Source: a virus
IMG/VR virus record: IMGVR_UViG_3300042197_002668
Span: 1 to 28,814 of that record
Direction: 5' to 3' (one strand)
DNA length: 28,814 nucleotides
Below, in pieces: positions 1-28,814 of the stretch (positions within the stretch are counted from its first letter, which is position 1; every line of letters starts with the position of its first letter). The translations under genes and the position numbers were made by a program. The notes below the pieces were generated by a model, which did not search any database, had not been told where the DNA came from, and saw only the letters and a list, made by a program, of their open reading frames with translations.

Positions 1-127
1 TGGCCCCATGAACCGGGCCCAAGACGAAGAACTGCGCGTCCTCGTGGCCACCTATGCGGCCCTCCGGGAGCATCATCGCAAGGCCGTTGCTGACCGCGCG
101 CCCGGGCCCGTCTGCCGTGACCTTCGG
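1..127. repeat. Terminal direct repeat, left copy (genome closure overlap)
   Basis: These 127 bases are identical to the last 127 bases of the window (28688-28814). The first 11 bases are the end of the gene at 28432-28698, whose stop (TGA at 9-11) overlaps the ATG at 8. Reading frames run cleanly across the junction when the ends are joined, so this is best explained by a circular assembly overlap; a genuine short terminal repeat is the alternative. Confidence 0.95.
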
Positions 128-199
128 GAAGAAGTCGAACGCGCCGCCTGCATGACGTGTGACTTTCTTGCGGACGTTGTCGGAGGGTGGCGTGCTTGA
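8..199 (+). CDS. Hypothetical protein, 63 aa, early operon
   Basis: I do not recognise a family. The product is short, charged and probably all-helical, with two cysteines in a CMTC motif at about residues 48-51. The ATG overlaps the stop of the preceding gene (ATGA) once the genome is circularised, and the end overlaps the next gene by 8 bases, so it sits inside a translationally coupled operon. The first 120 bases of this gene appear again at 28695-28814. Confidence 0.75.
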   Translation: MNRAQDEELRVLVATYAALREHHRKAVADRAPGPVCRDLREEVERAACMTCDFLADVVGGWRA

Positions 200-452
200 G
201 GAACAGGCCGCGCGGAACTTCGCCGCACACTATGAAGGTTCGGAGAACTGGAACTGCGTGGTAGCCCCGGCCGGGGCGTTTGCTGCTGCGCTGGCCTCCG
301 AACTGCTCAAGTCAACCGGCTGGACCGCGCCCGCCGTTTGGTTCGCCGTTGACGTCGTCTGCCTAGACGCCGACAGGTTTGAACGGTCGCAATACCAAGG
401 GATCACGGTCCGGTCCTTCGGATCATGGAGGGTGGCGGTATGGCTCAAGTGA
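192..452 (+). CDS. Hypothetical protein, 86 aa, GTG start
   Basis: No family recognised. The frame is open from an ATG at 159, but I chose GTG at 192 because a clear ribosome binding site (GGAGG at 182-186, 5 bases upstream) fits it and it overlaps the previous stop by only 8 bases. The product starts MLEEQAARNF and has an alanine-rich central helix and a mixed C-terminal half with several tryptophans. Its end overlaps the next gene by 13 bases, consistent with coupled translation in the plus-strand operon. Confidence 0.7.
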   Translation: MLEEQAARNFAAHYEGSENWNCVVAPAGAFAAALASELLKSTGWTAPAVWFAVDVVCLDADRFERSQYQGITVRSFGSWRVAVWLK

Positions 453-787
453 TGTGGAAGACCCGCACGGAACGTCTCCCGGAAGAGGTGGCGCGCGGGT
501 TGGTGGGCGCGGCCTGTGCGGAGTCCGAAGCCGTCGACGGGCTGTGCGCCGTCTACGGACGGAACGCCTTAGCCGCTGTGCTCTCCGAGGTGGACGTACC
601 TGTGGAGGTGGCGGCTATGACGCTCGCCCTCTTCCGGGCTGGTGAGACCCGCGCTTGGGTGGACGTGTTGGACGCCTCTGCCCAAGTCCGTCTGCTTCAA
701 GTCATGGGGCCGGAGCTTGACGAAGTCTTTGGAGAAGGCACAACCAAGAGCCTGTTGAGGGCCAAGAGGGGGAAGAATGGAAAGTGA
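440..787 (+). CDS. Hypothetical protein, 115 aa
   Basis: No family recognised. The frame also has an ATG at 425, but the ATG at 440 has a good ribosome binding site (GGAGGGTGG around 427-435), which itself overlaps the 425 start, so 440 is preferred. The protein looks mostly helical and ends in a basic tail (residues about 107-115, LLRAKRGKNGK), which could contact nucleic acid. The stop lies inside the next gene (11-base overlap). Confidence 0.7.
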   Translation: MAQVMWKTRTERLPEEVARGLVGAACAESEAVDGLCAVYGRNALAAVLSEVDVPVEVAAMTLALFRAGETRAWVDVLDASAQVRLLQVMGPELDEVFGEGTTKSLLRAKRGKNGK

Positions 788-968
788 AGACGTGTTCCTC
801 ATTGACAAAATGGCCGCGCGTGAGCGTCTTTGCGTGGTCGCCTACATTTACCAAGCCGCCGCCGAAGCCACGGGGGAAGCCTCCGTGGAACTGATGGAGC
901 TGGCCAGCGCGATCTTGTCCGGGGCTCACGATCCCGAGCTGGAAGCGCGCATGCTGCGTGACTCGTGA
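777..968 (+). CDS. Hypothetical acidic protein, 63 aa
   Basis: No family recognised. It is a short, acidic, probably helical protein beginning MESEDVFLID. A purine-rich ribosome binding site (GGGGGAAGA) lies directly before the ATG, inside the end of the previous gene, and the stop overlaps the GTG of the next gene. Small acidic proteins of early phage operons are often inhibitors of host proteins, but nothing in the sequence identifies a target. Confidence 0.65.
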   Translation: MESEDVFLIDKMAARERLCVVAYIYQAAAEATGEASVELMELASAILSGAHDPELEARMLRDS

Positions 969-1300
969 AGCGACAGGTCCTAGACGCCCTCAAGGGTGCG
1001 CCGGACGGGGACGGCTACGGGCTCGAAGACCTCTGCCTGATGCTGGACCTCGACGCGAGGACCGTGTCAGACGACCTTGCGCGCCACGAGAAGTCCGGCC
1101 GGGTCGTTGAACGGGAGGGCGTTTGGTATGCCTGCGACACGCCGATCCGTCCGAAGCCCGCCATCGCGAAGGGGCTTCGTGATGCGCCGGTGAACGTGGC
1201 CGTGGAGGGGGAGATCCTAGACGCACAGATCCAAGTCGAAGCGTGGACGCGCCACCTTCGCGCCCTCCAAGCGTATCACCGCGCCTTGGTGAAGCGGTGA
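965..1300 (+). CDS. Winged-helix DNA-binding protein, 111 aa
   Basis: The first 55 residues fit a winged helix-turn-helix. A helix (KRQVLDALKGAP) is followed by a helix pair with the recognition segment DLDARTVSDDLARHEKSG, then a two-strand wing (GRVVEREGVWYA). The C-terminal half is a second helical region ending in basic residues. It starts at GTG (965), overlapping the previous stop as GTGA. This is a plausible phage transcription regulator of the early operon, but its target sites are unknown. Alternative starts are not better supported. Confidence 0.7.
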   Translation: MKRQVLDALKGAPDGDGYGLEDLCLMLDLDARTVSDDLARHEKSGRVVEREGVWYACDTPIRPKPAIAKGLRDAPVNVAVEGEILDAQIQVEAWTRHLRALQAYHRALVKR

Positions 1301-1509
1301 AGCCCGGGGACCGTTGCCCCAAGAGGGGCTGTGGTGGCGTGCTGCGCGTGCGCATGGACGTCCCGCGCGTCGGCCCGGGGATCTTGGAGTGCTCCGCGCG
1401 CCCGTTCGTCTCGCCCGTGGAGCTGGCCCGCTTGCCCGAGGACGAACCCGGCCCCGTCACCCACACGTGGTTACTGTGGCGCAACGAAGACGGAGGGCTG
1501 TCAACGTGA
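1297..1509 (+). CDS. Small cysteine-containing protein, 70 aa, possible zinc ribbon
   Basis: The start is GTG at 1297, overlapping the previous stop as GTGA. The N-terminus has CPKRGCGG followed by a predicted strand, and LECS lies about 20 residues later. The spacing suggests a small zinc ribbon, though only three cysteines are visible, so a fourth ligand would have to be something else. There is no clear ribosome binding site, so coupling to the upstream gene is likely. No function can be assigned. Confidence 0.6.
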   Translation: MKPGDRCPKRGCGGVLRVRMDVPRVGPGILECSARPFVSPVELARLPEDEPGPVTHTWLLWRNEDGGLST

Positions 1510-1937
1510 GACGCTACCTTGTAGAAGCGGGCCGCGTGGTGCGTGAGCTGGCCCCGGGCGAGCGTGCCACGGTTGGACAGGTCCTCCGGACGGCCCGCGC
1601 GGTGATGCCCTCTGCGCGCGTCTGTAAGGTGCCCACGGGAGCCCGCCCGCGCGCCGACCTCTACTTACACCCGGTGGACCTTGCGCGCGTCCTGCGGGCC
1701 GCTGGAGGCCTCTCCGTGCGTGCTTGGGTTGCGGACGCTCTAGCGTCTGCCGACCTCGCCACGCTGCGCGTGCGCTTGCTGCATTTGGACTTCGACGGAG
1801 GGGTGGCCCGAACCTCCCTACCGCTGATCGTGACGGACGCTCGCCACGCGGAGCTCTTGGACGTTGCGAAGGGGGTAGGCCTGCCGTTGCAGTCGGTGGC
1901 CCGCATGGCGATCCAAGTCGCCCTTGAGCGTGACTGA
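1506..1937 (+). CDS. Hypothetical protein with a probable C-terminal ribbon-helix-helix domain, 143 aa
   Basis: The start is GTG at 1506, with GGAGGG about 8 bases upstream and a GTGA overlap with the previous gene. The last 40 residues (about 103-143) follow the ribbon-helix-helix pattern of CopG/Arc-type regulators: a strand with alternating residues (TSLPLIVTD), a helix (ARHAELLDVAKGVG), a turn (LPLQ) and a helix (SVARMAIQVALE). The first 100 residues are not recognised. If the domain call is right, this is a second DNA-binding protein in the early operon and could autoregulate it. The fold assignment is by pattern only. Confidence 0.6.
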   Translation: MRRYLVEAGRVVRELAPGERATVGQVLRTARAVMPSARVCKVPTGARPRADLYLHPVDLARVLRAAGGLSVRAWVADALASADLATLRVRLLHLDFDGGVARTSLPLIVTDARHAELLDVAKGVGLPLQSVARMAIQVALERD

Positions 1938-2356
1938 TGCGCCGGACGCCGTGCTTTGAGTGCGGCGGGCCTGCGTCGACAGATCACCACGTCGTGCCAC
2001 GGTCACGCGGAGGACGTCATACCGTGCCCCTCTGCGAGCGGTGCCACGCGCTGGCGCATGACGCATCCTTGGTGGCCCTGTCGTCGGCCGGACGGCAACG
2101 CGCCAAGGAACGTGGCGACTACCAAGGGGGACGCCCGCCCTTCGGTTACCGGCTTGAGGCTGGCGACCTCGTGGCGGTGGAGGCTGAACAGCGGACCATT
2201 GCGCGGATCGGTCAGCTCTACTTGGACGGCGCGACGGCTTACGCGATCTGCGTGGCGTTGGAGCGGGAGGGTCACAGACCGCGCGGGGCTCGTTGGAACC
2301 CGGGGATCGTGATCCGGATCCTCACCCGTCTTGGCTTGTGGTCCCGCTCTTCTTGA
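1937..2356 (+). CDS. HNH nuclease domain fused to a serine-recombinase 'Recombinase' domain, 139 aa
   Basis: Residues 1-50 form an HNH/zinc module: CFEC near the start, then DHHVVPRSRGG, then CERCHALAH, giving two CxxC pairs and the HH core. Residues about 65-135 match the Recombinase domain (the DNA-binding region of large serine recombinases): GGRPPFGY, an EQRTIARIGQLYLDG helix, TAYAICVALEREGH, then W followed by VIRILTRL. The resolvase catalytic N-terminus with its active serine is absent, and no neighbouring gene supplies it. The ATG overlaps the previous stop (TGATG). It is the last gene of the plus-strand operon, and its 3' end overlaps the convergent lysis gene by 35 bases. The role could be site-specific DNA cleavage, homing or packaging; integrase activity is unlikely without the catalytic domain. 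Confidence 0.75.
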   Translation: MRRTPCFECGGPASTDHHVVPRSRGGRHTVPLCERCHALAHDASLVALSSAGRQRAKERGDYQGGRPPFGYRLEAGDLVAVEAEQRTIARIGQLYLDGATAYAICVALEREGHRPRGARWNPGIVIRILTRLGLWSRSS

Positions 2357-2684
2357 CGAAGGTCTCTGCCGCGTCGACGCCCCGCTCCACCACGGGGAGG
2401 GCCGACTTGGCGAGCTCAAGGGCGCGCTCGAGGACGGCCACGGTCCGGATCAACCCGTCGCGGAGGAAGTAGCCCAAGGCAAGCAGGGCCGCAGAGACCG
2501 GGCCTTCCCCGAGCTCCAGCGACACGCCCGGCAAGACAGGCTCCCCGGTGGCCTCTTGGGCGAGCGCGCCGCCACAAGCCGCAAGGAAGAAGCCGCCCGC
2601 CAAGACGGCAAGGAAGCGACCCGCCCGAGGGGCCACCGCCGAGAGGACAAGAAGCACGCAGCACAGGGTGGCGACGGCGATCAT
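2322..2684 (-). CDS. Holin-like membrane protein, 120 aa
   Basis: The N-terminus is very hydrophobic, with two predicted membrane segments (residues about 2-18 and 24-40) separated by PRAGR, and a weaker hydrophobic stretch at about 65-77. A basic/acidic helical C-terminus follows. Its ATG overlaps the endolysin stop (ATGA), and it is the last gene of the late operon, which fits a holin. The second segment ends in LAAC (Cys37), a lipobox-like sequence, so an outer-membrane lipoprotein or spanin role is an alternative. The longer open frame upstream lies inside the endolysin gene and is not used. Its 3' end overlaps the plus-strand HNH gene. Confidence 0.6.
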   Translation of the reverse strand: MIAVATLCCVLLVLSAVAPRAGRFLAVLAGGFFLAACGGALAQEATGEPVLPGVSLELGEGPVSAALLALGYFLRDGLIRTVAVLERALELAKSALPVVERGVDAAETFVKKSGTTSQDG

Positions 2685-3124
2685 TTTGGACTCCACGGGG
2701 ACGCGCCTGCGTCGGTGATCTTGAGAAGTTGCAGGCGGTTCTTCCTGCCGAGCGCGTAGGACACGTGGATCCAAGCCCCGCCGCCCTTGCGTTCTACGAT
2801 CAGCTGATCGTATTCGGTGGCGCAAGCGATGATCGCCCGGGCCACGTCTTCAACCTCCATGCCGTCAACCTTGATGTCTGCCGCTTCGCCGCGCATGTGC
2901 TGTGACGTCTTGGACCCGCCAACCGCCGCGTTGACGGCCGGGCTACGGTATGCGCTGTTGACGCGGACGGGCTTGCCGAGGTGCCGCCGGAGCGGGTCAA
3001 GGACTGCCGCGCAGAGGGCCACGAGGGCCGCTTGTTCGTCTTCGCCCGGGTCGTTTGTGGGCGCGCGTGACGTGACCGTGAGCTCTGCCCACGTGAAGTA
3101 CTGACCGGGCCTTTCGGTGATCAT
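2681..3124 (-). CDS. Endolysin, M15-type peptidase (peptidoglycan L,D- or D,D-peptidase), 147 aa
   Basis: The M15A zinc peptidase signature is present: SQHMRGEAAD with zinc ligands His76 and Asp83, and a second site WIHVSY with His120, preceded by QLIVE. The family cleaves peptide cross-bridges of peptidoglycan and serves many phages as lysin. The length of about 150 aa with no extra binding domain is typical for phages of Gram-negative hosts. The start at 3124 overlaps the previous gene's stop (ATGA); the longer open frame upstream runs through that gene and is a shadow. The holin-like gene follows with an ATGA overlap, so the pair forms the lysis cassette. Confidence 0.88.
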   Translation of the reverse strand: MITERPGQYFTWAELTVTSRAPTNDPGEDEQAALVALCAAVLDPLRRHLGKPVRVNSAYRSPAVNAAVGGSKTSQHMRGEAADIKVDGMEVEDVARAIIACATEYDQLIVERKGGGAWIHVSYALGRKNRLQLLKITDAGASPWSPK

Positions 3125-3456
3125 GCGGGCTTCCCCTTCTTGGCTGCGCGGAGGTTGGCGAACACGGGCCGCTTGCGCCACGGCTTCGGCTTGATGTCCG
3201 CGCACGCCTGCCGGATCACGAGGGCCAAGGCAGTCGCTCCCGTCGCAAGGTCGGCCGCGTCCTCTGCGTCGACGTAGGGAAGATCGTCGAAGACCTCACG
3301 GCACAGATCGTATATTTCCGCTTCCAGCTGGTACGGATCGTTGGTGGAGCGGAGCACGTCCGGGAGGTGCTCCACGAGGTCCGTCACGACGTCCGCAAGG
3401 AAGTCTGCCGGACGCGGAAGGATCGCGCGCAAGACGCCATTCAAGAGCGGAAGCAT
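3121..3456 (-). CDS. Hypothetical protein, 111 aa, between tail tip and endolysin genes
   Basis: No family recognised. It is predicted to be helical, with a hydrophobic N-terminus (LLNGVLRAILP), an acidic middle (ADVVTDLVEHLPDVL, DLPYVDAEDAADL) and a basic C-terminus (KPKPWRKRP, AAKKGKPA). A strong ribosome binding site (AGGGGG) precedes the ATG. Genes at this position are often lysis accessories or small virion proteins, but the sequence does not decide between them. Confidence 0.7.
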   Translation of the reverse strand: MLPLLNGVLRAILPRPADFLADVVTDLVEHLPDVLRSTNDPYQLEAEIYDLCREVFDDLPYVDAEDAADLATGATALALVIRQACADIKPKPWRKRPVFANLRAAKKGKPA

Positions 3457-3465
3457 GCGAACCCC

Positions 3466-5079
3466 CTAGGCGAGAACGGTAACCTCTACCACGTCCGTCC
3501 GGCTACCGTCGCGGGTGATCCGGGTAACGATCACCGGGCCGCTCACGCCTTCGTCCGGAGCCTCTAGGGTGATGCAGTCCCCGACCTTGAGCTCACGCGA
3601 AGCCCCGAGCCCGTAGAGGGTGGCGTCCACGGCAAGCTCCCCGCGCCGCCTGTCGACGGCCCGCCGCCGGAGCCAATCGCGCGCCACCAACCGGGCCACG
3701 TCCGGGTCTCCGATCAGCGCGGCTTCCTGTCGCTCTGTGATGCGCCCGAACCGTTGGGCCGAGAGTTGGCCCCACGCCCACCCGTCCGCTTGGTAAGTTG
3801 CGTTGTAGGCCATGGCGTCAGAGTAACGGTTAGGACCGAACCCAAGGTTGAGCGCGGTAACCACGTCCCCGCCGTCTCCGGACGCGAAGACGAACCGGGA
3901 CGTCACAGCGACTTGGTTCCCGTCCGTCAGCGTGAACCGTGGTTGGGCGAGCTCCGGATCCAGCTCCACGTAACGGAACCCAACGCCGTCAAGGTTGGAG
4001 ACAAGGTACACCGGGAGGTAAGCAAGAACCCCCTCCGCGAACAGCCGCCACGCTGGCGCAACGTCGTCAATGACTCCGTCAAACGTGTAACGGCTCAAGA
4101 CGTGCTCCACCGAACCGAGCCCCGAAGGGTCAACCCGCGTCCCCTGCATGCGCGACAGGAACCAGTCAAAGACCGCCGGGCCGCTGCCGTCAAAGCCGGA
4201 GCTGGTGCCAGCAAACGAGAAGAACCAATCCTTCTGTGAAGCGTCCGGATGGCTTACCCAATCGCCTTCAACGATGGACGCGCCCGACAAGTCAACCGTC
4301 GTGACCTCCGTGCCTGCGCTGTCTTCCATGACCTCGATCGCGAACTCTTCCCAAACGTTCTCATCCTTGTTGTTCTTCTTCGGCCCGTAGATCCACACGG
4401 TCCCCGGGCTGCACGCATGGCCCGCCACGAGGACGCGCGGAACAACTGAGTCAACCGCCAGCGCATAGCCGCAAGGGAACTTCCCGCCGCCACGAGTGCG
4501 GCCCGGGTTGCCGAACACGATCGGGTAGATCCGGCCCTCGGACGTCGTGACGTAGTCCGTCCACGTGTCCTCCGACGTGGCATAGGCCGCCTCGTAGACT
4601 TGAAGTCGAACGTCCCTTCGGAGGAAGACGAACCAAAGCGAAGACTCGATCTTCTTCGCGTTGGCGCGGTCTGCCTCGATCTGCGCGTTCCGCTCTGCGC
4701 GGTAGTCCACGGTCTTCTGCACGTCGATCCGCGTGACCTCCGCAACGCTCACCGAAGGGATCGGCGTGGAGTCAAACGCGACGGCGTCCTCGAGGGTGAT
4801 CGTGGTGGGCTCGCCCGCGCGTCCGGGCGTCATGCCGCGCGCAATGCCACGCGCAACGATGCGGTCCCCTGCGTTGACGCGCACGTAACAGGTGGACGGG
4901 TGGTGGCCGTCTCCGATGAAGGCACAGACGTTGCCGAGGTGGACGGAGACGCTCACGCGCCGGGGTTCGTAATAGGCCGGATCTGCGAGATCCAACGCAT
5001 CAGTAAAGCTCACGAGCTCGCCTTCCACGGTCCAGCTCTTGCCGTCCCAATCCACGAAGACCGTAAGCCCGCCGCTCAT
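3466..5079 (-). CDS. Tail tip / baseplate hub-like protein, 537 aa
   Basis: Large beta-rich protein in the place where siphophages encode hub or tip proteins. Residues 1-100 include short beta repeats and a loop-like domain (DRIVARGIARG, TITLEDAVAFD). A charged helix (about 120-150, YRAERNAQIEADRANAKKI) is followed by a beta domain. The last 100 residues resemble the end of hub proteins of the gp27/J type: a helix ARLVARDWLRRR, strands, then LKVGDCITLEAP and VIVTRITRDG. The start at 5079 overlaps the fibre gene stop (ATGA). The identification rests on position and these patterns; a generic minor tail protein is the conservative reading. Confidence 0.55.
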   Translation of the reverse strand: MSGGLTVFVDWDGKSWTVEGELVSFTDALDLADPAYYEPRRVSVSVHLGNVCAFIGDGHHPSTCYVRVNAGDRIVARGIARGMTPGRAGEPTTITLEDAVAFDSTPIPSVSVAEVTRIDVQKTVDYRAERNAQIEADRANAKKIESSLWFVFLRRDVRLQVYEAAYATSEDTWTDYVTTSEGRIYPIVFGNPGRTRGGGKFPCGYALAVDSVVPRVLVAGHACSPGTVWIYGPKKNNKDENVWEEFAIEVMEDSAGTEVTTVDLSGASIVEGDWVSHPDASQKDWFFSFAGTSSGFDGSGPAVFDWFLSRMQGTRVDPSGLGSVEHVLSRYTFDGVIDDVAPAWRLFAEGVLAYLPVYLVSNLDGVGFRYVELDPELAQPRFTLTDGNQVAVTSRFVFASGDGGDVVTALNLGFGPNRYSDAMAYNATYQADGWAWGQLSAQRFGRITERQEAALIGDPDVARLVARDWLRRRAVDRRRGELAVDATLYGLGASRELKVGDCITLEAPDEGVSGPVIVTRITRDGSRTDVVEVTVLA

Positions 5080-8000
5080 GTGAGCTCCGTAATGGTCAGC
5101 GTCCCGAGCCTCACGACCTCGTTGCGCTGCTCTTCGCCGCTGCCCGCGTGGTCGATCGTCCAAGTCGGATCAAGCGTGCCAACGATGCTCCCGAGCTGCC
5201 GCCCTGCGAGCATGCCGAAGACGCCCGCCGAACCGAGGATCGCGCGGGAGTAGAAGGGACAGTAAGCCACGGGAGTCCCGCTTGCCGCCCACCTGTCAAC
5301 GAGGGCGCGCAACGTGCTGGCCGCTTCCCCGCGACTGTATGCGGCCGTCCCGCCGTTGGTGAAGGCGACGAAGTCCGGGTTGGCCACGCCGCTTGGAGGG
5401 CTGGCGATCCACGCTCCGATACCGTCCCCTTGGACTTGATCAAGCATGTCTGCGGACGCCTGCCACGTCAGCGTGACCACGCGCTCCGAGGGTGCCGCCT
5501 GCTCTGCCCACCGCTGGCCGTTCTCGCCACGGAAGCCACGAGAGTAGCCCGTGAGCTGCTCTGTGGTGTCCAGCCCGTGAGCCTCCCCGAGCAGGTACGC
5601 TTCCCCGGCCAAGAGCTTCCAGTTGTAGAAGCCTTCGGGCGGGTTGCGGTCTGCCGCGTTGGTGCCGAGACGCAGCCGGAACCCAACCGGGTTGAAGCTC
5701 GTGGGCGCGCGGACAAGGTAGACGGCGCGCGGCCATGCGATCCGCCATGTGCCGCCGGCGTCCTCCGTGTCGTCTCCGTCGAACACGATCGTGGTCGTGC
5801 GGTAGGTTGCGCCCGAAGCGTTGCCGAGAACGCCCGCCGTATTGGACAAGATCCGGCGACTGTTCTGCGAAGCGTCAACGACCCAGCCGCCCGCAAGCTC
5901 GTCCTCTTGGACGAAGAATCCGCCGGAGCCCGTGCCCGTGGTGGGGTAGAGCGTGGCCCCAACGCGCGTCATGGACTTTGAGACGTAGCGGGCCAACGTG
6001 TCCGAGCTTCCCCACCCGCTCCCGTCGTGCCATTGTAGGCTTACGTTGTCGGACGTGTCGCCGTCCAGCACGATCAAGAACGCTTGGCTTCGGAGCTTGA
6101 CGGCCGCGCCGTTGGTGCCGTCCAGCTGGTAGGCGATCCCCACCTCGTCCGCGTTGACGGTGCGCCACGTGGTCCGAGGGCTTGGGCTGTCTGCCGTCCA
6201 GCCAAGTGCGGAGATCGGGTAATCTGCGTCAATGTCAGACGTCCACGTCTCGCCCATGTAGCCCGGCCCGCCAACGGCCGAGACGCGGAAGCCGTTGTTC
6301 ACGTAGGCCGGACGGCCGTTGAAGGCGCGGCCCACGAGAAAGCCAAAGACAAGGGCGTCTGACGTGGCAAGCCCCGTCCCTGCGTTGCCGAACCAAACGG
6401 GAGGGGCCCCGGAGGACTTCACACCGAGCGTGGAGTAACGGTAAACAACGAAGTCAAAGTCAGCCGGAATGGACGCCGCGCGCCGACCGTACAAGCGCAG
6501 CTGGTTGGCAACGACGGCCGTGGCCGTGCCGAGGTTCGTCGTGCTCCCGAGCTCTGCCCAAACGCGCGGTTCGTCGTTGCCCTCCCCGGCAAACCGCCAG
6601 AACGCGCGCGCGGACTTCTCCTTGTGCCAAAGCTGGACCTCGATGCGCCCGCCGCCGTAGTCGTACCCTGCGATCTCTGTGCCGCTGCTCATGTCGTAGA
6701 GGCTGACGCGGGTGGAGCTCACGCGCGCTTGGGCGATGTAGGTGTTCGCGCCCACGGTGTGCTCTGAGTCGTGCCGCGCCGTTCCTGTGGTGACCTCCAC
6801 GTCAAAGCACGCAGCGCGCTCCCGGTTGTTCGTCGTCGTGAGGGTGGACCATTGAACCACGCCGTCGACGCCTGCCGTGTTGCTCGCACGGTACGCGCCG
6901 TTGGATCGGCCAACCGCCCCGGCTCCGCTGACGAACTCCGTGTAGACGACAGACGGCGCAACGTCCGGAACGAAGTCAAGGTTCCACGAGACGCGCGGCC
7001 CCTCCACGCCCGAGGGCCCATCGTAGACCTTGCCCGAGCTGATCCGGGGCATGCTCGCCACCGCCGAATAGCCGCCCACGTCGACGCGCACGATCCCACC
7101 TTCGGACGCATGCGCCGCGAAGGCCACCACGCGATCCCTCCACGGGACCGCCGAGAGGAACCGGGGACCGTAGGTGCGCCCCGCAAGAAGCCGCCCGTAG
7201 TCCGTCCAGCTCTGCCCGTCGTCCACGCTGATCGCAACGAGCGTTCCGCGTGCGTAGGAAAGATCCGTGTCGATCGGGTCCGGCATGAAGAGCCACAACC
7301 GTCCGTCGTCTGTTGCGCTCATGGCGAGCGACTGCAACAAGCGACCGTTCGCCGAAGCGGCGCATTGCTCAAACGTGGCCACGGCGTCTTGAGCTGACAG
7401 GGTCATTCCCGCCGACCCGATCCGCTTCACGACCACGTCCGTGCTCTTGTCATAGGCCACGAGGAACGCGCCGCCTGTGGTGGCAACGGCGGTGTCATAG
7501 ATCGTGGCGGCTGTGTCGATCTCCCCGACTTGCGCGAAGACCGCGCCGTCGATGCTCCAGTATTGCAGCGTCCCGACAAGAAGCAGCCATTGACCGCCGG
7601 TGAAGGCAACCTTCAGCCCGCCCGCCAGTGAGAAGGCAACGGCTGAATAGTCGATCGGGGTGGCGAGTGCTGCGGGGCTTGCAAGGCGGAACTCTGCGTC
7701 CGTCAACGCGGAGTCGCCCGGAGCGGTCCACACGGCGACTTGGAGAAGACTGTCTTCGTAGCCGATCGAGTAGAACAGGTGAACGTAACCGTCCGCCCCG
7801 AGGGCCAGCGCACAGCGGTTGTCCTGTGTCGTGTAGCCGATCGTGTCAGCCGCCGCCCAACCCGTGTCCGGGCTCCACTTCTGAACCTTCACGGCGTGGC
7901 CGTAGGTGCCGATGATCCCCGTGCTGTTCACGATGTAGGCGATCGCCAGCCCGCCGTCCGGGAGGGCCACCGAACACAGAGAGTAAACGTCATTCGTCGT

Positions 8001-8366
8001 GACGCCGTTCCCGTCCTTGACGACGGCCGTGGAGGCCACGACAGACGGTTCATCGTAGCCCACCGAGACCCGATCCCCGTTCTCGTCCGTCACGTTTGGG
8101 CCTTGCCACACGGCCTCAAAGCCCGCCCCACAGACGCCCGGGCGGGAGGTGATCATTTCCACGTTTCGGATCGTGGAGTCAAGCAGGGAGCCCGAAGGCG
8201 TCCAGACAACGCGCGTGAAGGTCTGCTCCCCGTTGGGCCGGAAGTAGCCTTGGAACGCTCCGGCCTGCGTGGGCGAGCCCGAGAGCTGATCCCACCAAAC
8301 CGCCGCGCGCTCTACGTGAGCGGCCAAGAGGGGAAGGCTGTTGGGGGTCTTGTATTCGCTCGCCAT
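5076..8366 (-). CDS. Large tail fibre / receptor-binding candidate with Asp-box motif, 1096 aa
   Basis: The longest gene of the genome, lying directly after the tape measure gene. It is rich in beta strands, glycine and tryptophan. An Asp-box (SVDDGQSW, residues about 379-386) and related turns such as DGGLAIAY and DDGRLWLFM suggest a sialidase-like beta-propeller in the first half. The middle and C-terminal parts contain further beta-sandwich-like segments. Asp-box propellers occur in proteins that bind or cleave glycans, so host surface recognition is likely, though no enzyme active site is evident. I chose ATG 8366 over 8384 because GGAGG lies 7 bases upstream and only one base separates it from the previous stop. 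Confidence 0.65.
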   Translation of the reverse strand: MASEYKTPNSLPLLAAHVERAAVWWDQLSGSPTQAGAFQGYFRPNGEQTFTRVVWTPSGSLLDSTIRNVEMITSRPGVCGAGFEAVWQGPNVTDENGDRVSVGYDEPSVVASTAVVKDGNGVTTNDVYSLCSVALPDGGLAIAYIVNSTGIIGTYGHAVKVQKWSPDTGWAAADTIGYTTQDNRCALALGADGYVHLFYSIGYEDSLLQVAVWTAPGDSALTDAEFRLASPAALATPIDYSAVAFSLAGGLKVAFTGGQWLLLVGTLQYWSIDGAVFAQVGEIDTAATIYDTAVATTGGAFLVAYDKSTDVVVKRIGSAGMTLSAQDAVATFEQCAASANGRLLQSLAMSATDDGRLWLFMPDPIDTDLSYARGTLVAISVDDGQSWTDYGRLLAGRTYGPRFLSAVPWRDRVVAFAAHASEGGIVRVDVGGYSAVASMPRISSGKVYDGPSGVEGPRVSWNLDFVPDVAPSVVYTEFVSGAGAVGRSNGAYRASNTAGVDGVVQWSTLTTTNNRERAACFDVEVTTGTARHDSEHTVGANTYIAQARVSSTRVSLYDMSSGTEIAGYDYGGGRIEVQLWHKEKSARAFWRFAGEGNDEPRVWAELGSTTNLGTATAVVANQLRLYGRRAASIPADFDFVVYRYSTLGVKSSGAPPVWFGNAGTGLATSDALVFGFLVGRAFNGRPAYVNNGFRVSAVGGPGYMGETWTSDIDADYPISALGWTADSPSPRTTWRTVNADEVGIAYQLDGTNGAAVKLRSQAFLIVLDGDTSDNVSLQWHDGSGWGSSDTLARYVSKSMTRVGATLYPTTGTGSGGFFVQEDELAGGWVVDASQNSRRILSNTAGVLGNASGATYRTTTIVFDGDDTEDAGGTWRIAWPRAVYLVRAPTSFNPVGFRLRLGTNAADRNPPEGFYNWKLLAGEAYLLGEAHGLDTTEQLTGYSRGFRGENGQRWAEQAAPSERVVTLTWQASADMLDQVQGDGIGAWIASPPSGVANPDFVAFTNGGTAAYSRGEAASTLRALVDRWAASGTPVAYCPFYSRAILGSAGVFGMLAGRQLGSIVGTLDPTWTIDHAGSGEEQRNEVVRLGTLTITELT

Positions 8367-8367
8367 G

Positions 8368-10341
8368 TCAACGCCTCCAGCCAACGGCCCCGGGACGGTT
8401 TGCGGAACGGACCGCTCTTGCCAGCGGGACCGTAACCCGCCGATCTTGGAAGTCCGCCACGAGCATCACGTTGGGCGAAGATCCCCCGCCCTGCAACCGC
8501 TCCCGCACGGCCTCCGGGCCGCCCGCCGCTGCGACCATGGGGGACGGAACGACGACCTCCCCGCGCCGCAGAATGGCGGGCTGTTCGTCGGTGACAAGGT
8601 TGCCTTGCCGCGTGAACCGGCCCACGTGGAAGGTGGGCTGACGTGCCGCAACGATGGCGGCTTGGGTTGCGCCCGTGACGCCAGCGAAGACCGCGCCGAC
8701 AGGGTTAGGGGGAACCATGGCCAAGAAGCCCACCACGGCCTGCGCGGTCTTGATCGCGATGTCGCCCAAAGCAAACGCCTTGTTGATCGCGAACTGCTTG
8801 CGCGCGGCCATGCGGCCCATCTCCGTTGTCGTGTCGTAGCTCTGCGCGTATTCGGCCATCACTTCTTGGATCAGCCCGGAGACTTCGGACGCCGCTTCAA
8901 GCCCGACTTGGATCGTGTTGAACAGGGCTTCACGCTGCTTGGCTTGGTTCTCTGCCAAGGCGTTTAGCTCTTCTTCGCGGAGGGCCTTGATCTGCTCGCT
9001 GGTCTGCCGCTCCTTCTCCAGCCGCTCCGCGTCCGCTGCGTCTCGCAGATCCTTGACCTTCATCTGATACTCACCGAGGGCCGCCAGCTCTGCCGCTTGG
9101 GCTTCGGCCTGTACTTGCGCGTTGCCTTCTTGGGCCTTGGCGAGCTCCCGGATCGCCTCAATCTGCCGATAATACGCGGCCTCCACCTGTTGCTCTTCCG
9201 AGAGGAAGTCAAGCTGTCCCCGGTTTTGGATCTCGTAGAGCTGCTCCAGCGTAGCCGCCAGATCCTCCGCTGCCTTGCGCGCCGTCTCCGCTGCCTTGCG
9301 CTCTGCCTCTTCGCGCTTCTTCGCCGCCGCCGCGCGGGCCTGCTCTGCCTTGCGCTGCGCTTCCGCCGCACGCCGCTCCGCTTCCGCTTGGCGTTGCCGT
9401 TGCGCCGCTTCTGCGCGCGCGCGCCTTGCCTCTGCTTCGCGCTGCTTGGCCGCTTCTTCCGCTGCGGCGTTGTCCGGCTTGGCTTCTTCTTGTTGTTGCG
9501 TCAGACCGTAAATCGAGTTTCCGTATTCGTCCACCGCCTGCTTGGTTGCAATGATGCTCGCGGTCTGCTGGAGCCAGTACTTGTTGTAGTTCTCCATGAA
9601 GGTGCCGTGCTCTGCTTGCTGCGCGGCCATGATCGCGAACTGATCAACCTCTTTGCGCTCTGCGTCTGTGAGCTGGCCGACTACGCCACGCCGCTTCAAG
9701 TCAAGCTCAATTGCCGCCGCCTGCGCGTAGTTGGTCTCAGTAATGGCCGGGGCCAGCTCTTGCGCTTCGGCAAGGGCCAAGAGCTGCTTCGCGTCCGCAA
9801 GGGCGCGCGTGCTTTCGTAGCTCCCCTGCATGGAGGACTGAACAGTCTTCAAGGCGTCGTCTAGCGTCTTGCTGTTGAACTCAATGTCATAGAGTCCCTT
9901 GACCGTTTCTTCGGCCGCTTCGCGCTGCTTCTGCTGCGACTCGTAGAGGTAGCCGAGGGTCGCCACGAGTCCGGCCAAGGCAAGGCCCGCCGCGCCTGCC
10001 GAAAGAGGTAGGGCAGAGAAGACGGCTTCCATGTCTCCGAGCGCGCCGGTCACTTCTCCGATGGTCCCGCCGAAGATCCGCCCAACGCCCTCGATGCCGC
10101 TGATCGCGCGGCCTGCGTCCATGGCCCCTTCTGTCGCTTTGCCGGTCGACTCCGTAACTTGCGCCGCTGCCTGCTTGGCTTCCTTGGCCACGGCGTCTAG
10201 CCGCTTCTGGAACTGCGCTTCAAGCTTCGCGCCCGCCTTGATCGCTGCCTCTGACGTGACGTCCGGGAGCTTCCCGATCTCCTGCGCATAGGCTTGGATG
10301 TTCGCGGTAATGGCGACGGATGCGGTGGCGTTGCGGCTCAT
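8368..10341 (-). CDS. Tail tape measure protein, 657 aa
   Basis: It has the hallmarks of a tape measure: a helical N-terminus with a glycine/alanine-rich hydrophobic segment (about 100-165, GTIGEVTGALGD and AGAAGLALAGLVATLGYL), then a long coiled-coil region extremely rich in Ala, Glu, Lys and Arg (about 280-500). The C-terminus is FAINKAFALGDIAIKTAQAV, PPNPVGAVFAGVTGATQA, then VGRFTRQG and ILRRGEVVVP, a pattern common at the end of phage tape measures. In this family length scales with tail length, and 657 aa implies a tail of roughly 100 nm. The gene lies downstream of the frameshifted chaperone pair, as expected. GGGAG precedes the ATG. Confidence 0.9.
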   Translation of the reverse strand: MSRNATASVAITANIQAYAQEIGKLPDVTSEAAIKAGAKLEAQFQKRLDAVAKEAKQAAAQVTESTGKATEGAMDAGRAISGIEGVGRIFGGTIGEVTGALGDMEAVFSALPLSAGAAGLALAGLVATLGYLYESQQKQREAAEETVKGLYDIEFNSKTLDDALKTVQSSMQGSYESTRALADAKQLLALAEAQELAPAITETNYAQAAAIELDLKRRGVVGQLTDAERKEVDQFAIMAAQQAEHGTFMENYNKYWLQQTASIIATKQAVDEYGNSIYGLTQQQEEAKPDNAAAEEAAKQREAEARRARAEAAQRQRQAEAERRAAEAQRKAEQARAAAAKKREEAERKAAETARKAAEDLAATLEQLYEIQNRGQLDFLSEEQQVEAAYYRQIEAIRELAKAQEGNAQVQAEAQAAELAALGEYQMKVKDLRDAADAERLEKERQTSEQIKALREEELNALAENQAKQREALFNTIQVGLEAASEVSGLIQEVMAEYAQSYDTTTEMGRMAARKQFAINKAFALGDIAIKTAQAVVGFLAMVPPNPVGAVFAGVTGATQAAIVAARQPTFHVGRFTRQGNLVTDEQPAILRRGEVVVPSPMVAAAGGPEAVRERLQGGGSSPNVMLVADFQDRRVTVPLARAVRSANRPGAVGWRR

Positions 10342-10343
10342 GG

Positions 10344-10994
10344 TCAGAGCTCCCGGGCGATGTTGGAGCCGATCGCGTTGACGAAGTCAATCTTGACCCG
10401 GTCAAAGCGGTTGCGGACTAGATCGGACCATACCTTGCGGCCGGGCTTGAAGCCGTCCGTTCTTGGGGTCTCGACGTAGAAGAAGAGCTGACGCTTGCCT
10501 TCCTTCTCGTTGCCCTGTTTGGAGTAGGTGAACTTGCGGCCGGGTGTCGTTGGCCCCACCCATTGCTTCCCCCTTCCCCAAGGGATGAAGAAGGTGTAAG
10601 GCGCGCCGCTCCCGATCTCCGCGACAACGCTGCTGTCTCTGATCGACACGTTGACGGACAAGAGATCCTTGGACCTCCCGGTCTTGACCGGCCATGCGTC
10701 ACGGATGCTCTCAAAGTACGGAAGCCAAACGGCTTCAATGGCACCACGGATAGACGGTGCCAAGGCGTCCAAGAGCTCGATGACGGCCACGTTCATTTCA
10801 GCGTCAGACGCGCGGATCAGTCCGCGTTGCATCTTCTGTCCCGTGCCCGCACCGAACTTGTAGCCCGCCGTGAGGCGTTCCCATTGAGAGTCCAAGGCCA
10901 CGAGACCTTGCTTGCCGCCCAAGTCTCTTTGGTTGCCGATCGCTGCGGAGATGCGCTCCGCTTGGCTTGAAAAGTAGGACCGGGCGTCAAGCAT
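10344..10994 (-). CDS. Hypothetical tail-region protein, 216 aa
   Basis: It lies between the chaperone pair and the tape measure. The N-terminal half is helical (LDARSYFSSQAERISAAIG). The centre contains WPVKTGRSKDLLSV followed by strands and a GAPYTFFI segment, faintly like the P-x-K-T-G-x-L-x-x-S and Y-x-x-x-x-E patterns of HK97 gp10-type proteins, although that family normally lies before the major tail gene. A role in tail assembly or completion is inferred from position only. The ATG lies inside the end of the frameshifted chaperone (8-base overlap). Confidence 0.65.
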   Translation of the reverse strand: MLDARSYFSSQAERISAAIGNQRDLGGKQGLVALDSQWERLTAGYKFGAGTGQKMQRGLIRASDAEMNVAVIELLDALAPSIRGAIEAVWLPYFESIRDAWPVKTGRSKDLLSVNVSIRDSSVVAEIGSGAPYTFFIPWGRGKQWVGPTTPGRKFTYSKQGNEKEGKRQLFFYVETPRTDGFKPGRKVWSDLVRNRFDRVKIDFVNAIGSNIAREL

Positions 10995-11537
10995 GCTTCA
11001 CCTTCCCACCCAATCCCTTTATCTTGCCGAGCTGCTTTGCGGCTCGCTTGCGGTTTGCCGTCTCGATCTCCACGAACTCCGCAGCGAACAAGAGCGTCCG
11101 ATCCTCGTGAGACAGGCTGTGCGCCCAAGACGGCCCGTGGCCTAGCCGGATGGACAGACGGATCAACCACAGATCCTCTTGCCCGTCCGGCCCGATCAGT
11201 TTCCCGCCAGCTCCTCAGCGGCCGCGTAGTCCGGCAAGAGCGAGAACAGCCAACGCGCCACGTCCGGCCCGACCTCTGCGACGGTGATCGGCTTGACGTT
11301 CCGGTGCCGTTCGAGGTGCTCCACGACCCGATCGCCGAACTCGATCAGGTCTTGCCCCGCGTCAGACAACGTCCCCCACGGTGGACGGCCCGCCGTGCCG
11401 AGCCCGATCGCCGCGCCGCACAAGGCCAAGAACTGCTCCGGGCTGGCCTTGCTCCACAGAGCGGCCAAACGACGGATCGGGCCAAACAGCGGGGCTTGGG
11501 CCTTGAGCTCAAAGCCGGTAAGGTTGATCGTCTCCAT
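10987..11537 (-). CDS. Tail assembly chaperone G-T fusion made by -1 ribosomal frameshift, 183 aa
   Basis: Joined product of 11537-11199 and, after a one-base slip back, 11199-10987. The zero-frame gene ends GGA AAC TGA, so the heptamer GGGAAAC (11205-11199) is in the correct X XXY YYZ phase directly before the stop. The -1 frame then stays open for 70 codons (LIGPDGQEDLWLIRLSIRLG onward, ending KGLGGKVKHA) and terminates in the next gene's start region (TGA at 10989-10987). A chaperone pair with -1 slippage between the major tail and tape measure genes is conserved in long-tailed phages. The extension has no good start of its own, which supports the frameshift. Confidence 0.85.
11196..11537 (-). 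CDS. Tail assembly chaperone, unshifted (G-type) product, 113 aa
   Basis: The abundant product of the frameshift gene. It is a helical protein starting METINLTGFELK, with a central hydrophobic helix pair (FLALCGAAIGLG; DLIEFGDRVVEHL). It follows the major tail protein and binds the tape measure during tail assembly in the phages where it has been studied. The ribosome binding site GGGGG lies 4 bases before the ATG. The terminator-like hairpin at 11549-11584 lies just upstream, so its expression is probably lower than that of the major tail protein. Confidence 0.8.
   Translation of the reverse strand: METINLTGFELKAQAPLFGPIRRLAALWSKASPEQFLALCGAAIGLGTAGRPPWGTLSDAGQDLIEFGDRVVEHLERHRNVKPITVAEVGPDVARWLFSLLPDYAAAEELAGN
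11199..11205 (-). promoter_or_regulatory. Slippery heptamer GGGAAAC for -1 frameshifting
   Basis: On the minus strand the heptamer reads G GGA AAC in the zero frame and is followed immediately by the TGA stop (11198-11196). It has the same form as the lambda G-T slippery site (GGGAAAG). A stop codon next to the slippery site can raise slippage. No obvious strong downstream pseudoknot is visible. Confidence 0.85.
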
Positions 11538-11548
11538 GTGTCCCCCTC

Positions 11549-11584
11549 AAAGCAAAGCGGCGCCGGGGTTGCCCACGACGCCGC
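11549..11584 (-). terminator. Rho-independent terminator or attenuator after the major tail gene
   Basis: On the minus strand a 12-position stem (11584-11573 with 11568-11557; ten Watson-Crick pairs, one G-U, one mismatch) is capped by a GCAA (GNRA) tetraloop and followed by TTTGCTTT. It lies in the 65-base gap after the major tail protein stop. Partial termination here would give more capsid and tail-tube protein than tape measure and tip proteins. A smaller hairpin (ACCCG/CGGGT, 11587-11602) lies just before it. Confidence 0.75.
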
Positions 11585-11602
11585 CCACCCGTCAATGCGG
11601 GT

Positions 11603-12079
11603 TCAGTTGATCGTGCCGATGTAGCCGGTGAAGCTGACGGACGCGACAAGGGCGTCGCCGCTCTCGGTGATGCTCGCCGACAGGCGGCACTCCGTGACTT
11701 GGATGCTGCCGGTCTGACCGTTGGCCGTGACGCTGTAAACCATCGTCCCGCACCACGGGCCGAAGCCGCCCGGGTTGGTGGTCGTGCCGCTCGCCACGCT
11801 GCCGAGCTTCATGATGAAGTCCAGCGGACGGGAGCTGCCAGCGTTGGAGAAGTCTTCGGCCTTGACGGTCAGCGAGAACGACCCGGTAACCGGGGCTTCG
11901 TCGCCGTAGACGTAGGACTTGAACGCGCCACGGTGGATGATCGTCGCGGTGCTCTTCCCGGCCTCCTGCAAGCCGTCGATCGAGAAGTCGCCCACGTCGT
12001 CAAACGTGATGGAAGCGGGGGTGGGGGTTGCGCCGTCGGAGAAGGTGACGGTTGCATGCTGCTTGGTGAAGAAGGACAA
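11603..12079 (-). CDS. Major tail (tube) protein, 158 aa, TTG start
   Basis: Beta-rich protein with the composition of a tail tube subunit: ITFDDVGDFSIDGLQEAG, GSFSLTVKAEDFS, SIQVTECRLSASI and VASVSFTGYIG. Its place between the terminator candidate and the frameshifted chaperones matches siphophage order. The start is TTG at 12079, supported by GGGAGG 5 bases upstream that overlaps the previous stop; no ATG is nearby. The gene is followed at once by two hairpins, the second terminator-like, which suits a highly expressed structural gene. Confidence 0.82.
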   Translation of the reverse strand: MSFFTKQHATVTFSDGATPTPASITFDDVGDFSIDGLQEAGKSTATIIHRGAFKSYVYGDEAPVTGSFSLTVKAEDFSNAGSSRPLDFIMKLGSVASGTTTNPGGFGPWCGTMVYSVTANGQTGSIQVTECRLSASITESGDALVASVSFTGYIGTIN

Positions 12080-12089
12080 GGTCGCCTCC

Positions 12090-12539
12090 CTAGGCGTCTG
12101 AGGAATGGATCGCGGTTAGAGCGAGCTCCACCGCATAGACGGCCCCGTCTTGGGACGTGCCGAGGTAGGTAACCCGATCGCAACGGATCGTGGCCGGTCC
12201 AAGGTCTGCCGACACGGCAGAACGCACGAGCTCCGACACGTCAAACGCCCCGTCACAGTCCGCCCAAACGTCGTCAAGGTTGGGCCGGATCCGGTAGAGG
12301 AACGAAAGGCGGTAGGTCGACAGGGTGAAGACTTGGCCCCGGTTGCGGTCGCCCGGCGTCATGTCTTGCGGCTCGAGGTAGTAGACGAGATGCGGGGAGA
12401 TGAAGCCCGGAGCCTCCACGTCAAGCGTCAGAGCCTCGCGCAAGTGCGTCTCCCCCGTTCCTTGAGCGTAGGCTGACAGATCGATCGCTTCAATGGCGGT
12501 CGAGATAGCCGCGCGGATCGTGGCGATCTTGCCCGGCAT
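12090..12539 (-). CDS. Tail terminator / tail completion candidate, 149 aa
   Basis: Starts MPGKIATIRAAISTAIEAID, with helix and strands following in the order usual for small tail terminator proteins, including LVYYLEPQDM and VYAVELALTAIH near the end. It lies immediately before the major tail gene, the standard place for the terminator that stops tube growth and joins the head. The ATG overlaps the previous stop (TGATG). The family is assigned from size and position, not from a diagnostic motif. Confidence 0.55.
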   Translation of the reverse strand: MPGKIATIRAAISTAIEAIDLSAYAQGTGETHLREALTLDVEAPGFISPHLVYYLEPQDMTPGDRNRGQVFTLSTYRLSFLYRIRPNLDDVWADCDGAFDVSELVRSAVSADLGPATIRCDRVTYLGTSQDGAVYAVELALTAIHSSDA

Positions 12540-13318
12540 CAGAGAACCCGCCGCCGGTTGTGGGCTCCGTAATACCAATTGGGCGCGCCGCTGCGGGACA
12601 CGATGCCGCCGCCCGGGCTTTTACGCTCTTCGTCGTCCGCCACGCCGTCTTGGTCAAAGTCCTGCCGGTAACGGACGCCAGCCCATGCGGTGTCCGCGCG
12701 GCCCTTGTGTTCGTCCGAGAGGGCTTGGTAACGGTCTGCACCAACGCCCGAGCCCGTGAGCAGGCTGCGGAAGACGTAGTAAAGCGAGAGCTCCCGGACG
12801 AAGACGCGGAGCTGCGTAGGCTCCACGATCGCCTCCGGCCATTGTCCGGTGGAGACCATGGCAACGAGGGTGTCCGCCCATGCCTCATCGATGAAGCCTT
12901 GAAGGCTTGACGCCGCGTTGCCCATGGTCGTTGCAAGACGCGGGTGGACGGCTTCAAGGTCCGCTTGGGTGACGGGACAATGCAACGCCTTGCGGGCTAC
13001 ATAGGCTTCACGTCGTCCGGTGACCGTGCGGCCGGACTCCACAAGAACCCACTCTTCCCGGTAGCTGTCGCCGAAAGAGAGCGTGTCCGGGAGCGAGAGC
13101 GCGGGGACCGTAATGGTTGCCACGCTCGCAGAGATCGTGACAGAGCCCGTGTAAACGACGGACCCGCCCGGGTCATAAAGGGTGAAGGTGCCGGACGACG
13201 GTGCCACAAGGGAACCGCCGATCCGGGCTTCAAGGCGCGTGGTGTGGGCCACGCCGCGTTCGTAGACTTCGGGAGCGCGAAGCCGGAAAGTCAACCCAAC
13301 GTCAGACGGGATCGGCAT
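12539..13318 (-). CDS. Head-tail connector candidate with beta domain and EF-hand-type loop, 259 aa
   Basis: The N-terminal half (about 1-110) is beta-rich (FTLYDPGGSVVYTGSVTI), while residues about 115-190 are helical (LEAVHPRLATTMG, SSLQGFIDEAWADTLVAMV, LRVFVRELSLYYVFRSLL), like adaptor proteins that bind the portal ring. Residues 220-231 (DFDQDGVADDEE) match a canonical 12-residue EF-hand calcium loop at positions 1, 3, 5, 6, 9 and 12. The C-terminus is basic (NRRRVL). AAGGAG lies 9 bases before the ATG. An adaptor role follows from its position between capsid and tail terminator genes; the beta domain could be decorative. Confidence 0.55.
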   Translation of the reverse strand: MPIPSDVGLTFRLRAPEVYERGVAHTTRLEARIGGSLVAPSSGTFTLYDPGGSVVYTGSVTISASVATITVPALSLPDTLSFGDSYREEWVLVESGRTVTGRREAYVARKALHCPVTQADLEAVHPRLATTMGNAASSLQGFIDEAWADTLVAMVSTGQWPEAIVEPTQLRVFVRELSLYYVFRSLLTGSGVGADRYQALSDEHKGRADTAWAGVRYRQDFDQDGVADDEERKSPGGGIVSRSGAPNWYYGAHNRRRVL

Positions 13319-13354
13319 GGCTTCGCACTCCTTCAGTTACCTAACGCGCCACGA

Positions 13355-13699
13355 TCAGATCGCGATCGTCCACTTGCAGACGAAGTTCCACGTCCCCGCC
13401 ACGTTGGCGAAGATCGCGGCCTTGTTCTGCTCCACGGTGCCAACCGTGCTGGCCGACTCGTTCTTGATCGTCAGCGTCTCCGCTGCGTCCGAGAAGTTCA
13501 CCACGGTGAGGACCATGCCGTGCGTGGCTGCGGCCGGGTAGAGAATGACCTCGCGGCCAGCTCCACCGCAGTCAAGCATGAGAAGGTTTTGGTTGACGGT
13601 GTCGAGGTCGAGACCGTAGTTGCCGGTGAGGGTGATCGGACCCGCAAGGTTGACTTGGGCCGAAGCGGCGTCAACGCCGATGACAGACGAAAGGGCCAT
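13355..13699 (-). CDS. Small beta-sandwich virion protein, 114 aa; possible capsid decoration
   Basis: Almost entirely predicted beta strand, with alternating hydrophobic residues and many Thr, Val and Asn (QVNLAGPITLTGNYGL, ETLTIKNESASTVGTV, FANVAGTWNFVCKW). It has a strong ribosome binding site (AGGAGG, 5 bases before ATG). Proteins of this look in head modules are often capsid decorations or spikes, but no specific family was recognised. Confidence 0.6.
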   Translation of the reverse strand: MALSSVIGVDAASAQVNLAGPITLTGNYGLDLDTVNQNLLMLDCGGAGREVILYPAAATHGMVLTVVNFSDAAETLTIKNESASTVGTVEQNKAAIFANVAGTWNFVCKWTIAI

Positions 13700-13711
13700 G
13701 ATGGCCTCCTG

Positions 13712-13873
13712 TTACTTCGAAGGGGGGTTGTTCTTCTTTGCGTCGGAACGCTCCACCGCCGCCACGACTTCGCGTTTCACGCTGTCATAGGTGGCCTTGG
13801 AGTCTCCGTTGCGGCGTCGCTCTTGGAGCATCGCCGCTGCGGTGCGCTCGACGGCTTCGCGGCTGCGGCTCAT
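13712..13873 (-). CDS. Small basic hypothetical protein, 53 aa
   Basis: Short gene starting MSRSREAVERTAAAML and ending NNPPSK. It is helical and strongly charged (RSREAVER, QERRRNGDSK, KREVVAAVERSDAKK). Its ATG overlaps the stop of the preceding head gene (ATGA), and its stop is directly followed by the ribosome binding site of the next gene, so the reading frame is well supported despite its length. Function unknown. Confidence 0.75.
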   Translation of the reverse strand: MSRSREAVERTAAAMLQERRRNGDSKATYDSVKREVVAAVERSDAKKNNPPSK

Positions 13874-14595
13874 GCCGTCACCTTCTTGGCCGTCTTGGGC
13901 GCGGAGGGGGTTGGGTTGACTTGCGGGAGCTTCGCCGCCTTGACGGCGTCAAGGCGCGTCCGGGCGGTTGCGGTGTTGGCTTCGCGCATGTCGGTTGGGA
14001 TGTCGGTTGCGCTGCGGACGTTGTCGAGACGCCGCATGGCGCGCGCTCGCACGTCGTCCAAGACGGCCTGCCGTGGCTCCGGAATGATCCCCGAAGTCAC
14101 GAGGGCAGCACGCCAGCGGTTGTAGCTGGCGCGGTCGCAGTCGACGGTGGCCGCGTTGCCACGGATCGCCTTGCGCGGCGTGTCCCAAGCGGTGTGGTAG
14201 AAGGCCCCGCCCTGCGCGTCAGTCTCGCGAAGGTAGGGGCCAGCCGCCACGCCCGCCGGGAGGTGCGCCCCGTCGACGTGGAAGTCGAGAGGGAGCACAA
14301 CCGCGCCTTGCTCTTGGAGCTTCGCAAGGGGCCGCGCGTACATCCTCGAGCGCGGTTCGTCGGCCGACACAGTCCGAACCCCGGCGGCACCGGGACGAAT
14401 CGGGAACGGCTGCAAGACCGGCACGAAGGTAGGCGCGTCCATCCCTTCTTCCACGACTTCCCAAGACCCTCCAACGTCCACGTAATGGACAAGGAAGAAC
14501 GGGGAGTTGCCCGGGAGGGGCAGCTTCGGACGGTCGATCAAGCCACCAATGGCGGCCGGGCGAGAGTCCATAAGCGAGTCGGAAGGGATGCCCAT
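13870..14595 (-). CDS. Hypothetical head-module protein, 241 aa
   Basis: Lies directly downstream of the major capsid gene. The N-terminal half is mixed and proline-rich (DRPKLPLPGNSPFFLVHYVD). The C-terminal 80 residues are helical and basic (DDVRARAMRRLDNVR; TARTRLDAVKAAKLP), ending in a Lys/Ala/Pro tail. It has a ribosome binding site (GGAG) before the ATG. It could be a minor head or decoration protein; I see no diagnostic motif. Confidence 0.65.
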   Translation of the reverse strand: MGIPSDSLMDSRPAAIGGLIDRPKLPLPGNSPFFLVHYVDVGGSWEVVEEGMDAPTFVPVLQPFPIRPGAAGVRTVSADEPRSRMYARPLAKLQEQGAVVLPLDFHVDGAHLPAGVAAGPYLRETDAQGGAFYHTAWDTPRKAIRGNAATVDCDRASYNRWRAALVTSGIIPEPRQAVLDDVRARAMRRLDNVRSATDIPTDMREANTATARTRLDAVKAAKLPQVNPTPSAPKTAKKVTA

Positions 14596-14620
14596 ACGGA
14601 GCTCCTAGGTCAAGGTTGGA

Positions 14621-15574
14621 TCAGGTGGCGTTGGAGCGGATCAAGAACTGCGCGAACAGGCTGGCGTCCAGCTTGCCGACACCGACGAAGGCGTTGGCGT
14701 CAACGCGCTTGGTGGCCGACTGACCGTCGGTCTTGCGCGTGACCACGATGCCCCACTCCGGGACAAGGATCGGGTTCGCGTCCGACAGGTCGCCCATCTG
14801 CGCCGTGCTGCCGACCGCGTAGGCGATCGCGCCGGGCTGGTACGCGAAGCCGTAGTAGTCGCCGCCCGAGAGGCTGACGTCTTGGCTGGCGTAGATGTCG
14901 ATCCCGAGGAAGGTGAAGCGGAAACCCGCCTCGGCCTGCATGCGCTGGTAAAGCTCAAAGCTCTCCGGGTACTGCAAGGCGGTTTCGCTGCGGATCGAGC
15001 TGCGGAGGTGCGCAACCTGAACGGGGTGGAGGACGGCAACGGCTCGGCCGTCGAAGCCTGCGGTCTCCTCAAAGTCGGCGCGCAGAGCGATCCAGTCGTT
15101 CACGTCCAGCGTGGCCGCAGGGTCCGCGCTGTTGGTGGCGAAGGTCGCGCCCGTCGTGCAGAGCAGCGAGCGGAGGGTGGCCAAGTAGCTGTCGACCATG
15201 TAGCCCGCGAGGTCGTCAACCTTGAGCATGGCGTCGTCTTGGATCGCGTGCTGGAAGGACTCCGAGAACGCGAGGCCCTGACGGCCGATCGTGATGTCGT
15301 CAACGCCGACGGTCACGGGGGAAGCGGCAATCGCCTGCGTCTCAGACGCGAGCGAAGCCATGGCCTTGCTCCAGCCGTAGCCGGTGGCGCGGCGGGTGCG
15401 GATCGTGTCCGAGCCCGAACCGGCAACGTCGCCAACGGAGGCGATCAGACCGCCGGCGGCAACGTCGAAACGCTCCGCGAGCTGCTGACGGATCAAGCCG
15501 GGGAGGTACTGGAAGGAACGGCCGATCGACGACTCTGCGTCAGCGGCCAAAAGCGGGGAGTTGAGAACGGCCAC
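14621..15574 (-). CDS. Major capsid protein (HK97-fold type), 317 aa, GTG start
   Basis: Length and composition fit a coat protein, as does the order portal, scaffold, capsid. It begins MAVLNSPLLAADAESSIG, has a long central helix region (SFQHAIQDDAMLKVDDLAGYMVDSYLATLRSLL, about 105-140), a segment AVLHPVQVAHLRSSI (about 185-200), then beta segments typical of the P domain such as IDIYASQDV and LVPEWGIVVTRKT. The start is GTG at 15574 with GGAGG 5 bases upstream. No cleaved N-terminal propeptide is evident, and a separate scaffold gene lies just upstream. Confidence 0.85.
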   Translation of the reverse strand: MAVLNSPLLAADAESSIGRSFQYLPGLIRQQLAERFDVAAGGLIASVGDVAGSGSDTIRTRRATGYGWSKAMASLASETQAIAASPVTVGVDDITIGRQGLAFSESFQHAIQDDAMLKVDDLAGYMVDSYLATLRSLLCTTGATFATNSADPAATLDVNDWIALRADFEETAGFDGRAVAVLHPVQVAHLRSSIRSETALQYPESFELYQRMQAEAGFRFTFLGIDIYASQDVSLSGGDYYGFAYQPGAIAYAVGSTAQMGDLSDANPILVPEWGIVVTRKTDGQSATKRVDANAFVGVGKLDASLFAQFLIRSNAT

Positions 15575-15648
15575 GGTGGCCTCCGGATAGTGCGGGGGTT
15601 GCGGTCGCGCGTCCCGGTCTTGCGCCGCCGGTAGGCTGTGTGCGCGGC

Positions 15649-15664
15649 TGGCGCGTGTGCGCCA
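15649..15664 (-). other. Perfect 6-bp hairpin in the capsid mRNA leader
   Basis: TGGCGC and GCGCCA flank a 4-base loop. It lies 8-23 bases downstream of the possible -10 box at 15672-15677, so it would sit near the 5' end of a capsid transcript, where it could protect the message. There is no T-tract, so it is not a terminator. Confidence 0.5.
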
Positions 15665-15671
15665 TGGGGCG

Positions 15672-15701
15672 AGCCTAAACCCGCCGATCGCCGCGCGTCA
15701 A
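15672..15701 (-). promoter_or_regulatory. Possible promoter for the major capsid gene
   Basis: On the minus strand, directly after the scaffold stop, TTGACG (15701-15696) is followed after 18 bases by TAGGCT (15677-15672). The -35 box is good and the -10 box is of the GC-tolerant kind. It lies in the 128-base gap ahead of the capsid gene, the longest gap inside the late operon. The assignment is by pattern only. Confidence 0.45.
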
Positions 15702-15702
15702 G

Positions 15703-16281
15703 TCAGCCCGCAGAGTTGGCCCGCAAGAAGTCCCCGGCCTCTTTGACTTGCCCCGAGGACAATAGCCGGGCGTGCTCCCTCAAGACCTCGTTTGGCGAGA
15801 GCCTACGGGCCGCTGCGGGCTCTGCCACGGGGCCGCGCGACGTAGAGGGGACCGCCGCCGCCGGACGCGCCACAGGGGCAACGGGGGCCGTCTGCGGAGC
15901 AGACCCGCCGAACCACGGGGACAGGGTGGCGTCTTCGCGCGCGGTGGCCAGCCAATCGCCAAACGCGGGCGCGTCTTCGGTCCCTGCCGTCTCTGCCGCG
16001 TAGAGGACTTCAAGACGCCGCCGAACCGCCGCGTCCGTGACGCCGTTGGACGTGAAGAGCTCCGCGCGTTCGTTCGTCAAGCGGATCGTCTCCAGCTCCT
16101 TGCGGAGCGTCTCACGCTCCGAGCTGACCGCATCGAAGTCAACAGCCTTGCCCTTCCACGTCTTGACTTCGTCACGGAGGATCGCGATCTCCGCGTCCTT
16201 CGCGGCCTTGATCTCCTTGACCCGCTCCGAGACGATCCGGTTGACTTCGTCCTGTGAGAACGCCTTGGCCTCTTCGCTCAT
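15703..16281 (-). CDS. Capsid scaffolding protein, 192 aa
   Basis: Highly charged coiled-coil protein (residues about 5-75, EAKAFSQDEVNRIVSERVKE onward, with repeating E, K, R) followed by a proline/alanine-rich linker (about 130-160) and a C-terminal helix (NEVLREHARLLSSG). This layout and its position directly before the major capsid gene are typical of scaffolds that direct prohead assembly and leave before packaging. GGGGG precedes the ATG by 4 bases. Confidence 0.82.
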   Translation of the reverse strand: MSEEAKAFSQDEVNRIVSERVKEIKAAKDAEIAILRDEVKTWKGKAVDFDAVSSERETLRKELETIRLTNERAELFTSNGVTDAAVRRRLEVLYAAETAGTEDAPAFGDWLATAREDATLSPWFGGSAPQTAPVAPVARPAAAVPSTSRGPVAEPAAARRLSPNEVLREHARLLSSGQVKEAGDFLRANSAG

Positions 16282-16296
16282 TCAACCCCCAATGGT

Positions 16297-16767
16297 TCAG
16301 ATTTTGTACTTGTCGAGAATGGCCCGCGCCCACGCGCGCCCTTCGTCGCCACCCCAACCGAGCCACGCTTGGTAGCCCTTGGAGTCCACGCCCCACCCGG
16401 AGCCCTGCTTGTCGACCTCGTGGCGGTCGAAGTATGCGACCATGCGGGACACGACGTCAAACGAGACCGGCCGACCGTTGGCAAGGTCACGCGCTCGAGC
16501 AAGCCCGGTGGGCGTCATGGCGCGTTGCGACGGGGGGAGCTCGCCCCGGATCTCTAGCGCGCGACGTGCGTTGCGACGGACCGCCAGCGGGGGACGGAAG
16601 GTGAGGTTCGCGGTCTGCGCTGCCGTAGCCGCGCGGCCCTGCGCTTCGGCCTTCTCCCGGGCTTCGTCTTCGCTGGCGCGGTTGCCGGGCTCAAACGTGT
16701 AAACCTTGCCCTCACGGCCCCAACGGTAGCCGTCTTCGCCGTCCACGTTGACACGTTGAACCGGCAT
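16297..16767 (-). CDS. Conserved phage structural-module protein, 156 aa, function unknown
   Basis: The N-terminus is a short beta motif (RVNVDGEDGYRWGREGKVYTF). The rest has the pattern RRNARRALEIRGELPP, LARARDLANGRPVS, VVSRMVAYFDRHEVDK and WLGWGGDEGRAWARAIL, which I recall from proteins near portal or head-protease genes in other phages, where its function is not established. It lies between portal and scaffold with a 1-base gap after the portal stop. I see no protease motif. The first 37 codons of the longer open frame lie within the portal gene, and the ATG at 16767 is preferred. Confidence 0.7.
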   Translation of the reverse strand: MPVQRVNVDGEDGYRWGREGKVYTFEPGNRASEDEAREKAEAQGRAATAAQTANLTFRPPLAVRRNARRALEIRGELPPSQRAMTPTGLARARDLANGRPVSFDVVSRMVAYFDRHEVDKQGSGWGVDSKGYQAWLGWGGDEGRAWARAILDKYKI

Positions 16768-16768
16768 A

Positions 16769-18661
16769 TCAAACCCCGCCGGTTTCGGGCGGGGCGGTAG
16801 AGCCCTCCACGACGTCCGCGAACAACGCGGCGATCTGATCCTCCGGAACCATCGGCAACGCGATCCGAACTGCCGCAAAGCCCGCCGACTTCGGGAGCTC
16901 GCCCTTGGCGACGGCCGAGACAGTAGCCACGAGGAACTCCGCTTGCGCGCCGTTCAAGGCAACCTCCACGGCTGCGGACGCTGCGACGTCTTCCACGGGC
17001 GGGGGTGCCGATTGAGCTTCCATGGCTGCGGCGTCTTCCGGCTCTTCGCCCTCTGCGAGCTCCACGGCTGCGGACTCCATGCCTTCGTGCTCCGGGCCTT
17101 CTTCGCTGTCGTCTTCCATGTGATAGGCCTCAGACGGTACGCCCTCAAGCAGAGCTTGGACTTCGGCCAGCTCCGAGCGCAGCGGCCCGGCTTGCTCAAG
17201 GATTGCGTCAAGCCGAAGAACCGCTGCCTCCACCGAGGGTGCTGCAAGCCCGGCCTCACGCTGGATGCGGGCCAGCTCAAGCAGGGCCTCTTCGCGACTC
17301 ATGCCCGGGTTGCGCGCCATCATGACGTCCGAGGAAGACGCGAAGCCGTTCTTAAGGCTCCACTCTTGATCTTCCCGCTCCGCGCGCTCTTCGTCGGGGG
17401 ACTTGCCGACCTCGTGGTAAACGATGCCAACGCCCGCCGGGTCAAGGCCCGCAAGGTACGCCGCGTGGCGCACGGTGCGGAGATCGGCCTTGCGGCAGAG
17501 AGGCCCGCGCCGCCGCTGCTCTTCGCGCTTGGTCTCGTTGGTGAGGTGGATCGCAACGCCGCTCATGGGGTTGGCCCCGGCCCGCACGGCGTCCGTTGGG
17601 GTGATCCCCATGTCGGCCGCGAGCTGCGAGCTGTACGCCATGGCGTAGGCCTGCAGGGCCGGTAGGGTGTCGACCTCCCCGATCTCCGTGACGGACGGCT
17701 GGACGCCCGATTCCAAGGGGACGTGGTAGACAAGATCCCCCGGCTCCGCGTCAAGGCTCATGGTCTGCATGCCGTCGTCTGTCCCACGCACGGTAGACCC
17801 GATCGGCTTGGCGTTGAACACAAGCGCAACCTTGCCGGTAGCGTTGAGGGCTGCGCGGTTGCATGCCGAGAAGAGCATCATTGCTTGTAGGGTGCCGCGC
17901 GCCACGCTTCGGCCGCGCTGCCAGTTCCACAGATCCCCAACGTCCCACGAGCGGTGGATGGACCACGGCAGGAACGGGGAACCGTTCAGCCGCCGCCACG
18001 GGTAGGTGTCCCCCTCGAGGGCGTCCGAACCCGTGGCCTCAAACGTGACGTCACGGCCGAGCTTGCCCGAGCCTTCGGCAAGGTAGACGCCCCACGAGGG
18101 GAAGGCCGGATCGCTGACGTCCCAAACGTCCCACGTGTAGACCGCCTCTTGGTTGATCCGCCGGATGCGAAGCCGCCGCATGACCACGGGCTCTGTCGGA
18201 TCGTCTTGGTGGGCCGTGGCCCAAAGCCGGTGGGACGGCACGACGGAGAACGAGACAAGATCGTCGGCTTCTTCCCCTTCCCCGCTCCCCGGCTCCACGA
18301 GGACGGCGCAAGAACCGCACGTGTAGGTGAGGTACTCCGCGTGCTGTTGCTTCGGCCATAGGTCGTCGCACAGCTCCGCAAGCGGGGCCGCTGACAGGCC
18401 AACAAGGGTGGGCGCGCGGCCGTAATGTCCGGGCGTGCTGACGGCATGGCCGATCGCCGCAAGGGCGTTGCGGGCCGTGTCGGGAGGGCCCCAACGCGCA
18501 AGCCGGTCCCGGCTGACGTATTGCTGAAAGTAGTCCTCAGAGATCGCGTCCACGTCCTCCATCGCGATCAAGTAGCGGACCTCTTGGACGCGCACGCGCT
18601 CCCGTTCGTAGTCCGGGAACATCTCGATCGCTGGCGTGAGGTTGACGTTTGCGCCGCTCAT
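16769..18661 (-). CDS. Portal protein, 630 aa
   Basis: Large protein directly downstream of the large terminase. Residues 1-500 have the mixed helix/strand pattern and tryptophan-rich loops of a portal (YLIAMEDVDAISEDYF; SWDVGDLWNWQRGRS; LAADMGITPTDAV). The C-terminal tail holds an acidic low-complexity linker (about 515-565) and a small helical domain starting ALNGAQAEFLVATV, then VAKGELPKSAG; an LNGAQ domain of this kind ends many portals of this class. The dodecameric portal would be the DNA channel and the terminase docking site. The ATG overlaps the terminase stop (ATGA). Confidence 0.88.
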   Translation of the reverse strand: MSGANVNLTPAIEMFPDYERERVRVQEVRYLIAMEDVDAISEDYFQQYVSRDRLARWGPPDTARNALAAIGHAVSTPGHYGRAPTLVGLSAAPLAELCDDLWPKQQHAEYLTYTCGSCAVLVEPGSGEGEEADDLVSFSVVPSHRLWATAHQDDPTEPVVMRRLRIRRINQEAVYTWDVWDVSDPAFPSWGVYLAEGSGKLGRDVTFEATGSDALEGDTYPWRRLNGSPFLPWSIHRSWDVGDLWNWQRGRSVARGTLQAMMLFSACNRAALNATGKVALVFNAKPIGSTVRGTDDGMQTMSLDAEPGDLVYHVPLESGVQPSVTEIGEVDTLPALQAYAMAYSSQLAADMGITPTDAVRAGANPMSGVAIHLTNETKREEQRRRGPLCRKADLRTVRHAAYLAGLDPAGVGIVYHEVGKSPDEERAEREDQEWSLKNGFASSSDVMMARNPGMSREEALLELARIQREAGLAAPSVEAAVLRLDAILEQAGPLRSELAEVQALLEGVPSEAYHMEDDSEEGPEHEGMESAAVELAEGEEPEDAAAMEAQSAPPPVEDVAASAAVEVALNGAQAEFLVATVSAVAKGELPKSAGFAAVRIALPMVPEDQIAALFADVVEGSTAPPETGGV

Positions 18662-20097
18662 TTCCTGCCCCCGGATGCGCCGTAGCTGGCGCGGATGGAG
18701 AAGCCGATCCGTCTCTGCGTTCCCTTCTCCAACGCATAGCGCGCGGCGTCAAGGACGTCCTTGTGGGGGTCTCGACTGTCCCCCTTGAACCGCCTAACCG
18801 CCTCCACGAGAGCGTTGCAACGCGGGTGGATAACGGCGCGCCCCTCCGCAAACGCGGCGTTGAGAAGCCCCAGCCCGTACCACACCGAGCCCGAGCCCTT
18901 GACGGGGGTATGGATCACCCGGGCCCGCTTGTCGTTGGAGCTGATCCCCGCTTGATACCACAGCTGCGCGCGGAGGATCGCGTTGCTCTTGGACTTCATG
19001 TGCCGCCCGTCGCCCGTGTCGCGGTCCCCGATCCATTCGTCCACGTGTTCGTATTTGAGGCCCACGCTGGCAAGCATGTCAAGGATCGCCTTGGCGTCAA
19101 TCTCCGGGGATGACACCTCCTGCCCTCCGGCTTCGGCGATGAACCAGTAACGCGGGGAGTCGGTGGTTCCGCCGGACACGGCAAGCAGGACCGCCCATTG
19201 CTTCCCGATGACGATCCCGTGGTCGATCCCCACCACGATCTGACAGTCCGCCGGGAGGTCGCGAAGCTCGAACGGTTGCGTAGCGTTGTCAGTGAAGGCG
19301 GTAAGGTAGCGATCCTTGACGACGGGTTCCCACGCTGCCTTGACCCGCATGGGAACTTCCACTTCGGGCCACGCCTTGATCGCCGTCTCGATCCGCTCTG
19401 CCGTGAGGAACGGCCGCGCGTAGCCCTCAGGCCATGCGTTCTCCGGCGTCATGGCCGCGTAATGCTCCGAGAAGACGCCGCCGTCTACAAGCTCCCGGAG
19501 CCAACCTTGATCGGGCATGTTGAGGGTGGGCGTGAAGGCGATCGTGAAGGTGCCGTTGTGGCGGAGCAAACGCGGTTGGAGCTCGCCGTAAGCCCGGGCC
19601 GGTGACGGTTCGTCGCAGTAGACCGCGTGGATGGTCGCCCCTGCCAAGGTCTGCGGGTCTTGCCGGTAGGTGCGGAGAGAGATCACCGAACCCGCGCCCG
19701 GGCCCTTGACGAACCGGATCGCGGGGATCTTCGCGCCGCGGACTCCTTCCCCCTGGACGAAGTAGATCTTCGGGTCAATCTCGTGCTTGGGTAGAATGTC
19801 CCACAGCTTCTCAAGGATCGCCCCGGGTTGGGCCATCTGTTCCAAGGACTCCGAGACAAGCATGACGTTGATCGGGCCAGCGTGGCGCCGGGGCCGGTAG
19901 GGGTTGGTGCCCCGGATCTCGTGGAGAAGGTCCGCAACGAGGACCGTCGTCTTCCCCACTTGGTTAGCCGCGCGGATCAAGCGGCACGTTGAGCCGTCCG
20001 CAAGAACGCCACGCTGCCACGGGGACCACGACGCCCACGCAAGCGGGTCGCGCTCCACAAGCCCGGCCACCTTGGCCCACGCTCCGATCCCCGCCAT
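18658..20097 (-). CDS. terL: Terminase large subunit, 479 aa
   Basis: Packaging motor with ATPase and nuclease domains. Visible motifs are a Walker A variant ANQVGKT (44-50), Walker B IHAVYCDEP (156-164), a coupling motif near TIAFTPT (185-191), and nuclease acidic residues Asp292 (VVGIDHG), Asp358/Asp360 (WIGDRD) and Asp450 (DVLDAARYAL). The length is normal. I chose ATG 20097; a TTG at 20103 overlapping the previous stop is the alternative and would add two residues. The gene follows the small terminase and overlaps the portal start by 4 bases. Confidence 0.93.
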   Translation of the reverse strand: MAGIGAWAKVAGLVERDPLAWASWSPWQRGVLADGSTCRLIRAANQVGKTTVLVADLLHEIRGTNPYRPRRHAGPINVMLVSESLEQMAQPGAILEKLWDILPKHEIDPKIYFVQGEGVRGAKIPAIRFVKGPGAGSVISLRTYRQDPQTLAGATIHAVYCDEPSPARAYGELQPRLLRHNGTFTIAFTPTLNMPDQGWLRELVDGGVFSEHYAAMTPENAWPEGYARPFLTAERIETAIKAWPEVEVPMRVKAAWEPVVKDRYLTAFTDNATQPFELRDLPADCQIVVGIDHGIVIGKQWAVLLAVSGGTTDSPRYWFIAEAGGQEVSSPEIDAKAILDMLASVGLKYEHVDEWIGDRDTGDGRHMKSKSNAILRAQLWYQAGISSNDKRARVIHTPVKGSGSVWYGLGLLNAAFAEGRAVIHPRCNALVEAVRRFKGDSRDPHKDVLDAARYALEKGTQRRIGFSIRASYGASGGRK

Positions 20098-20099
20098 GG

Positions 20100-20609
20100 T
20101 CAAGCGACAATCCCACGCTTGCGGAGGACGGCCACCACGTCAGCCGCCAGCGCCGCCGGGAGGGCATGCGCCGCCGTCACGAGCTGTTCCCGGATCTCTT
20201 CGGGCGTCATGCCGCGTTCGTCGCGTGCGCGCTCGAGGGCCGCGCGGAGGTCACGCCACACCTCGTCCTGCATGCGGAGCAGCGCCACGCGCCCCGAGTC
20301 CGAAGCGGCGTTGGGGAGCTCCGCTTGGGTCTGCCCCCAGCGAAAGACCCAGTAGTCTAGCTCCGTTGCCGTCAGCGGATCGAAGGTGCGCCCCTCCGCG
20401 TCGTCCACCTTGGGCGGTGGGGGAAGCATGACGAGATCCCCAACGCCCTTTGCGGCCTTGCGCTGCGCTTCGCCCCACCAGCGGGACAGGGTGGAGGCGT
20501 GGACGCCGAGCTGACGGGACAGGCGTTGGAAGTTGGGCTGCGCGTCGGTGCCCTCCACGCTGGCGCGCATGACGTCCAACGCTTCGGCCTTCTCTTGGCG
20601 GTTGATCAT
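20100..20609 (-). CDS. terS: Terminase small subunit, 169 aa
   Basis: The N-terminal helix-turn-helix (about residues 27-46, FQRLSRQLGVHASTLSRWW) is followed by a helical oligomerisation region (ELPNAASDSGRVALLRMQDE and VWRDLRAALERARDERG) and a C-terminal helix that may contact the large subunit. It lies immediately before the large terminase. The ATG overlaps the stop of the RuvC-like gene (ATGA), with GGGGG upstream; the much longer open frame upstream is a shadow of that gene. It would recognise the packaging site, possibly the repeat-rich DNA about 100-190 bases upstream. Confidence 0.82.
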   Translation of the reverse strand: MINRQEKAEALDVMRASVEGTDAQPNFQRLSRQLGVHASTLSRWWGEAQRKAAKGVGDLVMLPPPPKVDDAEGRTFDPLTATELDYWVFRWGQTQAELPNAASDSGRVALLRMQDEVWRDLRAALERARDERGMTPEEIREQLVTAAHALPAALAADVVAVLRKRGIVA

Positions 20610-21412
20610 TCGTCCCCCTTTGCATGCTTGCATGGTTGGTTGCCGGGCTCGAGGTCTGCAAACGACGGTCGTAGCGCGCGCAAAACGCGAGAGGCGGGGA
20701 CCCCCGCCCCCCCTGCGCCCTCGGATACACCCCTTTGGACGCCTATTTCGGCCATTTCGGCCACTTTCGGCCCCTTCGCGTTGCGCTTCGTTGCGTTTCG
20801 GGTTGCATCCTTGCCGCCCTCGTTGGACTTCTCGTTGGACGCAGCCCATACCGCCAGCCCAAGGGCTTCGGCCGCATGATCGGGCGCGTTGCGAACCGCC
20901 GCCGGGAGCGTCAGCCCGTGCGGTTGCCATGCCTCCAGCGGGACGCCCGGTGAACGGTCCCCGCGCAACCAGTCCAACGCCACCCGCTTCGCCCGCTCCC
21001 GCTCGAGGGCCACGGGCCGCCCGAAGTAGACTGCCCGCCACGTCGACACGTCCGGCCGCTGTACCGCCACGCCTTGAGCCTCGAGCACGCCAACCGCCAC
21101 GCCAGCCGCCGTTGCCAACGCTACGGGCGCGGGACGGCCCCTGTAAGGCCGCACGGCTTCACACGCCGCCACGGTAGCCTCCACGCCCCGCAGCGACGCC
21201 ACAAGGGCCATTGCGAGCGTTCCGTGGCGCGTCACCCGGTACGCCTCCCCGTCCGCCTCGTGGAGCTCCACACAAGCCGCTAGGGCCCTCCACCACGCCA
21301 GCCGAACCGTACCTGCCATGAGATCCACGACGGCCAGCCCGCCAGCCCGTGAACCCGGGTCCACGCCCACCGCTGTTCCACGTGTTCCTCGTCTGTTCCA
21401 CGTCTGTTCCAC
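20606..21412 (-). CDS. RuvC-like Holliday junction resolvase, 268 aa
   Basis: RNase H-fold nuclease with the RuvC signature: VGVDPGSRAGGLAVVD with Asp18, a second acidic residue in VAACEAVRP (Glu85), and APDHAAEALGLAVWA with Asp178 and Glu182. Such enzymes resolve branched DNA before packaging. Residues about 191-268 are a low-complexity tail (ATRNATKRNAKGPK, EGAGGAGVP) that is not part of the fold. I chose GTG 21412 because GGGAG lies 6 bases upstream; GTG 21454 is also open but would translate the 9-bp repeats (as MEHVEQ). A still later GTG just before VDPG is possible. It is the first gene of the late operon. Confidence 0.8.
   Translation of the reverse strand: MEQTWNRRGTRGTAVGVDPGSRAGGLAVVDLMAGTVRLAWWRALAACVELHEADGEAYRVTRHGTLAMALVASLRGVEATVAACEAVRPYRGRPAPVALATAAGVAVGVLEAQGVAVQRPDVSTWRAVYFGRPVALERERAKRVALDWLRGDRSPGVPLEAWQPHGLTLPAAVRNAPDHAAEALGLAVWAASNEKSNEGGKDATRNATKRNAKGPKVAEMAEIGVQRGVSEGAGGAGVPASRVLRALRPSFADLEPGNQPCKHAKGDE
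20701..20720 (-). other. Predicted G-quadruplex motif
   Basis: The minus strand reads GGG CGCA GGGGGGG C GGGGG, which satisfies four runs of three or more G with loops of 1 to 7 bases. It lies in the coding strand of the low-complexity tail of the RuvC-like gene, about 90 bases before the small terminase start. Confidence 0.55.
20745..20800. repeat. Short tandem repeats of about 10 bp (TTTCGGCC and TTGCGYTTCG)
   Basis: TTTCGGCC occurs three times at 9-11 base spacing (20746-20774), then TTGCGCTTCG and TTGCGTTTCG stand in tandem (20781-20800). They lie inside the non-conserved tail of the RuvC-like gene, upstream of the small terminase. The period is close to one helical turn, as expected for a protein-binding array such as a packaging site. 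Confidence 0.6.
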
Positions 21413-21455
21413 GTCGATCTCCCTGCCCGTTACAGGCTGTTCCACGTGTTCCACG
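21374..21455. repeat. Left cluster of 9-bp iterons, TGTTCCACG x6
   Basis: Units start at 21374, 21383 (one mismatch, TGTTCCTCG), 21394, 21405, 21438 and 21447, all in the plus orientation. Start-to-start distances are 9, 11, 11, 33 and 9, so most units lie close to one helical turn or a multiple of it. Each unit is half of the bacterial parS palindrome (TGTTCCAC/GTGGAACA), but no full palindrome occurs. The cluster overlaps the first codons and leader of the RuvC-like gene. Confidence 0.85.
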
Positions 21456-21482
21456 TCCTTCTAGAAGATCATCATCTACAGG

Positions 21483-21515
21483 ACACACACACACACACGC
21501 ACACACGCGCACATG
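21483..21515. repeat. Alternating purine-pyrimidine tract, mostly (AC)n
   Basis: Strict purine-pyrimidine alternation over 33 bases: eight AC units, then a mix of GC, AC and AT steps. It lies at the centre between the two iteron clusters. Such tracts can adopt Z-DNA under negative supercoiling. A G-rich and T-rich stretch (21515-21540) follows. Confidence 0.85.
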
Positions 21516-21544
21516 GGGTCTGGGGGGTGTTTTTAGCCCCGAGA

Positions 21545-21626
21545 CGTGGAACACGTGGAACGCCCTGTAGCCGCCTAGTAGATCGGCCTGTTCCGCGTCG
21601 GTGGAACACGTGCCACACGTGGAACG
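21545..21626. repeat. Right cluster of 9-bp iterons, mostly inverted (CGTGGAACA/G)
   Basis: Units are CGTGGAACA (21545-21553), CGTGGAACG (21554-21562), one direct TGTTCCGCG (21589-21597), then three contiguous 9-mers, GGTGGAACA, CGTGCCACA and CGTGGAACG (21600-21626). With the left cluster it forms an inverted repeat: 21438-21457 pairs with 21543-21562 at 19 of 20 positions. Confidence 0.82.
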
Positions 21627-21637
21627 CCCCGCCGCCC

Positions 21638-23098
21638 TCACGGCGTCACCTTGCGAGACCAAACCCGCGCAGAATGGCCGCGAACCTTGCGAGGTTGGCA
21701 ACCGAACCGCCGAAGCAGCGCGCCCACCCGCTTACCGTCCCGGGTGTTGGCGTCCTTGACCTCGATGCCGATCCCCTGCATGACGTCCAAGAGCGTGAAC
21801 TCATACGCCCTGCCCGCAAGCCACTCCTTGACCGGCCCGCTCCACGGGTCGTCCACTTGCCACTCTGCGGCCTCGGCCTCTTGCTCTTCCCGCCATTCGG
21901 GCGACAGGTGCCACGGCTCGCCCGCCAAGTAGAGCTTGAAGGCTTCGGCCCACAACTGCAAAACCGCCGCCTTGAGCGCATCCAGCCGGAACGGCCCCGT
22001 GGTCCCCGTCTTGACCGGCCACCAACGGCGGGAGCCCGTAGGGTCGTTCAACAGCTCCACCTCGTTCGTGGTGCCGACGAAGACGCAGCGGCGGGGACGC
22101 TCGATCACGTTGCGCCCGTAGGGTGGGCGGTAACGGTCGACCCGGGAGGTGATGACGCTCTTGATCGTTGCGCTGTCTCGCCGGTTGTTCCATTTCTCGA
22201 CTTCGGCCAACTCGATCAAAAGCGCGCCGTCCAAGGACTGATAGAAGTCCTTGGAGCCCGGATCGGCTTCGGTGTCCGTGTAGAACCCGCACGGTGCCAA
22301 GGCCCGGATCGCGCTTGACTTGCCGTCTCCCTGCCTGCCTTGGAGCACGAGCACGGTATCCACCTGGCATGCGGGACTCATGGCCCGCGCCACGACGGCC
22401 ACGAGGAACCGCTTGGCGTACTCCCGCGCAAGGGGCCGATCTTCCACGCCAAGGAAGTCCGCCAGCCAATGCGGCGTCCGCTCCACGCCGTCCCACTCCG
22501 GCAAGCCCAAGAAGAAGTCCATGACCGGATCGAAGGCCAGCCGCCGCGCCGCCGTGGCCATGGTCCGCTGGATCTGGTCGACCGTCCATTCTGCCCCGAG
22601 CTCGTTGGTCAAGGCGATCTGGATGTCCGTGTAATCTTCATCCCGCACGCCGCGCCCGTCGTACTCGATCGCGCCGGTGAAGCCGTTGTAGCGTGCCCGG
22701 CCCGCGAACTTGGGGTGGTGCTCGAGGACCACGGCAAGGTTGGCCGCCGTGCGCTTGGGCTTGCCGAACTCGTCCATGTCAAGCGAGCCCATCCACGCCA
22801 GCACGGCGGGGCCGTCCTCGCCGAACGGGTCACGCTCCACCACGCGCAAGCCCTTCGCCGCTGCCCGGAGCTCCTGCTTCAGCGACCGCGCGCGGGCCGT
22901 CCATTCCTTGTCCAGCTCCAGCCGCCCGAGCTGCGTAAGCGACCCGCCAACGTCAGCGGCCGCGTCTGCAACGAGCTCCGGCCACCGCTCCGCACGGAAC
23001 GTAGCCCAAGCGGCCCCACGGTCCGCAGCGTCCAAAACGTCGTCTATTGCCCTCGTCAGAGGGCTGTGGTAAGTGTCCAACGCGGCTTCCTGTCGCAT
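21638..23098 (-). CDS. VirE-type (virulence-associated E) P-loop ATPase, probable replication helicase, 486 aa
   Basis: The C-terminal half carries the VirE-family ATPase motifs: Walker A GRQGDGKSS (254-262), Walker B ALLIELAEVE (292-301), sensor CVFVGTTNE (338-346) and the arginine motif GSRRWWPV (355-362). The N-terminus is helical with a domain around WDGVERTPHWLADFLGV. In phages these proteins act with a primase to load or move the replication fork, but the primase module usually fused or adjacent is here only a separate zinc-finger gene. I chose ATG 23098 because AAGGAG lies 5 bases upstream; ATG 23161, directly after the previous stop, would add 21 residues. The iteron region lies immediately downstream. 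Confidence 0.85.
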   Translation of the reverse strand: MRQEAALDTYHSPLTRAIDDVLDAADRGAAWATFRAERWPELVADAAADVGGSLTQLGRLELDKEWTARARSLKQELRAAAKGLRVVERDPFGEDGPAVLAWMGSLDMDEFGKPKRTAANLAVVLEHHPKFAGRARYNGFTGAIEYDGRGVRDEDYTDIQIALTNELGAEWTVDQIQRTMATAARRLAFDPVMDFFLGLPEWDGVERTPHWLADFLGVEDRPLAREYAKRFLVAVVARAMSPACQVDTVLVLQGRQGDGKSSAIRALAPCGFYTDTEADPGSKDFYQSLDGALLIELAEVEKWNNRRDSATIKSVITSRVDRYRPPYGRNVIERPRRCVFVGTTNEVELLNDPTGSRRWWPVKTGTTGPFRLDALKAAVLQLWAEAFKLYLAGEPWHLSPEWREEQEAEAAEWQVDDPWSGPVKEWLAGRAYEFTLLDVMQGIGIEVKDANTRDGKRVGALLRRFGCQPRKVRGHSARVWSRKVTP

Positions 23099-23161
23099 CC
23101 TCGCTCCTTGTGTGTGTCCATAGCCCGCGCCCATCGGTTCCCCGCCGGTGGGCGCATCCAT

Positions 23162-24655
23162 TTAGGTTCCCGTCAACGCTCGCACGGCCTTGGCCTCCAT
23201 GACAGGGGCCGAACCGTCAGCGGGCCAACGCCACGCCCGGGCGTAATGCCAACTCTCCGGAAAAGCCGGAAGGTCTTGCCGCACCCGCCGCCCGACCGCC
23301 AATAGCACTCCGATAAGGTCAGCCGCCGCCCCGCGCGGCAAGTGCTCCGGAGCCTTGGCGAGCTCACGCACGGCCTTCCGGGTGGCCTCCGGAAGTCGGG
23401 AGATCGGCCCCTGTAGCCGCGCCCCTAGCCGCTCCAGCTCTGCGCGCTGCTTCGTGGTGGCGGGGAGCTGGCGAGCCTCACCCACCACGCGCTGCGCTTG
23501 GACGTCCAGCCCGAGCTCAAGGGCTTGCGACACGAGCTGCGCCGCGAAGGCGTCCGCTTTGCCCGCCGCCGTGGCGATCCCCTCCAGCCGCAACGCCTCC
23601 ACGGCCTCTTCCGAAGCCATCGCCCGCACTGCTTCGTCGGCCGCTTGCCCCTCCAGCTCCGCAAGCCGCTCCGGAGTCGAGAACGCCTGCAAGGGACACA
23701 GCGAGAGGGGATCGAAGATCGTAGCCCGTGCCTTCCCCGGGTACGTCCGAAGCACGCGCCCCGCCTCTTGGACTAGTCCGAGGGCCGACCGTGGACGCCG
23801 CAAAGCGATCCAGCGGAGCCACGGCAAGTCCACGCCCTCCGTCAAGAGGTTGACGTGGACAAGGGCGCGAAGCCGTCCGCTCTTCAGCCACGAGAGATAA
23901 TCAGCCAAGTCCCGCTTGCTTGTCAGCCCCGAGACCGCCGCAGCGGGCCAACCTTCGGCCGTCATTCGGGCCGCGTAGTCTAGGGCATCTTCGATCCGCT
24001 CTGCCGACACGATCCCCGGCCCCTCCGGCCGCTCCCGGCGCAGCATTTCCAACAACGCCGCGTCCACGCCTTCGTCCTCACGGTGCCACGTCACGACGTC
24101 CGCCGGGACCACGACGCCATCGCCGAGGGCGTCCGCCAGCCCGTAGCGGTAGAGAAGCGGAGGATCCCAACCCGGGATCGCCCCGTCCGTCCGCCAAGGG
24201 GTGGCGGTGAAGCCAAGGCGCGCCCGAGGGGCCAACAAGTCCGCCGCCGCCCGCACCACGTCAGAGGCTAGGCCACGGTGGCATTCGTCAGCGATCCACA
24301 CGTCCGGAGCCCCGCGCCCCGCCTCCATGGCCTCTGAGACGAACCGGGGGAACGACGCCACGCAGCACACCACGACCCGTCGCCCTGGCTGCTTGTGGGC
24401 CGCGTAGAACAGCCCAACGGCGTCCTCCCCAAGCCGTGCCGCCAGCGTGGCCCCGAGCTGCACCACGAGGGCCGCTGTGGGGACCGTCACGACCGCCCAC
24501 GCGCCGTCCCGCTCAAGGACCGCCCGCAAGACCTCCGCTTGGAGGATCGACTTCCCGGAGCCTGTGCAAGCCTGCACGACGCGCCGCCCGCCCGCGCGGA
24601 CGGAGTCGACGCAGAGCGGGAGGGCTTCGGCCTGCCAGCGGCGCAAGGTCGTCAC
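23162..24655 (-). CDS. DEAD/DEAH-type superfamily 2 DNA helicase, 497 aa
   Basis: Motifs appear in order: a Q-like region RRWQAEAL (5-12), motif I ACTGSGKS (29-36), motif II DECH (123-126), motif III FTATP (149-153), motif V HVNLLTEGVDLP (267-278) and motif VI QEAGRVLR (296-303). This is the RecQ/RAD25-like layout of phage replication helicases. The C-terminal third (about 320-497) is helical and not recognised. The start is GTG at 24655, overlapping the previous stop as GTGA; TTG 24667 is open but less likely. It is coupled with the upstream winged-helix gene. Confidence 0.88.
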   Translation of the reverse strand: MTTLRRWQAEALPLCVDSVRAGGRRVVQACTGSGKSILQAEVLRAVLERDGAWAVVTVPTAALVVQLGATLAARLGEDAVGLFYAAHKQPGRRVVVCCVASFPRFVSEAMEAGRGAPDVWIADECHRGLASDVVRAAADLLAPRARLGFTATPWRTDGAIPGWDPPLLYRYGLADALGDGVVVPADVVTWHREDEGVDAALLEMLRRERPEGPGIVSAERIEDALDYAARMTAEGWPAAAVSGLTSKRDLADYLSWLKSGRLRALVHVNLLTEGVDLPWLRWIALRRPRSALGLVQEAGRVLRTYPGKARATIFDPLSLCPLQAFSTPERLAELEGQAADEAVRAMASEEAVEALRLEGIATAAGKADAFAAQLVSQALELGLDVQAQRVVGEARQLPATTKQRAELERLGARLQGPISRLPEATRKAVRELAKAPEHLPRGAAADLIGVLLAVGRRVRQDLPAFPESWHYARAWRWPADGSAPVMEAKAVRALTGT

Positions 24656-25110
24656 GTGGCCCGCCAAACCAACCCGTCAGCCGCCACAAGGCCCGCCAGC
24701 GCAAGCCGCTCCAGCGACGGCCCCACGTTGAACGACGTGGCCGCGCGCCGCCGGAGCTCCCGCACGGTGCAAGGCCCGCCGTCGTCAAGGGCTGCAAGGA
24801 CGGTCCAATCTTGACCCATCAGACGGTTTTGATCGGGCGGCTGATAACTGCCGTCACGCGCCGCCGGACGTGGCCGCGAAGGCTTCGGCGTGACTTTGGC
24901 GGGCTTGGGCGGTGGGATCATTTCCACCGCCACGTAATACGTGGCCTTGACCGGCCCGGGCTCAAGGTAGCCGAGCTTCCGAAACGCCGCAGCCATGGCC
25001 GTTGCCTTGGTCTGTGGGACGCCCAACGCTTCGGCCAGCTCCTTAGAGGTGATCGGGAGCTTGCCCGCCTTGGCGTGCAGACCGAGCAGGACTTCGGAAT
25101 ACTTGGACAC
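24652..25110 (-). CDS. Double winged-helix DNA-binding protein, 152 aa, GTG start
   Basis: Residues about 1-62 contain a winged helix (ITSKELAEALGVPQTKATAM, AAFRKLGYLEPG, then a strand TYYVAVEM). A Pro/Lys-rich linker (67-92) leads to a second helix-turn-helix (CTVRELRRRAATSFNVGPSL and LERLALAGLVAADGLVW). The start is GTG 25110 with GAGGGG 7 bases upstream. It lies between SSB and the helicase, so an origin-binding or helicase-loading role is an attractive inference, perhaps binding the iterons; a regulator is the alternative. The longer open frame upstream overlaps the ssb gene and is not used. Confidence 0.75.
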   Translation of the reverse strand: MSKYSEVLLGLHAKAGKLPITSKELAEALGVPQTKATAMAAAFRKLGYLEPGPVKATYYVAVEMIPPPKPAKVTPKPSRPRPAARDGSYQPPDQNRLMGQDWTVLAALDDGGPCTVRELRRRAATSFNVGPSLERLALAGLVAADGLVWRAT

Positions 25111-25120
25111 GGTCAACCCC

Positions 25121-25510
25121 TCAGAACGGAATGTTGGCGTCCGGCTCGCCCGTGTAACCGGCAACCGGGGTGGCGTGCTCCGTGGCCGCACGGTCGATCA
25201 AGCGGGCCGTCTGTGACGCCACGATCACTTGACGGGACTTCTCTTGTCCGTCCTTGCCGGTCCAAGTCTCTGTCTCGATGTGCCCGACCACGAGGACTTT
25301 GGAGCCCTTGCGCGCGTCCTTGCCGAGCCATTCGGCCTCACGACCAAAGACCTTGACGGTGTGCCATTCGGTGACGTTGACGTAGACCTCACCACGCTTC
25401 GCGCGCCTTGTGGTCGCTACGTTCATGCTTCCAAAGTGGTTGCCGTTAGGGCTTTGCCGGATCTCCGGCTCCCGCCCGAGGTTCCCGATCAGCGTGACTT
25501 GACAGAGCAT
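25121..25510 (-). CDS. ssb: Single-stranded DNA-binding protein, 129 aa
   Basis: The OB-fold starts MLCQVTLIGNLGREPEIRQS and continues with NHFGSMNVATTRRAKRG, WHTVKVFGREAEW, KGSKVLVVGHIETETW and VIVASQTARLI, the normal order of bacterial-type SSB. The C-terminus is the conserved acidic tip (PDANIPF) that recruits host and phage replication proteins. It is shorter than host SSB because the linker is short. GGAGG lies 7 bases before the ATG; the start overlaps the end of the primase-like gene by 22 bases. Confidence 0.92.
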   Translation of the reverse strand: MLCQVTLIGNLGREPEIRQSPNGNHFGSMNVATTRRAKRGEVYVNVTEWHTVKVFGREAEWLGKDARKGSKVLVVGHIETETWTGKDGQEKSRQVIVASQTARLIDRAATEHATPVAGYTGEPDANIPF

Positions 25511-26079
25511 CTTGCTTCCTCCCTCTCTTGTTTGACTTCTTCGGCAAGGGCCGCACGCATGGCGGCAAGGACCGGGTTGCGCCCGTTCATGCTGTGGAGC
25601 TCCACCAACCGCAGCCGCTCCGCTTCGACGCGGTCTTCCAACGCGCCGTCACGGATGCAAGCCATGGCCATGTCGTAGAGCTCCGACCACTTGCACGGAA
25701 CGCCAGCCTCCCGGGCTTCGTAGGCGCACGCCTCCGCGACGTTTGCGCGGGCTTGGTGCAGCCGCTCCAGCTTGACCGGGGCCATGAGCTGCACGCGGTC
25801 CCCAACCCCGATGGCTCCCGCCGCCGTGCGCAACCGTCGCCAGCCCGCCCTTCCCTGTATACGTTTTGTCCCGAGCACAGCGGCCGACAGTAGCCCAACG
25901 CCGTTGCCGCCCTCGTTGCAGGCGTGGCACAACCACAGCGGCCCGTCGAAGCGGAGCGAGCCCAACCGGCCCCGCCTGTCGGCGGTCTCGTGCGAGCACA
26001 GCGGACACGTCGACAGGCCCAACCGCCCCGCAAGGGTGGCCGCGTCCATGTCCGCCAGCTCGTCAATCCATGTGCCCAT
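25489..26079 (-). CDS. CHC2-type zinc-finger protein, primase-like, 196 aa
   Basis: Residues 25-54 have the DnaG/phage primase zinc finger: CPLCSH (Cys25, Cys28, His30), 20 residues, then LWLCHACNEGGNGVGLL (Cys51, Cys54), with the glycine-rich end that follows the finger in primases. The rest is a helical, charged region (about 95-196) with no TOPRIM or other polymerase motifs visible, so this is a zinc-binding module without a synthetic core. The probable role is template recognition for priming together with the VirE-type protein, with the host primase or an unrecognised domain doing synthesis. It is the first gene of the replication operon. AAGGGG precedes ATG 26079. Confidence 0.75.
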   Translation of the reverse strand: MGTWIDELADMDAATLAGRLGLSTCPLCSHETADRRGRLGSLRFDGPLWLCHACNEGGNGVGLLSAAVLGTKRIQGRAGWRRLRTAAGAIGVGDRVQLMAPVKLERLHQARANVAEACAYEAREAGVPCKWSELYDMAMACIRDGALEDRVEAERLRLVELHSMNGRNPVLAAMRAALAEEVKQEREEARCSVKSR

Positions 26080-26139
26080 GCGCGCCCCTTGCACCGAAGA
26101 CTGACACAGCGCAAGGCAAGCCCGCAAGAAAACCACACA

Positions 26140-26156
26140 CGGACGGAACCTGTCCG
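26140..26156. promoter_or_regulatory. Inverted repeat CGGAC-N7-GTCCG in the divergent intergenic region
   Basis: It lies between the divergent replication and recombination operons (gap 26080-26209), 30 bases before the plus-strand -10 box. This is an operator candidate by position and symmetry only; five base pairs is a weak signal. Confidence 0.35.
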
Positions 26157-26175
26157 CACGTCCACGCGCCCCGCC

Positions 26176-26194
26176 GTCGCTGTGGTATACGGGC
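26176..26194 (+). promoter_or_regulatory. Extended -10 promoter motif ahead of the RecT-like gene
   Basis: The sequence gtcgctgtggtatacgggc holds TG-N-TATACG, an extended -10 box (26183-26191). The same 19-base sequence recurs at 28016-28034 with two substitutions, ahead of the other plus-strand unit. No good -35 box is visible. It is 16 bases upstream of the ATG, so the transcript leader would be very short. Confidence 0.65.
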
Positions 26195-26209
26195 TGCGGA
26201 GGTTCCCCA

Positions 26210-26950
26210 ATGGTCGACTATCTTGCGCTGATCAAGATTTCCGAAGCCGCCCACAAGTCCGGCCTGTACGCCAAGTTCAAGTCCGCAGAGCAGGTCTTTG
26301 CCGTCATGGCGCGCGGGGCCGAGATCGGCTTGCCGCCCTTCACCGCGTGCGAGGTGTTCCACGTCATTCAAGGGACGCCCCGGATCGGCAAGTCGGGCCT
26401 TGCCATGCTCCTTGGGATGCACGGCTACAAGCTCACGTGGAAGCAGAACGACGCGGCGGCGGCGGAAGTTGTCGCCAGCCACCCGCAACGTGGCGACTTT
26501 ACCAGCCGCTTCACGCTCGAAGACGCGAAGCGTGCCGGGTACACCAAGAACCCCAAATACAACACCGAGCCCGCCGACATGCTCGCCAGCCGCGCCCTCT
26601 CCCGGGTGGTGTCGACCTTCGCCGCGCACGTCCTTGGCGCGTCTCCGCTGCTCCTCGAGGACGACGGCCCCGCGCCTGCGCCCGTGACCATCTCTGCGCC
26701 CGCCGTGCTGGCCCTTCCCGCGCCGCCCGTGGTGGACGTGGCCGAAGTGTTGGAGCTGCCCGCCCGCGCGCCCACAGAGGCCAATGCGGCCGTTTCCAAG
26801 GCGTCCACGTGGCTTGAGGCCAAGGGCCTGCTTGAAACCGCCGTGGAGGCCTTCGGGCCGGTAGCCGGGTGGACGGATGAAACGCTCGCGGAGGTGCGCG
26901 CTTGGGCCACCGCCCGCGCCGCCGCTGCCACCGACGGAGGTGCCGCGTGA
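26210..26950 (+). CDS. RecT-like single-strand annealing protein, 246 aa
   Basis: The core (about 10-145) follows the RecT-family pattern: a helix pair (FKSAEQVFAVMARGAEIGLP), PFTACEVFHVIQGTPRIGKS, a hydrophobic helix (LAMLLGMHGY), a DF motif region (RGDFTSRFTLEDAKRAG) and PADMLASRALSRVVSTFAAH with VLG. The C-terminus (about 150-246) is a Pro/Ala-rich linker with a small helical domain. These proteins anneal complementary strands during phage recombination and replication, usually with an exonuclease partner, and the next gene encodes one. GGAGG lies 7 bases before the ATG. Confidence 0.72.
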   Translation: MVDYLALIKISEAAHKSGLYAKFKSAEQVFAVMARGAEIGLPPFTACEVFHVIQGTPRIGKSGLAMLLGMHGYKLTWKQNDAAAAEVVASHPQRGDFTSRFTLEDAKRAGYTKNPKYNTEPADMLASRALSRVVSTFAAHVLGASPLLLEDDGPAPAPVTISAPAVLALPAPPVVDVAEVLELPARAPTEANAAVSKASTWLEAKGLLETAVEAFGPVAGWTDETLAEVRAWATARAAAATDGGAA

Positions 26951-27984
26951 ACCTCGTTCGCCCCACCTACCTTGCCTTGGCTTCGGACGCCTGCCCGCAT
27001 GCCGTGACGCTGGCCGAACAGGGTGCTCCCCGAGACCGCCGCCACTTTGCCGCCGGTCAAGCGGCCCACACGTACCTTGAAGCCGTGGCGCAAGGACAAG
27101 ACCCGGACGTTGCCGCCGCCGACCTGTTCGCCAAGGGGCGTGACGGGGTGGACGCGGAGGGGCCCTTGCCGTTGGACGCCATTGCAGAGGGCGTGGAGCT
27201 CGCCCGTCGGTGGCTCTCGAAGCACGGCCCGCCGCCCGCCGGGGCTCTGATCGAGGTGCCCTTGTCAGACGGGGTGCTGACGACCCGCATTGACGTAGGG
27301 TGGCTGGAAGAAGGGGAGGCCGGGCCGGTCGTCGTGATCCGCGACTGGAAGACCTCGTGGCGGGACGACGAAGGGCGGGTCTTGCGGACCCAAGCCAAGG
27401 TTCAGATCCTTTCGGCCCTTGCCACGTGGCCCGAAGCCGCCGCCGTCCGGGTGGAGATCGCCAACCTACGCCTTGGTGCGGTCTTCGGCGAGACAGTCCA
27501 GCGTGACGACGTCCGGATCGAGGGGTGGCGCGCGTTGCTCCATGCTGCCGCGAAGGCCCTGCAAGGGGAACGCCGCGCGTCTCCGGGGCCGGTCTGCCTG
27601 TCGTGCCCCTACGTGCTGGCATGCGCCCACGCTGACAACGCGCCCGGGGAGGTCGTCGGGGAATGGATCGCCGCCGCCGCCCGCGCGGACGCCTTGGAGA
27701 AAGCCGCCCGTGACGCCACGACGGAAGGACCGATCGCCGGGGTTGGTTGGTGGGCCACGGAGACGCGGACGCCCGTGGAGGGTGCCGCCGCGCGCCTTGC
27801 CGAACTGATGGGCTGGCCGGACGCTGCGGGCCTGCTTGAGCGGCTACGCCTTGGAACCGCCAACGTGGAGGCGGGGTTGAAGACCGTCTTTGCAGGGCGC
27901 ACGGGAGCGGCAGAACGTGAGGCCCACCTTGCGGAGCTGCTCACGACGAAGCCCTCCAAGCGGTGGGGCGTGCAGAAAAGTTGA
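26947..27984 (+). CDS. Cas4/RecB-type PD-(D/E)XK nuclease with Fe-S cysteine pattern, 345 aa
   Basis: Nuclease motifs in order: GQAAHTYLEA with His41, RIDVGWL with Asp116, IRDWKTSW with Asp133 and Lys135, and TQAKVQILSAL (148-158), matching the RecB/Cas4 superfamily. Four cysteines fit a 4Fe-4S cluster of the Cas4/AddB kind: Cys16 near the N-terminus and C-x2-C-x5-C at 217, 220 and 226. The remaining 110 residues are helical. It would supply the exonuclease that resects DNA for the RecT-like partner. The start is GTG 26947 with GGAGG 6 bases upstream and a GTGA overlap with that gene. Confidence 0.8.
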   Translation: MNLVRPTYLALASDACPHAVTLAEQGAPRDRRHFAAGQAAHTYLEAVAQGQDPDVAAADLFAKGRDGVDAEGPLPLDAIAEGVELARRWLSKHGPPPAGALIEVPLSDGVLTTRIDVGWLEEGEAGPVVVIRDWKTSWRDDEGRVLRTQAKVQILSALATWPEAAAVRVEIANLRLGAVFGETVQRDDVRIEGWRALLHAAAKALQGERRASPGPVCLSCPYVLACAHADNAPGEVVGEWIAAAARADALEKAARDATTEGPIAGVGWWATETRTPVEGAAARLAELMGWPDAAGLLERLRLGTANVEAGLKTVFAGRTGAAEREAHLAELLTTKPSKRWGVQKS

Positions 27985-28015
27985 ACCGGCTGTGTGTTTC
28001 CTCTTGCGTCCCTCT

Positions 28016-28034
28016 GTCGCTGTGGTAAACAGGC
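28016..28034 (+). promoter_or_regulatory. Extended -10 promoter motif ahead of the early operon
   Basis: The sequence gtcgctgtggtaaacaggc matches 17 of 19 bases at 26176-26194. It contains TG-N-TAAACA, with TTGCGT (28004-28009) 16 bases upstream as a possible -35 box. It precedes the first gene of the plus-strand operon that runs through the circular junction. The 72-base gap 27985-28056 holds nothing else that I can see. Confidence 0.65.
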
Positions 28035-28056
28035 GGCACACACAAGGGGAAACACA

Positions 28057-28257
28057 ATGGACCGCTTCGCCGCTTTGCTTGCCGCTCTTGCCGACGGGTC
28101 AGAACAACCCGTCGCCGCCTACCAACGCGCCGCCCTTGGCCTGCCGCCGATCCGGGTGATCGATGTGATGGGGGCCCACCGTCGGGGGCTCGTGACTGTC
28201 CGCACGTTGGGCGAGGGCTACCTTGTCGCTCTGTCGCTTGGGGTGATCAATGCTTGA
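28057..28257 (+). CDS. Hypothetical protein, 66 aa, first gene of the early operon
   Basis: No family recognised. The helical N-terminus (MDRFAALLAALADG) is followed by strand-rich sequence (IRVIDVMGAHRRGLVTVRTL). AAGGGG lies 7 bases before the ATG, and the promoter motif is just upstream. The next gene starts within its last 8 bases. A small leading gene behind a strong promoter is often expressed very early in infection. Confidence 0.65.
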   Translation: MDRFAALLAALADGSEQPVAAYQRAALGLPPIRVIDVMGAHRRGLVTVRTLGEGYLVALSLGVINA

Positions 28258-28435
28258 TCTCACGATGCTTTACAAGACCTTGGTTGGCGGCTTCATTGTC
28301 GCGTGGATCGGCGTTACCGTGACGCTCCTGCCGTGGTCCGAGCGGGAGATCCTCGCGCTCCGTCGCACGGGGATCGCCCTTGGTGCCGTGCTTGCCGACA
28401 AGGCGCGCGCCGCTTGGCGGAAGGTGCGGCCATGA
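28250..28435 (+). CDS. Small single-pass membrane protein, 61 aa
   Basis: One clear membrane segment (about residues 8-27, LYKTLVGGFIVAWIGVTVTL) is followed by a charged helix (PWSEREILALRRTG) and a basic tail (KARAAWRKVRP), so the C-terminus is probably cytoplasmic. The ATG lies inside the previous gene's last codons and the end overlaps the next gene's ATG. It could be an early membrane effector such as a superinfection-exclusion protein, or a small holin-like protein; the sequence does not decide. Confidence 0.65.
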   Translation: MLDLTMLYKTLVGGFIVAWIGVTVTLLPWSEREILALRRTGIALGAVLADKARAAWRKVRP

Positions 28436-28698
28436 CGTCCGCCGCCGTCCAGCTCCGCGCCGTGCTCGATGCCTTGGAGGCCCGCCGCTGGCACGTCACA
28501 GACGTTGACCTGTGCGGGGAAGCGTTCGACGTGGACGTTGACCTAGGGCGCGGCGTCGACCTCACGATCGCGTGGATCGATGGTCGCCACGTCCTTACCC
28601 CGTTTGGCCTGTCGCCCGCCCGCGTGCCCATCGTTGCGGACTCGTTGGGCCATGCGCTGCTCAAGCTTGACGCCTTGCTTGCCGAGTTGGCCCCATGA
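28432..28698 (+). CDS. Hypothetical protein, 88 aa
   Basis: No family recognised. An N-terminal helix (SAAVQLRAVLDALEARRW) is followed by alternating strands (VTDVDLCGEAFDVDVDLG, VDLTIAWIDG) and a C-terminal helix (ADSLGHALLKLDALLAELA). The ATG overlaps the previous stop (ATGA) and its own stop overlaps the next ATG. Its last 11 bases appear again at window positions 1-11. Confidence 0.7.
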   Translation: MTSAAVQLRAVLDALEARRWHVTDVDLCGEAFDVDVDLGRGVDLTIAWIDGRHVLTPFGLSPARVPIVADSLGHALLKLDALLAELAP

Positions 28699-28814
28699 AC
28701 CGGGCCCAAGACGAAGAACTGCGCGTCCTCGTGGCCACCTATGCGGCCCTCCGGGAGCATCATCGCAAGGCCGTTGCTGACCGCGCGCCCGGGCCCGTCT
28801 GCCGTGACCTTCGG
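28688..28814. repeat. Terminal direct repeat, right copy
   Basis: Identical to 1-127. Joining the ends at this overlap gives a 28,687-bp circle with an uninterrupted plus-strand operon. Confidence 0.95.
28695..28814 (+). CDS. 5' part of the 63-aa hypothetical gene, cut by the window end
   Basis: The first 40 codons of the gene annotated at 8-199, repeated because of the circular overlap. It is not a second gene copy. Confidence 0.9.
   Translation, partial: MNRAQDEELRVLVATYAALREHHRKAVADRAPGPVCRDLR

Follow-up and report, generated by a model that had tools for sequence, protein, structure and literature searches.

A 139-aa protein of an environmental phage joins an HNH nuclease domain to a DNA-binding module of the short serine recombinase type and is probably, to judge from sequence comparisons, intact and part of a family of stand-alone HNH nucleases, widespread in phages, that an exchangeable resolvase-type reader directs to specific sites. 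The gene lies in a virus record from IMG/VR (IMGVR_UViG_3300042197_002668), analyzed over its whole length of 28,814 nucleotides (hereafter the window). The fusion recurs in other phages with a constant HNH half and a variable reader, and in the window it occupies a place in a defined gene run; cleavage, site specificity and purpose are predicted properties.

The fusion gene in its phage genome

An exact 127-bp terminal repeat (window 1-127 and 28688-28814) indicates that the record contains the whole genome, which closes into a circle of 28,687 bp. The features relevant here are as follows.

1937..2356, plus strand: HNH-recombinase-reader fusion gene, 139 aa, a single ORF from ATG to TGA
1952..2062, plus strand: HNH domain, residues 6-42 (Pfam and family alignment; classical Asn absent)
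2087..2329, plus strand: short-serine-recombinase helix-E tail and DNA-binding module, residues 51-131 (Pfam, PHROG and profile comparison)
1506..1937, plus strand: gene preceding the fusion, without a family match, member of the same gene run
26210..26950, plus strand: RecT-like annealing protein (PHROG 4171, E 2e-16), near the head of the fusion's gene run
26902..27984, plus strand: PD-(D/E)XK exonuclease beside RecT (PHROG 69, PF12705)
2681..3205, minus strand: endolysin/peptidase gene past the fusion's end (PHROG 894, E 1e-35), marking the early-region boundary

Both halves of the protein scored above the curated Pfam cut-offs, confirming the initial annotation of an HNH and a Recombinase domain within one 139-aa ORF. 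PF01844 (HNH) matched residues 6-42 with 21.7 bits (cut-off 21.4), a segment that includes the CxxC pairs C6/C9 and C33/C36, and PF07508 (Recombinase) matched residues 83-131 with 22.9 bits (cut-off 21.1) over profile positions 2-51 of 102. The profile search advised for the Recombinase half also returned PHROG 95 (integrase) across residues 51-130 (E 1.5e-15), which places the start of the reader nearer to residue 51. In recombinases, helix E ends in this region, which directly follows the catalytic domain. The C-terminal end of the reader falls at about the same place as in short resolvases of 225-226 aa, and the reader is therefore not a truncated half-domain. Short serine resolvases (PF00239 plus a short Recombinase-type module) share the helix-E tail, the DNA-binding module and a similar C-terminal end with the fusion protein, but the latter has an HNH domain in place of the serine catalytic domain.

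A split gene or a decayed resolvase would be a different origin of such an arrangement. PF00239 (Resolvase) had no match in the window genome at E ≤ 1, and absence of this domain from a complete genome rules out both; no tyrosine integrase domain was found in the window genome either. Together with the junction at the helix-E boundary, this supports the earlier proposal that the HNH domain occupies the position of the resolvase catalytic domain, the two parts being joined where helix E meets the DNA-binding module.

The fusion is the last gene of a rightward run that crosses the circular join and includes the RecT-like and PD-(D/E)XK exonuclease genes. Its ATG and the stop codon of its upstream neighbor overlap in the sequence TGATG (1935-1939). 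Elsewhere in the genome, repeats of the TGTTCCACGT type are clustered at window 21374-21626 (7 direct and 3 inverted copies with one mismatch allowed, and 2 further copies elsewhere in the window), surrounding the gap between a RuvC-like gene and a VapE-like helicase gene; the cluster is perhaps an iteron-like array and replication origin.

Extent of the family and conservation of its HNH half

When the window protein was the sole query, peptide scans recovered no relatives from viral or genome contigs. The family was first reached by a two-domain DNA pattern, which identified P0002, another fused protein, of 170 aa and with about 46% identity to that of the window, and was extended with further patterns and a profile search. 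Those of the further DNA patterns that had six rather than seven unspecified bases before the proline cover part of the family only, and their matches were checked by translation. The profile search reported 119 matching stretches in IMG/VR, of which 80 loci were kept, and patterns and profile together gave 73 distinct fused proteins; the same fusion is thus present in other phages, where the initial annotation had recommended looking for it. Fused, colinear relatives in many unrelated viral contigs, together with two-part profile matches to PDB sequences, indicate that the fusion is more than a chance event. All ten of the diverse members compared with domain models matched both HNH and recombinase models, and in the recombinase profiles their breakpoints fell in one common region; none of the PHROG or Pfam models spanned the fusion.

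With the queries used, neither 50,697 phage records nor 72,556 plasmid records yielded a full-length relative. A DNA-pattern scan of genome contigs gave zero matches, a result that applies to members with CACCAC codons, the only ones that the pattern covers. An Acinetobacter BS46 endonuclease was rejected as a relative because it has the HNH alone in common. A literature search, outside which most subscription papers fell, found no publication describing the fusion. The collected proteins are recognizable as a widespread phage family without a name, its members coming from environmental phages.

Several loci departed from the common arrangement. L014 (8429-9262) and L020 encode a different HNH protein, joined to what appears by eye to be an SGNH/GDSL hydrolase domain, and were dropped from the family. 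In L018 (610-1015), an HNH of different spacing is followed by a recombinase-like G.VPYGY stretch, and the locus ends inside the ORF. Two phages each carry two different HNH-reader fusions close together (L035, 4120-4578 and 4771-5184; L057, 3-413 and 628-1095).

Thirteen residues of the HNH half were invariant in all 73 proteins (C6, C9, H17, H18, P21, G25, G26, T29, L32, C33, C36, H37 and H41), so that the His pair, the final His and both CxxC pairs are retained throughout. The classical central HNH Asn is absent from the whole family, most members having K there and the window protein H, ahead of the invariant T29; HNH activity is therefore predicted from conservation. When a profile of 45 members was compared with PDB sequences, its front half matched IscB HNH domains (E 1e-7 to 4e-6), a further IscB (4e-4) and McrA (7e-5), and its back half matched the SPbeta (YokA) and A118 serine integrases. 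The pattern CxxC...HH.VP...C..CH...H is common to the fusion family and IscB/McrA-type HNH domains. Unlike IscB, the fusion has no RuvC or guide-RNA part, and its Asn loop is about four residues shorter.

Rates of change and origin of the reader

Across the family alignment, mean pairwise identity was 71% for the HNH domain and 33% for the reader. Ratios of dN/dS were calculated from 210 pairs of the nin-type clade, and the window protein, having no close relative, lies outside these figures. The HNH domain was the slowest-evolving segment (0.035), below the neighboring NinB (0.070), NinG (0.083) and DUF3310-like (0.084) genes, and the reader evolved faster than these neighbors (0.109). Loci L133 and L128 are 93% identical in NinB, 92% in NinG and 92% in the HNH domain but 28% in the reader, which appears either to have been replaced or to have diverged far faster than all its surroundings. 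These patterns indicate that selection keeps the cutter constant and that the reader is sometimes exchanged behind an unchanged HNH.

In some cases the exchange was probably with a resolvase of the same phage. Over 88 aa, the L044 reader shares 60% identity with the reader of a full serine recombinase of its own phage (L044, 4002-4682), encoded two genes upstream, and at most 39% with that of any other fusion. Similarly, the fusions of L058, L060 and L091 have an 'LGN' reader subtype, and a recombinase of matching subtype is encoded near each of them. The readers of L058 (4998-5453), L060, L091 and L047 have no G..P[FY]GY entry motif and are instead of the LGN/GRP type seen in short resolvases. 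In the reader tree, well-supported branches imply two or more switches of label between fusion and recombinase (four in the best tree), and a single fusion clade was not rejected (AU p 0.09). The window reader was placed loosely among recombinases, without support.

Constant pairing of the fusion with a resolvase was ruled out. A recombinase was seen on 6 of 41 fusion-bearing contigs, the other 35, many of them fragments, showing none; in two of the six (G004 and G005), the resolvase present has a reader unlike that of the fusion. A resolvase partner is thus not required.

Gene contexts and predicted role

In marine-type phages, the gene order (names assigned by eye) was Erf-like, YqaJ-like, Cro-like, NinB, NinG, fusion, DUF3310-like, helicase and primase. 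NinG is therefore present beside the fusion, which rules out the idea that the fusion replaces it. Occupancy was assessed in phages picked by NinB alone, with 23 loci too short to judge. At NinB identities of at least 62%, the fusion lay between NinG and the DUF3310-like gene in 52 out of 52 informative loci, with no empty site among them; in the five NinB-selected loci without the fusion, NinB was about 42% identical. Other contexts were beside resolvase/ParA genes and, in L029 and its kin, next to terminase and portal genes in the opposite orientation; the terminase-side group comprises L029, L043, L053, L072 and L076.

We favor the reading of a stand-alone site-directed nuclease, in which the HNH domain would cut or nick DNA at a site picked by the C-terminal part, a helix-E tail and DNA-binding module of short-serine-resolvase origin. 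Exchange of the reader behind a constant cutter would then change the target between phages. The most likely use would be a site-specific break during infection that either serves the DNA metabolism of the phage itself or is aimed at competing DNA, the second corresponding to the anti-competitor cutter suggested by the initial annotation. Tentatively, a single HNH cutter held in a fixed slot may have been re-aimed repeatedly by captured serine-resolvase DNA-reading domains, cleaving resolvase-type sites in resident or competing DNA.

The initial annotation had also suggested a homing enzyme, which in its free-standing form would be a selfish gene that cleaves phage genomes lacking it, into which recombination then copies it. 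Such enzymes of the HNH type occur in lactococcal Skunavirus phages (PMC12724721); they and the fusion are both small phage-encoded HNH nucleases, and the part of that paper considered here makes no mention of a recombinase-type reader. HNH domains are frequent in homing enzymes, readers are exchanged, and the family is scattered over unrelated phages and contexts (the recombination operon, beside terminase, beside resolvase/ParA). Homing or other mobility may occur outside the nin-type clade in light of these scattered contexts, the neighboring copies in L035 and L057, and absence of the fusion from G003. The last is a distant colinear relative of the window phage (major capsid protein 50% and TerL 51% identical) that has exonuclease-like and RecT-like genes (by eye) near its lysis gene, and it is the one colinear relative compared in the window lineage; its lack of the gene also implies that the fusion is non-essential there. 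However, fixed occupancy in the nin-type clade sets the fusion apart from free-standing homing HNH enzymes and argues against simple homing, since every informative NinB-selected relative at 62% identity or more has it. In addition, the gene overlaps its neighbors in both the nin-type clade and the window, and no Rfam match pointed to an intron in the five sources searched (window, L044, L026, L021 and L074). We therefore consider homing an unlikely explanation for the family.

Two further readings appear improbable. One is a recombination or replication nuclease that acts on DNA structure, like NinG/Rap, with the reader providing general DNA affinity only. The fusion does directly follow NinB and NinG in the best-sampled clade and shares a run with RecT and the exonuclease in the window, but NinG already stands beside it in the former and in the latter the phage itself encodes a RuvC-like protein; moreover, wholesale replacement of the reader would be unexpected for a structure-specific enzyme. 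An equally doubtful reading is that of a non-catalytic DNA-binding protein or regulator, for instance of a resolvase site, whose HNH is a zinc-binding fold only. Loss of the classical Asn would fit this, as would the location of some members near a resolvase with a similar reader; however, the HH pair and both other histidines are invariant in the slowest-evolving segment of the protein, and a resolvase that it could regulate is absent from the window phage.

A packaging role, likewise suggested at the outset, fits one phage group better than the window. HNH enzymes of the HK97 gp74 type are packaging enzymes of phages, and the fusion of the L029 group resembles them in lying beside terminase and portal genes. 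The window fusion differs in carrying a recombinase reader and in its position, which is not next to terminase: terminase is at 18658-20103, about 10 kb away on the 28,687-bp circle, so that packaging is not suggested there.

HNH enzymes are frequent in phages, and it is rarely known what they target, whereas in this family the predicted reader is a recognizable recombinase module, and the proximity of a resolvase with a similar reader in a few phages suggests candidate target sites. The specificity of a phage HNH family for its sites can thereby be put to a direct test. A cutter that stays conserved while its readers can be exchanged would illustrate how nucleases are re-targeted in nature.

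Follow-up and report, generated by a model that had tools for sequence, protein, structure and literature searches.

What role does a dense array of short repeats play between the replication and terminase genes of a phage? The window analyzed here, an entire IMG/VR record of 28,814 bases that may be only part of a phage genome, carries twelve 9-bp iterons at 21374-21626, arranged as two sets of six. An earlier note, made from the DNA alone, had described twelve iterons in two clusters with a 20-bp arm pair, had pointed out their likeness to halves of the chromosomal partition site parS, and had offered three roles: replication origin, late-gene switch or site of host ParB capture. We examined the geometry of the array, its recurrence in other genomes and the protein encoded beside it.

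Layout of the array and its gene neighborhood

The iteron consensus is TGTTCCACG. Allowing at most one mismatch, the window has 28 matches to it where 7.3 would be expected, a number reached in none of 100 shuffles. Of these 28 matches, 11 fall within the 253 bp of the array; a profile recovers the twelfth site, giving an array of 6+6. The VapE-distal set (21374-21455) consists of six TGTTCCACG sites at 21374, 21383, 21394, 21405, 21438 and 21447, all on the plus strand. The VapE-proximal set (21545-21626), assigned to the minus strand, has minus-strand sites at 21545, 21554, 21600, 21609 and 21618 and a plus-strand site at 21589; the site at 21609 has two mismatches to the consensus. Two 20-bp arms, at 21438-21457 on the plus strand and 21543-21562 on the minus strand, form an inverted pair that matches at 19 of 20 positions. 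Both the two clusters and the arm pair of the earlier description are therefore borne out. We add to it that the spacing of the whole array is mirror-symmetric. All six iteron mirror pairs share a common centre to within 1 bp, the paired midpoints summing, from outer to inner, to 43000 or 43002, which places the axis of symmetry at position 21500. Five of the six pairs lie on opposite strands, and a mirror test counting opposite-strand pairs only, with the gaps and strands shuffled as the null, gives p = 0.007.

The two sets enclose a central gap of 89 bp (21456-21544), the proposed melting or loading centre, whose AT enrichment is relative only (46%, versus 33% in the surrounding region). It contains a 33-nt tract of alternating purines and pyrimidines, ACACACACACACACACGCACACACGCGCACATG (21483-21515), which far exceeds any other such run in the window, the second longest having 14 nt.

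The array begins 11 bp past the vapE stop and separates the replication genes from the terminase genes. The order on the minus strand is a 215-aa ORF, a winged-helix protein (24652-25191, MarR_2 match), an SF2 helicase of the replication module (23162-24667, ResIII/DEAD family match), a VapE-like (PF05272) AAA+ helicase (21638-23161), the array, a small HTH-like ORF (20100-20615, start approximate) and the terminase large subunit TerL (18658-20103). The 215-aa ORF, which has no family match, reads by its sequence as carrying a zinc-ribbon-like cysteine pattern. The small HTH-like ORF likewise has no family match and is a putative terminase small subunit (TerS) by virtue of its position directly upstream of TerL. 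Besides TerL, the record has a tape-measure match and a weak phage-tail match. A nucleotide search of phage records using 20000-24700 returned no match. Elsewhere in the window, a 139-aa ORF at 1937-2356 combines matches to HNH and to Recombinase.

Recurrence of arrays 3' of VapE genes

First relatives came from a scan for exact copies of the 18-mer TGTTCCACGTGTTCCACG in 2.9 million viral contigs, 26 of which contain it, most of them with clusters of the 9-mer. A VapE homologue was found by tblastn with the window VapE as query in 12 of these 26, in the DNA examined, and two further 18-mer contigs have VapE as well, one as a gene in the locus (L028) and one as a PF05272 match in the contig (L032). 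The TGTTCCACG motif is not exclusive to VapE, because three whole contigs with TGTTCCACG clusters gave no PF05272 match: in two of them the cluster lies beside a TerS-like gene (G001/L012, 54 kb; G006/L024, 58 kb) and in the third near TerS and TerL (G002/L013, 57 kb). Clusters of TGTTCCACG/TGTTCCATG also adjoin a TerS-like gene in L008, L015, L020, L021, L024, L029 and L011, with no VapE in the DNA examined. Full parS-type palindromes occur in contigs that also have a TGTTCCACG dimer, TGTTTCACGTGAAACA twice and TGTTCCACGTGGAACA once, the positions being in L012 (G001 36421-36436), L024 (G006 55546-55561) and L016 (G003 8558-8573).

Single window proteins gave few relatives, and the protein-led search was an alignment scan with VapE alone as query. 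With no motif given, we determined which 9-mer recurs most often in the first 500 bp beyond the 3' end of each VapE gene. At least seven copies of this de novo 9-mer were present at 48% of 73 VapE loci (non-redundant at 80% identity), compared with 0.5% of 1,288 further windows taken elsewhere in these loci. A second motif-blind sample, which has some loci in common with the first (e.g., L144/L203 and L125/L226), comprised 299 Bacillota and 299 Pseudomonadota genomes drawn evenly by Pfam model; at least six copies within 500 bp were found in 50% and 41% of these, respectively, and in 1.1% of controls. Restricting the count to the 300 bp that follow the stop, we found at least six copies at 48% of 118 VapE loci but in 0.7% of 148 intergenic controls given the same test (Fisher p ~1e-23). 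About half of the VapE loci have fewer than six copies by the strict 9-mer count, and about 40% have fewer than five in the 300-bp test; at these loci the array may be too degenerate, placed elsewhere or absent.

The earlier note had called for a search for the same array in relatives, and in many of them it does recur 3' of VapE, with its iteron sequence changed. This sequence differs widely among lineages, and GTGTCACAG, CTGACGCAC, CTTATACCC, CAGTACCCG and GTCCAACCT are among the iterons, mostly unlike parS, that we encountered. What recurs across lineages is the place 3' of VapE, the opposite strands over the gap and a gap often of about 100 bp: the inner iterons lie on opposite strands across the central gap in 51 of 59 arrays, and the gap has a median of 93 bp and measures 90-110 bp in 30 of the 59. 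The commonest total is 11 iterons per array, then 10, with nine arrays each at 9 and 12, and 47 of the 59 arrays have 9-13 sites. Mirror pairs are in excess over 38 arrays (123 observed versus 85.6 expected), with the mirror test reaching p < 0.05 individually in only 12 of the 38. At L038, L145 and L231 we found 6+6 mirrors built from unrelated iterons.

The alternating tract recurs as well. Of the VapE 3' regions, 29% contain an alternating purine-pyrimidine run of 16 nt or longer, versus none of the 148 intergenic controls, and in arrays with a run of 12 nt or more the run sits within the central gap in 29 of 37 cases. Mean AT content across arrays is 0.53 in the central gap versus 0.47 in the region. 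The literature searched, which leaves most subscription journals outside it, yielded no description of a recurrent alternating purine-pyrimidine centre. We tentatively raise the possibility that VapE phages and prophages hold an undescribed class of origin, in which mirror geometry and not sequence would be conserved and a Z-DNA-prone alternating tract would work in melting.

Several phages (L022, L025, L028, L018, L010 and L033) have a second iteron array 1.1-1.8 kb past the VapE-proximal one, inverted wherever its orientation is readable. The iteron variants of the two arrays are similar in L022 and differ in L018, L025, L028, L010 and L033; the second one looks like a half-origin split off by genes. 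The DNA 3' of VapE at L163 instead carries tandem GAGGATGGT-like repeats and no mirrored array, and these may have nothing to do with an origin.

VapE as a candidate initiator

The window VapE matches PF05272 at 2.5e-69. It strongly matches one solved protein, PriRep1 (PDB 7pds), at 2e-33 by phmmer and 1e-105 by profile, and a Foldseek comparison of the VapE model with PriRep1 with dsDNA gives 4e-27. The 7pds entry is titled 'with dsDNA', and the deposited name of the protein is 'Similar to D. nodosus vapE'; we take its PriRep1 to be the product of a staphylococcal pathogenicity island. Judged by its sequence, the window VapE is an AAA+ SF3/D5-like helicase of a predicted self-loading type. 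Its C-terminal part (approximately residues 436-507; 21641-21856, minus strand) comprises in the AlphaFold2 model helices at 441-449, 457-463 and 473-485 and strands at 488-492 and 499-503, with a pLDDT of about 70-96 across residues 441-507. This modelled helix-helix-helix-strand-strand unit reads as a winged helix and is the proposed reader of the iterons. Closely related VapE proteins of the L009 group that differ at the C-terminus are accompanied by different proximal iterons (TGTTCCACG, TGGACCACG and TGTACCACG), a pattern that suggests cognate recognition, although joint inheritance could yield it too, since the C-terminus and the iterons are physically linked. Across lineages, iteron similarity is only weakly correlated with identity in the C-terminal domain (Mantel p 0.07), so it is the L009 group, together with precedent, that makes the case for recognition.

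That precedent comes from SaPIs and other PICIs, where the C-terminal domain of SaPI Rep reads iterons lying directly 3' of rep (PMC7581432), two iteron sets surround an AT-rich region that is a possible melting site, a pri-rep-ori segment is able to replicate (PMC6092414), and head-to-head loading has been proposed for a pair of hexamers (PMC9894130). We consider it very probable that the window array is a phage replication origin, at which VapE would bind the iterons, load as two opposed rings and start replication bidirectionally. The C-terminal winged helix would make the contact with the iterons, and VapE would load itself as two oppositely facing rings, perhaps with each iteron matched by roughly one subunit (6+6). 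These rings would then open the central gap, where the alternating tract might aid strand separation, and the opened gap would allow replication to start in both directions. Here we infer iteron binding, double hexamer, melting and origin activity for the window array from SaPI Rep/PriRep1. Of the roles first suggested, that of an origin is thus well supported by comparison, through the recurrence of the array 3' of VapE; the GC-skew analysis proposed along with it shows no turn at the array, a result that is uninformative because the record may be partial.

A SaPI/PICI-type origin of the double-hexamer kind, carried by a phage, is the reading that fits the array best. As in the Rep-ori systems of SaPI1 (PriRep1), SaPIbov1 (Rep) and EcCICFT073, the putative origin lies directly 3' of the initiator gene, the initiator helicase is homologous to PriRep1, and two iteron sets face each other, in the window around a centre enriched in AT only relative to its region. 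The window differs from these systems in that its sites are set 6+6 in mirror spacing, its centre is marked by an alternating CA/CG tract where theirs is plain AT-rich DNA, and the array belongs to a phage and not to a satellite; with phage terminase and tail genes present, the record is not a PICI. A 2018 paper had termed this organization unique to PICIs (PMC6092414). The system is also reminiscent of SCCmec Cch2, a helicase of D5-like type that uses its C-terminal domain to bind direct repeats located 3' of the gene encoding it (PMC7581432), but Cch2 has only three 5-nt iterons and is nearer to SaPI5 Rep than to VapE/PriRep1. The SV40 T-antigen origin shares inverted recognition elements and two head-to-head SF3-type hexamers (PMC9894130), which in the window would be the proposed VapE rings, while the DNA-binding domain of T-antigen is N-terminal and its recognition sequence differs. 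A text search of the literature, again with most subscription journals outside it, found no paper treating VapE together with an iteron.

Packaging, partition and regulation as alternative roles

The position of the window array, between VapE and the TerS-like ORF and TerL, would also suit a pac or cos site at which the adjacent terminase small subunit initiates packaging, as would the contigs that have TGTTCCACG clusters near TerS-like genes and no PF05272 match in the record. However, the genes downstream vary over 38 arrays, including TerS/TerL, a methyltransferase, lysis genes, a resolvase and an integrase (read from sequence by eye, the upstream VapE being fixed by sampling), and arrays were recovered by the motif-blind VapE samples. 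Given these variable downstream genes we rejected a TerS pac/cos site, which we regard as improbable.

Capture of host ParB by half-parS repeats, aiding segregation or positioning of phage or prophage DNA, draws on TGTTCCAC, which the window iteron shares with half of a chromosomal parS. In P. aeruginosa, a single GTTCCAC half-site is enough for ParB to bind in vivo (PMC10419367), so incidental binding of ParB to the array may occur in a suitable host. In contrast to chromosomal parS, the window has no match to the 16-bp palindrome TGTTNCACGTGNAACA at up to one mismatch, and the matches at three mismatches are only the iterons themselves. No ParA or ParB family was found among the window ORFs scanned with Pfam (short ORFs in part); within these searches, the palindrome and both genes are missing, as first noted. 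The parS framing itself is not supported, the orthologous, VapE-linked arrays of other lineages mostly carrying iterons unlike parS. We rejected parS and ParB capture as an explanation on this ground and give it very little probability. The likeness to the bacterial chromosome-partition site is probably a coincidence, because the two-sided layout recurs behind many relatives of the helicase gene with different repeat letters.

Least probable of all is an operator function, controlling either the late genes or, as autoregulation, the replication module itself: the array stands where the terminase genes begin, and iterons bound by an initiator can also regulate nearby genes, but it lies at the vapE 3' end with 12 sites in mirror spacing, and the genes downstream of such arrays vary, which makes regulation of TerS/TerL, the late-gene switch suggested earlier, unlikely as its main role.

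Taken together, the replication-origin reading would give many phages and prophages, in place of the annotation 'virulence-associated protein E', a pair of origin and initiator that can be tested, and would extend the double-hexamer origin of staphylococcal islands to phage genomes. The combination of fast-changing iterons with a recurring geometry would then offer a natural system in which to follow how initiator and origin change together.
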